From Acidimicrobiia bacterium (GTDB lineage: Bacteria > Actinomycetota > Acidimicrobiia > Spongiisociales > ZC4RG35): a stretch of 64,000 nucleotides of DNA. The translations under genes and the position numbers were made by a program. This document shows, piece by piece, positions 1 through 64,000 of the stretch (positions are counted from its first letter, which is position 1; each line of letters begins with the position of its first letter). The notes beneath the pieces are model-generated. The model was not told where the DNA came from and did no database searches. It worked only from the letters and a program-made list of their open reading frames with translations. The stretch spans positions 124,001 through 188,000 of the forward strand of contig JANQOU010000003.1 in assembly GCA_028285585.1 (NCBI GenBank). The letters run 5' to 3'.

Positions 1-617
1 ATCTCGACCGGACCACCGACGGGGCAGGCCTTGTCTCAGGCTTCACTTTGAGTGAGCTCCAGGCACTCGATGCGGGGTATCGCCATGGCACCTCGGACGG
101 TTATCCGTTCCGTTCGCAGGGCGTCAGCGTTCCCACTCTCGAGGAGCTTCTGCTGACTTTCCCCGACGCCAGCGTGGTCTTGGATCTGAAGACCGATGGG
201 CTCGCCGAGCCGCTGGCTGCACTGGTCGAGCGACTCGATGTCGCTGATCGTCTCATCGTCGGGTCCTTCAGCGACGAGAGATTGGATCAGTTCCGTGGCC
301 TCACCGATGGCCGTGTGCCGACGTCAACTGGCCCGGTTGCCGCCCGGATGTGGGTTCTCGCATCCAGGATGGGACGAGCAGCCGGCGGGGTGGCCACGGC
401 ACTGCAACTGCCCACCCATCTGCGCGGCGTCAGGGTTGTGGACGAGAAGCTGATTCGCGCGGCCCACGAGGCTGGTGTTCAAGTTCACGTCTGGACCGTC
501 AACGATCCAGACGAGATGACCCGCCTGCTCGATATGGGCGTCGACGGGTTGATCTCCGATCGTGGCGACCTGCTCAAGGACCTGCTGATCGAGCGTGGGG
601 ATTGGGTCGACAGATGA
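1..617 (+). CDS. Glycerophosphodiester phosphodiesterase family protein, 5' end outside window
   Basis: The frame is open from base 3 to the stop at 615-617, so the gene begins upstream of the window and the TTG at 48 is not its start. The 204 visible residues match the glycerophosphodiester phosphodiesterase TIM barrel. LDRTTDG at the left edge normally follows the catalytic His, which would lie just outside. VHVWTVNDPDEM followed by GVDGLISD is the usual barrel-closing motif. VVLDLK stands where the metal-binding IE(I/L)K strand is expected, with Asp for Glu. The family hydrolyses glycerophosphodiesters to glycerol 3-phosphate and an alcohol. The stop overlaps the next start, suggesting cotranscription. 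The substrate cannot be read from sequence. Confidence 0.85.
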   Translation, partial: LDRTTDGAGLVSGFTLSELQALDAGYRHGTSDGYPFRSQGVSVPTLEELLLTFPDASVVLDLKTDGLAEPLAALVERLDVADRLIVGSFSDERLDQFRGLTDGRVPTSTGPVAARMWVLASRMGRAAGGVATALQLPTHLRGVRVVDEKLIRAAHEAGVQVHVWTVNDPDEMTRLLDMGVDGLISDRGDLLKDLLIERGDWVDR

Positions 618-1117
618 AAGCGGTTGCGCTGGGCCTCCTGGTGTCGTTGTTTCTTGGTGGGGCCTTTGGCAACGCCAAAGCCGAGGTGGAGTCCCTTGTC
701 GGAGATTCGATGGTGCTGACACTGGAGGTTCAAGTGGCGGTGTCCGCTCAGGCTGTGGTTGCCCATCTCGCCTTCGACGATGACCCGTCGATAGCTCTAC
801 CCATGCTCGATCGGGGCGGTGGCCTATTCGGCATCACCACCGAGTTGCCGGCGAAGAACTACGCCGTCGTGTTCGAGGCGGTTGGCTCTGACGAGGACTT
901 GTCGTTGCCGGTACTCATCTCCGATCTGGGAGCGGACTTCGACGGGACCGACGTTCCGACGCCTGCCACCGAGCCACCGGAACCCGAAGGGCTTAGTGAT
1001 GAGAGCCGCCGCTTTGGCTGGCTGGCGCTCGCCCTGGCCGCAGCATCTCTGGCCGTCCTTGCAGTGTGGGTGGTCATCGGCAAAGACGAGGATGATGACG
1101 CCGATGAGGAGGAGTGA
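614..1117 (+). CDS. Secreted, C-terminally membrane-anchored protein of unknown function
   Basis: The start is the ATG overlapping the upstream stop (ATGA), giving 167 residues. Residues 1-23 look like a cleavable signal peptide ending in NAKA. The middle is a beta-rich segment of about 90 residues. A Pro-rich spacer around 105-125 precedes a single membrane helix at about 134-156 and a very acidic tail (DEDDDADEEE). The expected topology is an outside domain anchored by a C-terminal helix. I do not recognise the family. It lies between the phosphodiesterase and a GNAT gene and overlaps both, so it is probably a middle gene of that operon. Confidence 0.75.
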   Translation: MKAVALGLLVSLFLGGAFGNAKAEVESLVGDSMVLTLEVQVAVSAQAVVAHLAFDDDPSIALPMLDRGGGLFGITTELPAKNYAVVFEAVGSDEDLSLPVLISDLGADFDGTDVPTPATEPPEPEGLSDESRRFGWLALALAAASLAVLAVWVVIGKDEDDDADEEE

Positions 1118-1614
1118 TGATTCGGCCGGGCACGCTGGCCGACGCTGAAGCCCTCGGCCGTCTCCATGTCCGGTCTTGGCAAGCCGCCTACGCCGACATC
1201 TTCCCCGACGACTTCCTTGCAGGTCTCGATCCGATCGCACGGTCGCAGGCATTTAGGACTGGCATCGAACGGGGTGAAGTTCCGCTGGTCGCCGTCGAGG
1301 AAGGCGATGTGGCCGGCTTCTGCTGGAGCGGCAAGTCTCGTGACAACGACTGGGGTGAGATCTACGCCATCTACGTGGATCCGGCTTATTGGGGAAGAGG
1401 CCATGGCGCCAGCCTCATCACCGAGGCCGAGGGCGTCATGAGAGCCGATGGCTATGAGAAGGCCCTGCTTTGGGTCCTTGCCGAGAACAGACAGGCCCGC
1501 CGCTTCTATGAGCGGATGGACTGGGTCCTAGGGCGGCCAATCAGGCTGGAGGAGATCGGGGGCGTCCAGGTGACCGAGGTCAGGTACGAGAAGAATTTGA
1601 GAGCAACGATCTGA
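1117..1614 (+). CDS. GNAT family N-acetyltransferase
   Basis: This is a 165-residue single-domain GNAT protein. The acetyl-CoA binding motif A is visible as IYAIYVDPAYWGRGHG (Q/R-x-x-G-x-G type). It is followed by the helix around ITEAEGVM and the C-terminal LWVLAENRQARRFYERMDW, a typical motif B. The ATG at 1117 overlaps the upstream stop; a GTG directly in front (1114) is the alternative start. Such enzymes move an acetyl group from acetyl-CoA to an amine, but the acceptor is unknown. The 3' end runs 35 bases into the convergent ispD gene. Confidence 0.85.
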   Translation: MIRPGTLADAEALGRLHVRSWQAAYADIFPDDFLAGLDPIARSQAFRTGIERGEVPLVAVEEGDVAGFCWSGKSRDNDWGEIYAIYVDPAYWGRGHGASLITEAEGVMRADGYEKALLWVLAENRQARRFYERMDWVLGRPIRLEEIGGVQVTEVRYEKNLRATI

Positions 1615-2224
1615 CACGCTCTATGTCTCGAGGGAAGGTCACCTTGATGTTGTCGGCTGAGCCAGGGATCGCTGCGATCTCGACTTTGCTTGTGCGCTGG
1701 ACGATCTCCACGGTGTCGTGCCCGTCCTCGCCGTGCCATTCGTTGTAGGCGTCGACCAGCTCGGGCCCTCGAAAGACCTGAGGGGTCTGTGCTTTGAACA
1801 CGTTGTCAACGATCGTCAGGCGTTGTCGGTCGATCAGCGGGCGATCAGGCTTCATCACTGGCACGGCTCCTCCGACTTCGGACGCCTTTTCGAAGAGCAA
1901 ATCGATCGTCTTTGGGTCGACAACAGGACGTGCCGCATCGTGAATCCCGATCAGGTCGTACGCTTCGGCCAAGGCGTTCAGGCCCGCGACCTCGCTCATG
2001 GTTCGCGAGTTCCCGCCGGCGACGATGTCGACGCCCAAGCCGAGCGATTCGAATTCTCCGACGAGGTCAGCCCTGGCGACGAGCACGCACCTGTCGACAA
2101 CAGGACGCACCGCACCGATGGTGTGGGCGATGAGGGGGCTGCCGTTGATCGGCACCAGCAGCTTCTCACCTCGAAATCTCGAGCTGGAGCCACCACCGAC
2201 AACAACCATGGCTCGGCTCGGCAT
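1580..2224 (-). CDS. ispD: 2-C-methyl-D-erythritol 4-phosphate cytidylyltransferase
   Basis: The 214-residue protein has the nucleotidyltransferase fold of IspD, which joins CTP and 2-C-methyl-D-erythritol 4-phosphate in the non-mevalonate isoprenoid pathway. The N-terminal loop GGGSSSRFRGEKL (residues 10-22) carries the CTP-binding Arg and Lys, although the first residues differ from the common AAGxGxR. GIHDAARPVV is the family hallmark. FKAQTPQVF fits the sugar-phosphate side. It is slightly shorter than most relatives (220-235 residues). In many actinobacteria ispD lies between carD and ispF. Here those two genes are adjacent at 49.9 kb and ispD stands alone, convergent with the GNAT gene and divergent from the next. 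Confidence 0.9.
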   Translation of the reverse strand: MPSRAMVVVGGGSSSRFRGEKLLVPINGSPLIAHTIGAVRPVVDRCVLVARADLVGEFESLGLGVDIVAGGNSRTMSEVAGLNALAEAYDLIGIHDAARPVVDPKTIDLLFEKASEVGGAVPVMKPDRPLIDRQRLTIVDNVFKAQTPQVFRGPELVDAYNEWHGEDGHDTVEIVQRTSKVEIAAIPGSADNIKVTFPRDIERVRSLLSNSSRT

Positions 2225-2247
2225 CGAGTCGAGAGTACCTTTCGCTG

Positions 2248-2598
2248 GTGTTCGACATCGCAGCTATTCGCGCCAGGCTCACGGATGAGTCACCGTGGGT
2301 CGTTTTCTCCACGTCCGGGGAGGCTCTAGATATCAACGTGTCGCCAGGCAGCGGCATTGCAACACTTCTGGTTGAACCGGTCACCGAGGCGCTGAAGATC
2401 GTCGATGTCGACGCACGAGTGATCGGTTCCGTCGATCGTGACGACGTGCATGCCGTTGGGGCATACGCGCTTCATCGCTCGATCATGGAGAGGCTCGAGG
2501 ACATCCAACTCGATCAAGCCGGCTTGTTTGATGCTGTGAAAGCTGCCGGTGCGTCGTGGGAGACCAGGTCGATGACAGAGGTGGGGCTAGATGAGTGA
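2248..2598 (+). CDS. Hypothetical protein upstream of tyrA
   Basis: This 116-residue protein starts at GTG 2248, divergent from ispD, and overlaps the tyrA start by 8 bases, so the two are probably cotranscribed. It has no membrane segment, signal peptide or Cys cluster. It reads as a small alpha/beta protein: a strand-rich first half (PWVVFSTSG, GIATLLVEP, VDARVIGSV) and a helical second half. I do not recognise the family. Position alone suggests a role beside aromatic amino acid synthesis, which is weak evidence. Confidence 0.65.
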   Translation: MFDIAAIRARLTDESPWVVFSTSGEALDINVSPGSGIATLLVEPVTEALKIVDVDARVIGSVDRDDVHAVGAYALHRSIMERLEDIQLDQAGLFDAVKAAGASWETRSMTEVGLDE

Positions 2599-3676
2599 CG
2601 AGCTGAGCCGGGTGAGGGCGGAGATCGCTGCCATCGACCGGGAGATGGTCGAGCTCGCAGCCAGGCGCTCCCGGCTTGCTGACGAAGTCGGGTCGCTGAA
2701 ACGAGCCAGCGGCTCGGCGATTCGCGACTACGGCCACGAAAAGGTGGTCATCGACCGCGCCAGGGAGCTGGCCCGGTCTGCGGGTGTCTCCGAGCAGCTT
2801 GCCGAGAGCTTGATGCTGGAGCTGATCCAGGCCTCGCTCGAGATCCAGGAGCAGGGCCAGGTTGAGGCGTCGTCGGCCGGCTCGGGGCAATCGGCCACTG
2901 TGGTGGGTGGCTCGGGGCAGATGGGCCGCTGGTTCGTGCGTTTTCTGAGGTCTCAGGGCTACTCGGTGACGGTGGCCGACCCCGACGATGGAGATGTCGC
3001 GGACTGGCGTGACGGCTCTTCGGACGACGATCTCTACGTGGTGTCGACACCGTTGCCGGTGGCTGCCGAGGTTCTCAAGCAGATGAGCGAGTCGCCGCCC
3101 GGCGGCGTGGTTCTCGACATTGGTTCTCTCAAATCTCCCCTCCGCGATCCTCTCGAGCGCATGGTTCGAGCAGGTGCAGACGTGGCTTCGATACATCCGA
3201 TGTTCGGGCCGGAGACGAGGCTGCTGTCTGGGCGGCATGTCGTCCTGGTAGACCTGGGCTCGTCCCGGGCGACGGGCAGGGCGCATGACCTCTTTGCCTC
3301 GACCATGGTCTCGGTTGTGGAGATGGACCTGGAATCTCATGACCGGCTCATTGCCTACATCCTCGGTCTCTCCCACGCACTCAACATCGCCTTTTTCACG
3401 GTCCTGGCAAGCAGCGGTGAGAGTGTGGGCCGGCTCGCCGACCTCTCGAGCACGACCTTCGATCGTCAGCTCGACGTGGCGGCCCTGGTGGCGCGAGAGA
3501 ACCCCAACCTCTACTTCGAGATCCAGCATCTCAACGACTACGGCGGCGAGTCGCTGGCGGCCTTGGCGGCTGCCGTGGGCCGGCTGCAGCAGGTCGTCGG
3601 CGAAGGGGATCTCCAGACCTTCACCGAAATGATGGAGACCGGCGCCCGCTACTTCCAAGAGAAGGATCTCCGTTAG
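2591..3676 (+). CDS. tyrA: Bifunctional chorismate mutase / prephenate dehydrogenase (T-protein type)
   Basis: The 361-residue protein has two domains. Residues 1-90 are an AroQ-type chorismate mutase, with the helical pattern RAEIAAIDREMVELAARR and a following GHEKVVIDRARELA helix. After a short linker, VVGGSGQMG at 104-112 opens the NAD(P)-binding Rossmann fold of prephenate dehydrogenase. IHPMFGPETR (201-210) and the later SHALNIAFFT are typical of the dehydrogenase domain. It would convert chorismate to prephenate and prephenate to 4-hydroxyphenylpyruvate for tyrosine synthesis. This fusion is best known from Gammaproteobacteria. The stop overlaps that of the convergent HAD gene by 3 bases. 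Confidence 0.88.
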   Translation: MSDELSRVRAEIAAIDREMVELAARRSRLADEVGSLKRASGSAIRDYGHEKVVIDRARELARSAGVSEQLAESLMLELIQASLEIQEQGQVEASSAGSGQSATVVGGSGQMGRWFVRFLRSQGYSVTVADPDDGDVADWRDGSSDDDLYVVSTPLPVAAEVLKQMSESPPGGVVLDIGSLKSPLRDPLERMVRAGADVASIHPMFGPETRLLSGRHVVLVDLGSSRATGRAHDLFASTMVSVVEMDLESHDRLIAYILGLSHALNIAFFTVLASSGESVGRLADLSSTTFDRQLDVAALVARENPNLYFEIQHLNDYGGESLAALAAAVGRLQQVVGEGDLQTFTEMMETGARYFQEKDLR

Positions 3677-4449
3677 GAGGTCTTGCGGCCCTTCATCGCC
3701 CAGTAGGCGAGCACGGCTGCCATGCCTGTTGCGACAGCGGCCCCCGCCACCTCCTTGGTTCCGATCCGGTCGCGCAGAGTGACGGCAGACTCGAACGTCC
3801 GCACTTCCCACCCGTTGTCCTCAGCAGCCTGAGCAAGCTCTGCATCGGGGTTCACCACGATCGGGTGGCCGACGATCTCCAGCATCGGGAGGTCCGTTGC
3901 TGAGTCCGAGTAGGCGTAGCTGGCGGCCAGGTCGATGCCGTCGCGTTGCGCCATCTCCTCCATGGCCTCGGCTTTGGCGGGGCCGTAGGCGTAGAACTCG
4001 ATGTTGCCCGTGTACAGGCCCTCGTCGTCCACCTCGCTTCGGGTGGCGATCACATCGTCGATGCCCAGGTAGCGGCAGAGTGGCCGGACGATCTCCTCTG
4101 GACTGGCTGAGATGACGACCACGCGGTGGCCGTCTCGCTTGTGCTGATCGATGATGGCGAGGGCCTCGGCGAAGACAAGCGGTGTGACCACCTCGTCGAC
4201 TGTCTCTGTGACCAGATCTTCTATCTCGTCTTTCGACCACCCCTTCACCAGGCCGGACAGCTCTTCCTTGACTCGCTCCAACTGGTTGTGGTCGGCACCA
4301 AACGCCTGGTAGTAGGCCTGGGCGATGCCCGCCTTGGCCAGGGTGCTGCCGCTGAGAAGACCGGCCCTGAACATGGGTCGTGTGAAGGCGAGTGTCGACG
4401 ACTTGGCGATGATGGTCTTGTCCAGGTCGAAGAAGGCCGCAGCGCTCAC
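3673..4449 (-). CDS. HAD-IB family hydrolase with C-terminal membrane helix
   Basis: The 258-residue protein starts at GTG 4449. HAD motif I is DLDKT (8-12), the motif II Ser is in VVISAS (111-115), the motif III Lys is in GPAKA (156-160) and motif IV is SDSATDLPM (181-189). The layout is that of the SerB-like HAD-IB group, whose members dephosphorylate phosphoserine, lysophosphatidic acid or similar small substrates. A hydrophobic helix near 234-252 followed by KGRK suggests attachment to the membrane. The first 13 codons and 27 upstream bases are duplicated about 1 kb away at 5449-5512. The substrate is not evident. Confidence 0.85.
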   Translation of the reverse strand: MSAAAFFDLDKTIIAKSSTLAFTRPMFRAGLLSGSTLAKAGIAQAYYQAFGADHNQLERVKEELSGLVKGWSKDEIEDLVTETVDEVVTPLVFAEALAIIDQHKRDGHRVVVISASPEEIVRPLCRYLGIDDVIATRSEVDDEGLYTGNIEFYAYGPAKAEAMEEMAQRDGIDLAASYAYSDSATDLPMLEIVGHPIVVNPDAELAQAAEDNGWEVRTFESAVTLRDRIGTKEVAGAAVATGMAAVLAYWAMKGRKTS

Positions 4450-4476
4450 GACATCAAGTTACCGCTGCCTTGGACG
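4413..4476. repeat. Direct repeat, copy 1: 5' end of the HAD gene and upstream bases
   Basis: These 64 bases hold the first 13 codons of the HAD gene (minus strand) and 27 bases in front of it. They recur without indels at 5449-5512. The central 32 bases (from the AGGTCGAAG at 4424) are identical and only about five positions differ overall. The two copies have the same orientation and bracket the lipoprotein gene at 4544-5431. Confidence 0.9.
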
Positions 4477-4543
4477 GAACCGTGGGGTGGCGACATGCGT
4501 CCAAGAGGAATCGCAGGCAGTACGCCAACCCTTGCGGGGTCTC

Positions 4544-5431
4544 ATGAGCCATTGCTACGGACGTTCCGATCGACTTGCCTCGACGATGCTGGTGTTGACA
4601 ATGGCTTTGTCCGGCTGTGTGACGTCGCCGGCAGACGGCCACCGAGATGTTTTGCAAGCAGCTGATAGTCGTGTCGCCAAAGCCACGACGACCGCAGTCA
4701 GCGCTGATTGCCCGCGTGTCGCGGGATACTCCGTTGTCTGGTCTCCCGGGTTTGGTTTCGACGGCTCATCGTTCCAGTCCTTGCGAGGCACCGAGGTTCG
4801 TTGGCTGTTGCTCGACTCCGCGTTCCAGCTGGTGTCGGCTGTGTGGGTTCGCACGGACCGGCCGTATTTCGGGTTGTCAGAAGAAAGCCGAGCCTGCGTC
4901 GATCAATCGGCCCGCTGGGTTCTCGAAGCGGCTCCGCCGCCGGGTTATCAAGGTCGTCAGTATGTGGAGTATCAGAGCCCCGATCTTTTTGACGAGAGCA
5001 CTTGGGATCTAATGACAGCTCATCCCTGGCGACTCACCGGATACGGACAAGTTGGAGTAGAGGAGCTGAATACGGCCGGGTATCTAGGTGTGATTCGGAT
5101 CAGCGATGAGACGGTGATGGTGAGAGGCCCATGCGGTTCCGACGCGAAGATCACGAAGATCCGCGGGTTTGATCTGGCTCCGAGAGGAGGCCTCTATGAC
5201 GGCGTCCTGGTTTGCGAGCCTCCACACGGCTACGAAGAACCGGACGAGTCGGCTCAGTGGTCGATTCTCACCTCTGGTACTCCGACGGTTGGTGAGAACA
5301 CTCTGACAATCACCCACGACGGCGTTCAATACAGATACGAGCCGATCACGGAAGAGGAGTTCCTGGCGGAGTACTCACAGGGGGATCTCCCTGTGTTCAA
5401 GGATCCACTAGGTCAGCTAGCCGGCAGGTAG
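4544..5431 (+). CDS. Predicted lipoprotein of unknown function (cassette between direct repeats)
   Basis: From ATG 4544 the protein has 295 residues. The N-terminus (CYGRSDR, then LASTMLVLTMALSGC) is a lipoprotein signal with lipobox LSGC and modified Cys at residue 25. The mature part is about 270 residues, without further membrane helices or repeats, and with several Cys that could form disulfides. It is rich in Trp, Tyr and short turns, consistent with an extracellular beta protein. I recognise no family. A longer frame upstream would run through the HAD gene on the other strand and is rejected because it destroys the signal. The gene is the only one inside a 972-bp segment between 64-bp direct repeats, so it is probably acquired. 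Confidence 0.7.
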   Translation: MSHCYGRSDRLASTMLVLTMALSGCVTSPADGHRDVLQAADSRVAKATTTAVSADCPRVAGYSVVWSPGFGFDGSSFQSLRGTEVRWLLLDSAFQLVSAVWVRTDRPYFGLSEESRACVDQSARWVLEAAPPPGYQGRQYVEYQSPDLFDESTWDLMTAHPWRLTGYGQVGVEELNTAGYLGVIRISDETVMVRGPCGSDAKITKIRGFDLAPRGGLYDGVLVCEPPHGYEEPDESAQWSILTSGTPTVGENTLTITHDGVQYRYEPITEEEFLAEYSQGDLPVFKDPLGQLAGR

Positions 5432-5448
5432 CTCACCAAAGGTGACAG

Positions 5449-5512
5449 TGGTTCTGTCCAGGTCGAAGAAGGCCGCAGCGCTCACGACATCGAGTTACCG
5501 CTGTCTCGGACG
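5449..5512. repeat. Direct repeat, copy 2: duplicated 5' end of the HAD gene
   Basis: This is the second copy of the 64-base segment at 4413-4476. Read on the minus strand it still encodes a GTG start and the phosphatase motif as FFDLDRTT, where the intact gene has FFDLDKTI. It then leaves homology and reaches a stop within a few codons. It is therefore a dead gene start left in front of the tad locus. Confidence 0.9.
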
Positions 5513-5577
5513 TGGGTCTTGTAACCGAAGCGGCTCGCCAATACGTTCGAGCCATGGGTTTCCAGGGGAGAGGAAAC

Positions 5578-6099
5578 GTGATCGCGGTGACATCGATCGA
5601 CCCCGTCTTGTCGTACGTCGGGTCTGTCGGCATGGCGATGGCGGCAGGGTCAGGCCTCGTGGTCGACCTTTGCGACACGGGCAGTAGGAATCGATCTCTC
5701 GCCGATCTCGATGCTGACGGTCCTCGATTGGAAGAGTTGAGTCCCGGCAGACAAGGGATAGCGGTTCTCGCCGGCGGCCCGGTGGATCGTGACCGGGCCG
5801 CCCAGCTCGTATTCGATCTGGCCGAGCGATGGCCGGTCGTGGTCGTCCGAGTGTCGAGTCCGCCGTTTGCCAGCCCATGTGTCCCTCTGGTGCCGCTCTA
5901 TCCGGGCAGGCTCAGCCCGAGTGGCGACGAGCCGGCTGCATGGCAGCCCGTGGGACCGGTGAGGAGCGCTCCTGGGCCTGGGCCGGTTCTCCCGCCTCTT
6001 CCGTCACGCCTCACCAGGCAGGTTTTGGCAGCACGTCATCCGAGGCACTGTCGCTGGACCAAGGCAGTCGCTCGACTGTGGGATTTGCCGTGGGACTGA
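5578..6099 (+). CDS. CpaE/Ssd-like protein at the head of the tad locus, degenerate P-loop
   Basis: The start is taken at GTG 5578 because GGGGAGAGGAAAC lies 0-13 bases upstream, a good ribosome site; earlier GTG (5512) and ATG (5554) codons lack one. The 173-residue product begins IAVTSIDPVLSYVGSVGMAM and continues to LVVDLCD. That matches the first strand, loop, helix and second strand of MinD/CpaE ATPases, but the Walker A glycines and lysine are absent. The second half is Pro-rich and poorly structured. In actinobacterial tad loci this position holds the Ssd/CpaE homologue, normally about 350 residues. It is either a shortened, non-ATPase version or a decaying one. It overlaps tadA by 10 bases. 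Confidence 0.6.
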   Translation: MIAVTSIDPVLSYVGSVGMAMAAGSGLVVDLCDTGSRNRSLADLDADGPRLEELSPGRQGIAVLAGGPVDRDRAAQLVFDLAERWPVVVVRVSSPPFASPCVPLVPLYPGRLSPSGDEPAAWQPVGPVRSAPGPGPVLPPLPSRLTRQVLAARHPRHCRWTKAVARLWDLPWD

Positions 6100-7124
6100 T
6101 CCATCAGATCGGCCAGGCAATCGCCGCCGGGTCCGCCCCGCTATCGGCCGATGCGGTCCATTCGGAGGCCCGCCGTCACCTGCGCTCAGCGGCACCATGG
6201 AATGTCGAAGATCATGTGGAAGGAGTCGTCGACTACGTGGTTGGCATGGGCCCGTTGACCCCGCTGCTGACCGACGAGGAGATCACCGACATCGTTGTGA
6301 ACGGTCCTTCCACGATATGGGTCGACCGGGGGGCCGGCCTCGAGCTGACCGGCGACCGCTTCGAGAGTGCAGAACACTTGGTGACGACTGTGGAGCGGGC
6401 CATCGCCCCGCTGGGTCTCCGCATCGATCGCTCAGCTCCGATGGTCGACGCCCGTCTTCCTAACGGAAGCAGGCTGCACGCCGTGCTCCCGCCGGCTGCT
6501 GTGGATGGGCCGCTGCTGGCGATCCGACGGTTCACGTCCAAGGTGACCAGCCTTGAGGACCTCGTCGAGACCAAGACGGCGACGCAAACGCAGGTCGACC
6601 AGCTGGCGGCGGCCGTTCAATCGGCGACCACCATCGTGATATCGGGTGGGACTGGAGCGGGCAAGACCACCTTGCTGAACGTCCTGGCCGGAGAGGTCCC
6701 ACCTGCGGAGCGGCTGGTGACCATCGAGGACTCGGCCGAGCTCTCATTGCCAGGTCACGTCGTTCGGCTCGAGTCCCGTCCGCCCAACACCGAGGGCGAA
6801 GGGGAGATCACCATCAGGTCTCTGGTCCGCTCGGCGCTCCGGCTTAGACCCGATCGGATCATCGTGGGCGAAGTTCGGGGAGCAGAGGCCTTGGACTTGG
6901 TGACAGCTCTGAACACAGGGCACGACGGTTCGCTGACCACCGTTCACGCCAACAGCCCCGGTGAGGCAATGTGGAAGCTGGCAACTCTTGCTCTCATGGC
7001 CGGCGACACCTCGGAGGAGGCGATTCGTCGCCAGTTGCGCTCCGCGGTCGGTCTCGTGGTCCAGTTGACCAGGTCCGGGGGTCATCGGCGCGTCGTCTCG
7101 ATCGAGGAGCCTTCGTGGAGCTGA
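6090..7124 (+). CDS. tadA: Tad pilus assembly ATPase TadA (CpaF family)
   Basis: The start is GTG 6090, where family-like sequence begins and where the upstream stop overlaps; this gives 344 residues. Longer in-frame extensions are composed of out-of-frame upstream gene. The N-terminal domain contains [20 protein letters not shown] and [13 protein letters not shown], typical of CpaF. Walker A is GGTGAGKT (186-193). The Walker B region is [15 protein letters not shown] (256-270), followed by the His box [15 protein letters not shown]. It is the hexameric cytoplasmic ATPase that powers assembly of Flp-type pili. It is the first clearly functional gene of an overlapping tadA-tadB-tadC series. 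Confidence 0.92.
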
Positions 7125-7732
7125 CTTTGATCGCCTTGGCGGTCGGTCTCGGTCTCGACTGGGGTCGGGCCGCTGTGCTCGTCGGTGTCGTGCTTGCTCC
7201 ACTGATCCTGTTCGTGGTGGTGGTTGTGGTGGCCGTTCGCCTGCATCCCAAAAGGGATCTGGACGCCGCTCTCTTCTGTGACGCGGTTTCGGCCGAGTTG
7301 AGATCTGGCGCGAATCTCAGAGAGGCTCTGGCAGTCAGCTCTCCGGGGATTGACACAGATGGGCTGACAGCACCCGAGCTTGGCTCGCGCATCGCCGGCG
7401 TCCACACCGACATCGGAGAAGAGATCGTCGCGACTGTGGGCGCCGCGGCGCGAGGCGGCTCCCGGGTGGCGGATCTCTTCGATGAGATGGGATCGGTTGC
7501 CTTCGCCACGGCGGAGATGCGACGTGAGGTGCGAGTCGCCACGGCTCCGGCCCGGGTGACAGTGGTTGTCTTCTTGCTTGCTCCACTCGCCTTCTTCTTG
7601 ATTCGACTTCGTTCTGGCGGGCTCGCCCAACTTCTCTCATCGCCGGACCAGCGAGGAATGGCCACGCTCGGGTTGGTGCTCTTTCTCGTGGGCATGGCCG
7701 CCGCCTTCGCCGTTGCCTGGAGGGCGCGATGA
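7115..7732 (+). CDS. tadB: Type II secretion F-domain protein, TadB-like
   Basis: The start is GTG 7115, overlapping the tadA stop by 10 bases, giving 205 residues. Two N-terminal hydrophobic helices (about 5-22 and 23-45) lead into a GspF-type core: FCDAVSAELRSGANLREAL and later VGAAARGGSRVADLFDEM. Two further helices close the C-terminus. Such proteins form the inner-membrane platform of Tad pilus machines. A frame extending upstream lies inside tadA and is not used. It overlaps tadC by 4 bases. Confidence 0.82.
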   Translation: MELTLIALAVGLGLDWGRAAVLVGVVLAPLILFVVVVVVAVRLHPKRDLDAALFCDAVSAELRSGANLREALAVSSPGIDTDGLTAPELGSRIAGVHTDIGEEIVATVGAAARGGSRVADLFDEMGSVAFATAEMRREVRVATAPARVTVVVFLLAPLAFFLIRLRSGGLAQLLSSPDQRGMATLGLVLFLVGMAAAFAVAWRAR

Positions 7733-8229
7733 CTTTCGTCGCAGTCCTATTCGCCATCGGGCTGATAGCGGCTCCTGTTGGTCAGAGGTCGCCACGGTCG
7801 CAAGCCCCGCCCCGTCGCCTCGTCTTGCTGTTGCTTGCGGTGGAGTTGCGCTCGGGCCGCTCAGTGCTCGCCGCGTTGCAGGAGACCAGCTCCGTTCTCG
7901 GCGACTACGCCGAACTTCAAGTGGTCACCCGACTCGCCACGGTCTCGGGTCTCACGGCTGCGGTGGAGGAGGCCTCGGATGAACTGCGCCCAGTGCTGAT
8001 TCAGTTGGCACGAGCCCAACGTTCGGGAGCTCCCTTGGTGGACACCGTCCGCCGGATGATCGAGCGTGACATCGCCGATCGCCGGGCCGTCAGCCTGTCG
8101 AGAGCACGAGCACTCCCCGTGAAGCTGATGATCCCGTTGACCCTTCTGATGCTCCCCGGCCTGATACTGATGACCTTCGCCCCGACCATTTTCGGCCTCC
8201 TCGACGACTTCGGGGGCGGCCTTCTGTGA
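7729..8229 (+). CDS. tadC: Type II secretion F-domain protein, TadC-like
   Basis: This 166-residue protein starts at the ATG overlapping tadB (ATGA). It has one N-terminal helix, then the GspF-like pattern LLAVELRSGRSVLAALQE and IQLARAQRSGAPLVDTVRRM, and a closing pair of helices around LMIPLTLLMLPGLILMTF. It would pair with TadB as the second membrane platform protein. It is short for the family, as actinobacterial TadC proteins often are. Confidence 0.8.
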   Translation: MTFVAVLFAIGLIAAPVGQRSPRSQAPPRRLVLLLLAVELRSGRSVLAALQETSSVLGDYAELQVVTRLATVSGLTAAVEEASDELRPVLIQLARAQRSGAPLVDTVRRMIERDIADRRAVSLSRARALPVKLMIPLTLLMLPGLILMTFAPTIFGLLDDFGGGLL

Positions 8230-8280
8230 TCTCCGCGCTTCCCTCCGCAACCGGTCGGCTACCGGAAAGAAGGAGTGTCT

Positions 8281-8478
8281 ATGACACGGTTTGGGAGATG
8301 GCTGCGCGCCGGATCCATCGATGAGAGCGGTCAAGGGACCGTCGAGTATTTCCTGGTCATCCTGGCGGCTTCGGCTCTCGCCATCATCGCCCTCAACTGG
8401 CTGAACTCCGGCGGTGGGGGAGGTCTGCTGGGCGACCTGTTCGGCAATGTCATCGGATGGGTGCTGGGCCGGTTCTGA
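8281..8478 (+). CDS. Flp-like pilin subunit (DUF4244 type)
   Basis: ATG 8281 is preceded by AAGAAGGAG about seven bases upstream, the best ribosome site in the locus, as expected for an abundant subunit. The 65-residue product has a short basic leader, the prepilin-like junction GQGTVEYFLVILAASALA with the conserved Glu at +5, one hydrophobic helix, and a Gly-rich then hydrophobic tail. This matches actinobacterial DUF4244/Flp pilins, which are cleaved by a TadV-type peptidase after the Gly. No peptidase gene is visible here. The 51 bases after tadC may carry a separate promoter. Confidence 0.85.
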   Translation: MTRFGRWLRAGSIDESGQGTVEYFLVILAASALAIIALNWLNSGGGGGLLGDLFGNVIGWVLGRF

Positions 8479-8840
8479 GATCTGAGCGGGGGAGCGTCAC
8501 CGTGGAGTTCTTTCTGGTCCTCCCAATCTTGGCGATCGTCCTGATCGGGGCTCTTCAGGTGATAGGCCTGGCTCGGGCACGGGTCGAGTTGGTAGGTGCG
8601 GTCCGGGAGGGAGCAAGGGTGGCTGCGACCACTCCTGATCCCGCCCGGGCCGTGCAAGCCGTGGAGGATGCGATGCCACCGGAGGCGCGGTCTCGGCTTC
8701 GGATCTCCGTTTCTCGGCCGGGGGAGGTGGGGAAGCCGGCTCGAGTCACTGCGGTGCTTCGTCATGGCTTTGGCCCACCCTTGCCATCCGATCTCAGTGT
8801 CGATCTGACCGCATCGGCGGTCATGGCCGTTGAGCGCTGA
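8457..8840 (+). CDS. tadE: TadE-like pseudopilin
   Basis: The 127-residue product overlaps the pilin end by 22 bases if ATG 8457 is used; a GTG near 8502 would give a shorter form. RGSVTVEFFLVLPILAIVL is the TadE signature, with the conserved VEF/VEFALV and a single N-terminal membrane helix. The remainder is a small extracytoplasmic alpha/beta domain (AVREGARVAATTPDPARA). TadE-like proteins are minor pseudopilins of the Tad system. It ends inside the next gene start. Confidence 0.8.
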   Translation: MGAGPVLRSERGSVTVEFFLVLPILAIVLIGALQVIGLARARVELVGAVREGARVAATTPDPARAVQAVEDAMPPEARSRLRISVSRPGEVGKPARVTAVLRHGFGPPLPSDLSVDLTASAVMAVER

Positions 8841-9216
8841 ACGGGGTGGGGCTGCTGTCGTCGTCATGGCGATGGCGGCCCTGCTCCTGGTTGTGGCGAC
8901 AGGAGTGGTCTCGATGGCGATGGTGCTGGCCGGACGTGCCCAGGCGTCGAATGCCGCGGATGCGGCGGCACTCGCTGCTGCTGTGGCGTCTTACCCGCCT
9001 GCTTCTCAGACGACTCCTTCAGCGGCTGCCGGCTCGATGGCGCGCCACAACGGAGCTGCTGTGGTTACTTGTGCTTGCCCTGTTGATGGCTCGTTGTCGG
9101 CTCGGGTTGTGGAGGTAGTTGTCGAACTGCCTATGGAGGTTCCTCTGTTCGGCGAGGTCTTGGTTCGCTCTTCGGCTCGGGCCGAGTTCGATCCTCTTCT
9201 CTGGCTGGGGCGATAG
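8830..9216 (+). CDS. TadF/Rv3654c-like secretion protein
   Basis: The start is TTG 8830, overlapping tadE by 11 bases, giving 128 residues. The N-terminus ERGGAAVVVMAMAALLLV and the segment GRAQASNAADAAALAAA are typical of the TadG/TadF-like helix with an Ala-rich continuation. The rest is a small beta domain ending SSARAEFDPLLWLGR. Its last 22 codons and the following start region of polX are repeated at 10473 and 11583. It is the last gene of the tad series; no rcpC or tadZ follows. Confidence 0.75.
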   Translation: MSAERGGAAVVVMAMAALLLVVATGVVSMAMVLAGRAQASNAADAAALAAAVASYPPASQTTPSAAAGSMARHNGAAVVTCACPVDGSLSARVVEVVVELPMEVPLFGEVLVRSSARAEFDPLLWLGR

Positions 9217-9229
9217 TCAGGAGTCATGG
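9148..9229. repeat. tadF-3'/polX-start repeat, copy A
   Basis: This is the 3' end of the intact tadF gene, its stop, a GTCAGGAGTC ribosome site and an ATGG start. It corresponds to 11583-11663, where the real polX gene begins. After the ATG at 9226 the homology stops. That ATG opens a chance 59-codon frame ending at 9405, which looks like debris rather than a gene. Confidence 0.88.
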
Positions 9230-9401
9230 CATTGGGGTCTCCAGCTTCGTATAGGCTGTCTGAGGGTCAAGCTGAAGAGCCGTCAAGCCGATGCATACCG
9301 CGAACCACCACAAACCAGGATTGCCAGAACGGTGAGCGTGAACCTGTGTTAACTTCATCTGGGTTGAAGGTCGATAACTTGACCACCAAGGCGAACCACC
9401 T

Positions 9402-9797
9402 ATGACAGGGACGTTTTTGCACGTTTCGGATGTGGCTGACGAGATCGTGCAGTCTTACCTGCATCGACTGACGCGTCGGATTGGCAACGAGCACATAAAA
9501 GAGGTCTGGTTCAGAGTTGTGTCCGGGTCGTTTGTGTTGCCTCTGGACAGCAGAACCACAGTGATCGACACGCCCATCTTCGAAGTGTTGATAAGCGTTT
9601 CCGAGCCGATGTCAGGACTGAGCAGTGCTTTGGCCGGGGCGGCAACTGAAATGCGAGGCAAGCTTCGGGTTATGCCGGACGCTGTCATGGATGGTGATCT
9701 GACATCGGCGGACCTGGAGTCGGGGGGTTGGTGCCAGACGGACGTGCCCAGAGTCGTGTCGCCGGTTCCGGCACAGGAAGCTCTGGCTCTGAGCTAG
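9402..9797 (+). CDS. Hypothetical protein in an acquired segment
   Basis: This 131-residue protein has no membrane segment or signal. It begins with a helical stretch (VSDVADEIVQSYLHRLTRRI), then strands around EVWFRVV and FEVLISV, and a disordered, Pro-rich C-terminus. I do not recognise it. Base composition is visibly less GC-rich than the flanking genes. It converges with the HEPN-like gene and overlaps its end by 4 bases, so the two could be a functional pair. It lies between repeat copies A and B. Confidence 0.5.
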   Translation: MTGTFLHVSDVADEIVQSYLHRLTRRIGNEHIKEVWFRVVSGSFVLPLDSRTTVIDTPIFEVLISVSEPMSGLSSALAGAATEMRGKLRVMPDAVMDGDLTSADLESGGWCQTDVPRVVSPVPAQEALALS

Positions 9798-10186
9798 AGC
9801 TCGGTTAAGACTGCTTCCATGAGTCGAATGGACTCGTTGATGAGGTCCTCGGCCTGTGTGGCGAATGGCTTGAACCACTCACTTGCCTTCTTGTTGGAGC
9901 CACGCAAGTAGCGGCTGGCATTGCAATGCCGATACAGCTCACGAACCTGCAGTTCGAGGATTTCTTTCTTCGGAAGGTCATGGTCAGCTGGGATCGCAAT
10001 GATCTCTTCGTGTTGTGTTCGCTGTTCACCTTTCTCAGCCGCCACGGCTTGTAGAGAGTGCATAACGGCGTAGTAGGCAGCTACTGGTGCCCAGCGCATC
10101 AAGATCGGATCACTGCTGCTCGCAAGTTTGCGTGCCAGCTCCGCGGCTTCTGAACTCCAGAGCTTGTGATCAGAGACTGATCCCAT
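9794..10186 (-). CDS. Small helical protein resembling HEPN-domain nucleases
   Basis: The preferred start is ATG 10186 (130 residues); a TTG at 10213 would add nine. The protein is all-helical. WAPVAAYYAVMHSLQAV resembles the tyrosine-rich second helix of HEPN proteins. RELYRHC provides an R-x4-H motif like the HEPN ribonuclease site, followed by a long C-terminal helix. HEPN proteins are often toxins or antiphage RNases. The assignment rests on this pattern only and the Polar-x-x-H part is not ideal. It is convergent with the 9402-9797 gene, which could be its partner or antidote. Confidence 0.5.
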   Translation of the reverse strand: MGSVSDHKLWSSEAAELARKLASSSDPILMRWAPVAAYYAVMHSLQAVAAEKGEQRTQHEEIIAIPADHDLPKKEILELQVRELYRHCNASRYLRGSNKKASEWFKPFATQAEDLINESIRLMEAVLTEL

Positions 10187-10436
10187 GTCAGCCGACAGTA
10201 CAACTGTCGCCAACTCGGTAGCTTGGCATCAACTAGGCCTTTTTTTCGCGAGTTGTTGTAGCGCTCCACCGCATTCGCACTTCACGAGGCATCTGCTCCT
10301 CGCTTTCGAGTGAGCGAGATGTCTAATCAGCTGGATGCCAATTCGGGAAGCTGTGGACAGCTGCTCTAGCCAAGGCGTAGAACTGTTCTGTGAGGCACGG
10401 GTCTCCGACAGGTAGTCTCGTACTCAAAGTTCACGA

Positions 10437-10464
10437 AAACGGGCCCTTGAGGCCCGTTTCCTTT
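10437..10464 (+). terminator. Rho-independent-like terminator
   Basis: AAACGGGCC pairs with GGCCCGTTT across a five-base loop, followed by CCTTT. The T-run is short but the stem is perfect. No clear upstream gene on the plus strand uses it. It may be a leftover of the inserted segment or may serve an unrecognised transcript. Confidence 0.65.
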
Positions 10465-10472
10465 GTAGGGGA

Positions 10473-10523
10473 TTCGGCGAGGTTTTGGTTCGATCCTCTT
10501 CTCTGGCTGGGGCGATAGTCAGG
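10473..10523. repeat. tadF-3' repeat, copy B (internally deleted)
   Basis: TTCGGCGAGGTTTTGGTTCG joins directly to ATCCTCTTCTCTGGCTGG and runs to GATAGTCAGG, following copy A base for base. A 23-base piece between two TTCG words is missing, and one base differs. It is closer to copy A than to copy C. It sits between the two acquired segments. Confidence 0.85.
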
Positions 10524-10534
10524 GCATCCCGTTC

Positions 10535-11486
10535 TCAGCACACATACATGGAACGGGTCGTCGAAGGTTTCACGCAGTGGCCAGCGGTCGTCACACCGCG
10601 CACACCGTTGTGCGTTGCGGCAGAACTTGGTCCACACAGGCTGTCCGTGGTGGGATTGGCTGGGTTGTTGTCGTTCTTCGAAGTGTCGAATTCGCCATTC
10701 GGATCCGTGAGCCATTCCATCCGGCCGCCTGGTTCGTAACTGATCGCGATCTGATCAGGAATGGCTAGCGACTCGACGACTTTCCGAGCAGCGGTCTCTT
10801 CGTTGGTGAGGACCGCTATCTCGTTGGGTCGTGCTGCTCCTGATGCATCGACTCCGGCGGCGTGGAGTGCCTTTTCGATCCTGTTCCAGTGAGCGGCAAC
10901 CACCGCAACTGGCACAAACCCTCCACGCACCTCGACCTTTCCGTTGCTGCCCATCAAAGCCTTAGTCTTTGCTTCGATCTCGTCCTCTCGTGCCGATACG
11001 CACACAACCAAAGTCTTGGTTTCCAAATCGGGGTTGACGGCTACAAGAACGTCCATGAAGTCATGCCAGAGTTTGTCCATCACCTCGAGCCCCGCGTAGC
11101 TCTGCCACTCGAGCAACTCGACTGCTTTCATCAGCGGATATGCCACGGTCCGTCATCAGACGTTGCACGATCGCCGGGTCAGGGACAAAGGTTCCGTTCT
11201 TCACCTCGTCTCGTGTCAACGTCGACTCGCCATCGCCTGTCGCAGGACTGAAAGCTCCGGAATCAAAAAGCAGGTTCCAATCGACTTCACCCCATGCAAA
11301 GACCTCGTCCCAACCGATCTCTGGTTCCACAAAGACGGAGAAGTGTTCGGCTGGATTGTCAGGCTCACCAACGTCCTGAGCTACGGCAGCCTCAGCCTCG
11401 GCACCCAAACTCGCCATCAGCGCTAGAGAAATCAGCGTCGTAATCCGTGCGAAAACACGATGTCTCATCCGATCGGACCCCTGCAT
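10535..11486 (-). pseudogene. Decayed S1-family serine protease (frameshift and 3' truncation)
   Basis: Two overlapping minus-strand frames belong to one protein. The first (11486 to about 11127) has a signal peptide (RITTLISLALMASLGAEAEA) and an acidic pro-region ending near DRGISADE. The second continues AVELLEWQSYAGLEVM and ends with GVRGVTTAGHC, the catalytic-His motif of chymotrypsin-like proteases. Removing one A from the AAA at 11126-11128 would join them. The gene stops 12 residues after the His, next to repeat copy B, so the Asp and Ser of the triad are lost. It is most likely a dead, secreted streptogrisin-like protease. A sequencing error could explain the frameshift but not the truncation. 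Confidence 0.75.
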
Positions 11487-11582
11487 TGTCGTCCTCGACG
11501 ATCACCGTTGAAGCTACACCATGCCCTTGGCTAAATCTGACGGCAACCGTCGTGGTCCAGGTGCCAAGTGCTTGTTCCTTCG

Positions 11583-11663
11583 TTCGGGAGGTCCTGGCTC
11601 GCTCCTCGGCTCGGGCAGAGTTCGATCCTCGTCTCTGGTTGGGGCGATAATCAGGAGTCATGG
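11583..11663. repeat. tadF-3'/polX-start repeat, copy C
   Basis: This is the copy that runs into the functional polX start. It aligns with 9148-9229 apart from about a dozen substitutions, mostly at third codon positions of the tadF frame, and still reads SSARAEFDPRLWLGR followed by a stop. Weaker protein-level similarity to the tadF end extends upstream to about 11530 (TATVVVQVP). It is therefore an older, diverged remnant of a tadF 3' end. Confidence 0.85.
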
Positions 11664-13390
11664 TCACTCGTGGCGAAGCGATGAGGATGTTGGCTGAGTT
11701 GGTGAAGCTGACTGCTCTTGACGAGGGCTCCCCTCAGGCGTTCAAGGTCCGCGCCTATGAGAAGGCTCTCGCCGGCATCGAGGGGCATCCGGGTGATCTC
11801 GATGGGATGACCAAGAGCCAGCTCACCGAGATCAAAGGTGTCGGCAACTCGACCGCCGACAAGATCCTGGAGCTGGGCAAGACAGGCAAAGTCGCCAAGT
11901 TGGAGAGTCTCCGGGAGAAGTACCCGCCGCCGTTCCTCGAACTCACCAAGATCCCCGGTTTGGGCCCTAAGACGTTGAAGAGCTTGCGCGCCCAGCTCGG
12001 TGTCGAGGATCTCGACGGGCTCAAGGAGGCGGTGGCTCAGCAGAAGCTGCGAGAGCTTCCGGGCCTTGGCGAGAAGTCCGAGGAGAAGATCGCAAAGGCA
12101 ATCGAGCGTCTCGGTCTCCATGGGAAGGACCGAAGAACTCCTCTCGTCGAGGTCTATGGCCTGGCGCGCTCGCTGGCACAACGCCTGGAAGATGTCGACG
12201 GTGTCGAGCAAGCCGAGCCATGTGGCTCGATCCGGCGCTTCTCGGAGACGATCGGCGATATCGACATCGTGGTGGCCACGACGAATCCGGCGGCAGTCTC
12301 GGAGACCGTTCTCGCATTCCCCGAGGTAAGCGAAGTGGTGGGTGCCGGGGACACCAAGACGTCCTTCCTGACACGGGAGGGGATGCAAGTCGATGTGCGC
12401 ACTGTGAGCCCCGATCAGTTGGGCTCTGCCCTCATGTACTTCACCGGGTCCAAGACCCACAACATCGCCTTACGGCAACGGGCGATCGACCGGGGCTGGC
12501 TGCTGTCTGAGTATGGGTTGTTCGATGGTGACGACGTGGTTGCCTCTGAAACGGAGGAGGCGATCTACGAGGCGCTCGAGATGCAGTTCGTGGAGCCGCC
12601 CTTGCGCGAGGGGAGCGGTGAGGTGGAGGCAGCAGCCGACGGTGAGCTGCCGGAGCTGATCCAGCGGAACCACATTCGGGGTGACCTCCACTATCACTCT
12701 GATCGCTCAGGTGACGGCCGTTCATCTCTCGAGGAGATGATCGAGGCTGGGATCGAGGCGGGATACGAGTACGTCGCTTTCACCGACCACGGTGAGGATC
12801 TGGCGATCAACGGCTCGTCCCGGGAAGAGATGCTGGCGCATCGTGACCGGATTCGACAGCTCGACGCGGCATACGACGAGATCAAGATCTTGTTCGGATG
12901 TGAGCTGAACATCGGCCCCGATGGAGACCTTGACTACGACGCCGGCTTCAGGCTCGAGTTCGACTATTGCGTGGCCTCGATTCACTCCCACTTCGACCTT
13001 TCCGTCGAAGAGCAGACCAGCCGGATCCTCAAGGCGCTCGCCGATCCTTCGGTGAATGCCATCGGTCATCTCACCGGCCGGTACGTGGGGCGCAGGCCAG
13101 GGGTTGAGCTGGACATCGACGCGGTCTTGGAAGGGCTCGCCGTGACCGGTGTCGCCTTGGAGGTCAACGGTGCACTGGATCGACTCGACGCCACGACCGA
13201 TGTGACTCGGCGGGCGCTGGCCGCCGGTGTAGACCTCGTCATCGACACCGACTCGCACCACACCATAGACTTGGTCCGGATGGGCTACGGGGTTCGGTAT
13301 GCGCAAAGGGCATGGGTGACGCCGGATCGAGTGATCAACACGCTTCCTTTAGATGGGTTTCTCGACTGGGCCGTGCGGCGACGCGGGTAG
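11660..13390 (+). CDS. polX: DNA polymerase/3'-5' exonuclease PolX
   Basis: The 576-residue protein is full length for bacterial PolX. Two helix-hairpin-helix elements occur early (EIKGVGNSTADKI, KIPGLGPKTLKSL). The polymerase palm has GSIRRFSETIGDIDIVV with the catalytic DID, and MQVDVR with the third Asp. The C-terminal third is a PHP exonuclease domain: GDLHYHSDRSGDGRSS, YVAFTDHG and a later DTDSHH. It acts in gap filling and base excision repair. ATG 11660 follows an AGGAG seven bases upstream, which is also present in the repeated segment in front of it. Confidence 0.93.
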   Translation: MVTRGEAMRMLAELVKLTALDEGSPQAFKVRAYEKALAGIEGHPGDLDGMTKSQLTEIKGVGNSTADKILELGKTGKVAKLESLREKYPPPFLELTKIPGLGPKTLKSLRAQLGVEDLDGLKEAVAQQKLRELPGLGEKSEEKIAKAIERLGLHGKDRRTPLVEVYGLARSLAQRLEDVDGVEQAEPCGSIRRFSETIGDIDIVVATTNPAAVSETVLAFPEVSEVVGAGDTKTSFLTREGMQVDVRTVSPDQLGSALMYFTGSKTHNIALRQRAIDRGWLLSEYGLFDGDDVVASETEEAIYEALEMQFVEPPLREGSGEVEAAADGELPELIQRNHIRGDLHYHSDRSGDGRSSLEEMIEAGIEAGYEYVAFTDHGEDLAINGSSREEMLAHRDRIRQLDAAYDEIKILFGCELNIGPDGDLDYDAGFRLEFDYCVASIHSHFDLSVEEQTSRILKALADPSVNAIGHLTGRYVGRRPGVELDIDAVLEGLAVTGVALEVNGALDRLDATTDVTRRALAAGVDLVIDTDSHHTIDLVRMGYGVRYAQRAWVTPDRVINTLPLDGFLDWAVRRRG

Positions 13391-13471
13391 CTCAAATCCG
13401 ATCCTTGTAATTCGCGTCCAGACCGGGAAACCTGTCCACGTTTGGCGACGACACCAAAGGAGCGCGGTCAG

Positions 13472-14779
13472 GTGGAATCCACCTTTGTCCTGGACACTTG
13501 TGTCCTGCTCGCCGACCCGTCCGCCCTTCTCCGATTCGACGAGCACCATGTGGTGCTGCCGCTCGTGGTCGTGGAAGAGCTCGACCGGAAGAAAACCCGG
13601 ATGGACGAGGTCGGCGCAAACGCACGCAGTGCGATCAGACTTCTCGAGGACTTGGGAGCGTCACGCAGCGGCGGTCTCCGCGAGGCCGCCGAGTTACCCG
13701 GCGGGGGGTCTCTCCGCATCGAGCTGAATGGGATTGTCTCCGACCGGCTCCCCAACGTGTTGGACCAATCGACGCCCGATCATCGAATCCTGGCGACATG
13801 CCTCAACCTCGACGATGAGTTGAATCCGGTCCTCGTGACCAAAGACGCCTCGCTTCGGATCAAGGGTGCCCAGCTCGGAGTTGCGGTTCAGGACTACCGG
13901 GGCGACACGGCACCTGTCGAGCAGTTGCACTCGGGATTGGTCGAGCACGAGACCGACAACGAGACGATCGACCGGCTCTACGACGAGGGCAAGATCGGTC
14001 TCACTGGTGTCACTGCCAGTGTCAACGAGTTCGTCGTCCTCCGCAGTGGGTCGTCCAAGTCGGCTCTCGCCCGTGTCATCCAGGACACTCCATCCGTCAT
14101 CGTGGAGCGAATGCCCACTCATGTGCGCGCCTTCGGCGTCGAGCCCAAGAACGTCCGGCAGACCGTTGCCATGCATCAGCTGCTCGACCCGGACATCCCG
14201 GCCGTCTCGCTCATGGGCATGGCAGGCACCGGCAAGACCTTTCTCTCGCTGGCCGCCGCTCTGGAGCAGGTGCTCGAGCAAGGCCGGTACCGGCGAGTCT
14301 CCGTGTATCGCCCGTTGGTCGCCGTAGGACGGCAGGAGCTGGGCTATCTCCCGGGTGACATCAACGAGAAGCTTGCACCCTGGATGGCGGCCGTGCACGA
14401 CAACCTCTACGCCTTGTTCTCGGACGCCGGGGCCGACGGTGCCCGATCTGCCATCGAGGAACTCGTCGATCGTGGTGAGCTGGAGATGGCCGCCGTGACC
14501 TACCTGCGTGGACGGTCCATCACTGGCGAGTTCGTGATCATCGACGAAGCGCAGAACCTCGAGCTTTCCACACTCAAAGTGATCCTCACCAGAATGTCAC
14601 GCGACTCGAAGGTGGTGTTCTGCGGAGACCTCTCCCAGGTCGACAACCCCTACATATCACCGTTTGGTGGGACGGCGGCGCTGATCGAGAAGTTCAAGGG
14701 CTCGCCGCTGTTCGCTCACGTCACCTTGGACAGATCGGTACGGTCACCATTGGCCGAGATGGCGGCCACCATTCTCTGA
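13472..14779 (+). CDS. PIN-domain PhoH family ATPase (PhoH2/YlaK type)
   Basis: GTG 13472 is preceded by AAAGGAG ten bases upstream and starts VESTFVLDTCVLLADP; a TTG at 13442 would add ten residues. The N-terminal PIN domain (about 1-130) shows VLDTCVLL, VVEELDRKK and a later Asp-rich strand. The C-terminal PhoH domain has Walker A GMAGTGKT, Walker B VIIDEAQN and GDLSQVDNPY. Length is 435 residues. PhoH2 proteins are RNA helicase/ribonucleases. In some bacteria they pair with a PhoAT antitoxin, but no such partner is visible upstream. Confidence 0.9.
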   Translation: MESTFVLDTCVLLADPSALLRFDEHHVVLPLVVVEELDRKKTRMDEVGANARSAIRLLEDLGASRSGGLREAAELPGGGSLRIELNGIVSDRLPNVLDQSTPDHRILATCLNLDDELNPVLVTKDASLRIKGAQLGVAVQDYRGDTAPVEQLHSGLVEHETDNETIDRLYDEGKIGLTGVTASVNEFVVLRSGSSKSALARVIQDTPSVIVERMPTHVRAFGVEPKNVRQTVAMHQLLDPDIPAVSLMGMAGTGKTFLSLAAALEQVLEQGRYRRVSVYRPLVAVGRQELGYLPGDINEKLAPWMAAVHDNLYALFSDAGADGARSAIEELVDRGELEMAAVTYLRGRSITGEFVIIDEAQNLELSTLKVILTRMSRDSKVVFCGDLSQVDNPYISPFGGTAALIEKFKGSPLFAHVTLDRSVRSPLAEMAATIL

Positions 14780-14790
14780 GGAGGAAAGGC

Positions 14791-14982
14791 ATGAGTGACG
14801 ACAGCAACGGCAAGCGAAGGCGTAACGGCGGTGAGCTGATCGGAATCGGCTCGATCCTCGGTGTTGGGATTGGAGCTGCGGTCGGGACCGCCATCAATGA
14901 CTTGGGCACTGGCATCTGGATCGGCGCCGTGATCGGTGTCGGGTTGGGGATGCTCGGCAGCTCCTTCGTCGGAGGGGACTGA
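14791..14982 (+). CDS. Small glycine-zipper membrane protein
   Basis: ATG 14791 follows GAGGAAAGGC, a good ribosome site, 11 bases after the PhoH gene. The 63-residue product has a basic N-terminus (KRRRNGG) and one long or two short hydrophobic segments rich in spaced glycines (GIGSILGVGIGAAVG, GAVIGVGLGMLG). This pattern is common in small membrane proteins of unknown role. It ends 3 bases before the convergent topA stop. Confidence 0.7.
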   Translation: MSDDSNGKRRRNGGELIGIGSILGVGIGAAVGTAINDLGTGIWIGAVIGVGLGMLGSSFVGGD

Positions 14983-14985
14983 CCG

Positions 14986-17550
14986 CTACTGATTGGCGAG
15001 ACGGTCGCGTCTTGCCGCCAGCAGGTCGGCGGCCCGATCGATGTCGATCGTCTCGGGGTTGTCTCCCTTGCGTAGCGAGGCGTTGACTTCACCGTCCGTC
15101 ACATAGGGGCCGTATCGGCCAGAGCGGACGGTCACGGCCTTGCCGCTGACCGGGTCCTTGCCCAGCTCTTTGAGGTTTTGTGGTGCACGCTGCCCGCGAC
15201 GCCTCGGTGGCTCGGCGAGAAGCTTCAGGGCCTCGTCGACGGTGAGGGTGAACAGCTGATCTTCGCTCTCGAGACTTCGCCGGTCGTCTCCGCGTTGGAT
15301 GTAGGGGCCGTAACGCCCGTTGAGGGCGAGGATCTCGACGCCTTTGGCGTCTTCGCCCACCGTGCGCGGCAGTGACAGCAGTTTCAGGGCGTCGTCCAGG
15401 CCGAGCTCATCGAGCACCATGTTCTGGAGGAGGGAAGCCCTCTTCGGCTTTTCCTTGCTGTTCTCCTCTTGCTCTCCCAGCTGGACGTAGGGCCCGAACC
15501 GGCCCGTCTTGCCGTAGACGGTCAGTCCGGTGTCCGGGTCGGTCCCGAAGATCTTGTCACCGACGTTCTGAAGCTCGATCAACTCCAGGGCTTTGGCGAC
15601 GGTGACCTCGTCAGGAGCGACGTCGTCGGGTATCGAGGCTCTCTCGTCGCCCTTCTCGACGTAGGGCCCGTAGCGGCCGATCCGGGCGACCACTTCGGCT
15701 CCGTCGTCGTCCTCTCCGATCGGGATCGAGTTGATGAGGCGCGGGTCGATCTCATCGAGCCGGGTGGCCACCTTTTGCTTCAGTCCATCGTCTCCGAAGT
15801 AGAAGGAAGTCAGCCAGGGCACCGACTCCTCGTCTCCTGATGCGATCAGGTCGAGGTCGGACTCCATCTCTGCGGTGAACTCGTAGTCGACCAGCTTGGG
15901 AAAGTGCTTCTCCAAGAGGGCGACAACACCGAAAGCGGTGAAGGTCGGCACGAGGGCACTGCTCTTCTTGAAGACATACCCACGGTCTTGGATCGTGGTC
16001 ATGATGGAGGCGTAGGTGCTGGGCCGCCCGACGCCCAACTCTTCCAGGCGTTGCACCAGTGACGCCTCGGTGTAGCGGGCCGGTGGCCGCGTCTCGTGAC
16101 CGGTCGGCTCCAGCCGCTGCACCGCGATGTCGTCACCTTCGGACATGGGTGGGAGCAGTTTCTCTTTGTCGTCCAGTTCCGATTCGGGGTCGTCGGAGCC
16201 CTCGACGTAGGCGCGAAGGAAGCCGGGGAAGGTGATGGTTCGGCCCGATGCCGCGAACAAGGCGTTCTCACCCGTCGTAGCTGTCGCACCTAGACGCACG
16301 GAGACTGTCACTCCCTTGGCGTCCGCCATTTGCGAGGCCACCGTCCGCTTCCAGATCAGGTCGTAGAGGGCGGCCTCGTCGGCACCGACCGACTGAGCCA
16401 CCTGCTCCGGAGTGAGGAAGTCGCCGGCGGGCCTGACGGCTTCGTGAGCTTCCTGAGCGCCTTTGGCCTGCTTCCCCGAGTACTTGCGTGGCTGAGGCGA
16501 CAAGTACTCGTCTCCGTAGAGCTTGGTGATCTGGCCTCGCGCAGATGACACAGCTGTGTCGGAAAGCTCGACCGAATCGGTACGCATATATGTGATGAAC
16601 CCGTTCTCGTACAGACGCTGGGCGACAGACATCGTCCGAGACGACGAGAAGCGGAGCTTCCGACCTGCGTCCTGTTGCAGCGTCGAAGTCCGGAAGGGTG
16701 GGTACGGCTTCCGGGTGTACGGCTTCGACTCGACGGACTTGACGTCGAATGCGGCGTCGCTCAGGCCCTCAGCCAGGTTGGTTGCAGCCTCTTGATCGAG
16801 GACGACAACCTTGCTTTTTGCCTTGCCTTTGCTGTCGAAGTCCTTGCCGGAGGCGACACGCGCCTCATCGACAGAGTGGAGAGTCGCCGAGAACACCTGA
16901 TCGAGCTCGGCTCCGGGGGCGAAGCTTCCCTCGATCGACCAGTAGCCGGCGGGCACGAACGCGATCCGCTCCCGCTCCCGCTCCACGACAACTCGGACAG
17001 CAACGCTTTGGACCCTGCCCGCAGAGAGCTTGGGCTGGATCTTCTTCCAGAGCACCGGGGACACTTCGTATCCGTAGAGGCGGTCCAGGATCCGTCGCGC
17101 CTCCTGGGCCTGCACAAGCCGGTCGTCCAGGTCGCGAGGGCTCGAGAACGCCTCTTCGATCGCCGGCTTGGTGATCTCATGGAACACCATCCGCTTTACC
17201 GGGATCTTCGGCTTGAGCACCTCGACCAGGTGCCAGGCGATCGCCTCACCTTCTCGATCCTCGTCCGTGGCAAGGTAGAGCTCGTCGGCGTCCTTGATCA
17301 GGTCACGCAGTTTCTTGACGTGCGCCTTTCGCTCTTTCGGCACCACGTAGAGCGGCTCGAACCCTTCGTCCACGTTGACGCCGAGCCGGGCCCAGTCCTC
17401 TCCCTTGGCCTTAGCCGGTATCTCCGCGGCGGAGCGGGGAAGGTCTCGAATGTGGCCCATTGACGACTCCACAACGGAGTCTGGGCCCAGGAACGAGGAG
17501 ATCGTTCGGGCCTTCGTGGGTGATTCGACGATGACGAGACTCTTGGCCAT
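14986..17550 (-). CDS. topA: DNA topoisomerase I
   Basis: The 854-residue type IA enzyme relaxes negative supercoils. The Toprim domain is at the N-terminus (SLVIVESPTKARTI, then ATDEDREGEAIAWHL with the Glu/Asp metal site). The active-site Tyr is in NGFITYMRTDS. The C-terminus has four Toprim_C repeats, each with a GRYGPY-like core (GRYGPYVEKGD, GRFGPYVQLGE, GRYGPYIQRGD, GRYGPYVTDGE). It lacks a long Lys-rich tail as in mycobacterial TopA and ends RDRLANQ. ATG 17550 faces tmk, so the 70 bases between hold divergent signals. Confidence 0.95.
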   Translation of the reverse strand: MAKSLVIVESPTKARTISSFLGPDSVVESSMGHIRDLPRSAAEIPAKAKGEDWARLGVNVDEGFEPLYVVPKERKAHVKKLRDLIKDADELYLATDEDREGEAIAWHLVEVLKPKIPVKRMVFHEITKPAIEEAFSSPRDLDDRLVQAQEARRILDRLYGYEVSPVLWKKIQPKLSAGRVQSVAVRVVVERERERIAFVPAGYWSIEGSFAPGAELDQVFSATLHSVDEARVASGKDFDSKGKAKSKVVVLDQEAATNLAEGLSDAAFDVKSVESKPYTRKPYPPFRTSTLQQDAGRKLRFSSSRTMSVAQRLYENGFITYMRTDSVELSDTAVSSARGQITKLYGDEYLSPQPRKYSGKQAKGAQEAHEAVRPAGDFLTPEQVAQSVGADEAALYDLIWKRTVASQMADAKGVTVSVRLGATATTGENALFAASGRTITFPGFLRAYVEGSDDPESELDDKEKLLPPMSEGDDIAVQRLEPTGHETRPPARYTEASLVQRLEELGVGRPSTYASIMTTIQDRGYVFKKSSALVPTFTAFGVVALLEKHFPKLVDYEFTAEMESDLDLIASGDEESVPWLTSFYFGDDGLKQKVATRLDEIDPRLINSIPIGEDDDGAEVVARIGRYGPYVEKGDERASIPDDVAPDEVTVAKALELIELQNVGDKIFGTDPDTGLTVYGKTGRFGPYVQLGEQEENSKEKPKRASLLQNMVLDELGLDDALKLLSLPRTVGEDAKGVEILALNGRYGPYIQRGDDRRSLESEDQLFTLTVDEALKLLAEPPRRRGQRAPQNLKELGKDPVSGKAVTVRSGRYGPYVTDGEVNASLRKGDNPETIDIDRAADLLAARRDRLANQ

Positions 17551-17619
17551 TTCCGATGAGTTGACCCCAAGTTCGGGGCCTATGTCAATCCAGAGATTGC
17601 GTCATGCGGAGGGGTTACC

Positions 17620-18216
17620 GTGGGATTTGTGAGCAAGTATGTGGCTCTGGAAGGTGGAGACGGCAGCGGAAAAAGCACCGTCGCTGAAGCTCTGCGGGCT
17701 CATCTAGTCGAGAAGGGGGAGTCGGTTGTCGTCGTTCGCGAGCCTGGAGGCACACCGCTCGGAGAGGTGGTGCGCGGCCTTCTGCTCGACTCGGAGCACC
17801 TCGACGACTGGGCAGAGGTCTTTCTATTCGCCGCCCAGAGGGCAGAGTTGGCGAGAGAGGTGGTGTCACCGGCGTTGAGTGCGGGCAGCTGGGTGATCTC
17901 GGACCGGAGCTACTACTCGTCCATCGCATATCAAGGTCGTGCGCGCGGGCTTGGGGAGAGTCGAATCCGGGAGATAAACGAGATCGGATTGGCTGGTGTG
18001 CAGCCCGACCATGTGTTTGTCCTCGATGTCGATCCGGCTGCTGCTCTGGCCCGGCAGGACGACCCAGATCGGATCGGCAGCGAAGGTGTGGAGTTTCAGG
18101 CATCGGTTAGAGATGCCTATCTCGAGTTGGGCGAGAGCGACGACAAGGTGATCGTTCTCGACGCCTCGGCCGACGTCTCGACTCTCGTCGGCCAGATCAT
18201 GGAGCATGTGGGTTGA
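17620..18216 (+). CDS. tmk: Thymidylate kinase
   Basis: GTG 17620 lies seven bases after a GGAGG. The 198-residue protein has the P-loop GGDGSGKST, the DR motif in SDRSYYSSIAYQG and a lid around the residues after LARQDDPDRIG. It phosphorylates dTMP to dTDP with ATP for DNA synthesis. It overlaps holB by 4 bases, and the tmk-holB pair is a common bacterial arrangement. Confidence 0.92.
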   Translation: MGFVSKYVALEGGDGSGKSTVAEALRAHLVEKGESVVVVREPGGTPLGEVVRGLLLDSEHLDDWAEVFLFAAQRAELAREVVSPALSAGSWVISDRSYYSSIAYQGRARGLGESRIREINEIGLAGVQPDHVFVLDVDPAAALARQDDPDRIGSEGVEFQASVRDAYLELGESDDKVIVLDASADVSTLVGQIMEHVG

Positions 18217-19229
18217 GCGATCTGTTCGAAGGGATCATCGGTCATGGCCGGGTCATCGAGTTGATGCGCTCTGAGCTGGCCAATCCGGCACAGGCATATC
18301 TGTTCGCGGGACCCCAGTCTGTTGGCAAGGAAACTCTGGCGTCCCGGTTCGCTGCCGGCCTGCTGGGATCAGACGATCGCTCGATCAGGCTCGCCCTGGC
18401 TCGCAGTCATCCCGACCTGGCCGTTATCGAGCCTGAAGGTGCGGCCAGCCTCGGTGTCGATCAGGCCCGCGAGATGGTTACGCGGGCGTCGATGGCACCG
18501 GTCGAATCGTCGAGGTCGGTGTTTCTCGTTCCTGACGCGGGATCGATGACGGAGTCGGCGGCGAATGCTCTGCTCAAGACTCTGGAGGAGCCAACAGCCT
18601 CGGTCGTGTTCCTGCTCGTTGCCGAGTCCGAGGATGATTTTCCTGCCACGGTCGGTTCGCGATGCCGGACTATTCACATGGGCCGGGTGCCCGAAGCAGA
18701 GATCGTCGAGGCTCTCGTCGAGCGGGGGCTATCTGACAGAGACGCTTCCGCGGTGGCGACTGCGTCGGGTGGCAGGCCAGGTCTGGCGCTCGCTCTGATG
18801 GAGCAGCCCGAAGTTGCAGGCTTCCGGGAGTTGTGGCTCTCCATCCCGCAGAAGGTCACACCTCATCCCGGTGACGGGCAGCGTCTGGCTTCCGTGGTCT
18901 TGGACGAGTTGTCTCCTCTGGTCGACGAGTCGGTTCCCTCCGACCTGTCGAAGGAGCGGGCACAGCGGACGCGCCGCCGTGTGGAGATGTCGCTGCTGAT
19001 CACAGGTCTGGAGATCCTCGCCTCTTGGTACTCCGACTCCGCCTCACTCCAGCTGGGCGGGCCGGTGCGCAATCGTGACGTCGATCTGGGCTCACTCACC
19101 GATGTGGCTCCTCGCCGCGCTGTCCAGTCGGCTGAGTCGATTCTCGATGCCGTGGTCGACATCCAGCTCAACCTGAGGCGGGAGATGGTGCTAGCCAATC
19201 TCTTTGCCGAGCTCGGCTCCGAGGTGTGA
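18213..19229 (+). CDS. holB: DNA polymerase III subunit delta'
   Basis: TTG 18213 overlaps the tmk stop. The 338-residue protein has a clamp-loader AAA fold: QAYLFAGPQSVGKETLA at the P-loop position, LVPDAGSMTESAANALLKT and LEEPTASVVFLLVAES at the sensor-1 region. It lacks the four-Cys zinc module seen in many delta' and gamma/tau subunits. It forms part of the clamp loader that places the beta clamp on DNA. A GACCCCACGGGGT hairpin directly after the stop (19227-19240) may help end transcription before the tRNA. Confidence 0.9.
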   Translation: MSDLFEGIIGHGRVIELMRSELANPAQAYLFAGPQSVGKETLASRFAAGLLGSDDRSIRLALARSHPDLAVIEPEGAASLGVDQAREMVTRASMAPVESSRSVFLVPDAGSMTESAANALLKTLEEPTASVVFLLVAESEDDFPATVGSRCRTIHMGRVPEAEIVEALVERGLSDRDASAVATASGGRPGLALALMEQPEVAGFRELWLSIPQKVTPHPGDGQRLASVVLDELSPLVDESVPSDLSKERAQRTRRRVEMSLLITGLEILASWYSDSASLQLGGPVRNRDVDLGSLTDVAPRRAVQSAESILDAVVDIQLNLRREMVLANLFAELGSEV

Positions 19230-19282
19230 CCCCACGGGGTGACCTGGAACAAGAAGATCGCTGTTCGTATCATTTGACCACC

Positions 19283-19354
19283 GCCGGAGTAGCTCAGTGG
19301 TAGAGCGACGCTCTCGTAAAGCGTAGGCCAGGGGTTCGATCCCCCTCTCCGGCT
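19283..19354 (+). tRNA. tRNA-Thr (anticodon CGT)
   Basis: The 72-base cloverleaf has acceptor GCCGGAG/CTCCGGC with discriminator T. The D-arm contains GCTCAGTGGTAGAGC. The anticodon stem ACGCT/AGCGT closes the loop CTCGTAA, and the T-arm is AGGGG TTCGATC CCCCT. Anticodon CGT reads ACG. CCA is not encoded. A perfect 20-bp hairpin follows 15 bases downstream. Confidence 0.95.
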
Positions 19355-19369
19355 CAGCTACCTGCCTCT

Positions 19370-19412
19370 GCGTGTGCAGAAAGGAGTACCTGGTACTCCT
19401 TTCTGCACACGC
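19370..19412 (+). terminator. Perfect 20-bp stem-loop after tRNA-Thr
   Basis: GCGTGTGCAGAAAGGAGTAC pairs without mismatch with 19393-19412 across a three-base CTG loop. No T-run follows, so simple intrinsic termination is uncertain. The stem contains AAAGGAG, a Shine-Dalgarno-like word, and its complement. It lies between the tRNA and sigR and could end the tRNA transcript, be processed by RNase III, or influence sigR. Confidence 0.6.
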
Positions 19413-19469
19413 TCGAGCACACGCACCATTGATTCTTGATTAACCCCTGGCTGGCTACCGTGCTCGTCG

Positions 19470-20039
19470 ATGGCCGACCAGGCGAATTTCGAGCGTGATG
19501 CTCTCCAGTACAACCGCCAGCTGTACTCGGCCGCCATGAGGATGACCCGCAATTCGGCGGACGCGGAGGACCTGGTCCAGGAGACTTATCTGAAGGCCTA
19601 CCGGGCGTATCACACCTTCACCGAGGGCACCAACCTCAAGGCCTGGCTGTACCGGATCCTCACCAACACCTACATCAACAAATACCGCAAAGACTCGCGA
19701 CGGCCCAACGAGGTCGACCTGGGCACCGTCGAAGATCTCTATCTCTACCGCCGGATTGGGTCCGAGGAGTCCGCTGATGCCGCACGCACCACCGAGGATC
19801 GTGTCCTCGACGGGCTTGTGGAGTCCGACATCAAGGAGGCCGTAGAGGAGCTTCCCGAGACCTTTCGGATGCCGGTCTTGCTCGCCGATCTCGAAGGCTT
19901 CTCCTACAAGGAGATCGCCGAGATCCTCGACATACCGATTGGGACCGTCATGTCGAGGCTCCATCGGGGAAGAAAAGCCATGCAGAAGCGGTTGTGGGAG
20001 TTTGCAAAGGAGCGAGGGCTGCTCCCTCAAGAGGCCTAA
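19470..20039 (+). CDS. sigR: ECF sigma factor, SigR/SigH type
   Basis: The 189-residue protein has sigma region 2 ([18 protein letters not shown], then [20 protein letters not shown]) and region 4 ([20 protein letters not shown], then [17 protein letters not shown]). The wording is close to actinobacterial SigR/SigH, which directs the response to disulfide and heat stress. The next gene encodes a zinc-type anti-sigma factor with the expected Cys/His pattern, which supports this. I see no clear GGAAT-N-GTT autoregulatory promoter in the 115 bases in front. Confidence 0.92.
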
Positions 20040-20045
20040 GACACC

Positions 20046-20315
20046 ATGAGCACCGATTGCGACGATCCAAAAGGGACCACTTGTGACGAAGCCCTCGAGA
20101 ACCTCTATCTGTATCTCGACACCGAGCTCGACTCCCTGACCAGCGATCGGATTCGCTCTCATCTCGACAACTGCAACGGATGTGTCCACTCCTTCGAGTT
20201 CGAGCGTCGTCTCAAAACCGTGGTCAAGGAGCGGCTCGATGAAGATGTCCCCGATGCCTTCGTGGCGCGCCTTCGCGAGGCGCTCGCCGAGGAGGCTGCT
20301 ACCGACGCCAAGTAG
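20046..20315 (+). CDS. rsrA: Zinc-containing anti-sigma factor (RsrA/RshA type)
   Basis: The 89-residue protein starts six bases after sigR. The ZAS motif is H39-x3-C43-x2-C46 (HLDNCNGC) with an additional Cys at 13 (and one at 5). These correspond to the zinc ligands and redox Cys of RsrA. In RsrA, oxidation forms a disulfide, releases zinc and frees SigR. The remaining sequence is helical, fitting the sigma-wrapping fold. It is probably the redox-sensing partner of the gene upstream. Confidence 0.88.
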   Translation: MSTDCDDPKGTTCDEALENLYLYLDTELDSLTSDRIRSHLDNCNGCVHSFEFERRLKTVVKERLDEDVPDAFVARLREALAEEAATDAK

Positions 20316-20352
20316 TTCGCTACTGAATCTGGCGGGAGTTAGTCTCACGAAC

Positions 20353-20670
20353 GTGAAGCAGGCCAGGCGTTATCTGATGTTGCTCCTGACGGTTGGCGCA
20401 CTCTCGGTTGCCTTCGCATCCCCCGTCATGGCTGTTGAGTCGGACGATGCTCCCGAGCCGGCACCGGTGAGCGAAGACGCCCCGGAGCCAAGCGGTCTCG
20501 AGCCTGCTGTCCCCATTCCGGACGAGGGCGCAACGGAAGCGGTGCCTGACTGGACTTACAGATACCTCATCCCGACGGGCCTGGCCCTGACCGTGGTTGT
20601 GGTCCTGATCACCTCGATCCAGTACTTCACCAACGTCGTTCGCAAGCGGTACCGAATAGTCGAAGAGTGA
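20353..20670 (+). CDS. Small secreted/membrane protein of unknown function
   Basis: The start is taken at GTG 20353, giving 105 residues; longer forms would run through rsrA in another frame. Residues 8-28 (MLLLTVGALSVAFASPVMA) look like a signal peptide. An acidic Pro-rich segment (DDAPEPAPVSEDAPEPS) follows, then a membrane helix near 76-98 and a basic tail (RKRYRI). It overlaps the DUF2342 gene by 4 bases, so it belongs to the sigR-rsrA operon or to the one after it. I recognise no domain. Confidence 0.65.
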   Translation: MKQARRYLMLLLTVGALSVAFASPVMAVESDDAPEPAPVSEDAPEPSGLEPAVPIPDEGATEAVPDWTYRYLIPTGLALTVVVVLITSIQYFTNVVRKRYRIVEE

Positions 20671-21710
20671 CCTCACCAGGGCCCTTCTCGGGCCGCCTGT
20701 TGGGGAGGATCGCCGGCACCTATCCACTCGCCGATACCTATCACCTGGCGGCCCTTCAGGACGAGATGGAGCGGATCACGCTCGAAGTCTCGTCGATCGT
20801 CCCTGACGCGACCGGCCTCTCCTTGCCTGGCGCACCCTCGACTGTCGTCATAGACCGAGCAACATGGATCGAGCGCAACGTCAAGGCCTTCTCACATCTC
20901 ACCGAGCCTGCTCGCGTCCAGCTCGAGGAGCGCATGCGCGACTCCGGGATCGGCGGCCAGGGCGCATCGGCCTTCGCCGCCAGGGTCATGCAGTCGGAGA
21001 CCCGCGCCGTGCTTGGTGTCTTGTCGCGGCGTGTTCTCGGGCAATACGAGCTGGTTCTGCCGACTGGAGAATCGGGAGATGTCGTCGCGTTCGTCGGTCC
21101 GAACATCATGCAGCTGGAGCGAGCTCATCAATTCCGGCCTTCCGAGTTTCGCTTCTGGGTCGCTCTGCACGAGCTGACCCACAGGGCGCAGTTCCAGGGG
21201 GTTCCTTGGATGCGTGACTATTTCCTGTCGCTTGTGCACGAGTTGGTCGAGTCGTCGAGACCCGAGCCGGGGCGACTGGGAAAGGTGCTCGACGAGATCA
21301 ACCAGCGGCGGTCCACCGGAGCACCGTTGATCGACGAGCGAGGGATCTTCGGGCTCTTCGCTACGCCTGAGCAGAACGTCGTCGTCGACAAGGTTCAAGC
21401 CCTGATGTCGCTGCTCGAGGGTCACGGCCACGTTGTGATGGACAGAGTCGGCGCCGAACACCTCAAGAGCCAGGATCGCATGAGCCAGATCCTCAAAGGC
21501 CGGCGTCAAGACAAGAGAACCGCTGCCTTCTTCCGGCTGACGGGTCTCGAGATGAAGCTGAAGCAATACAAGATGGGGGAGCGGTTCGTCCTGGCAGTGG
21601 AGCGCGAGGCGGGGTGGAGCTTTGTGAGCACCGCCTTCCGAGGAGCTTCGAGCCTTCCCACACTTGCCGAAATCGAGGAGCCCGCGAGATGGTTGGAACG
21701 CGTCGGCTGA
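20667..21710 (+). CDS. Zinc-dependent metalloprotease, DUF2342 family
   Basis: The 347-residue protein from GTG 20667 matches the actinobacterial DUF2342/F420-biosynthesis-associated family. The HExxH zinc motif is in ALHELTHRAQF, with downstream conserved EGHGHVVMD (likely third ligand region) and QYKMGERFV. Residues 1-90 contain PDATGLSLPG. The biochemical role is not established. Members lie beside tilS and hpt in many actinobacteria, as here. It overlaps tilS by about 20 bases. Confidence 0.85.
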   Translation: MTSPGPFSGRLLGRIAGTYPLADTYHLAALQDEMERITLEVSSIVPDATGLSLPGAPSTVVIDRATWIERNVKAFSHLTEPARVQLEERMRDSGIGGQGASAFAARVMQSETRAVLGVLSRRVLGQYELVLPTGESGDVVAFVGPNIMQLERAHQFRPSEFRFWVALHELTHRAQFQGVPWMRDYFLSLVHELVESSRPEPGRLGKVLDEINQRRSTGAPLIDERGIFGLFATPEQNVVVDKVQALMSLLEGHGHVVMDRVGAEHLKSQDRMSQILKGRRQDKRTAAFFRLTGLEMKLKQYKMGERFVLAVEREAGWSFVSTAFRGASSLPTLAEIEEPARWLERVG

Positions 21711-22921
21711 GCGATCTCGCCGAGTCGATGATGTCTCGGCTCGACCTTCCCGAAGGACCGCTCGTGGTCGGGTTGTCAGGTGGAGCCGACTCGGCAGCCT
21801 TGTCGTGGCTTGTCGTCCGCGCTGGGCGCGAAATCCGCGGAGCCCATGTCAACCACGGGTTGGCCGGCTCGCCCCTCATGGAGAAGGTGGCGCGGTCTGT
21901 TGCTGATGAGATCGGGATCGATCTCGAAGTTCGGGCAACAACCGTCCTCGATGGCCCTTCGCCTGAGGGGCAGGCGAGAAAAGCCAGGTATGACAGCTTC
22001 GCCGAGGCCACCGGCTCCGAGGAGTCGCTTCTAACGGGGCACACCCGGGACGACCACGTCGAGACGGTTCTGTTCAACCTGATCCGTGGCACCGGTCCCA
22101 AGGGCCTCGCCGGCATCCCTTATCACCGTGCCCCCAGCATCTATCGACCGATGCTGGCTATCAGTCGTGCCGAGACTCGTGAGCTGGCCACCCTTGCCGG
22201 GCTCGGTTTCGTCGATGACCCCATGAACGAAGATCTGAGCCTGACACGCAACATGATCCGATCGAAGGTCTACCCGGTTCTGTCGGAGCTGAATCCGCGT
22301 CTTCCCGAGTCCGTCGCCCGCATGTCTCGGGCCATTGCTGACGACAATCGCCACCTCGACGAGGAAGCGGCCAAGGTGACGATCGGAGTTCGGTCGGACG
22401 GTGTCTCGGTCGCGGTCGGAGACCTTCTGGCGGTGCCGAAACCGGTCGCCGACCGGGTGCTGAAGCAGGCGCTGACCCTTGCGGCGGGCTCAGGCTCGGT
22501 GACCGCCGATCGGGTGGCGCAACTGTGGTCGGTTGTGGATGGGGCTGTGGAGTCGGTCCAGATCAAAGATGGTGTGTCGGCCAGGCGGTCAGGCTCGATG
22601 CTGCTGGTTCAGACTCCAGGATCAGGCGAGATGTCTGGCGTCACCCCTCTCGGTCCGGGGAGTCACAGGCACGGGCGGCTTCGCTTCGAGGTGACCCGTG
22701 ATGAGGGCGTGTGCCGGGTGATCCCGTTGAGCCGGTGGAGTGCCGTGTTCCCGTCGGGCACCGATCTGGTGGCGCAACCTGATGGGAGTGTCGAAGCCGA
22801 CGGTGAGAGGGCTTGGATCCCTGGGGCAAAGCGTTTACCCGTGGCTTGGTATCAACCCGGCGCCGTCGGCTACCTTTCCGTTTTCGCCATGGAGGAAAGC
22901 GGATGGACATCAAGCCCCTGA
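21689..22921 (+). CDS. tilS: tRNA(Ile)-lysidine synthase
   Basis: ATG 21689 gives 410 residues; it overlaps the upstream gene end. The PP-loop ATPase motif is VVGLSGGADSAAL, followed by AHVNHGL and LLTGHTRDDHVET, and the insert has RGTGPKGLAG and IYRPML. It attaches lysine to C34 of the AUA-reading tRNA-Ile. The C-terminal third is less conserved, as usual. It is followed directly by hpt, a common pair. Confidence 0.9.
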   Translation: MVGTRRLSDLAESMMSRLDLPEGPLVVGLSGGADSAALSWLVVRAGREIRGAHVNHGLAGSPLMEKVARSVADEIGIDLEVRATTVLDGPSPEGQARKARYDSFAEATGSEESLLTGHTRDDHVETVLFNLIRGTGPKGLAGIPYHRAPSIYRPMLAISRAETRELATLAGLGFVDDPMNEDLSLTRNMIRSKVYPVLSELNPRLPESVARMSRAIADDNRHLDEEAAKVTIGVRSDGVSVAVGDLLAVPKPVADRVLKQALTLAAGSGSVTADRVAQLWSVVDGAVESVQIKDGVSARRSGSMLLVQTPGSGEMSGVTPLGPGSHRHGRLRFEVTRDEGVCRVIPLSRWSAVFPSGTDLVAQPDGSVEADGERAWIPGAKRLPVAWYQPGAVGYLSVFAMEESGWTSSP

Positions 22922-23424
22922 TCACGGCTGATGAGATCGACAGAAAGCTGGCCGAGATCGGGAGGCAGATCTCGGAGGACTACGCGGGCAAAGAGCTTCT
23001 GCTGGTCGCCGTTCTGCGTGGTGCCTTCATGGTGATGGCCGACTTGGCCAGGCACATCGATCTCGCTTGTGAGTTCGACTTCATGGCTGTCTCCTCGTAC
23101 GGCGCCTCCACTCAGACATCGGGAGTGGTCCGGATACTCAAAGATCTCGATGAGGAGATCGAGGGTCGGCATGTCCTGATCGTCGAGGACATCATCGACT
23201 CCGGTCTGACCCTCAATTACCTCCTCAAGAGTCTCAAGGTACGCAAGCCGGCGTCGCTGGAGATCGCCACGCTGCTGCTCAAAGACGGAATTCAGCGGGT
23301 CCCGATCGATGTCAAGTACGTGGCTTTCCCCATCGGTCCCGAGTTCGTAGTCGGCTATGGCCTCGACTACGCAGGGAAGTATCGGAACCTCCCATACGTT
23401 GGGGTGATGGGCGACGAATCCTGA
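22903..23424 (+). CDS. hpt: Hypoxanthine phosphoribosyltransferase
   Basis: ATG 22903 lies after GGAGGAAAGC, so the 173-residue form is chosen over longer in-frame extensions inside tilS. The PRPP-binding motif is VLIVEDIIDSGLT. AVLRGAFMVMADL holds the pyrophosphate loop, and FPIGPEFVVGYGLDY is the C-terminal signature. It salvages hypoxanthine and guanine with PRPP. It overlaps tilS by 19 bases and precedes ftsH by 71. Confidence 0.92.
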   Translation: MDIKPLITADEIDRKLAEIGRQISEDYAGKELLLVAVLRGAFMVMADLARHIDLACEFDFMAVSSYGASTQTSGVVRILKDLDEEIEGRHVLIVEDIIDSGLTLNYLLKSLKVRKPASLEIATLLLKDGIQRVPIDVKYVAFPIGPEFVVGYGLDYAGKYRNLPYVGVMGDES

Positions 23425-23495
23425 CAAACGGGGTTCGACTATCCGCCCCGCCGACGTAGCATTGACGCTCTAACCCACCCCCGAAGGGGCACGTT

Positions 23496-25493
23496 TTGAA
23501 CCGCACACTCCGCACTCTCATCGTCTACGGGATGTCGATCATCCTGGTCGCCATCTTGTTCTCATGGTGGTTCGAACAGGTGTCTGGCCCCGAAGAGATC
23601 CCCATCTCCCAATTCGTCGAGAGCGTCGAAGAAGGCAAGTACAGCGAGGTGGTGTTGGGCAAGTCGACTCTCCAGGCCCGAGGCCGGCTGGTTGACAGCA
23701 CTGCTGAGGCTGGGGCGTTCGACGAAATCGCCAACTACGTGAGTGGTTTTGAGACGGAGTTGACCACGATGCTGGAGACGGCCGGCATTCCTTGGTCGAC
23801 CGACCCGGAGCCTCCGGGATTCTGGGCGGTTCTGATCAGCTTCCTCCCCTGGCTGTTCCTGCTCGGGTTCATGGTCTTCATCTTCATGCAGATGCAGGGT
23901 GGCGGGAATCGAGTGATGCAGTTCGGCAAGTCGCGGGCGAAGACCGTTGGCAAGGAACAGCCCAAAGTCACCTTCGAAGACGTGGCCGGCCTGCTTGAGG
24001 CAAAAGAGGAGCTCGAAGAGATCAAAGACTTCCTCTCCAACCCCGATCGTTACCGGCAGATGGGGGCAAAGATCCCCAAGGGTGTCCTTCTGTTCGGGCC
24101 TCCGGGAACGGGAAAGACGCTTCTCGCCAGGGCGGTGGCCGGTGAGGCCGGCGTCCCGTTCATGTCGATTTCGGGCTCCGACTTCGTCGAGATGTTCGTC
24201 GGTGTCGGTGCTGCCCGTGTTCGCGACCTCTTCGAGCAGGCCAAGCAGTCGGCCCCGGCCATCGTGTTCATCGATGAGATCGACGCAGTCGGGCGTCATC
24301 GCGGTGCCGGCCTCGGTGGCGGGCACGACGAGCGCGAGCAAACCCTGAACCAGCTCCTGGTCGAGCTCGACGGGTTCGAGGGCAACACCGGTGTGATCGT
24401 CATGGCGGCCACCAACCGCCCCGACATCCTCGACCCGGCCCTTCTGCGGCCCGGCCGATTCGATCGCCAGATCGTCATCGACGCCCCGGACATCGAGGGC
24501 CGAGAGGCAATTCTCGGCGTGCATTCCAAAGGGAAGCCGTTGGACGACGAGATCGATCTCGCGGTCCTGGCCCGCCGCACGCCGGGGTTCACGGGTGCCG
24601 ACCTGGCCAACCTCATCAACGAGGCCGCTCTGCTCGCCGCGCGGAAGCGCAACAAGAAGATCACGATGCTCGAGTTGGAAGAGGCGATAGACCGCGTCAT
24701 CGCCGGCCCTGAGCGGAAGACCCGGGTGATGACCGACGAAGAGCGCAAGGTCATCGCCTACCACGAGACGGGTCATGCTCTCGTCGGGTTTGCGTTGCCC
24801 AACTCGGACCCGGTTCACAAGGTGACGATTGTCGCCAGGGGCCGCTCTCTCGGTCACACCCTCGCTTTGCCGACACACGACAAGTACCTCTCACGAAGAA
24901 GTGAGCTGGTCGACCAGCTGGCCATGCTTCTCGGCGGACGGACCGCCGAAGAGATCATCTTCGCCGATCCCACCACGGGAGCGGCCAACGACATCGAGAA
25001 GGCCACCTCGATCGCCCGCCGCATGGTGATGGAGTACGGCATGAGCGATGAGCTTGGACCGATGCAGTACGGAAAGGCCTCATCGGAGGTGTTCCTCGGC
25101 CGTGACTACGCCAGGCAGCAGGACTACTCCGATCAGGTGGCCGCTTTCATCGACGACGAGGTTCGCAAGCTGATCTCGGCGGCTCATGTCGAGGCTGAGA
25201 CCATCCTCTCCAGGCACTCCGATGCCATGGAGCGCATGGTGGAGGCTCTCCTGGAGAAGGAGACCATTGATAGGGAAGAAGTAGCAGACCTGTTCTACGA
25301 CGTTCCCAAGTGGGAGCACGACGCAGACGGCTCGCTTCGGATCAGGTACCCGGAGAACCCGGTCTTGCCTCAGCCCCGTGAGCAGATTGCGGCGGCCGAG
25401 GAGGTAGAGCCCGAGCAAGAAGAGGTGACAGAGTCGCTTCAGCTGGACAGGAAGCTGCCACGCACCCGTCCCGCCGGCCCTGAACCGGTCTAG
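23496..25493 (+). CDS. ftsH: ATP-dependent zinc metalloprotease FtsH
   Basis: The start is TTG 23496 (665 residues). Membrane helices are at about 8-26 and 109-132, enclosing an 80-residue outside domain. The AAA module has Walker A GPPGTGKT (201-208), Walker [12 protein letters not shown], and [17 protein letters not shown], followed by the second region of homology. The protease zinc site is [11 protein letters not shown]. The C-terminus is acidic ([12 protein letters not shown]). FtsH degrades membrane and short-lived proteins. The preceding hairpin CCCCGAAGGGG (23476-23486) sits near the start and could affect initiation. Confidence 0.95.
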
Positions 25494-26248
25494 ATACCCC
25501 TGACCGTCAGGTCTCCTGACACGATCTTCGCTTTCATGCTCACCTGAAGACCGCTGGACAGCCTTCCGTCGCGCTTGCTGGGGACGATGTCCAGGTTGCC
25601 GCTGAGCAGTGTCGCGTCCAGCTCGAGCTTGGTTCCTGATGGGATCCCGAAGTCGCCGCTTCCCGACATCGACTTGAGGTTGGCTCGGCGTCCCGAGAAT
25701 CTCTTCACTTCCACGTCACCGGAGGCGGTTGAGGCATTCAACGACCCCGACCCGTTCTCTACGACCAGATCGCCGGATGCCGAGGAGAAGTTGATCTTTC
25801 CCTTTGCTTCGCCCAGCCTGACATCTCCGGACGCGGAACTGACTTTGACATCTCCCCGGGCAACGCGGATGCGCGAGTCGCCGCTGGCAGTCTTGATGTT
25901 GATCGACTCCGCCTCTTCGATCTCGACGTCGCCGCTGGCCGTCTTGATCTCGACGTCGCGAAGCTTCGCGGTGCACTCCACGTTGGCGGCGGCAGTCCCG
26001 ACAGCCAGGTCGCTTCCGTCGGGTGTCGCAACGACCACGGAGGAGGAGCCGCGGGATACGAATCCGCTGTTCTTTTCGGAGGAAACTTGGATTTGATCAC
26101 CCCGCTGCTCCACCTTCACGCTCGGGTCCGTCGTCTCGATCTCGACGTGCACCGTTCCCGGTGCGCCTGTCTTGACCTCGATTCGCCCCGACGAGATCCG
26201 GATATCGATATCCGGGTTGGCGCCAACTGAAAAGCTTTCTTTGATCAC
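25490..26248 (-). CDS. DUF4097-family beta-solenoid-like protein
   Basis: This 252-residue protein is built of short repeating strands with an ASGD turn: [40 protein letters not shown] and [10 protein letters not shown], plus weaker copies. The pattern gives a stacked beta fold typical of DUF4097/DUF4098 adhesin-like proteins. There is no signal peptide or membrane segment, so it is probably cytoplasmic or bound by a partner. It overlaps the ribbon-helix-helix gene by 4 bases, so they form one operon. The function of the family is not known. Confidence 0.85.
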
Positions 26249-26706
26249 AGCTCGATTGTCGTCCGATGTCGCGTCACCGCGCCTCTTCTGGGTGTGGTGG
26301 CTGAGCTCTTCAACGAGTCGACGACAAATGTGTTGACGGAGTCGCCCGAGTGCTCGGCGGCTTCTGCGATGAGGTCCTTCAGATAGCCGGGGAGCCGGAG
26401 TGTGATCCGGGCCTCGTTGTCATCCTCGCCCGGCGCAGGTGGCGGGGGCGGCGAAGCCTGTGAACCGTCGTCGCCAACCACAAGCTCAGGATCGCCGTCG
26501 ACGAGGCGGATGTCCACCTTCTGGTTGGCGAGCTGGCTCGAGATCTCTGTGGACGCCATGGTCACCACACTCATCATCGCCTCGCGGATGGCGGGCATCA
26601 GTGCATTGAGGAAGTGCGTCCCGGCTTCGGCGACGTCTGGGCCGGCGAGACGAAGCTGTGTCTCAACTGCTGCCTCCAGGCCGGAGATGGCGTGGTTCAG
26701 CTGCAT
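26245..26706 (-). CDS. Ribbon-helix-helix protein, likely operon regulator
   Basis: The 153-residue protein has a helical N-terminal domain (1-65), a Pro-rich linker (ASPPPPPAPGEDD) and a C-terminal ribbon-helix-helix domain of the HicB/Arc type: EARITLRLPGYLKDLIAEAA and SVNTFVVDSLKS. Such domains bind DNA as dimers at palindromes. The promoter 100 bases upstream contains a perfect GACATCA/TGATGTC palindrome and further TGATGTC words, so autoregulation is likely. No HicA toxin is present, so a toxin-antitoxin role is not supported. It is followed by the DUF4097 gene. Confidence 0.78.
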   Translation of the reverse strand: MQLNHAISGLEAAVETQLRLAGPDVAEAGTHFLNALMPAIREAMMSVVTMASTEISSQLANQKVDIRLVDGDPELVVGDDGSQASPPPPPAPGEDDNEARITLRLPGYLKDLIAEAAEHSGDSVNTFVVDSLKSSATTPRRGAVTRHRTTIEL

Positions 26707-26787
26707 CTAGCGCCGGCTCCGTCGGTATGACCGGCGGATCCGGTCTTCCATGATTGCGTGAACCGTGTCTGTGTTCACCAGCATCAT
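26707..26787 (-). CDS. 26-residue basic peptide at the head of the RHH-DUF4097 operon
   Basis: The frame starts MMLVNTD, continues HAIMEDRIRRSYRRSRR and ends one base before the RHH start codon. AAGGAG lies five bases in front of the ATG, the best ribosome site in the neighbourhood. The peptide is a probable amphipathic, Arg-rich helix. Similar short peptides precede helical or DUF4097 genes in other actinobacteria as I recall, but I cannot confirm it. It could be a translational coupler, a leader or a real product. Confidence 0.6.
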   Translation of the reverse strand: MMLVNTDTVHAIMEDRIRRSYRRSRR

Positions 26788-26806
26788 CGTTTCTCCTTGG
26801 GTAGAC

Positions 26807-26864
26807 GACATCAACATGATGTCAATATGGCATCACCATACCGTCACAATGATGTCGTTGTCAA
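26807..26864 (-). promoter_or_regulatory. Promoter and palindromic operator of the RHH-DUF4097 operon
   Basis: On the minus strand, TTGACA (26864-26859) is followed after 18 bases by TATGGT (26840-26835), a fair -35/-10 pair. Just downstream of the -10 lies the perfect inverted repeat GACATCA-ACA-TGATGTC (26807-26823). Another TGATGTC (26850-26856) sits inside the spacer, and a degenerate copy lies near 26830. The region is strikingly AT-rich for this genome. The layout suits repression by the ribbon-helix-helix product. Confidence 0.65.
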
Positions 26865-26910
26865 CACGTTTGGGGAATTTGTCCGCGGGCACACCTAGTT
26901 TGAAGGATCA

Positions 26911-27486
26911 ATGGGACAGATTGACCAGGGCCGTATCGAGAAGGCAGTGACCGAGATCATCGAGGCTCTCGGCGAGGACGCCAGCCGCGAGGGGCTCGTG
27001 GACACCCCTCAGAGGGTGGCCCGCTTCTACGCGGAGGTCTTCGAGGGGATACACCGGGATCCTGGTGATGAGATCGATGCCTTCTTCGGCGACGAGCACT
27101 ACCAAGAGATCGTGATGGTCAGGGAGATCCCCTTCTACTCGATGTGCGAGCACCACTTCGTACCGTTCCACGGTCAGGCGCACGTCGCCTATCTGCCAAA
27201 AGGCAGGGTGACCGGTCTCTCCAAGCTGGCTCGTCTGGTGGAGGGGTATGCGCGCCGTCCCCAGATGCAGGAGAGATTGACCGCACAGGTGGCCAACTGT
27301 CTCGACGATCGTCTCGACCCGCTCGGCGTCCTCGTCGTGATCGAGGCGGAACATCTCTGCATGGCCATGAGGGGAGTGAAAAAGCCTGGTGCGATGACCG
27401 TGACGTCGGCTGTCCGGGGCCTGATGGAGACCAATCCGGCCACCAGGGCCGAGGCGATGTCACTGTTGCTGGGTACCCGGTCCTGA
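26911..27486 (+). CDS. folE: GTP cyclohydrolase I
   Basis: The 191-residue enzyme converts GTP to 7,8-dihydroneopterin triphosphate, the first step of folate synthesis. [16 protein letters not shown], the zinc-site motif [13 protein letters not shown] with Cys and His ligands, [15 protein letters not shown] and HLCMAMRGV (third zinc Cys) are all present. Length is normal. It is divergent from the RHH operon and begins the folate gene series, overlapping or touching folP downstream. Confidence 0.95.
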
Positions 27487-27488
27487 CT

Positions 27489-28382
27489 TTGCCCTCAGCC
27501 GCACAAACCTGGGATCTGAGGAACAGCTCACTCGATCTGACTCAGGGTGTTGTCGTAGGGATCCTCAATGTCACACCGGACTCATTCTCAGACGGCGGCC
27601 AGTACGTGGATCCCGACGTCGCAGTTGCCCATGGATTGAAGATGTGGGCTCAAGGTGCGGCACTGATCGACGTCGGTGGGGAGTCCACCCGTCCCGGTTC
27701 CAAGCCCGTCCCCGCTCAAGTGGAGTTGGAGCGTGTGGTTCCGGTCGTCACGGCGCTGGCTCAGCAAGGAGTCCGCGTGTCAGTCGATACTTCGAAGCCA
27801 GAAGTGGCACGCGACGCGCTCGCTCACGGTGCGGAGGCGATCAACGATCACACCGGACTTGCCAACACGGAGCTTCTCGAGCTCGTGGTGGAGACGGCTT
27901 GCGGTGTGGTGGTCATGCACATGAAGGGAACACCGGCAGACATGCAGCTCGAGCCCTCCTATGAAGACGTAGTAGGTGATGTCGTGGGGTTTCTCGCGCA
28001 AAGGACATCGGTCGCCGTGGATGCCGGGCTGGCCCCGGGTCGGATCTGCCTGGATCCCGGAATCGGCTTCGGAAAGAATCTGGCACACAACCTGCGGCTG
28101 TTGACTTCTTTGGGCGAGATCACGGACCTGGGCTACCCGTTGATGCTCGGTACCTCGAGAAAGAGATTCCTCGCCACCATCACTGGAGAAGACTCGCTGA
28201 CGGCGCGCGACCAAGCTACAGCCATCACGACAGCGCTGGGATTTGCAAGCGGTGCAAGGGTTTTTCGGGTCCACAACGTCGAAGCATCCCGTCGTGCGCT
28301 TGCCGCAGTGGCCGCTAACGTGGCACCCCTGCGATGGGACGAATGGTTGCTGGACTCAAACCTCGGGGCTTCACATGGGTGA
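27489..28382 (+). CDS. folP: Dihydropteroate synthase
   Basis: The reading frame has no ATG near the right place. TTG 27489, two bases after the folE stop, gives 297 residues with family-like sequence from the start. Motifs: GILNVTPDSFSDGG, DVGGESTRPGS, VSVDTSKPEVARDAL, CLDPGIGFGK and LGTSRKRFL. The usual INDVSG reads INDHTG. The enzyme joins p-aminobenzoate and dihydropterin pyrophosphate and is the sulfonamide target. Translational coupling to folE is probable given the weak start. Confidence 0.9.
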   Translation: MPSAAQTWDLRNSSLDLTQGVVVGILNVTPDSFSDGGQYVDPDVAVAHGLKMWAQGAALIDVGGESTRPGSKPVPAQVELERVVPVVTALAQQGVRVSVDTSKPEVARDALAHGAEAINDHTGLANTELLELVVETACGVVVMHMKGTPADMQLEPSYEDVVGDVVGFLAQRTSVAVDAGLAPGRICLDPGIGFGKNLAHNLRLLTSLGEITDLGYPLMLGTSRKRFLATITGEDSLTARDQATAITTALGFASGARVFRVHNVEASRRALAAVAANVAPLRWDEWLLDSNLGASHG

Positions 28383-28828
28383 TTGCTGATCGGCTTGCTG
28401 TTTCCGATCGTGTCGGAGGGTCTGGCTTTCAGCATCGGCGGGTTCGGCGCGAGGAAGAGATCACCTGGCTGGTCGAAGAAGGCGGGATAAACACCATCGT
28501 CTCCATGCTTCCCGGAAATCAGAACCTGGCCGCGTATCGCCAGGCTGGGATTGCCACATATTCGGTCCCGGTCGGCAACCCCATCGAGACGGACGACATC
28601 TCCAGGTTCTTCAGCACCCTGGACAAGGCTCTCGATCGCAGTCATGCACGTGTCCTCGTGCACCGCGAGGTGATCGACGACACGGTTGGCGGCCTCCTCG
28701 GTGGCTATCTGGTGACGTCGGGCCTCGTCGACGACCCGATACTGGCTCTGGCGGTCATTCAGCAGATACTGGGCAGAGCTCTCGGGCCGGACGGCCGCTC
28801 TCTGATCCCGGCCGCCTCTGCTTCGTGA
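28334..28828 (+). CDS. Inactive protein-tyrosine-phosphatase-like protein in the folate operon
   Basis: The 164-residue product (ATG 28334, alternative 28343) has the layout of a small dual-specificity phosphatase: strands, then VLVHREVIDDTVGGLLGGYL where active enzymes have VxVHCxxGxxRT. Both the nucleophilic Cys and the P-loop Arg are missing (HR for HC, D for R), so catalysis is unlikely. The order folP, this gene, folB is close to what I remember in other actinobacteria. It overlaps folP by 49 bases and folB by 4. A binding or regulatory role in pterin synthesis is possible but unproven. Confidence 0.6.
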   Translation: MGRMVAGLKPRGFTWVIADRLAVSDRVGGSGFQHRRVRREEEITWLVEEGGINTIVSMLPGNQNLAAYRQAGIATYSVPVGNPIETDDISRFFSTLDKALDRSHARVLVHREVIDDTVGGLLGGYLVTSGLVDDPILALAVIQQILGRALGPDGRSLIPAASAS

Positions 28829-29184
28829 CAGATCGCGTAGAGCTCAAAGGCATCGAGGTCTACGCCAAACACGGGGTGCTCGAGTTCGAGCAGGCCCAAG
28901 CGCAGATTTTCAGGGTTGATGTCACTGCCTACACCGACCTCTCCAAGGCCGGCGCCTCGGACGATCTGGCCGACACGCTCGACTACGGCGAGCTTGCAAT
29001 CCAGGTTCGCGACATCGTGGGCACTGAGTCGCATGCATTGATCGAGCGTGTCGCCGAATCGGTGGCCGGCGTCGTGCTGGGGCACGAGATGGTCGAGCGC
29101 GCGGTCGTCACCATCCACAAGCCCGAGGCACCGGTGGACGCCGTGGTTGGTGATATCTCGGTCACCATCGATCGCGCCCGGTGA
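28825..29184 (+). CDS. folB: Dihydroneopterin aldolase
   Basis: The 119-residue protein from GTG 28825 matches FolB. ELKGIEVYAKHGVLEFE at the N-terminus includes the conserved GxxxxxxHGVxxxE. DTLDYGELAIQV follows, and HKPEAPV carries the catalytic Lys near the end. It cleaves 7,8-dihydroneopterin to 6-hydroxymethyl-dihydropterin and glycolaldehyde. It overlaps its neighbours by 4 bases on both sides. Confidence 0.93.
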   Translation: MTDRVELKGIEVYAKHGVLEFEQAQAQIFRVDVTAYTDLSKAGASDDLADTLDYGELAIQVRDIVGTESHALIERVAESVAGVVLGHEMVERAVVTIHKPEAPVDAVVGDISVTIDRAR

Positions 29185-30131
29185 CCAGGTACGCCATCGG
29201 TCTTGGCTCGAACCTTGGCGATCGTCTGGGTCACATGCGCGCCGGGGCAATGGCACTGGAAGAACTGGGTCTGACGGCGTTCTCCGCCATCTACGAGACC
29301 GAGCCCGTAGGTGGCCCCGAGCAAGGCCCGTATCTGAATGCGGTCGCCCTTCTCGAAGCGGACCTCGAGCCGGCCGAACTGCTGGAGCATCTTCATCGGA
29401 TCGAAGCCGCCGAGAACCGGGTCAGACAGGAGCGGTGGGGTGCTCGGACACTGGACCTGGACATCATCTCGAGTGATGGACCTGCGACAGACACCGCTGA
29501 CCTGAACGTGCCGCACCCACGTGCCGGCGAGCGGGCGTTTGTGCTCCAACCGCTGGTCGACGTCTGGCCGGAGGCGCCGGTCGGTGCCGGCCAAAGTGCC
29601 CGGGAAGCACTGGCAGGTATGAGCGACCAGGGTGTGGAGCGTCTTGTGCCTGACTGGGTGCAACCGCTTCGGAGCTGGAAGGGGAAGGTGTTGGTTGGGG
29701 CCCAGATGGCGTTGATGGCTGTAATTGCCCTGGTGCTCGTCCTGGATGGCACCCTGCCCACGGATGGTTTTCGTCCGGTCCAAGTCCCCGGCGGCCTGCT
29801 CGCGATCGCAGGTGCTGTGCTTGCTGTCACCGCCTCGAGACGGCTCGGCCCGGCGATGACACCCTTTCCCGAGCCCACCGACTCGGCAACTCTCGTCCTC
29901 GAAGGGGCATACCGCTACGTGCGGCATCCGATCTACGGCGGGGTGGGCATGTTCTTCCTTGGTGTCTCTTTGTTTTTGGGGAGCGTCTCCGGGATGGTGT
30001 TGAGTGCCGGCCTGTTCCTGTTGTTCCACATCAAGTCGACATACGAAGAGAGGCTCCTTCGTGTCAGCTACTCGGGGTATCGCGACTATCGATCAGCGGT
30101 TCCCAGGAGATTCGTGCCCTTTTTGTTCTGA
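29181..30131 (+). CDS. folK: HPPK fused to a membrane methyltransferase-like domain
   Basis: The 316-residue protein has two parts. Residues 1-155 are 6-hydroxymethyl-dihydropterin pyrophosphokinase: GLGSNLGDR, ETEPVGGPEQGPYLN and RWGARTLDLDII. From about 165 on there are four hydrophobic segments and a C-terminal GAYRYVRHPIYGG, RLLRVSYSGYRDYRSAVPR. That pattern belongs to isoprenylcysteine carboxyl methyltransferase/phospholipid methyltransferase-like membrane proteins. The join is in frame with no stop. The kinase half should be normal. The role of the membrane half is unknown. It could anchor FolK or be a separate enzyme fused by chance. Confidence 0.85.
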   Translation: MTRYAIGLGSNLGDRLGHMRAGAMALEELGLTAFSAIYETEPVGGPEQGPYLNAVALLEADLEPAELLEHLHRIEAAENRVRQERWGARTLDLDIISSDGPATDTADLNVPHPRAGERAFVLQPLVDVWPEAPVGAGQSAREALAGMSDQGVERLVPDWVQPLRSWKGKVLVGAQMALMAVIALVLVLDGTLPTDGFRPVQVPGGLLAIAGAVLAVTASRRLGPAMTPFPEPTDSATLVLEGAYRYVRHPIYGGVGMFFLGVSLFLGSVSGMVLSAGLFLLFHIKSTYEERLLRVSYSGYRDYRSAVPRRFVPFLF

Positions 30132-30252
30132 CCAACGACCCTGCCGCCAGATCGGGGCCCGTGATAGGTTCGGGTCCATGGTGCCAGGGCGCGGACCGCC
30201 TTGATTCCCTTCTGAAGAGTGAAGACCGATCACCCCCAGGAGGAGTACAGAG

Positions 30253-30609
30253 ATGGCCCGAAGGTCGCGACAGCACCGCCACGAGATTCCCGGATACGAC
30301 GAGAGCCGGCCCACCCGCGAGGAGCGCAAGCAGCAACACCGCGCAACCCGCCATGCCGCACACCAGCAGCTTCACATGATGGAAGACCTCGACGACATGG
30401 AAGACCTGGACGACGTGGTGCTTCCCGAAGAGCGCCGCTCGCGAACTCACGAGGTGAGCCACGAGCACGCCGAGCCAAGCAAGCGCAGGTTCAAGGTTTG
30501 GAAGACCAAGTTCTGGAAGCGAAGAGACGACTTCAAGGCTCAGAAGGCAGCCATGGACTCGGAGTGGCCGGTTGTAGCGCCAGAGCAGGATCCGCCGGCT
30601 GACGGATAG
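30253..30609 (+). CDS. Small charged protein of unknown function
   Basis: ATG 30253 follows CAGGAGGAGTACAG, an excellent ribosome site. The 118-residue product is hydrophilic. It has an Arg/His-rich N-terminus (MARRSRQHRHEIP), an acidic repeat MMEDLDDMEDLDD around residue 40, and a basic C-terminal part (KRRFKVWKTKFWKRRDD). No membrane helix or known motif is visible. It is probably disordered or coiled. It stands alone, 121 bases after folK and 77 before panG. Confidence 0.6.
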   Translation: MARRSRQHRHEIPGYDESRPTREERKQQHRATRHAAHQQLHMMEDLDDMEDLDDVVLPEERRSRTHEVSHEHAEPSKRRFKVWKTKFWKRRDDFKAQKAAMDSEWPVVAPEQDPPADG

Positions 30610-30686
30610 CTGAGTCCGTCCGCCCTCTCTGCCTGACCTCCCCGCAACCACAGCTAGCCTCGACTTGTGAGCAGGGTCGAGCAGGA

Positions 30687-31478
30687 ATGAGACTTGTCAT
30701 TGCCGGAGCCGGGCGGGCCGGCGGTTCACTGGCCATCGCCGCGGAGAGAGCGAATCACCAGGTGGCGGGGGTTCTCAGCAGGTCAGGCACCACTGAGTAC
30801 GGCCCTGCCCTGGATCCTGGCGAGCCACTCCCTGATGCCGATGCGCTGCTGATCGCGGTCAAAGACGACGCCATCGCAGATGTGGCCGAGCAGCTGGCTC
30901 CTCTTTCGACCCGAGTGGCAGTGGCCGCGCACCTGTCCGGCTTCGTCCCTGTGGCTGCACTTCAGCCCCTCCAAGACCAGGGGGTTGCCGTCGGCGGGTT
31001 TCACCCGCTCGTCTCCATGCCCGATCCGGGTGCCGGAGCTTCGTCGCTCGAAGGGTCCTACGTCGGCATTGGCGGGGAGCCTCTCGCCGTCGACACACTC
31101 ACACACCTCGCCGGCTCACTTGGGCTGGAGCCGTTCCGACTCGACGACCCGGATCGCCCCGCCTATCACGCTGCCGCCGCCGCGGCCGCCAATTTCGTCG
31201 TCACCTCCCTGGCCATCGCCGGCGACCTCTTCGATTCCGCGGGTGTCGATCCGAGAGTGTCCCGGCCGCTCGTTGAGCGGGTGGTGGCGAACTGCTTCGA
31301 AAGAGGCGCGTCGCAGTCACTGACGGGGCCGGTCGCCCGCGGCGACATCGACACGGTCGTTGGTCATCTGACGGCAGCGAACGACGTATCCGAGTCGGTT
31401 GGCCAGCAATTTCGCCTCATGGTGGAGGCGACTTCCGTGCGCGCCGGCCGGGAACAGGACTTGCGTCAATGGAAGTGA
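30687..31478 (+). CDS. panG: Rossmann/DUF2520 protein, PanG-type ketopantoate reductase candidate
   Basis: The 263-residue protein starts with a Rossmann fold (VIAGAGRAGGSLA) and contains the DUF2520 pattern: HLSGFVPVAAL, GFHPLVSMPDP, and an all-helical C-terminal domain (AAAAAANFVVTSLAIAG). This domain pair was shown in Francisella to be the alternative ketopantoate reductase PanG. The gene overlaps panC, which uses pantoate, strongly supporting that role here. No panE or panB was seen in the window. Confidence 0.8.
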   Translation: MRLVIAGAGRAGGSLAIAAERANHQVAGVLSRSGTTEYGPALDPGEPLPDADALLIAVKDDAIADVAEQLAPLSTRVAVAAHLSGFVPVAALQPLQDQGVAVGGFHPLVSMPDPGAGASSLEGSYVGIGGEPLAVDTLTHLAGSLGLEPFRLDDPDRPAYHAAAAAAANFVVTSLAIAGDLFDSAGVDPRVSRPLVERVVANCFERGASQSLTGPVARGDIDTVVGHLTAANDVSESVGQQFRLMVEATSVRAGREQDLRQWK

Positions 31479-32356
31479 CACGAACTTTCGCCGAGACCAG
31501 GGCGAAGTACGAGGGGACAGTTGGCCTCCTGCCGACACTGGGCTTCTTCCATGAGGGGCACCTCAAGTTGATGGATCTCTTGCGTGATCGTTGCGACACG
31601 CTGGTGGTTTCGCTGTTCGTCAACCCCACTCAGTTCAACGTCGAAGAGGATTTTGATGCCTATCCGCGGGACGAGGGGCGAGATGCCGCACTCGCCGAGG
31701 CGCATGGTGTCGACGTCTTGTTCGCCCCGCCACTCGAGGAGGTCTACCAGGGAGTCTCGGTGACGACAGTCGAGGTGACTGGTGTGACCGACGAGATGGA
31801 GGGGCGTCACCGGCCAGGCCATTTCGTTGGCGTTGCCACCGTGGTTGCCAAGCTCTTTGCAGGCCTCAAGCCGGATGTTTCGATGTTCGGCCGCAAGGAT
31901 GCACAGCAGCTTGCGGTGCTGCGAGCCATGGTCAACGACTTGAGGTTCCCGATCGAGATCGTCGAGGCACCGGTCGTGCGCGAGCCGGATGGCCTGGCGC
32001 TGTCGAGTCGAAACGTTCGCTTGTCATCTCAAAATCGAGAGCAGGCTCGGGCCATCTCACGCGGCCTCTTCCAGGCTTCGGAGCAGATCGACGCCGGGGA
32101 GAGGAGTGCCGAACGGCTGGAGGGAACGGTGCTCCGCTCAGTGAGGGGCCTCGACACCGACTACGTGAAGCTGGCTTCTCAGGCAACGATGAAGCCCATT
32201 CCCGAGTTGGATCAGCCCGCGGTGCTGGCTGTGGCCACGTCCGTCGGCGAGGTCCGTCTCATCGACAACGTGGCTTTGGACTTCATCGATGGAAAGCCGG
32301 TGCCGGACAGGGGAGTGATGCTCGATGAGCCGAGCGAGCTCACCTCGATGCCATGA
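31469..32356 (+). CDS. panC: Pantothenate synthetase
   Basis: The 295-residue enzyme joins pantoate and beta-alanine using ATP. GLLPTLGFFHEGHLKLM includes the HIGH-like HEGH. SLFVNPTQF, FGRKDAQQLAVL and the SSRN of the KMSKS-like region are present. Length is close to the family norm (about 280-300). It overlaps panG by 10 bases and is followed closely by lysS. In mycobacteria panD lies between panC and lysS; here it is absent. Confidence 0.93.
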   Translation: MEVTRTFAETRAKYEGTVGLLPTLGFFHEGHLKLMDLLRDRCDTLVVSLFVNPTQFNVEEDFDAYPRDEGRDAALAEAHGVDVLFAPPLEEVYQGVSVTTVEVTGVTDEMEGRHRPGHFVGVATVVAKLFAGLKPDVSMFGRKDAQQLAVLRAMVNDLRFPIEIVEAPVVREPDGLALSSRNVRLSSQNREQARAISRGLFQASEQIDAGERSAERLEGTVLRSVRGLDTDYVKLASQATMKPIPELDQPAVLAVATSVGEVRLIDNVALDFIDGKPVPDRGVMLDEPSELTSMP

Positions 32357-32365
32357 TCTAGCCAA

Positions 32366-33853
32366 ATGAGCGAGAGTCACGAGTCAACCGAAGATCAATT
32401 GATCGAGGCGCGGCGCTCGAAGCACCAGTCAATCCTCGACGCAGGCGGTTATCCCCACCGCTTCGACCGGTCGGACATGGCTGTCGAGCTTCGTGCCGCT
32501 CACGCCGGCCTCGACCCGTCGACGGAGACCGAAGTGCGTGCGACGGTCGCTGGGAGGCTGATGCTCCATCGCTCGTTTGGGAAACTCCAGTTCGGGACGC
32601 TTCAGGACGAGTCCGGTGCGATTCAGCTTTTTGTCGAGCGGGCAACCCTCGGTGAGGAGGGGGCAGAGCTCTTCTCTTCTCTCGATCTGGGCGACTGGAT
32701 AGGGGCCAGCGGTGTCGTCATGACCACGAAGAAGGGCGAGCTGAGCGTGAAGGTGGACGAGCTGGTGCTTCTTCAGAAGTCACTGCGGCCGCTCCCAGAC
32801 AAGTACCACGGCCTCAGTGACGTCGAGCTCCGGAGCAGGCGCCGCTACCTGGACCTGATGGTCAACGAGGAGGCGAGGGATGTCGCACTGGCCCGGTCCA
32901 AGATCGTCTCGCAGCTGAGAGCGGAGTTCGAAGGGAGGGGCTACGTCGAGGTTGAGACGCCGATGCTCCTGCATCAGGCAACAGGAGCCAATGCCCGTCC
33001 TTTCGTCACGGTGCACAACACTCTCGACATGGAGATGTCCCTCCGAATCGCCACGGAGCTCTACTTGAAGCGACTGGTGGTCGGAGGCCTCGGCAAAGTC
33101 TTCGAGATCGGCCGGATCTTCCGCAACGAGGGGATCGACTCGACTCACAACCCCGAGTTCACGATGTTGGAGTCTTACGAAGCCTTCGCCGACTTCACCG
33201 ACATCATGGTGCTAGTCGAAGAGGTGTTCTCCGTAGTCGCCGAGGCTACGAAGGGGTCCACTGCCATCGAGTATCAGGGGCGGGAGCTCGATCTCTCGGC
33301 ACCGTTCCGGAGGGCCACTGTCATGGAGCTGGTGTCGGAGGCCGTCGGGCAGCGGGTCAGTCTCGACATGTCTCTCGACGATCTCCTAGGGATCGCGCGA
33401 GGAGTCGGGGTGGCTGAAAGTGACGAGGAGTGGTCTGTTGCGCGGCTCCTCTTCGAGATATACGAAGAGGTAGTGGAGCCGAAGATCTGGGAGCCGACGT
33501 TTGTGACGCATCAGCCGGTGGAAGTGTCACCGCTCGCCAGGAGAAATCCCGAAGACCCGCGGCTCGCCGATCGGTTCGAGCTGGTGATTGCCGGAGCGGA
33601 GTACGCCAACGCCTTCAGTGAGCTGAACGATCCGGACGACCAGCGTTCGAGGTTCGAGGAGCAGGCGGCGGCACGAGCGGCCGGCGACGAGGAAGCCCAC
33701 CCCGTCGATGAGGACTATCTCCTGGCCCTCGAATACGGGTTGCCGCCCACAGGCGGTTTGGGAATCGGAGTGGACCGGTTGGTGATGCTGCTCACAGATC
33801 AGGCCCACATCCGTGAGGTGATCTTGTTCCCGACTCTCCGGCCGGAGGGTTAA
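32366..33853 (+). CDS. lysS: Lysyl-tRNA synthetase (class II)
   Basis: The 495-residue protein has an N-terminal OB-fold anticodon-binding domain (residues 50-150, ATVAGRLMLHRSFGKLQFG) and a class II catalytic core. Motif 1 is around EVETPMLLHQATGANARPF, motif 2 FEIGRIFRNEGID with FTMLESYEA, and motif 3 GLGIGVDRLVML near the end. It charges tRNA-Lys. The start ATG 32366 is ten bases after panC. It overlaps the convergent polyprenyl synthase stop by 4 bases. Confidence 0.95.
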   Translation: MSESHESTEDQLIEARRSKHQSILDAGGYPHRFDRSDMAVELRAAHAGLDPSTETEVRATVAGRLMLHRSFGKLQFGTLQDESGAIQLFVERATLGEEGAELFSSLDLGDWIGASGVVMTTKKGELSVKVDELVLLQKSLRPLPDKYHGLSDVELRSRRRYLDLMVNEEARDVALARSKIVSQLRAEFEGRGYVEVETPMLLHQATGANARPFVTVHNTLDMEMSLRIATELYLKRLVVGGLGKVFEIGRIFRNEGIDSTHNPEFTMLESYEAFADFTDIMVLVEEVFSVVAEATKGSTAIEYQGRELDLSAPFRRATVMELVSEAVGQRVSLDMSLDDLLGIARGVGVAESDEEWSVARLLFEIYEEVVEPKIWEPTFVTHQPVEVSPLARRNPEDPRLADRFELVIAGAEYANAFSELNDPDDQRSRFEEQAAARAAGDEEAHPVDEDYLLALEYGLPPTGGLGIGVDRLVMLLTDQAHIREVILFPTLRPEG

Positions 33854-34839
33854 CCCCGAGCCGTCTCGACCCGGTCGACGAGGAATTTGCCGAGTGTCTC
33901 CAGAATCATTCGCGCCTCGCCGTCTTCGAGAGAGAGAAGTGCCTCGTGAGCCACTTGAAGCCGGTCGCTGGCATCGGACAAGGCCGCATCCACGTATCCA
34001 CCGGATCTGACGATCTCGATCACCTCGGCGACCTCGTCATCTGTGTACGGGGAATCCTTCTTGAGGATGTCGCGAACCCGATCTCCTCGAGGCCCTTGTG
34101 ACGCCATCAGCACGGGAGCAGTGAAAGTCCCCTCGCGAATGTCCGAGCCGGCCGGCTTGCCGATGGTTTCCTCGTCGGCAACCAGGTCGAGGGCGTCGTC
34201 GGCGATCTGGAACACCATGCCGACTTCCCAGGCCCAAGTGGACAACGCCTCCACCGTCGATGAATCGGCGTCGGCAGCCATCGCACCGAGCCTTGCCGAC
34301 GTGCGGATGAGAGACGCCGTCTTGCCACCGATCACCTGGTTGTAGTCGTCGATGGAGTGAGTCAGGTCGCGTTCCAGCTGCAGCTCTCTGGTCTGCCCCT
34401 CAACCAGTTCCGCGTAGGTGGAAGCGAGGAGCCGCACCGACTCCTGGCTGAGGTGTGTCGCTGCCACTTCGGAAGCCCGGGCCATGAGGAAGTCTCCGGC
34501 CAGGATCGCCACCGTGTTGGTCCAGTTGGCGTTGGCCGACGCCGCGCCACGGCGTATGTCCGCTTCATCGATCACGTCGTCGTGATAGAGCGACCCGACG
34601 TGAATCAGCTCCACTGCCACGGAGGCCTCGACCGGCCGGCCATCGTTCGAGGGCCCAAACTTTGCGGCGAGGAGAGCGAGAAGAGGTCGGAATCTCTTTC
34701 CCCCGGCCAGCAGCAGGTGTTGTGCGATCTTGGTCAGATAGGGGTCGTCTGCAGTCGATGCTTCGAGCAGGCGCTCCTCCACGCGACTCAATTGATCCCA
34801 GATTCGGGGAATACGAACGAGACTTTGGAGGTCGTCCAT
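33850..34839 (-). CDS. Polyprenyl diphosphate synthase
   Basis: The 329-residue all-helical enzyme has the first Asp-rich motif in YHDDVIDEADIRRG and the second in FQIADDALDLVADEE, both required for binding diphosphates via Mg2+. LLAGGKRFRPLLALL is the substrate-binding start. Long-chain members make the side chain of menaquinone. The residues before the first motif (IHVGSLYHDD) lack bulky stoppers, fitting a long product. It stands alone on the minus strand between lysS and clpC. Confidence 0.9.
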   Translation of the reverse strand: MDDLQSLVRIPRIWDQLSRVEERLLEASTADDPYLTKIAQHLLLAGGKRFRPLLALLAAKFGPSNDGRPVEASVAVELIHVGSLYHDDVIDEADIRRGAASANANWTNTVAILAGDFLMARASEVAATHLSQESVRLLASTYAELVEGQTRELQLERDLTHSIDDYNQVIGGKTASLIRTSARLGAMAADADSSTVEALSTWAWEVGMVFQIADDALDLVADEETIGKPAGSDIREGTFTAPVLMASQGPRGDRVRDILKKDSPYTDDEVAEVIEIVRSGGYVDAALSDASDRLQVAHEALLSLEDGEARMILETLGKFLVDRVETARG

Positions 34840-34943
34840 TGGTGACGATGGTATTACGGAACTGATGCATTGGAGACAGTGGAAAAAGTTGAAGTACGAC
34901 CCAGTGATAGAATTGGGTATGTCAGGGCTGATAGAGGTAGCGA

Positions 34944-37421
34944 ATGTTTGAACGGTTCACAGACCGGGCTCGAAGGGTCGTCGTTCTCGCTCAGGAAGAG
35001 GCGCGGCTCCTCAATCACAACTACATCGGGACCGAGCACATCCTCTTGGGGCTGCTCAATGAGGGCGAGGGAATAGCCGCGCAGGCATTGGAGAGCCTCG
35101 ATATCGACCTTGCCTCGGTGCGTGAGGAAGTGGTCAAGATCATCGGTCAGGGCCAGCAGTCACCGTCCGGGCACATTCCCTTCACACCCCGGGCCAAGAA
35201 GGTCTTGGAGTTGTCGTTGCGCGAAGCGCTTCAACTCGGCCACAACTACATCGGGACCGAGCACATCCTCCTTGGCCTCATCCGAGAGGGTGAGGGAGTG
35301 GCCGCACAAGTTCTGCAACAGCTGGGTGCCGAGCTCCAGAAGGTTCGGCAGACGGTCATCCAGCTGTTGTCCGGGCCGGGTGGCAGTGAGGAGCAACAGC
35401 CCAAGACCGCAGGATCCGGTGGGCGTGAGAGCTCCGGCTCGGGGTCGACCATCCTCGACCAGTTCGGCCGCAACCTGACCCAGACCGCCGGCGACGGTGG
35501 CCTCGACCCTGTCATCGGCCGTCAGCGTGAGATCGAGCGGGTCATGCAGATCCTTTCCAGACGGACCAAGAACAACCCGGTGCTCATCGGCGAGCCTGGT
35601 GTCGGAAAAACAGCGATTGTCGAAGGGCTCGCCCAGCGGATCATCAGCAAGGACGTCCCGGAGAACCTGGAGGGCAAGCAGCTCTACACCCTTGACCTGG
35701 GTGCCTTGGTTGCCGGCTCCAGGTACAGAGGTGATTTTGAGGAGCGTCTGAAGAAGGTCCTCAAAGAGATCAAGTCTCGCGGGGACATCATCCTGTTCAT
35801 CGACGAGATTCACACGCTGGTCGGCGCCGGTGCCGCGGAAGGCGCCATCGACGCTGCCTCGATCTTGAAGCCGATGTTGGCGCGAGGTGAGCTTCAGACG
35901 GTGGGTGCGACCACTCTCGAGGAGTACCGCAAGTACTTGGAGAAGGATTCGGCTCTGGAGCGCAGGTTCCAGCCGGTACAGGTCGAGGAGCCTTCGCTGA
36001 CCGACACCATTGACATCTTGATGGGGCTCAAGGACCGTTACGAGTCTCACCACTCGGTCCGTTTCACCGACCAAGCGATCGTGTCGGCTGCAAACCTCGC
36101 CGACCGCTACCTCGCCGATCGTTTCCTCCCAGACAAGGCCATCGACCTGATCGATGAAGCCGGGTCCAGGATGCGCATCCACCGCAAGAGCGACGTGCCC
36201 GAGATCCTCGAGATCGACGGTCGGCTCGGCGACCTGCGCAAAGACAAGGCAGAGGCCGTTGGTGGGGAGAACTACGAGCGGGCAGCCAACCTCCGTGACG
36301 AAGAGCGTTCCCTGCTCTCCGAGCGTGCGCTCAAAGAGTCGGAGGTCGACGAAGGCGGCTGGGTGATCGACGAGGAGGAGATCGCCGAGGTGCTCGCACA
36401 ATGGACCGGCATCCCGGTGCACCGTCTCACCGAAGAGGAGACGGCACGCCTCGTCCAGATGGAGAGCGAGCTTCACAAGCGGATCATCGGGCAGCACGAC
36501 GCCATCACCGCAGTGTCGAAGGCCATCCGCAGGACTCGTGCCGGTCTCAAGGACCCGCGACGCCCGTCTGGATCGTTCATCTTCCTCGGCCCGTCCGGTG
36601 TCGGGAAGACAGAGACTGCCAAGGCGCTGACCGAGTTCTTGTTCGGGCAGGAAGACTCGTTGATCCAGCTCGATATGTCTGAGTACATGGAGAAGCACAC
36701 CGTCAGCCGTCTGGTCGGCTCCCCTCCGGGATATGTCGGTTACGACGAGGGCGGCCAGCTCACCGAGGCCGTGCGGCGCAAGCCGTTCTCGGTGGTGCTC
36801 TTCGACGAGATCGAGAAGGCCCACCCGGACGTCTTCAACACTCTCCTCCAGATACTCGAAGAGGGCCGGCTCACCGATGCTCAGGGTCGAAGTGTCGACT
36901 TCAAGAACACAGTCATCATCATGACTTCCAACCTCGGCACCAGAGACCTCCACAAGAAGGCGGTCGGTTTCCACGTCGCGGACGAAGAGGTCTCCTACGA
37001 GCACATGAAGGAGAAGGTGACGGAGGAGCTCAAGAAGAGCTTCCGGCCTGAGTTCATCAACCGGCTCGACGAGATCATCGTGTTCCACGAGCTGACGATG
37101 GACGAGCTGAAGCAGATCGTTGACCTGATGCTGGAGCGGGTTCGCGATCAGCTGGCCGCCCAGCAGCTCGACCTGGCTCTCACCGACGACGCCAAAGAGC
37201 ATCTCGGCACCCAGGGTTACGACCCCGAGTTGGGGGCGCGGCCGTTGCGTCGGGCGATTCAGCGTCTTCTCGAGGACCCGTTGTCGGAGCGTGTGCTTCT
37301 CGGCGAGTTCAAGGCCGGGACCACCATCCTGGTTGGTTTGGACGAGCAGAACCTGGAGCTCACCTTCGAGGGCATCACTTCACCGGAGACACCTCCGGTT
37401 GAGTTGGCCGGCCAGGAATAG
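34944..37421 (+). CDS. clpC: ATP-dependent Clp protease ATPase subunit ClpC
   Basis: The 825-residue protein has two Clp_N repeats ([19 protein letters not shown] and [19 protein letters not shown]). Two AAA modules follow: Walker A GEPGVGKT then GPSGVGKT, with [12 protein letters not shown] in the first. A UVR-like middle segment [16 protein letters not shown] separates ClpC from ClpA. It unfolds substrates for ClpP. ATG 34944 has only a weak ribosome site. TTGAAG and TAGAAT words occur in the 100 bases upstream, but their spacing is not convincing, so the promoter is unresolved. Confidence 0.95.
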
Positions 37422-37449
37422 GCACCAAACTTCTTCTGAAAATTAGGGC

Positions 37450-37476
37450 TAAAGACCCCTTGTCGCGAGCCGATTC
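37450..37476 (+). promoter_or_regulatory. Sigma-28 (FliA/SigD)-like promoter before the M15 peptidase
   Basis: TAAA (37450-37453) is followed after exactly 15 bases by GCCGATTC (37469-37476). The flagellar sigma consensus is TAAA-N15-GCCGATAA, so six of the eight -10 bases match in line. Expected transcription would begin near 37483, giving a leader of about 15 bases for the ATG at 37498. No other copy was seen in the window. Confidence 0.55.
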
Positions 37477-37497
37477 TGTGTGGGCAGAACGAATTTC

Positions 37498-38148
37498 ATG
37501 CCCAAACTCCTCGCACTACTGATAATGATCGCAGGGCTCGGCCCGGGAGAGCTTCCCGAGTATTCCCCTGCCGGTGACAAAGCCCTGACGCTCGATCTGG
37601 AGATCGACGGCTACGAGAACGGCTTCATGGATCCCGACCGTCTTCTCGAGGTTGGCAACTGCCTGCTGGAGAGAGACGCTGCCTACACCTACTCCTTGAT
37701 GCGAGAGGCGGCCGAGGAAGATGGCATCACCCTGAGACCTTCGAGCTGCTACCGCTCCTACCACGTCCAGGAGCGCGCCTACGAGCGTCGGTGTCCGATC
37801 GTCGAGGTGCCAACCTATGCCGAGACGCCTCTTGGGGACACAGTCCAAACCGGGACCAAGCAGAGAAGGGTTTGCACTGGCCTCCCCACTGCGCGTGCCG
37901 GCTACTCCAACCACGGTTGGGGCCGTGCCATCGACTTTAGCGACCGCCGAGGGTTGCTCACTTGTTACGACAAGGAGTTCCTCTGGTTGCAGCGGAACGC
38001 GCATCGGTTTGGCTGGGTCCATCCCCGTTGGGCCCGCTGCGGTGCCGACCTCGAAGAGGCTTGGCACTGGGAGTTCGCCGGCGTGACCGACCCGACCCTC
38101 GTCGACTACGTCCGCCTCGACCCTTCCCTCCTCGCCACCGCCGAGTAA
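37498..38148 (+). CDS. M15 family D-alanyl-D-alanine carboxypeptidase-like protein
   Basis: ATG 37498 fits the predicted promoter; a GTG-type start 18 bases upstream is possible. The 216-residue product has a hydrophobic N-terminus (KLLALLIMIAGLG), likely a secretion signal. The VanY-type zinc site is seen in AGYSNHGWGRAIDFSD (first His and Asp) and AWHWEFAG (last His). SSCYRSYHVQERAYERR precedes it. Members trim the terminal D-Ala from peptidoglycan stems. Several Cys suggest disulfides. It ends at 38148, where the left copy of an inverted repeat begins. Confidence 0.85.
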   Translation: MPKLLALLIMIAGLGPGELPEYSPAGDKALTLDLEIDGYENGFMDPDRLLEVGNCLLERDAAYTYSLMREAAEEDGITLRPSSCYRSYHVQERAYERRCPIVEVPTYAETPLGDTVQTGTKQRRVCTGLPTARAGYSNHGWGRAIDFSDRRGLLTCYDKEFLWLQRNAHRFGWVHPRWARCGADLEEAWHWEFAGVTDPTLVDYVRLDPSLLATAE

Positions 38149-38175
38149 CCCCCCTACCGGCAACCTCAGGTAATG
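38147..38175 (-). repeat. Short intergenic repeat, copy 1 (inverted)
   Basis: Read on the minus strand: CATTACCTGAGGTTGCCGG then TAGGGGGGTT. It matches 39243-39270 and 56010-56037 in opposite orientation. It begins on the stop codon of the M15 gene. Together with the copy at 39243 it brackets the DUF559 gene as inverted repeats. A CCTGAT-GCA-ATCAGG palindrome follows at 38176-38190. Confidence 0.75.
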
Positions 38176-38185
38176 CCTGATGCAA

Positions 38186-39172
38186 TCAGGTTGGAGTTTC
38201 TGACAGAAACTCCCACGCCCTTGCAGGGCGCAGGTCCGTATCTGGTCCGTTTTGCCTCAAGTTCAGGGCGGTGGCAATGGAACTGACCACTCGCTCGGGC
38301 CGCTTGACGATCTCCTCCCACGTGAAACGGAGGACCGTCCATCCTGCGAGATTCGCAGCGTTGTCGCGAAGTCTGTCGGTTTCGAAAGCGTTGGAGAGCG
38401 TGTGCCAACGTCTGCTGTCAGCTTCGATGACGACTTTGTGGTCGGGATAGCACAAGTCCACGCGCCCGTTGAGAGTGGTTAGCCATTCGGGCTTGTACTG
38501 CCTGTCTGGTGTCGGCAGGCCACTCCGTTCGATGATCCCGATGAGACGGCGTTCCATCTCACTCTCTGGAGCGACGTATCCGACGCCTCGCGCCTCGAGG
38601 ATCTGCCGGAGTTTCTTGGTCCCGGGTTTTCCGCGCCTTCCGAGGCTGGAGAACAGCTGCGTCAGTTCGTCGAGTTCGAAGATACGGGCCGCCAGCCCGT
38701 TGTCGACGATCCGTTCAAGGTGTCCTTTCGTTATGACGGCAGCGAGGTCGACGATGGTTCTCTCGGGTGTGGTCACTGGAAGCTCGCGGAGTCGTGTGAC
38801 TTGGTCTTCAGTGAGGTCCGTCGGCTGATGGATGGTCACTCCGGCGAAGGAGTTAGTGCTTCCTCGTAGAACGCTGACGGTTGGGGTTATCTGTCGTGGC
38901 CGTTCCAACCCATGGATCTGTGCTGCGGACTCGTGCGATGCGACCGCCGACAGTTTGCGGCAAGCTGCGTACACAAGTGTCACCTGATCGTCGTGACGTC
39001 CGGGCAGCGCGTAGGCACCTGGCCCACATTGCACGAGTATCCCTTGGCGCACCATTCGGCTGAGTGAGGTGGATGGGACACCAAGGGCTAGGCCTTCGGA
39101 GCGTGTCACGATGCCCCCGTTGGCGATTGCGTGGTCGATGAGGGTTCCTGCGAAGTGACTCATCTTGCCCAC
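38186..39172 (-). CDS. AbiEi-like/DUF559 domain protein
   Basis: The 328-residue protein has an N-terminal winged-helix segment (GGIVTRSEGLALGVPSTSLS) like the AbiEi/transcriptional-regulator family. The C-terminal domain contains RVDLCYPDHKVVIEADSRRWH and LRFTWEEIVKRP, the DUF559 core of the Vsr-like endonuclease fold with the D...E-x-D pattern. Such genes are scattered and often strain-specific in actinobacteria, and their role is unproven. It has no operon partner. A GGAGTTTCTG/CAGAAACTCC hairpin lies over its 3' end. It lies between inverted copies of a repeat, suggesting insertion. Confidence 0.8.
   Translation of the reverse strand: MGKMSHFAGTLIDHAIANGGIVTRSEGLALGVPSTSLSRMVRQGILVQCGPGAYALPGRHDDQVTLVYAACRKLSAVASHESAAQIHGLERPRQITPTVSVLRGSTNSFAGVTIHQPTDLTEDQVTRLRELPVTTPERTIVDLAAVITKGHLERIVDNGLAARIFELDELTQLFSSLGRRGKPGTKKLRQILEARGVGYVAPESEMERRLIGIIERSGLPTPDRQYKPEWLTTLNGRVDLCYPDHKVVIEADSRRWHTLSNAFETDRLRDNAANLAGWTVLRFTWEEIVKRPERVVSSIATALNLRQNGPDTDLRPARAWEFLSETPT
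38193..38213 (-). terminator. Perfect 10-bp hairpin over the DUF559 gene end
   Basis: GGAGTTTCTG and CAGAAACTCC pair without mismatch around one base, overlapping the last codons of the gene. There is no T-run, so intrinsic termination is only possible. It may instead be part of the flanking repeat structure. Confidence 0.45.
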
Positions 39173-39215
39173 CCTGCCGCCGGCCGACCTCAGCTACTAG
39201 GGGGTTGTCGAACTA

Positions 39216-39270
39216 GAGGCCATAGGGCCCGCATTTGGTCGCTATTACCTGAGGTTAGCGATAGGGGGTT
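39216..39270 (+). repeat. Intergenic repeat, copy 2 (55 bp)
   Basis: GAGGCCATAGGGCCC followed later by ATTACCTGAGGTT and AGGGGGTT aligns without gaps to 55983-56037, at roughly 42 of 55 positions. Only the right-hand 28 bases match copy 1. It lies 95-149 bases upstream of the BMP-type transporter gene, so it could be a control element for that operon as well as a repeat. ACCTGAGGT is a near-palindrome. Confidence 0.75.
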
Positions 39271-39364
39271 CGGATGGGCGTACGTTGGGGGCAACGGCTA
39301 ACCTCGTTTGGCGGTGGGCAGGGCCTCCTTGCCCCCTTCAACCCCTTACCACGGAGGAATTGAC

Positions 39365-40540
39365 TTGGAATCCAGAACTTGGTGGTGGGTCGGCGGCGGA
39401 GCCGTCGTTCTTGCTGTCATCTTGTTCTTCGTCTTTGGCGGCGGAGAATCCGGTGACACCACCACAACAGCTGCCGCGGCTGCGGATACGACCACAACCG
39501 GGGCACCAGAGCCAGGCGACACAGAGCCGGACGCCACTACGACAACCGCAGCGCCGTTGATCGGCGAAGGCGTCCTCGTTGGCCTCGCTTTTGACGTCGG
39601 TGGCCGTGGCGACCTCTCCTTCAACGACCTTGCCGCGCTGGCTTGGGACGATGGAAAGGTGATGTACGGCTACGACGGCGAAGAGCTTGCGCCTGATGCC
39701 GAGGGCACCGACCGCGAAGAGAACCTTCGCCTGCTTGCCGAGACGGGTCACAACCTGATCGTCGCCAACGGCTTCGCCTTCGCCCAGAACGTGTGGCGTG
39801 TCGGAACCGAGAACCCGGACGTCTTCTTCACCATCACCGACTCCTGTCCACAGGACGACACCTTCGCCACGGTCGACATGGCCAACGTGCGCTGCATGCT
39901 CTTCGCGGAGCATGAGGGCTCGTTCCTCGTTGGTGCCGCGGCCGCTCTGAAGTCAGAGACCGGGACCATCGGGTTCATCGGTGGTGTGACCATCCCGTTG
40001 ATCCAGAAGTTCCAGGCCGGATTCGAGGCTGGTGCCCGTCACGTGAACCCCGACATCAACATCCTTGATGCCGTGTACCTGACCGACCCGCCAGACTTCA
40101 GCGGATTCGGCGACCCAGTCCGCGGCAACGAGGCCGCCACTGCTCTGTACGGGCAGGGTGCGGACGTGATCTACCACGCCGCCGGTGGCTCGGGTCTCGG
40201 CCTGTTCCAGGCTGCGGACGCTCTGTCGACCGACGATCAGCACCTTTGGGCGATCGGTGTCGACGCCGACCAGTACAACGGCGTCGGTGATGCGGCTCTC
40301 CAGGAGCACATCCTGACGTCCATGTTGAAGAGGGTCGACGTTGCCGTTGGCAACACCATCGAGGAGTACCTCATGGGCACCGTCACTCCCGGTGCGGTCA
40401 TCTTCGACCTCGCTGTCGATGGTGTCGGCTACTCCACCACCGGTGGTTTCGTCGATGACATCGCCGCGGAGCTCGATGCTCTGAAGGCTCAGATCGTCGA
40501 TGGTTCCATCGTGGTTCCCGACGCTCTTCCCGCGAGCTGA
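39365..40540 (+). CDS. BMP-family ABC transporter substrate-binding protein
   Basis: TTG 39365 is preceded by CGGAGGAATTGAC, deciding the start; this gives 391 residues. A membrane anchor (about 7-24) takes the place of a lipobox. It is followed by a Thr-rich linker (GDTTTTAAAAADTTTT) and the Bmp domain: GLAFDVGGRGDLSFND, TGHNLIVANGFAFAQN, FIGGVTIPLIQKFQAGFEAG and DVIYHAAGGSGLG. BMP proteins usually bind nucleosides. The order binding protein, ATPase, two permeases follows. A strong stem-loop after the gene probably reduces downstream expression. Confidence 0.9.
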   Translation: MESRTWWWVGGGAVVLAVILFFVFGGGESGDTTTTAAAAADTTTTGAPEPGDTEPDATTTTAAPLIGEGVLVGLAFDVGGRGDLSFNDLAALAWDDGKVMYGYDGEELAPDAEGTDREENLRLLAETGHNLIVANGFAFAQNVWRVGTENPDVFFTITDSCPQDDTFATVDMANVRCMLFAEHEGSFLVGAAAALKSETGTIGFIGGVTIPLIQKFQAGFEAGARHVNPDINILDAVYLTDPPDFSGFGDPVRGNEAATALYGQGADVIYHAAGGSGLGLFQAADALSTDDQHLWAIGVDADQYNGVGDAALQEHILTSMLKRVDVAVGNTIEEYLMGTVTPGAVIFDLAVDGVGYSTTGGFVDDIAAELDALKAQIVDGSIVVPDALPAS

Positions 40541-40563
40541 CCTAGAACCACCCTGCTAATTTG

Positions 40564-40602
40564 CGCCGGGCTCAGGACCATCCTGGGCCCGGCGTTCTAT
40601 TT
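40564..40602 (+). terminator. Attenuator-like terminator between binding protein and ATPase genes
   Basis: CGCCGGGC pairs with GCCCGGCG, and inside it CAGGA pairs with TCCTG. TTCTATTT follows. It lies 24 bases after the binding-protein stop and before the ATPase start at 40611. Such partial terminators keep binding protein above the membrane parts in ABC operons. Confidence 0.8.
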
Positions 40603-40610
40603 GGACTGAG

Positions 40611-42137
40611 ATGACCCAGGAAGCAGCAGTACATCTGAGTGGTGTCACGAAGAGATACCCCGGTGTCGTTGCCAACAAGGACGTAGAGCTCAAAGTCATG
40701 CCCGGCGAGGTCCACGCCGTCGTGGGTGAGAACGGCGCCGGCAAGTCGACGTTGATGAAGATCATCTACGGCATGGTCAGACCCGACGAGGGCACGATCA
40801 CGATCAACGGCGAAGAGACCCACTTCCGGTCGCCAAAGGACGCCATCGACGCAGGCATCGGCATGGTCCACCAGCACTTCATGCTGGCCGACAATCTCAC
40901 CGTCCTCGAGAACATCATCCTCGGCTCGGAGCCGGTGTCGGGCGTGCAGATCGACTTCGCAGATGCGACAGAGCGGATCAGGTCGCTGGGTGAGGCTTAT
41001 GGGCTCAAACTCGATCCATCGGTTCGTGTCGAGGCCCTTTCGGTGGGGCAGCGGCAGCGTGTGGAGATCATCAAGGTGCTCTATCGGGGCGCGAGGATCC
41101 TGATCCTCGACGAGCCGACCGCTGTGCTGGTTCCTCAAGAAGTTGATGACCTGTTCGACTCGATCAGGGAACTGAAAGCCGAAGGTCAAACGGTCATCTT
41201 CATCTCCCACAAGCTTGACGAGGTGCTGTCGATTGCCGACACGATCACTGTGATGAGGGGCGGAGAGACCGTCGGCACAACCACCCCCGATGAGGTGGAC
41301 GCACGCCAGCTCGCCGAGATGATGATCGGCTCGGAGCTCCCCAACCCGGAGACGCGCGAGTCGACTGTCAGGGACGAGATCATCCTCGACGTCGAGGGTC
41401 TCTCGTTGTCGTCCGAAGACGGCCGCGAGCTGCTGAGTGACATCACATTCTCGGTCCGTGCGGGAGAGATCGTCGGAGTGGCCGGCATCGAGGGCAACGG
41501 CCAGGCCCAGCTGGTCGACTCTCTGATCGGGTTGACCACCGAGGCGACAGGTGTCGTCAAGCTGAATGGTGAGAACATCTCGGATGACGTGACCCGTGAC
41601 CGCAGGTCCGACGGGATCGGGCTGATACCCGAAGACAGGCATCGTCAAGGCCTGCTGCTCAGCTCACCGCTTTGGGAGAACGCCGCTCTCGGCCATCAGT
41701 ACGGAGCGCCCTACGCCAAAAGCGTGTGGATCGACAAGAAGGGAGCTCGTGAGCAGACGGCTGAGATCGTCAGGACATACGGGGTCAAAACTCCCAGTGT
41801 CGACGTTCCCGCCACAGCTCTCTCTGGCGGCAATCAGCAAAAGCTGGTTGTCGGCCGGGAGATCATGGCCAACCCTCATGTGTTGATCGCCGCCCAACCG
41901 ACCAGGGGTATCGACATCGGTGCCCAGGCTGCGGTTTGGGAGGAGCTGAAACAGGCCAGAGCGGACGGGATGGCAATCCTCTTGATCTCGGCCGACCTCG
42001 AGGAGCTGATCGGTCTTTCCGACACCATTCACGTCTTGTTCGAAGGCGAGTTCGTGGCCGAGCTCGACCCCAGTGAAGTGACCCCGGAGACACTGGGTAC
42101 GTACATGACCGGCTCTGCGCGGGCGGAGACGGCGTGA
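40611..42137 (+). CDS. BMP-type ABC transporter, double ATPase subunit
   Basis: The 508-residue protein has two nucleotide-binding domains like RbsA/NupA. The first has Walker A GENGAGKST, signature LSVGQRQR and Walker B ILILDEPTAVL. The second has a degenerate P-loop (GIEGNGQAQL), signature LSGGNQQK and LIAAQPTRGID in place of Walker B. This asymmetry is normal for the family. It powers the importer formed with the next two permeases. It overlaps the first permease by 4 bases. Confidence 0.93.
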   Translation: MTQEAAVHLSGVTKRYPGVVANKDVELKVMPGEVHAVVGENGAGKSTLMKIIYGMVRPDEGTITINGEETHFRSPKDAIDAGIGMVHQHFMLADNLTVLENIILGSEPVSGVQIDFADATERIRSLGEAYGLKLDPSVRVEALSVGQRQRVEIIKVLYRGARILILDEPTAVLVPQEVDDLFDSIRELKAEGQTVIFISHKLDEVLSIADTITVMRGGETVGTTTPDEVDARQLAEMMIGSELPNPETRESTVRDEIILDVEGLSLSSEDGRELLSDITFSVRAGEIVGVAGIEGNGQAQLVDSLIGLTTEATGVVKLNGENISDDVTRDRRSDGIGLIPEDRHRQGLLLSSPLWENAALGHQYGAPYAKSVWIDKKGAREQTAEIVRTYGVKTPSVDVPATALSGGNQQKLVVGREIMANPHVLIAAQPTRGIDIGAQAAVWEELKQARADGMAILLISADLEELIGLSDTIHVLFEGEFVAELDPSEVTPETLGTYMTGSARAETA

Positions 42138-43252
42138 CCGGCGGCAAACTGCTCACGGCGGTCGTTGCACCCACAATCGCTCTGGCGATCGCTTTCCTGC
42201 TCGCTGCGATCGTCCTTCGCCTCGTCGGCATCGATCCCGGTTTCGCATACGCCGAGATGTGGGATTTCGGCACTTCCACGGAGTCTCTGATCTCAGGGGT
42301 TAACCGGGCTATCCCGCTGTACGTCTCGGCACTCGCTGTTGCCATCGGCTTCAAGATGGGACTGTTCAACATCGGTGTCGAAGGGGCATACCTGCTGGCT
42401 GCGCTGGTCGCGGCCTCGGTCGGGGCTCTCTACTCAATAACCCCGGTGCTTCATGTTCTGTCGATCCTGATCGTGGCGGCGATCGTCGGTGCGATCTGGA
42501 ACGGCTTGGCTGGCTGGCTGAAAGTGACCAGAGGCGTGCATGAGGTGATCTCGACCATCATGCTCAACTTCATAGCCTTCAGCTTCAGCGCCTATCTGCT
42601 GCTCAACTTCTTCCAGGCCGACTCGGGCGGGCTCACTGTGGCCACAGCACAAATCCCGGACACTGGGTGGGTTCCCTCGTTGAACTTCGCCCTCGAGTGG
42701 TTCGGTGTGGAGCCTCGCGCCGGCTCAGATCTTCACGGCTTTCTGGTGATCGCGGCGCTTCTCGGGATCTTCTATCACTACCTCGTGAACCGAAGCAGGT
42801 TCGGGTACGACCTCCGTGCCTCTGGCATCAACGCCTCGGCCGCACACGCCAGCGGGGTCAACCCCAACTCGATGGTCTTGAAGACGATGATGATCAGCGG
42901 AGCCTTGGCAGGGATGGTCGGGATGTCCGAGTTGCTCGGGTTCTCCCACCAGTACGTTCAGGACTTTCCCCGCGGCTTCGGTTTCGACGGGATCGCCGTG
43001 GCTCTGCTGGGTCGCGGCCACCCTGCGGGCATGGCCTTTGGCGCTCTCCTCTTCGGGTTCCTGGAGAGATCGGCGCTCATCCTCGATCTGCGTGACATCC
43101 CGCGGGAGATCGTGACGATCATGCAAGGAGTCATCGTGCTCACGGTCGTGATCGTCTATGAGGTGATCTCGAGATACGTGCAGCGGCGCACGGTCGCGGC
43201 TGCGGCGGCAGCCACAGCTGGCGCAGACGACAAAGTCGAGGTCGGCACATGA
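42134..43252 (+). CDS. BMP-type ABC transporter permease 1
   Basis: The 372-residue protein, GTG start, has about nine or ten hydrophobic segments and the BPD_transp_2 landmarks: FNIGVEGAYLLAAL near 80, TRGVHEVISTIMLNF and a later GFDGIAVALLGRGHPAG. This is the longer-loop permease of the pair, analogous to NupP/YufP. The C-terminus is Ala-rich and cytoplasmic. It overlaps its neighbours by 4 bases. Confidence 0.9.
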   Translation: MTGGKLLTAVVAPTIALAIAFLLAAIVLRLVGIDPGFAYAEMWDFGTSTESLISGVNRAIPLYVSALAVAIGFKMGLFNIGVEGAYLLAALVAASVGALYSITPVLHVLSILIVAAIVGAIWNGLAGWLKVTRGVHEVISTIMLNFIAFSFSAYLLLNFFQADSGGLTVATAQIPDTGWVPSLNFALEWFGVEPRAGSDLHGFLVIAALLGIFYHYLVNRSRFGYDLRASGINASAAHASGVNPNSMVLKTMMISGALAGMVGMSELLGFSHQYVQDFPRGFGFDGIAVALLGRGHPAGMAFGALLFGFLERSALILDLRDIPREIVTIMQGVIVLTVVIVYEVISRYVQRRTVAAAAAATAGADDKVEVGT

Positions 43253-44538
43253 CCGCAGTGCAGGACCAGGCAACCACCAGCCCTTCTGAGCCGGGCCGGA
43301 AGAGGATCAGCCGGCCGCTGCGACTCATGCTGATCGCGCTCGTTGGAGTCCTGGTGATGACCGTGACCAGTGGCATCGTCGGCACCGAAGACCTGACCAG
43401 CAGCGGCACTTCGGGTGCAGCGCTCCGGCTTGCCATCCCGATTCTGTTGGCGGGGCTGGGAGGTCTCTTCGCAGAGCGAGCCGGTGTGGTCAACATCGGC
43501 CTCGAAGGCATGATGATCGCCGGGACCTGGTTCGCCGCCTACGGCAGCTTCGTGTTCGGGCCGTGGCATGGTCTCATCCTCGCCGTCGTCGGTGGAGGCT
43601 TGTTTGGACTGATCCATGCCATAGCGACGGTCACCTTCAACGTCGATCACATCGTCTCCGGTGTGGCCATCAACATCCTCGGTCTCGGAGTCATGCGGTT
43701 CCTGTCTTCGATCGTGTACACCCCGGACACCGGAGGCTCCGTCGTGCAGAGCCCGCCGATCGAGAAGATCGGCGACGTGAGCCTGCCCTTCCTTGGTGGC
43801 GGCTCCTTGTTCGGTTGGGAGAGCCCCAACGTCCTGGGTTGGCTCGAAGACCAGGACTGGCTCTATGTGTCAGATGTCGCAGGGGTGCTTGGCGGTCTCT
43901 TCACCAGCATCAACTGGCTGACCTTGATCGGACTGTCCATGGTTCCCCTCACTGCCTTCCTGTTGTGGAAGACCGCTTGGGGTCTCCGGCTTCGGTCGTG
44001 TGGTGAGGATCCGTGGGCGGCAGAGTCTCTCGGTGTGAATGTCCTCGGGATGAAGTACCGGGCGGTGATCATCTCGGGAGCACTTGCCGGCCTCGGTGGT
44101 GCCTTCCTCGTTCTCGTGCAGGCAGGCATCTACCGCGAGGGGATGACCGCAGGCCGCGGTTTCATCGGCCTGGGGGCTTTGATCTTCGGCAACTGGATGC
44201 CGATCGGAGTGCTCAGCGGCTCGATCGTGTTCGGGTTTGGCGATGCCCTCAAGTTCCGCGGGTCCGACGTGGTGCGGGCGTTCATCCTTGCTTTGGCGAT
44301 TGGGTTGATAGCTGGGGCCATCTGGTACTTCACCAAAGGCAAGGGGCGCAACGCCATCGTCATGGGCCTGACCGGGTTGGCTTTCGGTGCGTACGCCTTG
44401 GTTGCTTCCGAGGTGCCTCAGCAGCTCCTTACCGCTGCGCCCTATCTGATCACGTTGTTCGTTCTGGCCGTGGCTACGCAGCGTCTCCGCATGCCTGCCG
44501 CCGACGGTGCCAGGTACGTGAAGGGCGAAGCTCACTGA
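43249..44538 (+). CDS. BMP-type ABC transporter permease 2
   Basis: This 429-residue permease has the same family landmarks: VNIGLEGMMIAGTWFAA, DHIVSGVAINILGLG and AGRGFIGLGALIFGNW. A central hydrophilic loop separates two groups of membrane helices. It has additional C-terminal helices (YLITLFVLAVATQRLR) compared with the usual 300-320 residues. It completes the importer, probably for nucleosides or a related metabolite. Confidence 0.9.
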   Translation: MTAVQDQATTSPSEPGRKRISRPLRLMLIALVGVLVMTVTSGIVGTEDLTSSGTSGAALRLAIPILLAGLGGLFAERAGVVNIGLEGMMIAGTWFAAYGSFVFGPWHGLILAVVGGGLFGLIHAIATVTFNVDHIVSGVAINILGLGVMRFLSSIVYTPDTGGSVVQSPPIEKIGDVSLPFLGGGSLFGWESPNVLGWLEDQDWLYVSDVAGVLGGLFTSINWLTLIGLSMVPLTAFLLWKTAWGLRLRSCGEDPWAAESLGVNVLGMKYRAVIISGALAGLGGAFLVLVQAGIYREGMTAGRGFIGLGALIFGNWMPIGVLSGSIVFGFGDALKFRGSDVVRAFILALAIGLIAGAIWYFTKGKGRNAIVMGLTGLAFGAYALVASEVPQQLLTAAPYLITLFVLAVATQRLRMPAADGARYVKGEAH

Positions 44539-44595
44539 CTCGCGCCCCTTTTTGGGCCGATGGACAGCAGGACGCGACGACCTAAGGTCAGCCCC

Positions 44596-45813
44596 GTGAG
44601 GTTTGACGCCTACGACCCCCAGTTCTTGGCGAACCCCTACCCGACCTATGCGCGGATCCGCGAGGAGTTACCCGCCTTTCACGACGAGACTTGGGGACTC
44701 GTCTTCTTTGCAAGGCACGCCGACGTCACCGCCATCCTGAAGGATCGCCAGCGGTTCGGCCGCGACTTCAGGCATCGTCTCGACACTTCGGATGTCGACC
44801 CTGATCTGTATCGACGCATCTACCCCCCGCAGTGGCCGACGTGGACCAGCTACATACGTGAGTCGTTCATCGACCTGGAGCCACCTCGTCACACACGGCT
44901 TCGCGGCCTGGTGGCCAAAGCCTTCACCAAGCGTTCGTCGGAGGTGTTTCGATCCCAGTTGGAGGGGGCAACCGACGCCATCCTCGACAAGCTGATCGAA
45001 GAGGGCACCACGGAGGCGATCGGAGACTTCGCCACTCCTATCCCGGTGGCGATGATCGCCGAGTTGATGGGCATTCCCGGCGAGGACCACCCGCGTCTCA
45101 TCGAGTGGAGCCGCCAGATCGTGGCGGTCTTCGATGAGAGGGTGACTGAGGAGGAAGGGGCGCTGGCTGAGCGGGCGACGAAAGAGTTTGTCGCCTACCT
45201 CGAAGATGTGCTCGCGGAGCGCCGGCGGAATCCCGGCGAGGATCTGGTGTCGGCCATGCTCGAAGTCGAGGAGGCCGGCGACACCCTCACCGATGCCGAG
45301 ATAGTGGGGACGGCCATCCTGACTCTCAACGCCGGGCACGAGGCGACGGTCCACGCCATCGGCAACGGGCTGCTGGCGCTGGCCGGCGAACCGAGTGCTT
45401 ATCAGGCTGCGAGGGACACACCGATTGGGGCGGTCACCGACGAACTTCTCAGATTCGACTCACCACTCCAGATGTTCGAGCGGTGGGTGCTCGAGGACAC
45501 CTCTATCGCCGGAGTCGAGTTGCGTCGTGGAAGCAAGGTTGGGCTTCTGTTCGGGTCGGCCAACCACGACGACAACGTGTTCGCGGAGTCGGAGAGTCTT
45601 GTCTTCGATCGCCGATCCAACCCTCATGTCTCGTTTGGTGCTGGTCTTCACTACTGCGTCGGCGCACCTCTCGCCAAGGTGGAGTTGGAGGCAGCCTTCT
45701 CCAGGCTCTTTGAGCGGGTAGCCGGCCTCGAGCTGATCGAGGCGGCAGATCGAATCGAGAGCCTGGTGTTCCGGGGGGTGGGCAGCCTGGAGCTGTCGCT
45801 GACTCCGGCGTGA
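44596..45813 (+). CDS. Cytochrome P450
   Basis: GTG 44596 (405 residues) is preferred because CTAAGG precedes it; ATG 44560 would add 12 residues. The I-helix motif is AGHEATV, the K-helix ExxR is in TDELLRFDSP, and the haem loop FGAGLHYCVGAPLA carries the Cys ligand. LEPPRHTRLR is the C-helix region. It is a soluble class I bacterial P450 needing a ferredoxin and reductase, neither of which is nearby. The substrate is unknown. It follows the importer closely but has its own start region. Confidence 0.93.
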   Translation: MRFDAYDPQFLANPYPTYARIREELPAFHDETWGLVFFARHADVTAILKDRQRFGRDFRHRLDTSDVDPDLYRRIYPPQWPTWTSYIRESFIDLEPPRHTRLRGLVAKAFTKRSSEVFRSQLEGATDAILDKLIEEGTTEAIGDFATPIPVAMIAELMGIPGEDHPRLIEWSRQIVAVFDERVTEEEGALAERATKEFVAYLEDVLAERRRNPGEDLVSAMLEVEEAGDTLTDAEIVGTAILTLNAGHEATVHAIGNGLLALAGEPSAYQAARDTPIGAVTDELLRFDSPLQMFERWVLEDTSIAGVELRRGSKVGLLFGSANHDDNVFAESESLVFDRRSNPHVSFGAGLHYCVGAPLAKVELEAAFSRLFERVAGLELIEAADRIESLVFRGVGSLELSLTPA

Positions 45814-45823
45814 GTCTCTGAGG

Positions 45824-46798
45824 TCAGCCGCTCAAGTTGGCTGGCCGACCCCAAACAACGATCTCGTCGATCGCCAGCTCTCGGAACACGTTGCTGTCAA
45901 CGGTCTCGGCCAGATAGGCGCTCTGGATCGTTATCTCGACCGAATTGGCGTCCACCGCCGCGTAGTTGATCGTCTGAGTGCCCGGAGTGTCTTCCAACTC
46001 ATGGACAATGGGGGTCAGGCTGCCTGGTGAGTCGATGGTGAGCCCTCGAGCCCGGAAGTTCGTCTTGAACCTGGTGACGTCTTCGATGTTCCGCCAGTCG
46101 ATCCGGGTCACGATCATCGGAACACGGAAGAGCAGCTTGATCACGATCTTCTCCTCGTTGAGCTGCAACTCCTCCCAGTTGACCTGGTACTCGGCGTCAG
46201 TGCCCGAGACCAGGTTCTGACAGGTGAACGAGCTGAGTCCCTCGGGTTCGCATTCAGGAGCAAGGATCTCGATCACATCCGGCTCGATGATCGCCGGCGG
46301 CGTCGTTGTGGTTGATTCGGCCAAAGTGGTGTCCCCGGCCACCGGCTCATCACTGAAGACGTTGAAGAGCAGCGCGACGATGATCACGACGAAGAGCAAC
46401 CCGCTGATGGCCACGGCGGCACGCACACCGGCCGTCGCCTGCACAGCAGGGCGCGGTGCTGTCGGCAACGGCGACTGGTCGAGACGCGCTCCGCACTCCT
46501 GGCAGTGCCTGTTGCCTGGAGGATTCGCTGCACCACAAGAGGGACAGGTTGTGCCGCTGCCGGTTCTTTGCGGCGCGTCCGAGTCGTGTTCGTATGCCTC
46601 GTCGGCTGCGTGGACGTCGGGCGGGGGCTGATCCAGGCTGAACTCCTCGTAGCTGCCGTCCGAGCGCACGGAGATGACATCTCCTGTCGCCGGGGGGCGT
46701 TGAGGTGCCATCGGATCTATGAAATTGCCGCAGTTCGGGCAGAACTGCTCGTCGGCCGCGACCGTCGAGCCGCACTGACCACAAGTCTGGGAGACCAC
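45824..46798 (-). CDS. Double zinc-ribbon membrane protein
   Basis: The 324-residue protein has two zinc ribbons: CGQCG...CPNCG at 6-23 and CPSCG...CQECG near 86-105. A membrane helix (AAVAISGLLFVVIIVALLF) near 129-149 leads to an outside Thr-rich linker and a C-terminal domain of about 150 residues rich in strands (INYAAVDANSVEITIQSAYL). That domain resembles the discoidin-like module found at the C-terminus of other zinc-ribbon proteins. It lacks a known enzymatic site. It is divergent from a 40-residue membrane peptide. Confidence 0.75.
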   Translation of the reverse strand: MVSQTCGQCGSTVAADEQFCPNCGNFIDPMAPQRPPATGDVISVRSDGSYEEFSLDQPPPDVHAADEAYEHDSDAPQRTGSGTTCPSCGAANPPGNRHCQECGARLDQSPLPTAPRPAVQATAGVRAAVAISGLLFVVIIVALLFNVFSDEPVAGDTTLAESTTTTPPAIIEPDVIEILAPECEPEGLSSFTCQNLVSGTDAEYQVNWEELQLNEEKIVIKLLFRVPMIVTRIDWRNIEDVTRFKTNFRARGLTIDSPGSLTPIVHELEDTPGTQTINYAAVDANSVEITIQSAYLAETVDSNVFRELAIDEIVVWGRPANLSG

Positions 46799-46830
46799 GT
46801 CCCTCCTTCGGGCGTTATTGTGCCACGGGC

Positions 46831-46953
46831 ATGTCCGTGTTGGCCGTCAGATCCTATGAGCCTTGGACGGCAGCTTCCGTATTGGCGGGCCTGGTCCTGG
46901 CGGTGGTGCTCGTGGCCATCTTGATTTTCGCACTCCAACGCGTCAATCGTTAA
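46831..46953 (+). CDS. Small single-span membrane protein
   Basis: The 40-residue frame MSVLAVRSYEPWTAAS leads into one clean hydrophobic helix, LVLAVVLVAILIFAL, and ends QRVNR. It starts 33 bases from the divergent zinc-ribbon start and ends 17 before radA, whose ribosome site AGGAG lies in between. The helix length and positive tail argue against chance. No function is known. Confidence 0.5.
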   Translation: MSVLAVRSYEPWTAASVLAGLVLAVVLVAILIFALQRVNR

Positions 46954-46970
46954 CCAATAGGAGCAGGTCA

Positions 46971-48275
46971 ATAGCCACTTTCAGCTGCGAATCGTGTGGC
47001 CATCAGTCGGCCAAGTGGATGGGGTTTTGCCCGCAATGCGGCGCGTCAGAGCCTCTCGTCGAGTCGATGTCCTCAAAGAAGAAGCCGGTGACTCCGGCAG
47101 TCGGTGTCTCCGTAGCCGAGGCGATGTCAGAGACGTTCGAGCGCAACTCAACGGGGTGGCGTGAGGTAGACCGAGTCTTGGGTGGCGGCCTGGTTGCGGG
47201 GTCGGTGGTCCTCATGGGCGGCGAGCCCGGTGTGGGCAAGTCCACCTTGCTGCTTCAACTGGCCGGCTCGGTGGCCGACGCCGACGGCTCTGTGATCGTC
47301 GCCAGTGCCGAGGAGTCCATTCAGCAGGTAGCGCTGAGAGCGGAGCGTCTCGGCGTGAAAGCCGAGGCGGTGACCCTCGTTGCCGAAGACGATGTGGACG
47401 CGGTCGTGTCCCTTGCCGAGAAGTCGCGGCCTGACGTCCTGATTGTGGACTCGATCCAGACGGTCGGCGTCCCAGAGATAACGTCCGCTCCTGGTGGTGT
47501 CGCCCAGGTGCGTGAGAGCGCTTCCCGGCTCATTCGGCTGGCCAAGACCACTGCAACCACAGTTGTGCTCGTTGGTCATGTGACCAAGGAAGGGGGTTTG
47601 GCCGGTCCCAAGATCCTGGAGCACATGGTGGATGTCGTCCTCTATCTCGAGGGCGACCCGGATCGTGGTTTCCGGGTGCTCCGCAGCAACAAGAATCGGT
47701 TTGGCGCAACTCACATATCCGGGATGTTCGACATGCAGTCGGACGGTCTCGTCGAGGTAGATGACCCTTCGAAGGTGTTTCTCCAGGGCTGGGAATCTGA
47801 TGTACCGGGTACGGTCGTCTTTCCCGCCGTCGAGGGGCGCCGCTCGGTTCTCGTCGAGATCCAGGCACTTGTCGTTCCGACGCATCAGACACTTCCACGG
47901 CGGTCGATCCGTGGAGTCGACGCAGCCAGGGTCAACCAGATCTTGGCGGTGCTTCATAGGCACGTCGGGCTCGAGACCCAAGGCTCCGAGGTCTACGTGA
48001 ACGTCGTGGGCGGCTGGCGACTGGAGGAGCCGGGCTGTGACCTCCCGGTGGCTTTGGCGATAGCGTCATCCGCCTTGAGCCAACCCCTCGGCAGGCTCGC
48101 AGCTTGGGGTGAGGTCGGCCTAGCCGGTGAGGTGCGACCGATCCCGTTCGAGGCAAGACGGGTCGAGGAGTTGGACCGAATGGGACTCACGACGAGGGTT
48201 GCCCCAGGCGCCGGCGAGCCTCTCCGGCTCGACGAGGCGATGAGGTTGGCACATCTGAACTGGGGGACCAGGTGA
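46971..48275 (+). CDS. radA: DNA repair protein RadA, probable ATA start codon
   Basis: The 434-residue protein has a C4 zinc finger CESCGHQSAKWMGFCPQCG (residues 6-24), Walker A GGEPGVGKST, the RadA motif NKNRFG and a Lon-like C-terminal domain (GLAGEVRPIPFEARRVEEL). It promotes branch migration in recombination. Family members begin MATFSCE-like. Here the codon in that place is ATA at 46971, seven bases after AGGAG, and no ATG, GTG or TTG lies between the ribosome site and the zinc finger. An upstream in-frame start would run through the small membrane gene. It is followed by disA. Confidence 0.88.
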   Translation: MATFSCESCGHQSAKWMGFCPQCGASEPLVESMSSKKKPVTPAVGVSVAEAMSETFERNSTGWREVDRVLGGGLVAGSVVLMGGEPGVGKSTLLLQLAGSVADADGSVIVASAEESIQQVALRAERLGVKAEAVTLVAEDDVDAVVSLAEKSRPDVLIVDSIQTVGVPEITSAPGGVAQVRESASRLIRLAKTTATTVVLVGHVTKEGGLAGPKILEHMVDVVLYLEGDPDRGFRVLRSNKNRFGATHISGMFDMQSDGLVEVDDPSKVFLQGWESDVPGTVVFPAVEGRRSVLVEIQALVVPTHQTLPRRSIRGVDAARVNQILAVLHRHVGLETQGSEVYVNVVGGWRLEEPGCDLPVALAIASSALSQPLGRLAAWGEVGLAGEVRPIPFEARRVEELDRMGLTTRVAPGAGEPLRLDEAMRLAHLNWGTR

Positions 48276-48282
48276 TAGCCTC

Positions 48283-49347
48283 GTGAGCGTGGGCGGTCCA
48301 TCCATCACTGAGACTCTGGAACGACTTGCTCCGGGCACCCCTATGCGTCGCGCCCTCGAACGTGTGATCCAGCAGGGCAGAGGCGGTCTGGTGGTCCTTG
48401 GCTCCAGCAGCAAGGTCGCCGCCGCAAGTTCCGGAGGATTCAAACTCGTCAGCGCGACTTTCACGCCCGCCCGTCTAGCCGAGTTGTCCAAGATGGACGG
48501 TGGGATCGTTCTCGACGACGCCTGGTCCAACATTCTCGAGGCCAACGTCCATTTCGTCCCGGACGGCTCCATCGACACCGACGAAACCGGTGCCCGCCAT
48601 CGAACCGCCGAGCGCATGGCGGTGGAGACCGGGAAGCCGGTGGTGGCCGTGAGCGAGGGTCGACGGGTGGCTACGTTGTTCTACCTCGATCAGAAGATCG
48701 AGTTGGCTCAGCCCACAGAAGTTGCCGCCCATGTCAATCAAGAGTTGCAGAGCCTCGATCGGCTCCGAGCTCGTCTCGATGAGGCTGAGGCCAGGCTCAA
48801 TAGGCTGGAGGTTGGTGGCCTTGCCACCTACCGCTCGGCAGTGACCGTTCTCCAGCGGGCTGAGTTGGTCGAACGGCTTGGCACTCAGGTCTCTGCCCGT
48901 GCTCTGACTCTTGGCGAGGCGGCCCAGCTGGTCAATCTTCAACTCGACGATCTCATCGCCGGGGTGGAGAGAACCATGCGCCTGGTGCTCCAGGACTACA
49001 TCAAGCCGCTTCGGTCAGGTGCCGTCGATCGAGCGATGGAGACTCTTGCAGCAGTGCCTGCTGCTGAGCTGGATGACACCTACCGCGTGGGCAAGGACCT
49101 CGGATTCCCTGTTCTCGACGACCCGGCGGAGGCGCGTGGCCATCGTGTCCTCGCCCAAGTGGCCCGCCTACCCGACTCGGTGCGGGAAGACATCGTCCGG
49201 TACTTCGGCTCAGTCTCCAAGCTGCTCAGGGCCAGCGAGGACCAGTTGACCGCAGTGGAGGGTGTGGGTGACACCCGTGCCGCGCAACTGCGCACTTATC
49301 TGGATCGGCTGATCTCGATCGCCCAGGAGTGGGAGGGGTACGACTGA
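48283..49347 (+). CDS. disA: DNA integrity scanning protein DisA, diadenylate cyclase
   Basis: The 354-residue protein from GTG 48283 has the DAC domain (KMDGGIVLDD for the DGA motif, and GARHRTAERMA with the RHR motif), a coiled central linker and a C-terminal helix-hairpin-helix region (TAVEGVGDTRAAQLRTYLD). DGG replaces the common DGA; the Asp remains. It makes cyclic di-AMP from ATP and stops at branched DNA. The radA-disA pair is conserved in actinobacteria and Firmicutes; in the latter RadA is known to inhibit DisA. It starts 7 bases after radA. Confidence 0.93.
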   Translation: MSVGGPSITETLERLAPGTPMRRALERVIQQGRGGLVVLGSSSKVAAASSGGFKLVSATFTPARLAELSKMDGGIVLDDAWSNILEANVHFVPDGSIDTDETGARHRTAERMAVETGKPVVAVSEGRRVATLFYLDQKIELAQPTEVAAHVNQELQSLDRLRARLDEAEARLNRLEVGGLATYRSAVTVLQRAELVERLGTQVSARALTLGEAAQLVNLQLDDLIAGVERTMRLVLQDYIKPLRSGAVDRAMETLAAVPAAELDDTYRVGKDLGFPVLDDPAEARGHRVLAQVARLPDSVREDIVRYFGSVSKLLRASEDQLTAVEGVGDTRAAQLRTYLDRLISIAQEWEGYD

Positions 49348-49398
49348 TCAAGTGGGATCAGGATTGGCCTGACCCGCTTGTACACTCCGCACCCGCAT

Positions 49399-49908
49399 AT
49401 GGCAACAGCTACCAAGTACTCAGTTGGTGACAAGGTCGTCCACCCGCAGCATGGGGCGGCCACGATCAAGAAGAAGGTCAAGCAGGTGTTTGACGGCAAG
49501 AAGCATGATTACTTCATGCTGGAGATCGCCACTGAGCAGCTGACGGTCATGGTTCCGGTGGAGAAGTCGGAAGACCTGATCAGGCCTGTGATCTCGAAGA
49601 CCAAGTCGCGCGAAGTCTTGCGTTCGCTCAAAGGGGAGCCAGAGGAGGCCGGTCAGAACTGGAGCCGTTGGTACAAGGTGCTCAACGAGAAGATGACGTC
49701 TGGTGACATCTTTCAGGTCGCCGAGGTGGTGCGTGACTTGTCGTTTGCCCAGCAAACCAAAGGCATCAGCCCTGCCTTGAAGCGGATGCTCTCCAAGGCC
49801 CGTCTCACGCTCAGTTCTGAGCTGGCTTTCAGCCTCGAGGTTGACGAGGAGGAGGCAGTCAAGAAGCTGGACAGAGCCTTGCCGAAGGTCGATCCCATAG
49901 AGGAATGA
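49399..49908 (+). CDS. carD: CarD family transcription regulator
   Basis: ATG 49399 is favoured over 49378 because it starts the family-like sequence: KYSVGDKVVHPQHGAATI. The 169-residue protein has the N-terminal RNA-polymerase-binding Tudor-like domain (to about 70, with LEIATEQLTVMVPVE) and a helical C-terminal DNA-binding domain (NWSRWYKVLNEKM). In mycobacteria CarD stabilises the open complex at rRNA promoters. It overlaps ispF by 4 bases. Confidence 0.93.
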   Translation: MATATKYSVGDKVVHPQHGAATIKKKVKQVFDGKKHDYFMLEIATEQLTVMVPVEKSEDLIRPVISKTKSREVLRSLKGEPEEAGQNWSRWYKVLNEKMTSGDIFQVAEVVRDLSFAQQTKGISPALKRMLSKARLTLSSELAFSLEVDEEEAVKKLDRALPKVDPIEE

Positions 49909-50381
49909 GGTCCGGCTGGGGGTTCGATGTCCACCCGCTGGACGGTCAGCCGCCACTGATCCTGGCCGGAGTTGTCGTCTCAGAGAGTGTCGGTGTCACC
50001 GCCACATCCGATGGCGATGTCCTGGCCCATGCCGTCGCCGACGCCCTGCTTGGTGCTGCGGTCCTAGGCGACATCGGCGAGCATTTTCCTTCCGATGATC
50101 CGGCTTCCCAGGGAGTGAACTCCATGGAGTTGCTTGCCCGCTCTGTGAGCCTGGCCCGCGACGCAGGATGGCAGCCCGGGCACGTCGACACCACCGTGAT
50201 CGCCCAAGCGGTCCGGATTTCCCCACACCGAGAAACGATCAGGTCATCACTGGCAGTGACACTGGGACTCGACGTCGAAGCGGTATCGGTGAAGGCCACC
50301 ACGACAGACGGTCTGGGATTGGTCGGCCGAGGTGAGGGGATCGCTGCGGTCGCAATCCTGACCGTCGAACCACTGTCGTAA
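49905..50381 (+). CDS. ispF: 2-C-methyl-D-erythritol 2,4-cyclodiphosphate synthase
   Basis: The 158-residue enzyme has the zinc motif GFDVHPL (Asp and His) and the signature SDGDVLAHAVADALLGA, with GDIGEHFPSDDP and the C-terminal VKATTTDGLGLVGRGEGI. It closes the cyclic diphosphate in the non-mevalonate isoprenoid route. In many actinobacteria ispD lies directly before it; here carD does, and ispD is 48 kb away. Confidence 0.95.
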   Translation: MRSGWGFDVHPLDGQPPLILAGVVVSESVGVTATSDGDVLAHAVADALLGAAVLGDIGEHFPSDDPASQGVNSMELLARSVSLARDAGWQPGHVDTTVIAQAVRISPHRETIRSSLAVTLGLDVEAVSVKATTTDGLGLVGRGEGIAAVAILTVEPLS

Positions 50382-50390
50382 CATCCACGC

Positions 50391-51746
50391 ATGATTCAGG
50401 TCTACAGCACCTTGGCGCGATCGCGCGTGCCCTTCGAAACTCGCGACAAGGGCAAGGTCGCGATGTACGTGTGTGGGCCTACCGTGCAGTCCGAGCCTCA
50501 TGTTGGGCACGGCCGATCAGCGGTGTCGTTCGATGTCATCCGCCGCTATCTGATGTGGCGGGGGTATGAGGTCAGGTTTGTTCGCAACATCACAGATGTC
50601 GAAGACAAGATCATCGCTGCCTCCGAGGAGACCGGTATTCCCGCCGATGAGCTGGCTGTCACGATGGCGGAGAAGTTCTCTGACGCATATCGGGGGCTGG
50701 GTGTGCTCGAGCCGGACTTTGAGCCCAAGGCCACAGAGAGCATCGAGGGCATCATCTCGATCATCGAGACTCTCATATACAGCGGGCTCGCTTACGCCCG
50801 GGACGGCGACGTCTACTACTCGGTCCGCAGCCTCGAGAGCTACGGCAAGCTGTCAGGGAGAAAGCCCGACGAGCTGAGGTCTGGTGTTCGCATCGAGGTC
50901 GAGGAGAACAAAGAGGATCCACTCGACTTTGCTCTTTGGAAAGCGACGAAGCCAGGCGAGCCGTGGTGGGATTCGCCATGGGGGCCAGGCCGACCCGGTT
51001 GGCACATCGAGTGCTCGGCGATGGCGGGGGATCTTCTCGGAAACGACTTCGACATCCACGGCGGCGGCAGCGACCTCATCTTTCCCCATCACGAGAACGA
51101 GATCGCTCAGAGCGAAGGCGCAAGTGGTGAGACCTTCGCCAGGTATTGGCTCCACAACGGCATGGTCAATCTCGGCGGGGAGAAGATGGCGAAGTCGACT
51201 GGTCTTCTGGTCGACCTGGCGACGATCCTGAAGCAGTCGGGCGGCCGGGCCCTGAGATTGCTCCTGGCCCGCGCCCACTACCGGTCGCCGATCGAATACT
51301 CACCGGAGCTTCTTGCCGAGGCAGCCGAGTCTCTTGAGAGACTGGACAGGTTCAGGGGGCGCGCTGTCGCCGGCGATCCTGACGCCGCCGCTATCGAGCG
51401 TTTCACCTCGGTCATGGACGACGACTTCAACACTCCCGAGGCCGTGTCCCTGCTGTTCGACTTGGTTCGAGAGGGCAATCGCTTTCTCGACGAGGGTGGC
51501 GATGCCGCGGCCATAGCCGGCGCTGTGGAAGAGATCGTCGGAGTCCTCGGGATCGATGACGCGGCTGCGCCTTTGGCAGTGGACCACGAGCTGGCTGACG
51601 ACGAGGTGGATCGTCTGGTGAGGGAGCGGGATCAGGCCCGTGCCGAGAGACGATTTGACGACGCCGACGCCATCAGGAGCACTCTCGATGCCGCCGGTGT
51701 GATTCTGGAAGATGGGCCCGATGGCACCCGCTGGCTACGGCAATAG
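50391..51746 (+). CDS. cysS: Cysteinyl-tRNA synthetase
   Basis: The 451-residue class I synthetase has the HIGH-like PHVGHGRS after the zinc Cys in YVCGPTVQ. It also has the ECSAM and FPHHENEIAQSE zinc and active-site parts, and the KMSKS loop as KMAKST. A DALR-type helical domain follows. The mycothiol ligase MshC is similar but lacks a full anticodon domain; the length and the ispF-cysS order favour CysS. It overlaps rlmB by 35 bases. Confidence 0.92.
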   Translation: MIQVYSTLARSRVPFETRDKGKVAMYVCGPTVQSEPHVGHGRSAVSFDVIRRYLMWRGYEVRFVRNITDVEDKIIAASEETGIPADELAVTMAEKFSDAYRGLGVLEPDFEPKATESIEGIISIIETLIYSGLAYARDGDVYYSVRSLESYGKLSGRKPDELRSGVRIEVEENKEDPLDFALWKATKPGEPWWDSPWGPGRPGWHIECSAMAGDLLGNDFDIHGGGSDLIFPHHENEIAQSEGASGETFARYWLHNGMVNLGGEKMAKSTGLLVDLATILKQSGGRALRLLLARAHYRSPIEYSPELLAEAAESLERLDRFRGRAVAGDPDAAAIERFTSVMDDDFNTPEAVSLLFDLVREGNRFLDEGGDAAAIAGAVEEIVGVLGIDDAAAPLAVDHELADDEVDRLVRERDQARAERRFDDADAIRSTLDAAGVILEDGPDGTRWLRQ

Positions 51747-52437
51747 GGTCGAAGGGCTTCATGCGGTGACGGCTGCCGTCGAGGCGGGCCGGGTAAGAAA
51801 GTTGTACGTCGATCGGCGTCGCAAGTCCCGCTCTGAGATCGTTGCTCTGTTGGACTCGACCTCTGCCGAGGTCCGGATAGTCGACGATGTCAGGTCACTT
51901 GCCGAGACCGACTCACCTCAGGGAGTGGTCGCCGACTGTGATGCCATACAGCCGGTTTCGCTGGACTCGCTGAGCGTCGAGGGTGCAGCCGTCCTGGTGC
52001 TCGACCATGTCGAAGACCCGCACAACGTCGGCGCTGTGGCTAGGAGTGCAGCGGCCGCCGGCATCACTGGGATGGTGGTGTCTTCGAAGCGAGCGGCACC
52101 GTTGTCGGCGACGGCCTTCAAGGCGTCGGTTGGCGCGTTGGAGCGCTTGCCGGTGGCGGTTGTCGGCTCGATCCCGGAGGCGCTGTCCCGGCTCAAGAAA
52201 GGGGGACTGTGGGTGGTCGGGTTGGCAGTAGACGGTGACCAGCCGTTGTTCGGTCTCGATCTACTCACCGAGAGTGTGGCGGTGGTTGTTGGCGCCGAGG
52301 GTGACGGGTTGGCCGAGCTGACCAAGAAGCGGTGTGATGTGCTGGCTTCGATACCGATGGTTGGTGAGACGGAGAGCCTCAACGCTTCGGTTTCCGGTGC
52401 TCTGGCTGCATTTGAGATAATGAGGGTGCGAGCGTGA
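51712..52437 (+). CDS. rlmB: 23S rRNA 2'-O-ribose methyltransferase (SpoU/TrmH type)
   Basis: The 241-residue protein has an N-terminal L30e-like substrate domain (GLHAVTAAVEAGRVRKLYVD) and the SPOUT knot: LDHVEDPHNVGAVARSA (motif 1), VVVGAEGDGLAEL (motif 2) and IPMVGETESLNASVSGAL (motif 3). It most likely methylates G2251 of 23S rRNA or a similar site. The end of the gene (from 52411) forms one copy of a repeat shared with the tRNA leader. Confidence 0.9.
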   Translation: MGPMAPAGYGNRVEGLHAVTAAVEAGRVRKLYVDRRRKSRSEIVALLDSTSAEVRIVDDVRSLAETDSPQGVVADCDAIQPVSLDSLSVEGAAVLVLDHVEDPHNVGAVARSAAAAGITGMVVSSKRAAPLSATAFKASVGALERLPVAVVGSIPEALSRLKKGGLWVVGLAVDGDQPLFGLDLLTESVAVVVGAEGDGLAELTKKRCDVLASIPMVGETESLNASVSGALAAFEIMRVRA

Positions 52438-52454
52438 CGCTTCGCGCCACGCCG
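52411..52454. repeat. Repeat unit, copy 1, at the rlmB 3' end
   Basis: TTTGAGATAATGAGGGTGCG and TGACGCTTCGCGCCACGCCG lie next to one another here. The same two parts recur at 52478-52500 and 52561-52580, separated by 60 extra bases. The second part is a hairpin, GTGACGC-TTC-GCGTCAC in the perfect copy. Confidence 0.75.
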
Positions 52455-52477
52455 AGAGTCGTGGGCGGCTGGTGCCG

Positions 52478-52580
52478 TTTGGGATAATGGGGGGTGAGCG
52501 GAGTAGGCGGGAGTTTCGCCGGAGCCTGCCGTGAGGCAGGTGGAGGGGAACACTCCAACGTGACGCTTCGCGTCACGCCG
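52478..52580 (+). promoter_or_regulatory. tRNA-Thr leader: promoter-like GATAAT and REP-like hairpin, repeat copy 2
   Basis: TTTGGGATAATGGGGG (52478-52493) supplies a -10-like GATAAT. A 60-base insert follows, with pairing words such as GCCTGCC and GGCAGG. The perfect hairpin GTGACGC-TTC-GCGTCAC (52560-52576) ends exactly where the mature tRNA begins at 52577. Transcription from here would give a leader of about 80 bases for RNase P removal. Confidence 0.55.
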
Positions 52581-52649
52581 GGTTAGCTCAGTTGGTAGAG
52601 CAACTGATTTGTAATCAGTAGGTCATCGGTTCGACTCCGGTACCCGGCT
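52577..52649 (+). tRNA. tRNA-Thr (anticodon TGT)
   Basis: The 73-base cloverleaf has acceptor GCCGGGT/ACCCGGC with discriminator T, D-arm GCTCAGTTGGTAGAGC, anticodon arm ACTGA-TTTGTAA-TCAGT and T-arm TCGG-TTCGACT-CCGG. Anticodon TGT reads ACA and other ACN codons. CCA is not encoded. Confidence 0.95.
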
Positions 52650-52779
52650 CCTCAGGCAAGCTGAGGAGCTCTGAGTTTCCTTTCGGAAACTCGGTCTCCT
52701 TTCGTCGGGCTCCTCAGGCGAGCTGAGAAGCTTTGAGGTTCCTTCGGAATCTCTGGTTCCCGTCACCCGGCTCCTCGGA
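52644..52779 (+). repeat. Tandem repeat of tRNA 3' end plus two hairpins
   Basis: A unit of about 61 bases beginning CCGGCTCCTCAGGC occurs at 52644 and 52706, and a third start (CCGGCTCCTCGG) at 52767. Each full unit has two stem-loops: GCTCCTCAG-GCAAG-CTGAGGAGC and GAGTTTCC-TTTC-GGAAACTC in unit 1, and slightly decayed versions in unit 2. The unit start copies the last bases of the tRNA. Confidence 0.75.
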
Positions 52780-53093
52780 CGCTCTAGGAAACGTCTCTGT
52801 ACGGCGATATGCTCAGCGGTGGTTGAACCAGGCGTGGTTCGTATAAGCGCTGACGCCAGCACTTCTGTGCCAAGGTCGTGAGGTAAGCGACGGACCGCTA
52901 GCGCCTCAACTTGTTTCTGCGTAGAAGCCCCTTCGGGGGCTTCTCGCATTGTCGGCGACCGGCGCGGGGAGATGACCGCTGTGGGTGGTCAGGCCTTGTC
53001 AATGGAGCCTGTGGTGGCCGATCACTTGCACGGCCACGACCCACCTGCCTCAAATCCCCGGACTGACCGGAGCCCGGACATACCCTCCAATTG
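52650..53093 (+). other. Gene-free stretch after tRNA-Thr, possible small RNA
   Basis: The first 130 bases are the tandem repeat. From about 52800 to 52944 there is no credible frame, but several short pairing words (GCACTTCTGTGC, GCTGACGCCAGC) occur, ending in the strong stem-loop at 52923. This could be a small RNA gene. I could not match it to tmRNA, RNase P, SRP or 6S RNA by eye. The last 145 bases before DUF3263 show nothing. Confidence 0.4.
52923..52944 (+). terminator. Strong stem-loop, terminator-like
   Basis: AGAAGCCCC pairs with GGGGCTTCT around a TTCG-type loop. The following bases (CGCATTG) contain no T-run. It ends the possible small RNA region after tRNA-Thr and precedes DUF3263 by 150 bases. 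Confidence 0.6.
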
Positions 53094-53324
53094 ATGCTTA
53101 CTGCCGAGGAGAGGGCGATCCTCGACTTCGAGCGCTCCTGGTGGATCGAGCCGGGGCCCAAAGACCAGGCGATCGAGTTCTCGCTTGGGCTGTCTGCCGC
53201 GTCCTACTACGAGAGGCTGCTCGAATTGCTTAGTGACGCATCTGCTTTTGAATACGACCCGTTGACCGTGAAACGGGTCAAAACCATGGTCGAGCAACCA
53301 CTTGGGAGAGAGCTGGCGGTCTGA
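53094..53324 (+). CDS. DUF3263 family protein
   Basis: The 76-residue protein starts at ATG 53094, directly after an in-frame TTG. ILDFERSWWIEPGPKDQAIE, then FSLGLSAASYYERLLELL and DPLTVKRVK, are typical of DUF3263, a small actinobacterial helical protein often beside LytR_C-domain genes. It has the look of a helix-turn-helix domain, but no function is established. It overlaps the next gene by one base. Confidence 0.85.
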   Translation: MLTAEERAILDFERSWWIEPGPKDQAIEFSLGLSAASYYERLLELLSDASAFEYDPLTVKRVKTMVEQPLGRELAV

Positions 53325-53875
53325 TGACGAGCAAAGGCAGACATGCGGAAGGCGATAGCAAAGGGTTCTATCGCGACCTCCTGCTCATGATCCTGGGGAT
53401 TGTTGTCGTCGGAGGATTCGTCTTCTTCCTCCTTGTTCTATTCGCCGACGGTCCCACCACGACAACCTCAACGACGGCGGTGGCCGCCGAGACGACAAGC
53501 ACGCCTGGTGGCGCAACATCGACAACCAGCGCTCCAGCGACAACGACCACAACGGAGCTCATGACGACCACAACCACGGTCCCTGTTCGAGAGCCAGCAG
53601 AGGTGAGAGTTGTCGTGCTCAACTCGATCGGGGTTGCCGGCGCGGCGGGCCGGATGACGGCAAGACTTGAAGATGCGGGGTATCAAACCCTTCCGGCCGA
53701 CGACTTCGAGCCCGAGCAGGACCCGTCCCGGATCTGGTATCGATCCGGTTTCTCGGCCGAGGCAAACGAGTTGCTCTTGTTCATGGCGGACGCCTCCATC
53801 GAGCCACTCACAGATGACGGCCTTCAGCCTGGAGCCGACATCGTGATGGTGCTCGGAACCGGCTACGAGGAGTGA
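53324..53875 (+). CDS. LytR C-terminal domain protein
   Basis: The 183-residue protein has a short cytoplasmic start, a membrane helix at about 19-42 (LLLMILGIVVVGGFVFFLLV), a long Thr-rich linker with many TTTT runs to about residue 90, and a LytR_C domain: EVRVVVLNSIGVAGAAGRMT, GYQTLPADDF, IWYRSGF, ADIVMVLGTGY. LytR_C domains occur in wall-associated proteins; binding partners are unknown. The DUF3263-LytR_C pair is common in actinobacteria. Confidence 0.88.
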   Translation: MTSKGRHAEGDSKGFYRDLLLMILGIVVVGGFVFFLLVLFADGPTTTTSTTAVAAETTSTPGGATSTTSAPATTTTTELMTTTTTVPVREPAEVRVVVLNSIGVAGAAGRMTARLEDAGYQTLPADDFEPEQDPSRIWYRSGFSAEANELLLFMADASIEPLTDDGLQPGADIVMVLGTGYEE

Positions 53876-54732
53876 CCCACCGATCGCCGAGCCGCCAGCC
53901 AGGTGTTCCCAGGACGTGGCTGCTCCCGATCTCTGTGCTCGGAGGGTTGGTGTTCGTCACTGCTGTCGGTGGGCTCAGCGTCTCGATCATCCTGGACTTT
54001 CTCGCCTGGTGGCCGGTTTGGCTGTCGCTTGTCGTGCTGATTGGCTTCATGCGGGCGCGAAACCTTGGTCGGGTGAGACTGTCGGGGCTGATGGCACTTG
54101 TGGTGACAGTTGTTCTTGCCGTGTTTGTGGCGGGTCATGTCATCGGTTGGGCCGCCATGCCTTCGGCAGCTCAGGTCTTGGCAGGCCCCGCGGTCGGCTC
54201 CGAGCGGACGGCTGCCTTGTCGGCGCGGATCAACGGCCGGATCGAGCTGAGCAGTGGCGACAGCCAGTTCCTCTATCGGGTCGATCCAATCCGGCAGGGT
54301 GGTGAGGTTGGGCTTCCGTCGGCTGTCGAGGAGGTCCGAGACGCTGACATCTCGGTGGTTTTGGAGCCTCCGGCGGATCCTGGCTTCTACAGCTTCGCCG
54401 GTTGGGAGATCATGCTCTCAACCTCGCCGGACTGGGATCTCACCCTTGAAGGAGAGCTGGACGCCGATCTGACGAGACTGCGAGTGGTTGGGCTGGGGGC
54501 CATCGGCACTGGTGAGTTGGCCCTTGGCCGTGTCTCCACTGTGGTCACGGCGGCGATCGATGGAACCTTCCAGGTGTCGGTGCCACCGGCTCAAGCCGTC
54601 AGGGTGATCGGTTTGGCGACGGTGCCGCCCAGTTGGACGACCGACGCCGACGGGTTCGTTGCTCCTGCTGGAGGAGACGGCTGGGTGATCACCGTCGAAA
54701 GTGGAAGCTCCGTGACCGTGATCGAGCGCTAG
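53872..54732 (+). CDS. Membrane protein with extracytoplasmic beta domain
   Basis: From GTG 53872 the 286-residue protein has three or four hydrophobic segments (LLPISVLGGLVFVTAV, WPVWLSLVVLIGFM, LMALVVTVVLAVFVAGHVIG) and then a 160-residue beta-rich domain. Its strands have LiaF/DUF2154-like periodicity (SPDWDLTLEGELDADLTRLR, LGAIGTGELALG). It overlaps the LytR_C gene by 4 bases. A role in envelope-stress sensing is possible by analogy only. Confidence 0.65.
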   Translation: MTHRSPSRQPGVPRTWLLPISVLGGLVFVTAVGGLSVSIILDFLAWWPVWLSLVVLIGFMRARNLGRVRLSGLMALVVTVVLAVFVAGHVIGWAAMPSAAQVLAGPAVGSERTAALSARINGRIELSSGDSQFLYRVDPIRQGGEVGLPSAVEEVRDADISVVLEPPADPGFYSFAGWEIMLSTSPDWDLTLEGELDADLTRLRVVGLGAIGTGELALGRVSTVVTAAIDGTFQVSVPPAQAVRVIGLATVPPSWTTDADGFVAPAGGDGWVITVESGSSVTVIER

Positions 54733-54745
54733 TTACACTCGAAAC

Positions 54746-55984
54746 GTGGCATCTGAAGGGCTGAAGAAGGCCGCACTCTACATTTGGATCGCGGTCGGGG
54801 CGGTTGCCTTGGGGTATGTGGCGCTTGTCGTCGCAGAGGCGGTGCGGGTGATCTGGTTGCCGATAGCGTTTGCAGCCGGTCTCGTCTTCATCCTCGAGCC
54901 GGCAGTAAAGGCGTTCGAGAGGATGCGGATTCACAGGGTCGCAGGATCGATCCTGGCCTTCATCGTTCTCACTGCTCTGATCATCGCCGCTTTGGGCCTT
55001 GTGTTCCCGACCGTTCAGTCGCAGGGCGTCGAGCTCGCCGAGTCTTTGCCGATGCTCTTCACCGATCTGGTCGCTTGGCTTCGGGAGACGGGCGAGCGGT
55101 TCGGTGTCAACGTCGATGAGTTGCTGAGCCAGCAGGCGATCGAGGAGTGGCTGAACGACCCCGCCAATCAGGAGACCATCCAGCAGCTCCTGTCTGGATT
55201 CGGTGCCGGAGCGGGCCAAGTGATCCGCGGCGTTGCCGAAGCCGTCATCATCATCGGGCTCGCACCGGTCTTGGCTCTGTACGTGCTTATCGACCTCGAT
55301 CGGTTCAAGAGACAGTCGATCGAGCTGACCCCGCCCAGGTACCAGGAAGAGGTCGCCTATGTGAGCGGAGAGGTGGGGGGAGCACTGGGCTCATTCGTGC
55401 GGGGCCAGCTATTGGTGTCGGTGATCGTTGGCATCGCATCCAGTGTCGGCATGTGGCTGATCGACCTGCCTTTCTGGCTCTTGGTGGGAATCCTCGCCGG
55501 CTTCCTCAACTTGATCCCGTTCCTCGGGCCAGTCGTCGGAGGAGCCCTGGCCGTTCTCGTGGCGCTGTTGAACGGCGACCCTTGGCAGGCGGTTTGGGCC
55601 GTGGCGATCTTCGTGGTGATCCAGCAGATCGACAACCACGTGATCACTCCGATGATCCAGAGGACAAGAGTTCATCTGTCTCCGCTGGTGATCGTCCTCG
55701 CTTTGGTGATAGGCGGCTCGGTCGCTGGCCTGCTCGGTGTTCTCATCGCCGTTCCAGTGACCGCCGCCATCCGGATCTTGGTTGGCCATCTCTGGCGGAC
55801 CCGCGTTCTGGGCCAGTCGTGGAGGGAGGCCAGCGAGGCCATGATCGAGGTCACCGAGCCTCCGGAGCGTCTTGCTCGGATCAGCCGCAAGATTCCCGAT
55901 GACCAAGCACGTCTCTTCACCACTCAGGAGATGACACCGGTTGACCCTCCGAGCCCTGATGTTGAACAGGAGGAGCCAACCTGA
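54746..55984 (+). CDS. AI-2E family transporter
   Basis: The 412-residue protein from GTG 54746 has eight predicted membrane helices. The family signature is LVSVIVGIASSVGMWLIDLP followed by LVGILAGFLNLIPFLGPVVG, and later IDNHVITPMI. The middle soluble loop (residues 85-150) is helical. Members export AI-2-like molecules or act as Na+/H+ antiporters; substrate cannot be inferred. The C-terminus is a charged tail ending with the repeat at 55983. Confidence 0.88.
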   Translation: MASEGLKKAALYIWIAVGAVALGYVALVVAEAVRVIWLPIAFAAGLVFILEPAVKAFERMRIHRVAGSILAFIVLTALIIAALGLVFPTVQSQGVELAESLPMLFTDLVAWLRETGERFGVNVDELLSQQAIEEWLNDPANQETIQQLLSGFGAGAGQVIRGVAEAVIIIGLAPVLALYVLIDLDRFKRQSIELTPPRYQEEVAYVSGEVGGALGSFVRGQLLVSVIVGIASSVGMWLIDLPFWLLVGILAGFLNLIPFLGPVVGGALAVLVALLNGDPWQAVWAVAIFVVIQQIDNHVITPMIQRTRVHLSPLVIVLALVIGGSVAGLLGVLIAVPVTAAIRILVGHLWRTRVLGQSWREASEAMIEVTEPPERLARISRKIPDDQARLFTTQEMTPVDPPSPDVEQEEPT

Positions 55985-56037
55985 GGCTATAGGGCCCAGA
56001 TATGGGCGGCATTACCTGAGGTTTGCAGTTGGGGGTC
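55983..56037 (+). repeat. Intergenic repeat, copy 3 (55 bp)
   Basis: It aligns without gaps to 39216-39270: GAGGCTATAGGGCCC, then ATTACCTGAGGTTTGC and TTGGGGGTC. It fills the space between two convergent genes and touches both stop codons, as copy 1 does with the M15 stop. This position argues for a mobile or regulatory intergenic element rather than coding sequence. Confidence 0.75.
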
Positions 56038-56758
56038 AGACTTCGCCGAGGTAGGCCTCGCGCATCTGGGGGTTCTGAAGGAGAGCCTGGGCAGTGTCGG
56101 CGAGAACGATGCGCCCGGTCTGGAGCACGTAGCCACGATCTGCGATCGACAGCGCCATGTTTGCGTTCTGCTCCACCACGAAGACCGTGGTTCCGGCCTT
56201 GTTGATTCGCTCGATGATCTCGAAGTTTTGAGCGACCAGCACCGGTGCCAGACCCATCGATGGCTCGTCCATCAGCAGAACCTTGGGCCGGGCCATCAGC
56301 GCACGTCCCATGGCCACCATCTGCTGCTCACCACCCGAAAGAGTTCCTGCTTTCTGCCCAAGGCGCTCCTTGACGCGGGGGAAGAGGTCGAACACTCGGT
56401 CGAAGTCCGTCGACAGGTCCTCACCGCTCCGCAGGTAGGCACCGATCTCGAGGTTCTCCCTGACCGTCATCCTTTTGAACAGACGGCGGTTCTCCGGGAC
56501 CATCGACACACCGTGGGCAACACGATCGGCCGTTGACCAATCGTTCACGCTGACACCGTCGAGAAGGACCTCACCGGTTGTCGGCTGCACGTACCCGAGG
56601 ATGGTCTTCAGCGTGGTGGTCTTGCCCGATGCGTTCCCACCGAGGAGAGAGACCATCTCCCCGGCGTAGATGTCGATGTCGACGTCCTTGAGGATGTGAA
56701 CCGCCCCGTAGTGGGTGTTGATCCCCCGGAAGGAGAGGACAGGAGTCTGGTCGGTCAT
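56036..56758 (-). CDS. livF: Branched-chain amino acid ABC transporter ATPase LivF
   Basis: The 240-residue ATPase has Walker A GGNASGKTT, signature LSGGEQQM and Walker B VLLMDEPSMGLAP. GYVLQTGRIVLAD and QMREAYLGEV at the end are typical of LivF. It pairs with LivG to power uptake of leucine, isoleucine, valine or related compounds. It overlaps livG by 4 bases and is the last gene of the operon. Confidence 0.92.
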   Translation of the reverse strand: MTDQTPVLSFRGINTHYGAVHILKDVDIDIYAGEMVSLLGGNASGKTTTLKTILGYVQPTTGEVLLDGVSVNDWSTADRVAHGVSMVPENRRLFKRMTVRENLEIGAYLRSGEDLSTDFDRVFDLFPRVKERLGQKAGTLSGGEQQMVAMGRALMARPKVLLMDEPSMGLAPVLVAQNFEIIERINKAGTTVFVVEQNANMALSIADRGYVLQTGRIVLADTAQALLQNPQMREAYLGEV

Positions 56759-57540
56759 TCGTCACGCTCCGCGGGCCGGCCGAGATAGGCCTCGATCACG
56801 TCTTCGTTGGTGGAAACGTCGTCGTAGTCGCCTTCGGCGATCTTGACGCCGTGGTCGAGCACGACGACCTTGTCGGAGATCTGTTCCACAACCTTCATCT
56901 CGTGGGATATCACCACGACCGTGAAGCCTTTCTTGTCACGGAGATCCCCGATCAGCTCGGTCAGCTCCGCTGTCTCACGGGGGTTCATGCCGGCAGTCGG
57001 CTCGTCCAGCAGCAGCAGCTTGGGCTCGGTCGCCATCGCCCTGGCGATTTCGAGGCGGCGCCTGTTGGCATAGGAAAGGACAAACGCCGGTTGGTCGTAG
57101 CGGTAACCGGCGAGCCTCGAGCCGAAGAATGAGAGGACATCTTTGGCCTTGTCTTCGATCAGCTGCTCCTCGGCGCGTTGGCCGGCGGTTTGCAAGATGG
57201 TGCTCCACATCCCGGCATGGGTGCGGCAGTGTTGGCCGACCATCACATTCTCGAGGACGGTGAGGTTGGGGAAGAGACGCACGTTCTGGAAAGTGCGGGC
57301 GATGCCCCGGCGGGTGATCTCGTTTGGTGCGTGGTTGGCCAAGCTGTCACCGTCGAAGACGATGCTGCCCTCGTCGGGTGCGAAAAGCCCCGAGATCACG
57401 TTGAAGAAGGAGGTCTTACCCGCTCCGTTGGGCCCGATCACGGACACGATCTCGTTCTCGTTGATGTGGAAGTCGACCCCGCCCAGAGCCTGGACACCGC
57501 CAAACGCTTTCTTGAGGCCGGTGATCTCGAGAAGCGGCAT
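56755..57540 (-). CDS. livG: Branched-chain amino acid ABC transporter ATPase LivG
   Basis: The 261-residue ATPase has Walker A GPNGAGKTSFFNVI, the LivG-type GIARTFQNVRLFPNLTVLEN, and Walker B LLLLDEPTAGMNP. Its signature is atypical (LSYANRRRLEIARAM for LSGGxxxR). ILEVIEAYLG-like VIEAYLGRP ends the gene. It overlaps livM by one base. Lone signature variation of this kind is seen in other LivG proteins. Confidence 0.92.
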   Translation of the reverse strand: MPLLEITGLKKAFGGVQALGGVDFHINENEIVSVIGPNGAGKTSFFNVISGLFAPDEGSIVFDGDSLANHAPNEITRRGIARTFQNVRLFPNLTVLENVMVGQHCRTHAGMWSTILQTAGQRAEEQLIEDKAKDVLSFFGSRLAGYRYDQPAFVLSYANRRRLEIARAMATEPKLLLLDEPTAGMNPRETAELTELIGDLRDKKGFTVVVISHEMKVVEQISDKVVVLDHGVKIAEGDYDDVSTNEDVIEAYLGRPAERDE

Positions 57541-59282
57541 CAGGTAGTTGCTCCCTCGGCATCGTCCGCGGTGAAGTCTCCACCTTTCTCGAGCCAGGCG
57601 TCCTGTGACATCTCATCCTGGTGGAGCTCTCGCGATCGTCGCACCGATGGCAACAGGCCTTCTGGGCGCTTCAGCATCATGAAGACGAGGATGGCGCCAT
57701 AGAACAGCAGCTTGAACTCGGCGAATTCCGCAAGCAGGCCCGGAGACTTGGGGCCGCCGAGCACACCGATCAAGACGAAGGCACCGACGATGACACCAGA
57801 GATGCTGCCCATGCCGCCGACGATGACGACCACCAGGATGATGATGGAGACCAGGACATCGAAGGAGTTGGTGAAGACCGCTCCCACCTTGGCTGAGAAC
57901 AGTGCTCCGGCGAAGGAGGCGATGATCGCACCAGTGACAAAGGCAAGGAGCTTGGCCGACACAGTGCTGATCCCGATGGCCTCAGCGACATCTTCGTCTT
58001 CACGCATTGCCGCCCAGGCTCGCCCGATGCGAGAGTTCTGAGCGCGGTATGAGATGTATCCAGCAATCAGCACGAAGATGAGCGTCAGATAAACGAAGAA
58101 CTCGGGGCGGGTTCCACCAACCTCGCCAAGGAAAGGGACATCCACGCCGGGAATCCGTCGGATGCCTTGTGAGCCGCCAAACAGCGGGGTGAGCCAGTCC
58201 GAAAGCAGGAGAATCCGTACGATTTCGCCAAATCCGAGTGTGACTATGGCCAGATAGTCGCCTCGCATGCGGATGACTGGTGTTCCAACCAAGAGCCCTG
58301 CGATAGCCGCAAGGACGAACACAATCGGAAGAGCGACCCACCAGTTCAGTTGAGGGGAGAAGGTTGGGCTCAAAGGTGAGGTGAGCACCGCTGTTCCGTA
58401 GGCGCCGACAGCAAAAAAGGCCACGTAGCCGAGGTCCAAGAGGCCAGCCAATCCGACGACGATATTGAGTCCCAGGCCCATCAGAACGAACAGCGAGACG
58501 TTGATCATCAGCTCATTGAGGATTCCGCCGAGGAGCATGGGGAGGACGATTGCCGCAAACACCAAGAACGCGATGACGCCTCTGCGGAGCCTGCTCTTGG
58601 AATCGGCGTTGCTTACCTCTGCCGCAAAGCTGGTGAGGCGACCCGAGTATCTCCTCGAAAGGTAGACAACAAGCACCGCGATGACGGCGACAGACCAGAG
58701 ACGAAGCCCCCCGTTTGGCGAGTAGATCAGGCGGCTCACGTCTCGCGACTCGACGATGTCGGTGACAACGACTTCGAGAAGTGCAAAGCCGAGAACCCAT
58801 CCCACGACTTTCGAGATCGATTGCTTGAGCCCGTCAGCGGTTGATACGAGCCATCCTCCGACAGCTCCGACGATGACGCTGGCTAACCCAAGTAGGGCAA
58901 GTCCGATAGGAGCGCCCTGCTCGAATGTGAGTGATTCCACCATTGCTTCGTCCATGTTGGGGAAGAACTCGACTACGTCGACGGCGGTTATGAGCAACGC
59001 GTAGACAACGGTGACCATTGTGGCGACAAAGCCAACTGCTGCTCCAGTCGCGGTTGTCTCGGCCGCTCGGTAATCGGGTTCTTCCAGGATGTTGATCTCA
59101 CCACGAGCCGCTATGTACGCGATGACGAACAAGGTTCCATAAAGGAAGAGGTCCCCCATGCGCAAGATGGGGTCGATCAAGGTGCGCTCGTTGAACGATT
59201 CGATCATCCCAATGCCACCTAGGAAGGCCATCGCCCCACCAGCTAGCAAGCCAAACCGGAAGGTGCGTCGCATGTCGATCAT
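57540..59282 (-). CDS. livM: Branched-chain amino acid ABC transporter permease LivM, extended
   Basis: The 580-residue protein is much longer than usual (300-420). The C-terminal 330 residues are the LivM permease: GLGLNIVVGLAGLLDLGYVA, GDYLAIVTLGFGEIVRILLL, RIGRAWAAMREDEDVAEAIG and VVIVGGMGSISG. The N-terminal 230 residues add about six membrane helices (WLVSTADGL, LLITAVDVVEFF) with no clear relative. It forms the pore with LivH. It overlaps livH by 4 bases. Confidence 0.9.
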   Translation of the reverse strand: MIDMRRTFRFGLLAGGAMAFLGGIGMIESFNERTLIDPILRMGDLFLYGTLFVIAYIAARGEINILEEPDYRAAETTATGAAVGFVATMVTVVYALLITAVDVVEFFPNMDEAMVESLTFEQGAPIGLALLGLASVIVGAVGGWLVSTADGLKQSISKVVGWVLGFALLEVVVTDIVESRDVSRLIYSPNGGLRLWSVAVIAVLVVYLSRRYSGRLTSFAAEVSNADSKSRLRRGVIAFLVFAAIVLPMLLGGILNELMINVSLFVLMGLGLNIVVGLAGLLDLGYVAFFAVGAYGTAVLTSPLSPTFSPQLNWWVALPIVFVLAAIAGLLVGTPVIRMRGDYLAIVTLGFGEIVRILLLSDWLTPLFGGSQGIRRIPGVDVPFLGEVGGTRPEFFVYLTLIFVLIAGYISYRAQNSRIGRAWAAMREDEDVAEAIGISTVSAKLLAFVTGAIIASFAGALFSAKVGAVFTNSFDVLVSIIILVVVIVGGMGSISGVIVGAFVLIGVLGGPKSPGLLAEFAEFKLLFYGAILVFMMLKRPEGLLPSVRRSRELHQDEMSQDAWLEKGGDFTADDAEGATT

Positions 59283-60382
59283 GCCCTGTCCTCCGAGCCG
59301 AGCCGCTCACCCAGAAGCCCAGTCGGGCGAAATATCAGCACGAGGATCAAAGCACTGAAGGCGACGGCATCTTTCAACTGCGACACAGCTGGTATGCCCA
59401 AGCCATCCAGCACCAACAGAGGGCCCATGCCTTCGAACAAGCCGAGGAAGACGCCACCCAGCATCGCTCCGGGAAGATTGCCGATGCCGCCCAACACTGC
59501 AGCGGTGAAAGCCTTGATGCCTGGCAGGAAACCGGTGATGAACTGAACGTTTCTGAAGAGAAGCGCCCACAACAAGCCACCCACTCCTGCCATGGCTCCG
59601 CCGACCGCAAAGGTGGTGACGATCGTGCGGTCGACGTTGATTCCCATCAGGCCCGCTATTTCCTTGTCCTCGGCTACGGCTCGCATTGCACGCCCTGTCT
59701 TGGTCTTGGTGACGAAGTACCAGAGGGCGACCATCGCCAGGATGGCCACGGCGATGACTAGGAGCTTGGTGCCTTCGATGGGGACCCCGAACACGTTTAT
59801 GTCTTCACTCAGAATCCCTGGAGGTGCCGGGTAGGTCTGGAGGCCAACGCCGAACAGCCCGGCGAAGGCGTATTGCAAGAAGAACGAGACACCAATCGAA
59901 GTGATCAGCGGGATCAGTCTGGGTGATCCCCGAAGAGGGCGGTAGGCGATCTTCTCAGTGAGGACAGCGATGAGGGTCGAAGTGAACATCGCAACCAACA
60001 GGACAATGGCAAGAGAGATGAAGGGGTTGGCGTCCCAGAGACCGTTCTCGAACAGCAGCATCGCCGCAATCCAGCCCACCATGATTCCGCTCATGAAGAC
60101 TTCGCCATGTGCGAAGTTGATGAATCCCAAGACGCCGTAGACCATCGAGTAGCCAAGGGCTACGAGGCCATACATCGCTCCAGTGCTGATGGACGACACA
60201 AAAAGGTCGCGCCATTGCTCGACGGTTGGCCCTTGTCCGTCCAGGAAGTTCTGAATTGTCCCGGTAAGCCCGACGACGATGGCGATGATCGCCGAGATAC
60301 GGATGAACCAGAGAAAACTGTCAACCCAGTTGAATCTGAAGCGACGTGTCCGGGCATTCTGAGTGGACGTTTCGGCAACCAC
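59279..60382 (-). CDS. livH: Branched-chain amino acid ABC transporter permease LivH
   Basis: GTG 60382 is chosen, giving 367 residues. An ATG at 60415 would lie inside the terminator hairpin and is rejected. Landmarks: YGLVALGYSMVYGVLGFINF, AHGEVFMSG, YRPLRGSPRLIPLITSIG, GRAMRAVAEDKEIAGLMGIN and LGGIGNLPGAMLGG. The N-terminus has an extra hydrophobic helix (IRISAIIAIVVGLTG). It overlaps livM by 4 bases. Confidence 0.9.
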   Translation of the reverse strand: MVAETSTQNARTRRFRFNWVDSFLWFIRISAIIAIVVGLTGTIQNFLDGQGPTVEQWRDLFVSSISTGAMYGLVALGYSMVYGVLGFINFAHGEVFMSGIMVGWIAAMLLFENGLWDANPFISLAIVLLVAMFTSTLIAVLTEKIAYRPLRGSPRLIPLITSIGVSFFLQYAFAGLFGVGLQTYPAPPGILSEDINVFGVPIEGTKLLVIAVAILAMVALWYFVTKTKTGRAMRAVAEDKEIAGLMGINVDRTIVTTFAVGGAMAGVGGLLWALLFRNVQFITGFLPGIKAFTAAVLGGIGNLPGAMLGGVFLGLFEGMGPLLVLDGLGIPAVSQLKDAVAFSALILVLIFRPTGLLGERLGSEDRA

Positions 60383-60398
60383 GGCGGGGCAGCATACG

Positions 60399-60432
60399 CG
60401 AAAGACCCGGTCCATGTGGACCGGGTCTTTCG
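60399..60432 (-). terminator. Strong hairpin between livJ and livH
   Basis: CGAAAGACCCGGTCCA pairs perfectly with TGGACCGGGTCTTTCG over a two-base centre. On the minus strand it follows the livJ stop by 34 bases and precedes the livH start by 17, with TCTTTCG in the second arm. It should stop part of the transcripts, leaving more LivJ than permease. Confidence 0.75.
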
Positions 60433-60465
60433 TTCTTTCAGAAGCTGACTTTCGTCAGCTAGGGA

Positions 60466-61734
60466 CTAGCCCTCCGGGACGTAGGAGAAGACGACGTTCT
60501 CCGTTGCGTTGGAGTAGACGTTGTCGACGTTGTGAATGACTGTGATCTTGGCAGCGCCGCAATCACCAAAATCGTCACAGTTGATCGTGCCGATGATTCC
60601 AGAGAATCCGGAGATCTTGTCCAACTCGTCACGCAGTGCTCTGCGGTCGATGTGAAGCCTGTCACCGTCTTCAACGGCCACAGCTTTGATCGCCATCAGG
60701 AGCATCGTTGTCGCGTCGTACGCATGTGCCCAGAACGGTGCCGTCGGGGCCTCGTTGTACTCGGCGTCGTACGCCGCGAGGAACCCAGCTGCGTTCACGT
60801 CTGTGGCTTCGTTGGTGTTCTCGCCGAACCGGAGATCCGGACCGGAGAAGTAGAAGCCAGCCGACTCAGGGACCTCTTCGATGAACGCCGGCGACAGAAT
60901 TCCATCAGCGCCCATGAAGGTGACTTCCTCGAGACCAGCGACATTGCCCTTCTGCTGTGCGATAGCCGTGGCTTCAGCAATGAAGATCGGCATGAACACA
61001 CCTTCTGGGTTGGTGCCGGCAACCTCGGTCAGGACCGGAGCCGCATCAGTGGTTCCCTTCGGAATTGAAGTGTGAACCGTGATGGTGCCACCAAGTGCTT
61101 CGAAGGCGGCTTGGAACGCGCTCGTGAGGCCCTGGGTGTAGGGGTCGCCATCGTGGATGAGTGCGACGTTCGCGAGGCCAAGCTCCCTGAACATGAAGTT
61201 GGCGGCAGCCGCGCCCTGAATCAGGTCGTTGTGTGCCGTGCGGTAGTAACCCTCGTGATAGTCGGAACCTGCGGTGCCCTGGAGATCGGAAGTGAGGGCG
61301 GGCGAAGTGTTCGATCCGGAGATCATCACCATGCCGTCCTGGCTGATCAGAGGCATCGCAGCCGTGGCAGCACCGGAGCACGAAGTTCCGATGACACCGA
61401 CGACTTGGTCGTCGGCGACGATTGTCTGGGCAGCAGCCTGTCCACCATCAGCCGAGCACAAGTCATCAAGACCAGTGCCCACTTCGACATCGTGGCCGAA
61501 GATCTGACCGAAGTCGGCTACAGCCAGCCTGACTGCGCGCTCCTCTGGAATGCCGAGAGTTGCATCCGGGCCAGTAATCACCTGGAGCGAGCGAATCTGA
61601 ATGGACTCGCCGTCTTCGACGGTCACTGCACCAAGATCGCCGGCCTCGAAGTCCACGCCACCACCGCAAGCGGCGGCAACGAGGGCCAGGGCACCCAGAG
61701 CAGCGGTGAGGCGCATGCTCATCTTTTTCTTCAT
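60466..61734 (-). CDS. livJ: Branched-chain amino acid ABC transporter substrate-binding lipoprotein LivJ/K
   Basis: The 422-residue protein starts at ATG 61734, after GGAGGAAGGAATAG. The signal is a lipoprotein type (ALGALALVAAACGGG, lipobox Cys at about 23). The periplasmic-binding fold is of the leucine-binding class: AVRLAVADF, VVGVIGTSCSGAATAAMPL, NVALIHDGDPYTQGL and FWAHAYDATTMLLMAI. It captures the ligand outside and delivers it to LivHM. A strong terminator-like hairpin follows, so it is probably made in excess. Confidence 0.92.
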   Translation of the reverse strand: MKKKMSMRLTAALGALALVAAACGGGVDFEAGDLGAVTVEDGESIQIRSLQVITGPDATLGIPEERAVRLAVADFGQIFGHDVEVGTGLDDLCSADGGQAAAQTIVADDQVVGVIGTSCSGAATAAMPLISQDGMVMISGSNTSPALTSDLQGTAGSDYHEGYYRTAHNDLIQGAAAANFMFRELGLANVALIHDGDPYTQGLTSAFQAAFEALGGTITVHTSIPKGTTDAAPVLTEVAGTNPEGVFMPIFIAEATAIAQQKGNVAGLEEVTFMGADGILSPAFIEEVPESAGFYFSGPDLRFGENTNEATDVNAAGFLAAYDAEYNEAPTAPFWAHAYDATTMLLMAIKAVAVEDGDRLHIDRRALRDELDKISGFSGIIGTINCDDFGDCGAAKITVIHNVDNVYSNATENVVFSYVPEG

Positions 61735-61867
61735 CTATTCCTTCCTCCAAATTGAATGGGACAGGGGAAGAGCCCCCGTCGTGGGTGACTCTATACCGCT
61801 CGGTGCTGCTCGGCATGGCCCTTCACTGTCAATAACTGGCAATTGTCATGCAAGGTACGATGCGTAA

Positions 61868-62608
61868 ATGGCAGGAATTGGGCCCGTCGAGGAGATCGCA
61901 CCCAAGGATTCGTATCTCTCCACAGCCGAGGGTGCGGTGCTCGAGGTTCGCGACGACGGCCTCTATCTGGATCGGACCGTCTTCTACGTTCGTGGCGGCG
62001 GCCAGCCCGGCGATGTGGGCACGATCAGCTGGGACGGGGGCTCGGTCGAAGTGGTTGACACCTTCAGGAAGGACGGCAGGCCGTTCCATCAGGTGGCCGA
62101 GGGAGCCGATCTGCCTGAACCCGGCACTCCGGTCTTCGGTGCCATCGATTGGGAGCGCCGGTACCTGACCATGCGCACCCATACCGCTCTGCATGCGCTC
62201 TCCGGTCTCGTCTATCGGGACTTCGGAGCGAAGGTCACCGGAGGGAACATGACCCCTGGCGAGGCCCGGATGGACTTCGAGCTGGACGGGATATCGGTCG
62301 AGTTCGGCCGTGACGTCGAGCGGAAGCTGAACGAAGAGCTGGTCAAGGGTTATCCCACCGAGATATTGGTCATGGCTCGGGAGATCGCCCTCCAGGACCC
62401 CGACCTGATCCGGACCAAGGTCAATCTGATACCCGAGTTCGTGCAGGAGATCAGAGTCGTCGACATCAAAGGCCTAGACAGGCAGGCCGACGGTGGGACA
62501 CACGTGAACTCGACGCTCGAAGTGGGTCGCATCGAAGTCGTCAAGACGGAGTCGAAGGGCAAGGCCAACAAGCGGATGCGCATTCGCGTGGCCGACGCCG
62601 AGGGCTGA
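61868..62608 (+). CDS. Alanyl-tRNA editing protein AlaX
   Basis: The 246-residue protein has the threonyl/alanyl editing fold: FYVRGGGQPGDVG at the glycine-rich motif, MRTHTALHALSGL with the HxxxH zinc motif, and QADGGTHVNSTLEVG. In the last motif the usual Cys before GGTH is Asp, a variant I have seen in other AlaX proteins. It deacylates mischarged Ser- or Gly-tRNA-Ala. ATG 61868 lies close to a TACGAT (61856-61861), so the mRNA may be nearly leaderless. Confidence 0.85.
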   Translation: MAGIGPVEEIAPKDSYLSTAEGAVLEVRDDGLYLDRTVFYVRGGGQPGDVGTISWDGGSVEVVDTFRKDGRPFHQVAEGADLPEPGTPVFGAIDWERRYLTMRTHTALHALSGLVYRDFGAKVTGGNMTPGEARMDFELDGISVEFGRDVERKLNEELVKGYPTEILVMAREIALQDPDLIRTKVNLIPEFVQEIRVVDIKGLDRQADGGTHVNSTLEVGRIEVVKTESKGKANKRMRIRVADAEG

Positions 62609-62660
62609 CAGAAGCGATTGCCGCAGCTAACCGCGGATTCGTAGTACTCAGTAGGTCCTC

Positions 62661-63614
62661 ATGGTCGATTTCATCCTGGGACTGTTCCTCGCAGCCCTCC
62701 TCGTCAGGGGGTGGGTCAGGGGGTTCGTTCGCGAGGTCCTCGATCTGGTGGGCTTGGTGGTTGGCTTGTGGATCGCGTTTCGACTCAGCGCCCCGCTGGG
62801 CAACTGGCTGACTTCTGCGTTTGGCGCCGGTCCCGAGGTCGCCCGGATAGGGGCCGGGATCATCCTCTTCATACTGTTTGGGCTGGCGACGGGTGTGGCA
62901 GCCCACTACCTCTCCAAGGTGATGCGGCTTCCTGGCCTCAACATGATCAACCGCGTCGGTGGAGCAGCGGTGGCCTTTCTCTGGGGGCTGGCGATCGTCC
63001 TGGTCCTGGTCAACCTGGCCCGCGTCTTCCCCTTGCCGGATGATTGGAAGAGCCAACTCTCGGAGTCGACCGTCGCTCAGACGATCACGGGGTCTGACGC
63101 CTTGCCACAACGTGTCTTCGAAGGGTTGTTGGGGGACTCCGTACTGGCTGCTGTGGCAACGATTCAAGATCTGTTCGGCACCGGCCGGGTGGTGCCGGAT
63201 CCAGGAGAGACTGAGGAGATCCCGGCCGCCGGCGACGATGAGATCAGGCAGGACCGTGATGAGGCAGACGGCATCCTGAGCTATCTCAACGAGATGAGAG
63301 CGGGCCTGGGACTCGCTGCGCTCCTGAAGACGGGCCCGCTGACTCAGTTGGCCGAAGATAGGGCAACCTCGATGTACGTCTCGGGCCGGCTCTATAGAGC
63401 TGACTGTCTCGGCCCGGCTCGTGACGGCGGTGCCTCAGTGATCGTGTGCGAGGAAGTTGTTGCGCTGGCCGGGACCGCACGAGGAGGGTTCGAGGGCATG
63501 AAGGAGAGCACGACCGCTCAAGCCTCGCTGGCCAAGAACTCTGTTGACCGGGCCGGAATCTCGGTTGTGGAAGGGCCGACCGGTCGTCTGCTGGTGATCG
63601 TCCTCGCCGGTTAG
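62661..63614 (+). CDS. CvpA family membrane protein fused to a CAP-like domain
   Basis: The 317-residue protein has four membrane helices in the first 120 residues (FILGLFLAALLVRGWVRGF, LDLVGLVVGLWIAFRL, IGAGIILFILFGLATGVAAH, AVAFLWGLAIVLVLVNLA), the CvpA pattern. A linker follows, then a C-terminal domain ILSYLNEMRAGLGLAALLK, LTQLAEDRATSMYVSGRL resembling the CAP/SCP1 fold. CvpA-protease fusions (MarP) are known in actinobacteria; here a CAP domain takes that place. It is probably an envelope protein. It converges with the next gene. Confidence 0.78.
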   Translation: MVDFILGLFLAALLVRGWVRGFVREVLDLVGLVVGLWIAFRLSAPLGNWLTSAFGAGPEVARIGAGIILFILFGLATGVAAHYLSKVMRLPGLNMINRVGGAAVAFLWGLAIVLVLVNLARVFPLPDDWKSQLSESTVAQTITGSDALPQRVFEGLLGDSVLAAVATIQDLFGTGRVVPDPGETEEIPAAGDDEIRQDRDEADGILSYLNEMRAGLGLAALLKTGPLTQLAEDRATSMYVSGRLYRADCLGPARDGGASVIVCEEVVALAGTARGGFEGMKESTTAQASLAKNSVDRAGISVVEGPTGRLLVIVLAG

Positions 63615-64000
63615 CCGGCTTCGAGTGCCGGCTCCTCGATGGCAGGTTCTCGGCGTGACTGGCTCACTGCCACCACGGCCACGCCGATGAGGACAATCAG
63701 TGCGCCGATGGCCTGAAGGGTGGATGGCCGCTCGGTGAACAGCCAGGCACCCCAGACCATCGTCAAGGCCGGCTGGACCAGCACAAAGGTCGACGTCTCA
63801 ACGGCCTGCAGCCGGGGTAAGGCGTAAGTGATGAGAATCCAGCCTGTGAGGAACCCACCGAGGCCGAGCGCAAGCAGCCAGCCATGGTTGGGGAACCGGA
63901 TGGTGAAGTCGATGTCCGGCCCGAGCCATCCGATTGCTGCCGTGGTGACGGCGGCACCGAGAGAGGCCTCCATCAGAGGTCCGGCTGCTGGTGCCTTCAG
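63611..64000 (-). CDS. EamA/DMT family transporter, N-terminus outside window
   Basis: The minus-strand frame is open to the window edge, so the start lies beyond 64000. The visible 129 residues hold the last four helices of a drug/metabolite transporter: LLALGLGGFLTGWILITYAL, FVLVQPALTMVWGAWLF and IGALIVLIGVAVVAV, with the EamA-type PxLTMVWG and E(R)P positions. The internal ATG 63973 is not the real start. Substrate is unknown. Confidence 0.75.
   Translation of the reverse strand: MKAPAAGPLMEASLGAAVTTAAIGWLGPDIDFTIRFPNHGWLLALGLGGFLTGWILITYALPRLQAVETSTFVLVQPALTMVWGAWLFTERPSTLQAIGALIVLIGVAVVAVSQSRREPAIEEPALEAG

Follow-up and report, generated by a model that had tools for sequence, protein, structure and literature searches.

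In the 64,000-nucleotide stretch of DNA analysed here (the window), a HAD-family hydrolase gene on the minus strand (3673..4449; Pfam HAD, 1.9e-37), which has a 78% identical orthologue in genome G008, is separated from a tadZ-like gene on the plus strand (5554..6099; identified by tblastn and by promoter alignment with L020-L028) by a 972-bp segment, insert A (4477..5448, plus strand), lying between two direct copies of a 64-nt sequence. The first-pass annotation of the window had described the same 64-base piece at 4413-4476 and 5449-5512 with about five differences, and these coordinates are right: the plus-strand copies align without gaps at 59 of 64 positions (92%, five differences; E about 8e-19 in a self-comparison of 220 kb of the contig with a nominal search space of 1e10). 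The identical core that it described is also present, but is 37 nt long (4419-4455) and not 32. The leftmost 4-6 bases of the repeat may match by chance, which would reduce the core repeat to 58 nt and three differences. Copy 1 consists of the HAD 5' end plus 27 nt upstream and includes the first HAD codons (GTG at 4449, minus strand), and copy 2 retains the GTG and the DLDRT (DxDxT) motif and reaches a stop after about 22 codons, in agreement with the original description of one functional and one abortive HAD start. Between them, as also proposed, is a single intact open reading frame, encoding a lipoprotein of 295 aa and of unknown family (4544..5431, plus strand, from ATG 4544; lipobox LSGC). 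The G+C content of insert A is 59%, compared with 62% for the window.

The genus is represented by this genome alone, and relatives were compared at family level. In the family relatives, whose HAD proteins are 68-78% identical, the HAD and tadZ genes are directly adjacent and divergent, with no lipoprotein gene; the site is thus empty in all close relatives, which supports the insertion suggested at first reading, where a comparison with relatives was rightly proposed as the check. A conserved GGGTCTTGTA element lies directly to the right of copy 2 in the alignment with relatives, and the sequence there, GGGTCTTGTAACC ... ACGTTCG..CCATGG, corresponds to the conserved tadZ promoter and start of the relatives. 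Copy 2, which abuts the native tadZ promoter side, is therefore joined to the native right flank, as copy 1 is to the native left flank; the same promoter conservation indicates that tadZ probably starts at ATG 5554 and not at GTG 5512. Since the HAD-tadZ sites of relatives are empty, the copies are joined to native flanks and the cargo is absent from the family relatives (it has a single DNA match in its own genome), insert A is established by sequence comparison as a real insertion. The source is a metagenome-assembled draft from the Acidimicrobiia, 2.59 Mb in 14 contigs and 97% complete, and a draft in this number of contigs could contain an assembly fault or chimera. Such an origin is very improbable, as copies at separate loci are 4-11% divergent and both flanks match relatives; moreover, the five differences between the A copies, together with similar repeats at several loci, make an assembly duplication unlikely.

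Among 149 genomes, the insert A lipoprotein has one clear relative (G007, 32% identity), which sits between other genes and not at HAD-tadZ. No direct repeats were found around the G007 gene, and no relatives of the lipoprotein gene were found in viral contigs. Re-examination of insert A (4477-5448) revealed neither a transposase or integrase gene nor terminal inverted repeats, as had been noted from the sequence alone. Direct repeats on both sides are what insertion sequences and transposons produce, and an ordinary element of this kind with an unusual target duplication would account for that feature. It is nevertheless hardly a credible source, given that transposase and terminal inverted repeats are missing and that the repeat is part of a gene, is different at each site and ranges from 40 to 155 nt in length. 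The first-pass annotation had argued that known insertion sequences duplicate 2-14 bases and that a 64-base duplication consequently needs a special explanation. This argument is not supported: it considered only insertion sequences and overlooked integrase att sites, and long repeats of gene ends are what integrase-type integration normally leaves behind.

Five kb downstream of locus A, at locus B, three copies of the 3' end of a TadE/G-like gene (tadG-like; 8830..9216, plus strand; Pfam Tad, 9.5e-6) enclose two cargo segments ahead of a polX-like gene (11660..13390, plus strand), its native right neighbour. The first copy (9139..9229, plus strand) runs from the tadG-like 3' end through a duplicate of the polX ATGG. 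It is followed by insert B1 (9230..10457), which holds an orphan gene (9402-9797, plus strand) and a HEPN-domain gene (9794-10213, minus strand); the two are convergent (9402-10213) and are possibly a toxin-antitoxin-like pair. The second copy (10458..10523, plus strand) is degraded, with a left block of about 30 nt, TTCGGCGAGGTTTTG, then a 23-nt deletion and then 36 nt (10488-10523) that are 100% identical to copy 1. Insert B2 (10524..11573, minus strand) encodes a disrupted secreted protein whose TAGHC motif is trypsin-like, cut off beside copy 2; translation gives two frames (10535-11146 and 11061-11486), with the remainder of the protease domain missing, and no relatives of the protein were found in 99 genomes or in viral contigs. 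The third copy (11574..11663, plus strand), 89% identical to copy 1, is joined to polX. In L050, L052 and L053 the tadG-like gene ends directly before polX, i.e. the site is empty. The three copies have a common left boundary, and copy 1 is identical to the middle copy at 36/36 positions and to the far copy at 89% over 91 nt. Integration of a younger element at the functional end of the target gene would give this order of divergence. An idea that the tadG copies diverged as functional genes (5/7 differences are synonymous) was dropped because copy 3 has a frameshifting gap and the differences at locus E are mostly non-synonymous.

A search for other gene-sized segments flanked by gene-end copies, as proposed at first reading, was carried out on 1.24 Mb (48%) of this genome and identified loci B to E; in 1.0 Mb of the family relatives G012 and G017 no gene-end repeat pairs were found. 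Gene-end flanking repeats are present at loci A, B, C and E, and partly at D. At locus C, outside the window, the repeat (contig C13, 95977-96046 and 96731-96800; 70 nt, 95.7% identical) comprises 16 nt from the 5' end of the tRNA-Sec gene and 54 nt upstream, and brackets one small lipoprotein gene. The distance from tRNA-Sec to a RodZ-like gene is about 990 bp here versus about 150 bp in L212-L214 and others; relatives thus have an empty site at C (tRNA-Sec), as at A (HAD-tadZ) and B (tadG-polX). A 42% paralogue of the locus C lipoprotein is encoded 19 kb from it in this genome, and a 47% relative is encoded in G027 (L133 16174-16647; L300, C13 76599-76910); no flanking repeats were found at either. 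At locus E the repeat (contig C4, 309429/314239; 87 nt, 92%) is the 3' end of a small HTH gene that is not conserved in the family; it was originally about 155 nt long, copy 2 having a 38-nt deletion, and its 4.7-kb cargo encodes a secreted protein, a lipoprotein and a MacB-type exporter. At locus D, 40 nt of tRNA-Val (contig C1, 229477/232291) bracket 2.8 kb; tRNA-Val is a classical integrase site.

Whether such insertions form a discrete class was addressed by a synteny survey against G012 and G017, in which an insertion was a syntenic interval that exceeded its counterpart in the other genome by at least 400 bp, the counterpart being below 500 bp. The best flanking direct repeat scored 49-61 at A, B and C and 9-15 at the other 17 of the 20 insertions in this genome. 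In the reverse direction, none of the 41 insertions in the relatives had such repeats (maximum score 14). The difference (3/20 vs 0/41; one-sided Fisher test, 0.03) is suggestive only, because numbers are small and A, B and C had been found before the survey. Repeat-flanked insertions appear to form a discrete minority class. The main point is the gap in score between the two groups, most gene gain in this genome leaving no long duplication. Some of the mapped intervals may reflect sequence lost from the other genome.

These scores bear on the capture of foreign DNA during break repair, in which paired nicks, a staggered break or a backward template switch would copy 60-150 nt of target to both sides, and gene-end positions would be the survivors, since both neighbours keep working. 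The genome has a Ku gene, no recombinase or common site is associated with the repeats, repeat lengths vary, the broken gene fragment of B2 stops at a junction, and one of the main ways in which small variable segments are reported to arise is illegitimate recombination (PMC2884548). Those segments, formed by illegitimate or homology-facilitated recombination, resemble the present loci as gene-sized insertions lacking mobile-element genes, but their repeats are mostly <30 bp, whereas here they are 58-91 bp or more and consist of gene ends (PMC2884548). Moreover, the 17 of 20 other insertions without an above-background repeat make the pattern all-or-none and not graded, and the shared left boundary of the three tadG copies also counts against break repair. 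Capture at a staggered break, which the first-pass annotation had put forward, fits less well, repeats being long at 3/20 insertions and at background at 17/20, and threefold at tadG; overall, break repair is less likely than integration relics but, as no recombinase, arm symmetry or shared core was found, a serious rival.

Eroded remnants of integrating DNA elements match the scars best, ahead of a new kind of transposon, and insert A is tentatively read as one of several Campbell-type integration relics similar to CIMEs (probability about 0.45). Each repeat contains one end of a gene that is kept intact, and the discrete gap in scores (49-61 vs 9-15) fits such relics. In integrase-type elements one repeat contains the gene end and leaves the gene undisrupted; tyrosine recombinase elements enter the 3' ends, more rarely the 5' ends, of tRNA or housekeeping genes, and the flanking repeats of IMEs are generally 8-60 bp (PMC5704250). 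A CIME is a decayed element without integration and transfer genes that has kept attL and attR, and CIMEs can form tandem arrays (PMC5704250). In this reading, a circular DNA carrying a gene-end segment would have recombined once with the chromosomal gene end, so that the cargo came to be flanked by the segment on both sides and the target gene stayed intact. The catalyst would most likely have been a tyrosine integrase, since deleted or acting in trans, and att-like repeats would remain around one or a few cargo genes, as in a CIME. At tadG, the functional gene's own copy would have been the entry point of the younger element.

The likeness to CIMEs lies in the absence of integration and transfer genes from the cargos and in the empty sites at A, B and C; the differences are the longer repeats, the single-gene cargo, the several sites in one genome and the lack of a parent element or integrase. 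The scars are ordinary in kind, and unusual in their number per genome, tiny cargo and lack of an integrase; they are provisionally filed as working like CIMEs. Several features count against integration relics. The repeats, at 58-91 nt (about 155 nt originally at E), are longer than the usual 8-60 bp of IMEs, a tRNA 5' end, as at locus C, is unusual as an integrase site, and an element reduced to a one-gene cargo of 0.7-1.0 kb would have decayed to an extreme degree. The cargos yielded no integrase, relaxase or recognised phage gene, and no integrase-bearing element was seen at HAD in the family loci compared, nor at tadG or selC in relatives. The repeats have no common core >8 nt, and in none of them was inverted-repeat symmetry or an inverted core-type site found above shuffles; the inverted core-type sites of tyrosine integrases are often degenerate. 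The only intact tyrosine recombinases in the genome are XerC-like and XerD-like, the XerC-like gene lying between dprA-like and whiG-like sigma factor genes, and no serine resolvase was found in this genome. A third tyrosine recombinase, the only non-Xer one found, is a broken phage-type gene beside tRNA-Ile (L191 1211-2461; C4 about 516700), which fits the reading of the scars as integrase relics.

Integration of a similar form could also proceed without an integrase, through a RecA-dependent single crossover of a transformed circle or end-joined fragment with 60-150 nt of gene-end homology. The genome has ComEC- and dprA-type genes, the repeat lengths would allow RecA pairing, and the tandem accretion at tadG is consistent with homologous exchange between repeats. 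This route is rather improbable, as it leaves unexplained how the cargo first became linked to a copy of that gene end, and the G007 relative of the lipoprotein lies between other genes. Also doubtful is a recombinase-free process of the lineage itself, which would repeatedly insert single genes, often for lipoproteins or secreted proteins, and copy 60-150 nt of target; the scars would then be found at gene ends because survivors are those in which both neighbours stay whole.

Bacteria commonly acquire genes singly or in pairs, usually with no trace of the mechanism. Here at least four insertions in one genome have the same scar, three of them with empty sites in relatives, which makes the insertion process open to study. 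Should the scars derive from integrative elements, they show how far such elements can erode, down to one cargo gene; otherwise, they record a form of gene insertion that copies long stretches of target and has no dedicated enzyme.

The repeat pair at 35016/35241, considered as another scar, is an internal repeat within a Clp-type ATPase gene, and a candidate gene-end repeat in G012 belongs to an intergenic repeat family. A dispersed family of intergenic palindromic repeats (ACCTCAGGTAATACCGACC..., GGAGTTTCTGGCAGAAACTCC) is present in this genome (C4 391145-401318, C1 278687-285905 and C13 96803-96900), one copy of which abuts the repeat at the tRNA-Sec locus. In the window itself, positions 52577-52776 contain a 70-nt tandem unit (62-nt period, 80%) that starts at the 3' end of a tRNA-Thr gene.

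Follow-up and report, generated by a model that had tools for sequence, protein, structure and literature searches.

A predicted DUF559 nuclease gene bracketed by inverted copies of a dispersed palindromic repeat suggests an enzyme-and-repeat partnership resembling REP/RAYT

In an Acidimicrobiia bacterium (GCA_028285585.1), a gene encoding an AbiEi-like domain fused to a predicted Vsr/EDxHD-type nuclease domain (DUF559) lies between two inverted copies of a hairpin-forming repeat that is also scattered through the same genome. Related genes in other bacteria carry their own, different repeats, which points to a previously unrecognized partnership that resembles the REP/RAYT system but uses a different enzyme. 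The locus was examined within a window of 64,000 nucleotides (contig JANQOU010000003.1, positions 124,001 to 188,000; coordinates below are those of the window). Below, G numbers denote genomes (G000 is this genome), C numbers contigs within a genome, and L numbers individual sequence loci. The features are as follows.

38147 to 38161, plus strand: outer part of the left arm, AACCCCCCTACCGGC; the family consensus at −14 to −1, from 56 arms, is about A-CCCCCC-N-A-CC-N-S-S.
38162 to 38263, plus strand: left repeat module of 102 nt (family A, long form), consisting of AACCTCAGGTAAT, a 56-nt insert with three small hairpins (38175 to 38230), and a hairpin ending GCCTCAAGTT.
38186 to 39172, minus strand: DUF559 gene, 328 amino acids, with a predicted AbiEi-like fold (about residues 6 to 196) and a Vsr/EDxHD nuclease domain (202 to 308); its last ~25 codons lie in the left repeat.
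39211 to 39256, plus strand: right repeat module of 46 nt, AACTAGAGGCCATAG...ATTACCTGAGGTT.
39257 to 39271, plus strand: outer part of the right arm, AGCGATAGGGGGTTC.
55978 to 56037, minus strand: single family-A arm without a partner nearby, next to a stop codon on the minus strand.
19371 to 19412: 42-nt palindrome of family B, the repeat that brackets the second DUF559 paralog of this genome (C4, 417 kb).

An earlier note, made from the sequence alone, had described inverted repeats at the two ends of a 1.1-kb segment holding one DUF559 gene and no transposase, and this observation is confirmed. The left arm has AACCCCCCTACCGGCAACCTCAGGTAAT at 38147 to 38174, and its inverted counterpart ends at 39270; the arms at 38150 to 38174 and 39244 to 39268 are 25 nt at 88% complementarity. 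The composite pattern AACCCCC-N4-8-AACCTCAGG occurs twice in the window, against a mean of 0.00 in shuffled sequences. Among 42 window genes of 200 amino acids or more (simple ORF calls), only the DUF559 gene has a flanking inverted repeat scoring 16 or more. The arms are larger than the note described, being structured modules of 102 nt and 46 nt bounded on the outside by a C-run and a G-run, respectively, and the DUF559 ORF takes the place of the central spacer of a doublet. The note had also not seen that the last codons of the gene are read from the left arm or that the core recurs at 56011 to 56023 and throughout the genome. DUF559 is the only long ORF inside the repeats; a Pfam scan covered this ORF and its two neighbors, excluding the small antisense ORFs.

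To determine how widely the repeat is distributed, we searched the whole genome and 40 relatives. The core AACCTCAGGTAAT occurs 58 times exactly in 2.59 Mb, 56 of these away from the DUF559 gene, 65 times with one mismatch allowed, and 0 times reversed. Forty of the 58 form 20 doublets of 99 to 164 bp (REPIN-like), and all 20 pairs of exact matches less than 200 bp apart are head-to-head; the rest are singles, wider pairs or lie at contig ends. One exception to the head-to-head rule is L034 (G000 C3:40074-40111), in which two cores, one with a mismatch, lie in direct orientation 25 bp apart. A closely similar 56-nt insert sits at the same point in dispersed copies L001, L014, L018 and L036, marking a subfamily. 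Doublets L020 and L041 are 98% identical and share about 24 nt of flank on each side, and L024 and L029 are 94% identical, so copies have been made. Of 56 arms, 17 directly follow a stop codon, with the C-run next. Two contigs (C13:39 and C14:24; L044 and L046) begin in a C-run with a minimal AACCTCAGGTAATGCCTGAGGTT palindrome, perhaps a repeat-caused assembly break. Two other ORFs, one lipoprotein-like and one with a membrane anchor as judged by eye (L033 658-1450 and L032 797-2070), also lie between family-A arms and may be passengers or chance pairs of single repeats. A 5-kb pair in L031 encloses unrelated genes and is probably two single repeats. Of the 40 relatives, only G012 has the exact pattern, as one pair (C23:72690-72797; L091) sandwiched between two convergent stop codons. 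Direct repeats around 23 family-A elements were no longer than in mismatched pairs, although old target duplications could have decayed. In family A nearly all predicted base pairs are invariant (1 of 29 with a two-sided change), so covariation gives no support. An Rfam search returned one hit, below its gathering score (E = 0.13).

The protein matches Pfam AbiEi_4 (2e-9) and DUF559 (1.6e-8). An AlphaFold2 model (mean pLDDT, 87.5) was compared with known structures, and a second look at the top 1000 Foldseek matches showed that residues 202 to 308 match the catalytic domain of I-Bth0305I (3r3p; Z = 13.0, 2.5 Å, 96 residues), NGO0050 (Z = 12.8) and Vsr (Z = 10.9), and residues 6 to 196 match AbiEi (Z = 12.0, 4.4 Å, 183 residues). 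In 145 homologs, D239 and E250 are invariant, E207 is kept in 138, and H257 and D266 are kept in 141 each. The immediate neighbors of the gene match VanY and Bmp rather than an AbiEii/DUF1814 toxin. A search for the RAYT-type transposase domain Y1_Tnp (PF01797) at E ≤ 0.001 found none in G000, G011 or G153, of which G011 is 81% complete.

We next asked whether the gene is a recent arrival at this site. VanY was found in 19 of 41 genomes, and DUF559 stands next to vanY in four besides this one: G011 (SMXW01000059.1; 57% identity), G012 (JANQRA01; 48%), G024 (46%; the contig ends inside) and G134 (JARDZU01; 49%). One locus first taken for a relocated copy (L095) is at the vanY site too. G011, G012, G134 and this genome show both arms, and each pair matches itself but differs from the others outside a shared CCTSAGGT tip. 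The vanY regions retrieved from G017, G016, G013 (JACZUI01), G009, G002 and G005 have no DUF559 (a further relative, G001, is JAHWLC01). G013 keeps vanY next to bmp, but the intergenic DNA does not align base for base and thus gives no base-level empty site. G013 carries elsewhere a DUF559 gene nested in the clade of the vanY-linked genes (support, 0.88 and 0.81; the G024 fragment was not placed in this tree), and in G012 a second DUF559 gene elsewhere is as close to ours (50%) as the vanY-linked one. The gene is therefore old at this site, with at least one move, or loss and gain, in its clade. Our own protein hits 1 plasmid record. The Tsukamurella protein hits 15 plasmid records, only its own over 80% or more, and 1 phage record over 63%.

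These results partly support the interpretation in the earlier note, which had proposed a non-autonomous mobile unit or a gene inserted beside an existing intergenic repeat. It was right that gene and repeats form a unit and that the same ends recur elsewhere, and G013 has vanY and bmp adjacent without the gene. Both repeats without the gene at the same place, which the note had set as a refuting observation, were not seen in the regions retrieved. A passenger gene, or one that merely landed beside a repeat, is not supported: our own first idea of recent cargo was dropped when homologs appeared at the same site, the repeats at the two ends differ from lineage to lineage but match each other, and DUF559 genes at other sites have their own matching end repeats. 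The gene is more likely the enzyme cognate to the repeats than cargo.

To investigate how general the bracketing is, we collected homologs more widely. In the order, 86 of 138 genomes have a match at 1e-20 or better, and in a sample of the phylum 82 of 296 have matches. In the first 33 loci, 24 score at least 16 for flanking inverted repeats, whereas 95% of mismatched pairs score at most 14 (the highest, with related loci included, is 34); six of 33 proteins were left out of alignment A1. In the pooled set, 162 loci gave 145 testable full-length genes after removal of 7 duplicates and 10 incomplete genes or flanks. Of these, 74 score at least 16, against 1 of 129 distal-flank controls, 5 of 1436 mismatched pairings, 0 of 165 neighboring genes in the same loci and 0 of 41 other window genes. 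Bracketing is clustered on the protein tree (27 changes against a shuffled mean of 48.5). The remaining 71 of 145 genes lack such repeats, including 8 of 8 in one genus, g23 (L100 to L106 and L109), possibly a domesticated form. Of 74 arms, 69 are more self-complementary than the mean of their shuffles. Arms of different genes score a median of 8 to 13 against each other, rising to 23.5 only for 17 pairs with proteins above 60% identity; the two arms of one gene score a median of 26.75, but this figure is inflated because units were picked for matching arms.

Besides family A, we tested the bracketing repeats of five further genes for dispersal without knowing the outcome beforehand; because palindromes give two arm hits per copy, arms exceed places. 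Family B of this genome has 21 arms with ≤1 mismatch, 17 of them elsewhere at 10 places, with 1 hit in a reversed control and 0 in 16 other genomes; it occurs as single palindromes. Family C, which brackets the third paralog, has 17 arms with ≤2 mismatches, 15 elsewhere, but none of those is exact, and one 2-mismatch hit was found in 16 other genomes. The G011 repeat has 11 exact matches, 9 elsewhere, and none exact in 16 others, which show 0 to 4 hits at 1 to 2 mismatches except for 11 in our genome, all family A. The repeat of G153, from another family of the class and a complete contig, has 13 arms with ≤2 mismatches, 9 elsewhere and 3 of them exact, with 0 in 16 others. That of G365, from another branch of the phylum, has 15 with ≤2 mismatches, 12 elsewhere and 7 exact, with 0 to 3 mismatched hits and none exact in 16 others. 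Thus, in all six whole-genome tests the bracketing repeat is dispersed in its own genome and rare or absent in the others. A seventh case, Tsukamurella tyrosinosolvens NCTC13231, is weaker. An initial count of 9 places in 3 records of one strain used a palindromic query that can match one place on both strands, and a 32-nt part gave 4 places in 2 records, 3 of them in the gene's own record. We count only two copies seen in sequence away from the gene (L328 and L329), each with 5 of 42 mismatches and both between annotated genes.

Taken together, these results are best explained, with moderate confidence, by a REP/RAYT-like system in which the DUF559 nuclease replaces the tyrosine transposase and this locus is the source gene. 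In this view, the protein would recognize its palindrome, probably as a hairpin or cruciform, through the AbiEi-like domain (that family binds inverted repeats; PMC7319586) and would nick or cut it with the Vsr-like domain, letting gene-free repeats be copied to other intergenic places by host repair or replication. Each such gene would have its own repeat family, with gene and repeats diverging together, being largely inherited in place, and the ~1.05- to 1.2-kb unit moving occasionally, the last inferred from one clade. What the analysis demonstrates is the bracketing, the self-complementary arms, dispersal within the own genome, lineage specificity and conserved catalytic residues; that the protein binds, cuts and propagates the repeats, and which partner drives the other, is inferred, since association does not show the direction of causation and no transposition was observed.

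Several alternatives appear less likely. The palindromes could be binding sites of the AbiEi-like domain, serving autoregulation plus a dispersed regulon or chromosome-organizing sites, with no nuclease action in their spread. AbiEi and Rv2827c bind inverted repeats in their own promoters, and such autoregulation could explain the upstream arm, lying within about 160 nt of the gene start, but that arm alone. However, the downstream arm matches the upstream one, family-A doublets are modules with near-identical copies at unrelated loci and a shared 56-nt insert, 17 of 56 arms directly follow a stop codon, and catalytic residues are kept; we regard this reading as unlikely but possible, and it remains the strongest competitor. 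Somewhat less likely still is a homing-type element, in which the nuclease would cut the center of an uninterrupted repeat and its gene would be copied into the break, the two arms being halves of the target site. The nuclease domain, nearest in predicted fold to the homing endonuclease I-Bth0305I, and the position of the gene in the central spacer of a family-A doublet fit this possible reading, but there is one family-A gene against 20 gene-free short doublets in this genome, and it does not explain how the repeats themselves spread.

Ordinary MITE families moved in trans by a conventional transposase, with DUF559 genes caught by chance, would account for small inverted-repeat elements dispersed between genes and for the two other ORFs between family-A arms. 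This is very unlikely given that 74 of 145 DUF559 genes but 0 of 165 neighbors are bracketed and that three paralogs in one genome have three different repeat families; no target duplications were detected around 23 family-A elements, where old ones could have decayed, and the genome-wide transposase search was confined to Y1_Tnp. That the palindromes are bidirectional terminators or insulators is a remote possibility: some copies lie between convergent genes or directly after stop codons, but this does not explain paralog-specific sequences, a matching arm on the promoter side or rarity in relatives.

The pattern matches the criteria by which RAYTs were recognized (PMC2817692; REPINs, PMC3116915): inverted flanking palindromes, codivergence and cognate abundance. 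It also shares with that system cognate repeats dispersed in the same genome, inverted doublets and several gene-repeat pairs able to coexist in one genome. It differs in that the enzyme has a predicted Vsr/EDxHD fold with an AbiEi-like domain rather than an HUH Y1 nuclease, and in that the repeats lack a GT(A/G)G head (family-A arms begin AACCTCAGGT; others differ). The 2010 RAYT study found its criteria met only in gammaproteobacteria, and the REPIN study also names Nostoc. The protein shares its predicted catalytic-domain fold and conserved acidic/His residues with EDxHD homing endonucleases and Vsr, but no intron or intein was seen here, and the gene is flanked by palindromes and fused to an AbiEi-like domain. 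With the AbiEi type IV antitoxins (AbiEi and Rv2827c) it shares the fold and sequence of the N-terminal ~190 residues, with a C-terminal nuclease added. Caulobacter VsrA (CCNA_02930; PMC12907096) is likewise a DUF559/Vsr-like nuclease but is functionally linked to a cytosine methyltransferase, with no repeat family mentioned in the text consulted, and a cyanobacterial study assigns a DUF559 gene to the EDxHD homing family (PMC9403480). Literature searches combining DUF559 with inverted repeats, Vsr endonucleases with repetitive extragenic palindromes, or REPIN and RAYT with Actinobacteria found no report of such an association, and a further search gave only papers unrelated by title, although novelty is provisional because most subscription journals and bioRxiv were outside these searches.

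In the boldest form of this interpretation, which we consider only slightly more probable than not, DUF559/AbiEi nucleases are a second, independent class of repeat-propagating enzymes: Vsr-fold endonucleases that create, maintain and spread private families of palindromic miniature elements across a bacterial phylum, with several orthogonal nuclease-repeat pairs coexisting in one genome. The three gene-repeat pairs found here offer a natural specificity experiment, and the system makes testable the question of how a nuclease that is no known transposase could propagate short palindromes. The partnership would give a function to a widespread family of unknown function, account for dispersed intergenic palindromes in genomes without a Y1/RAYT enzyme, and show that the arrangement of a resident nuclease plus dispersed palindromes exists with an unrelated enzyme fold.
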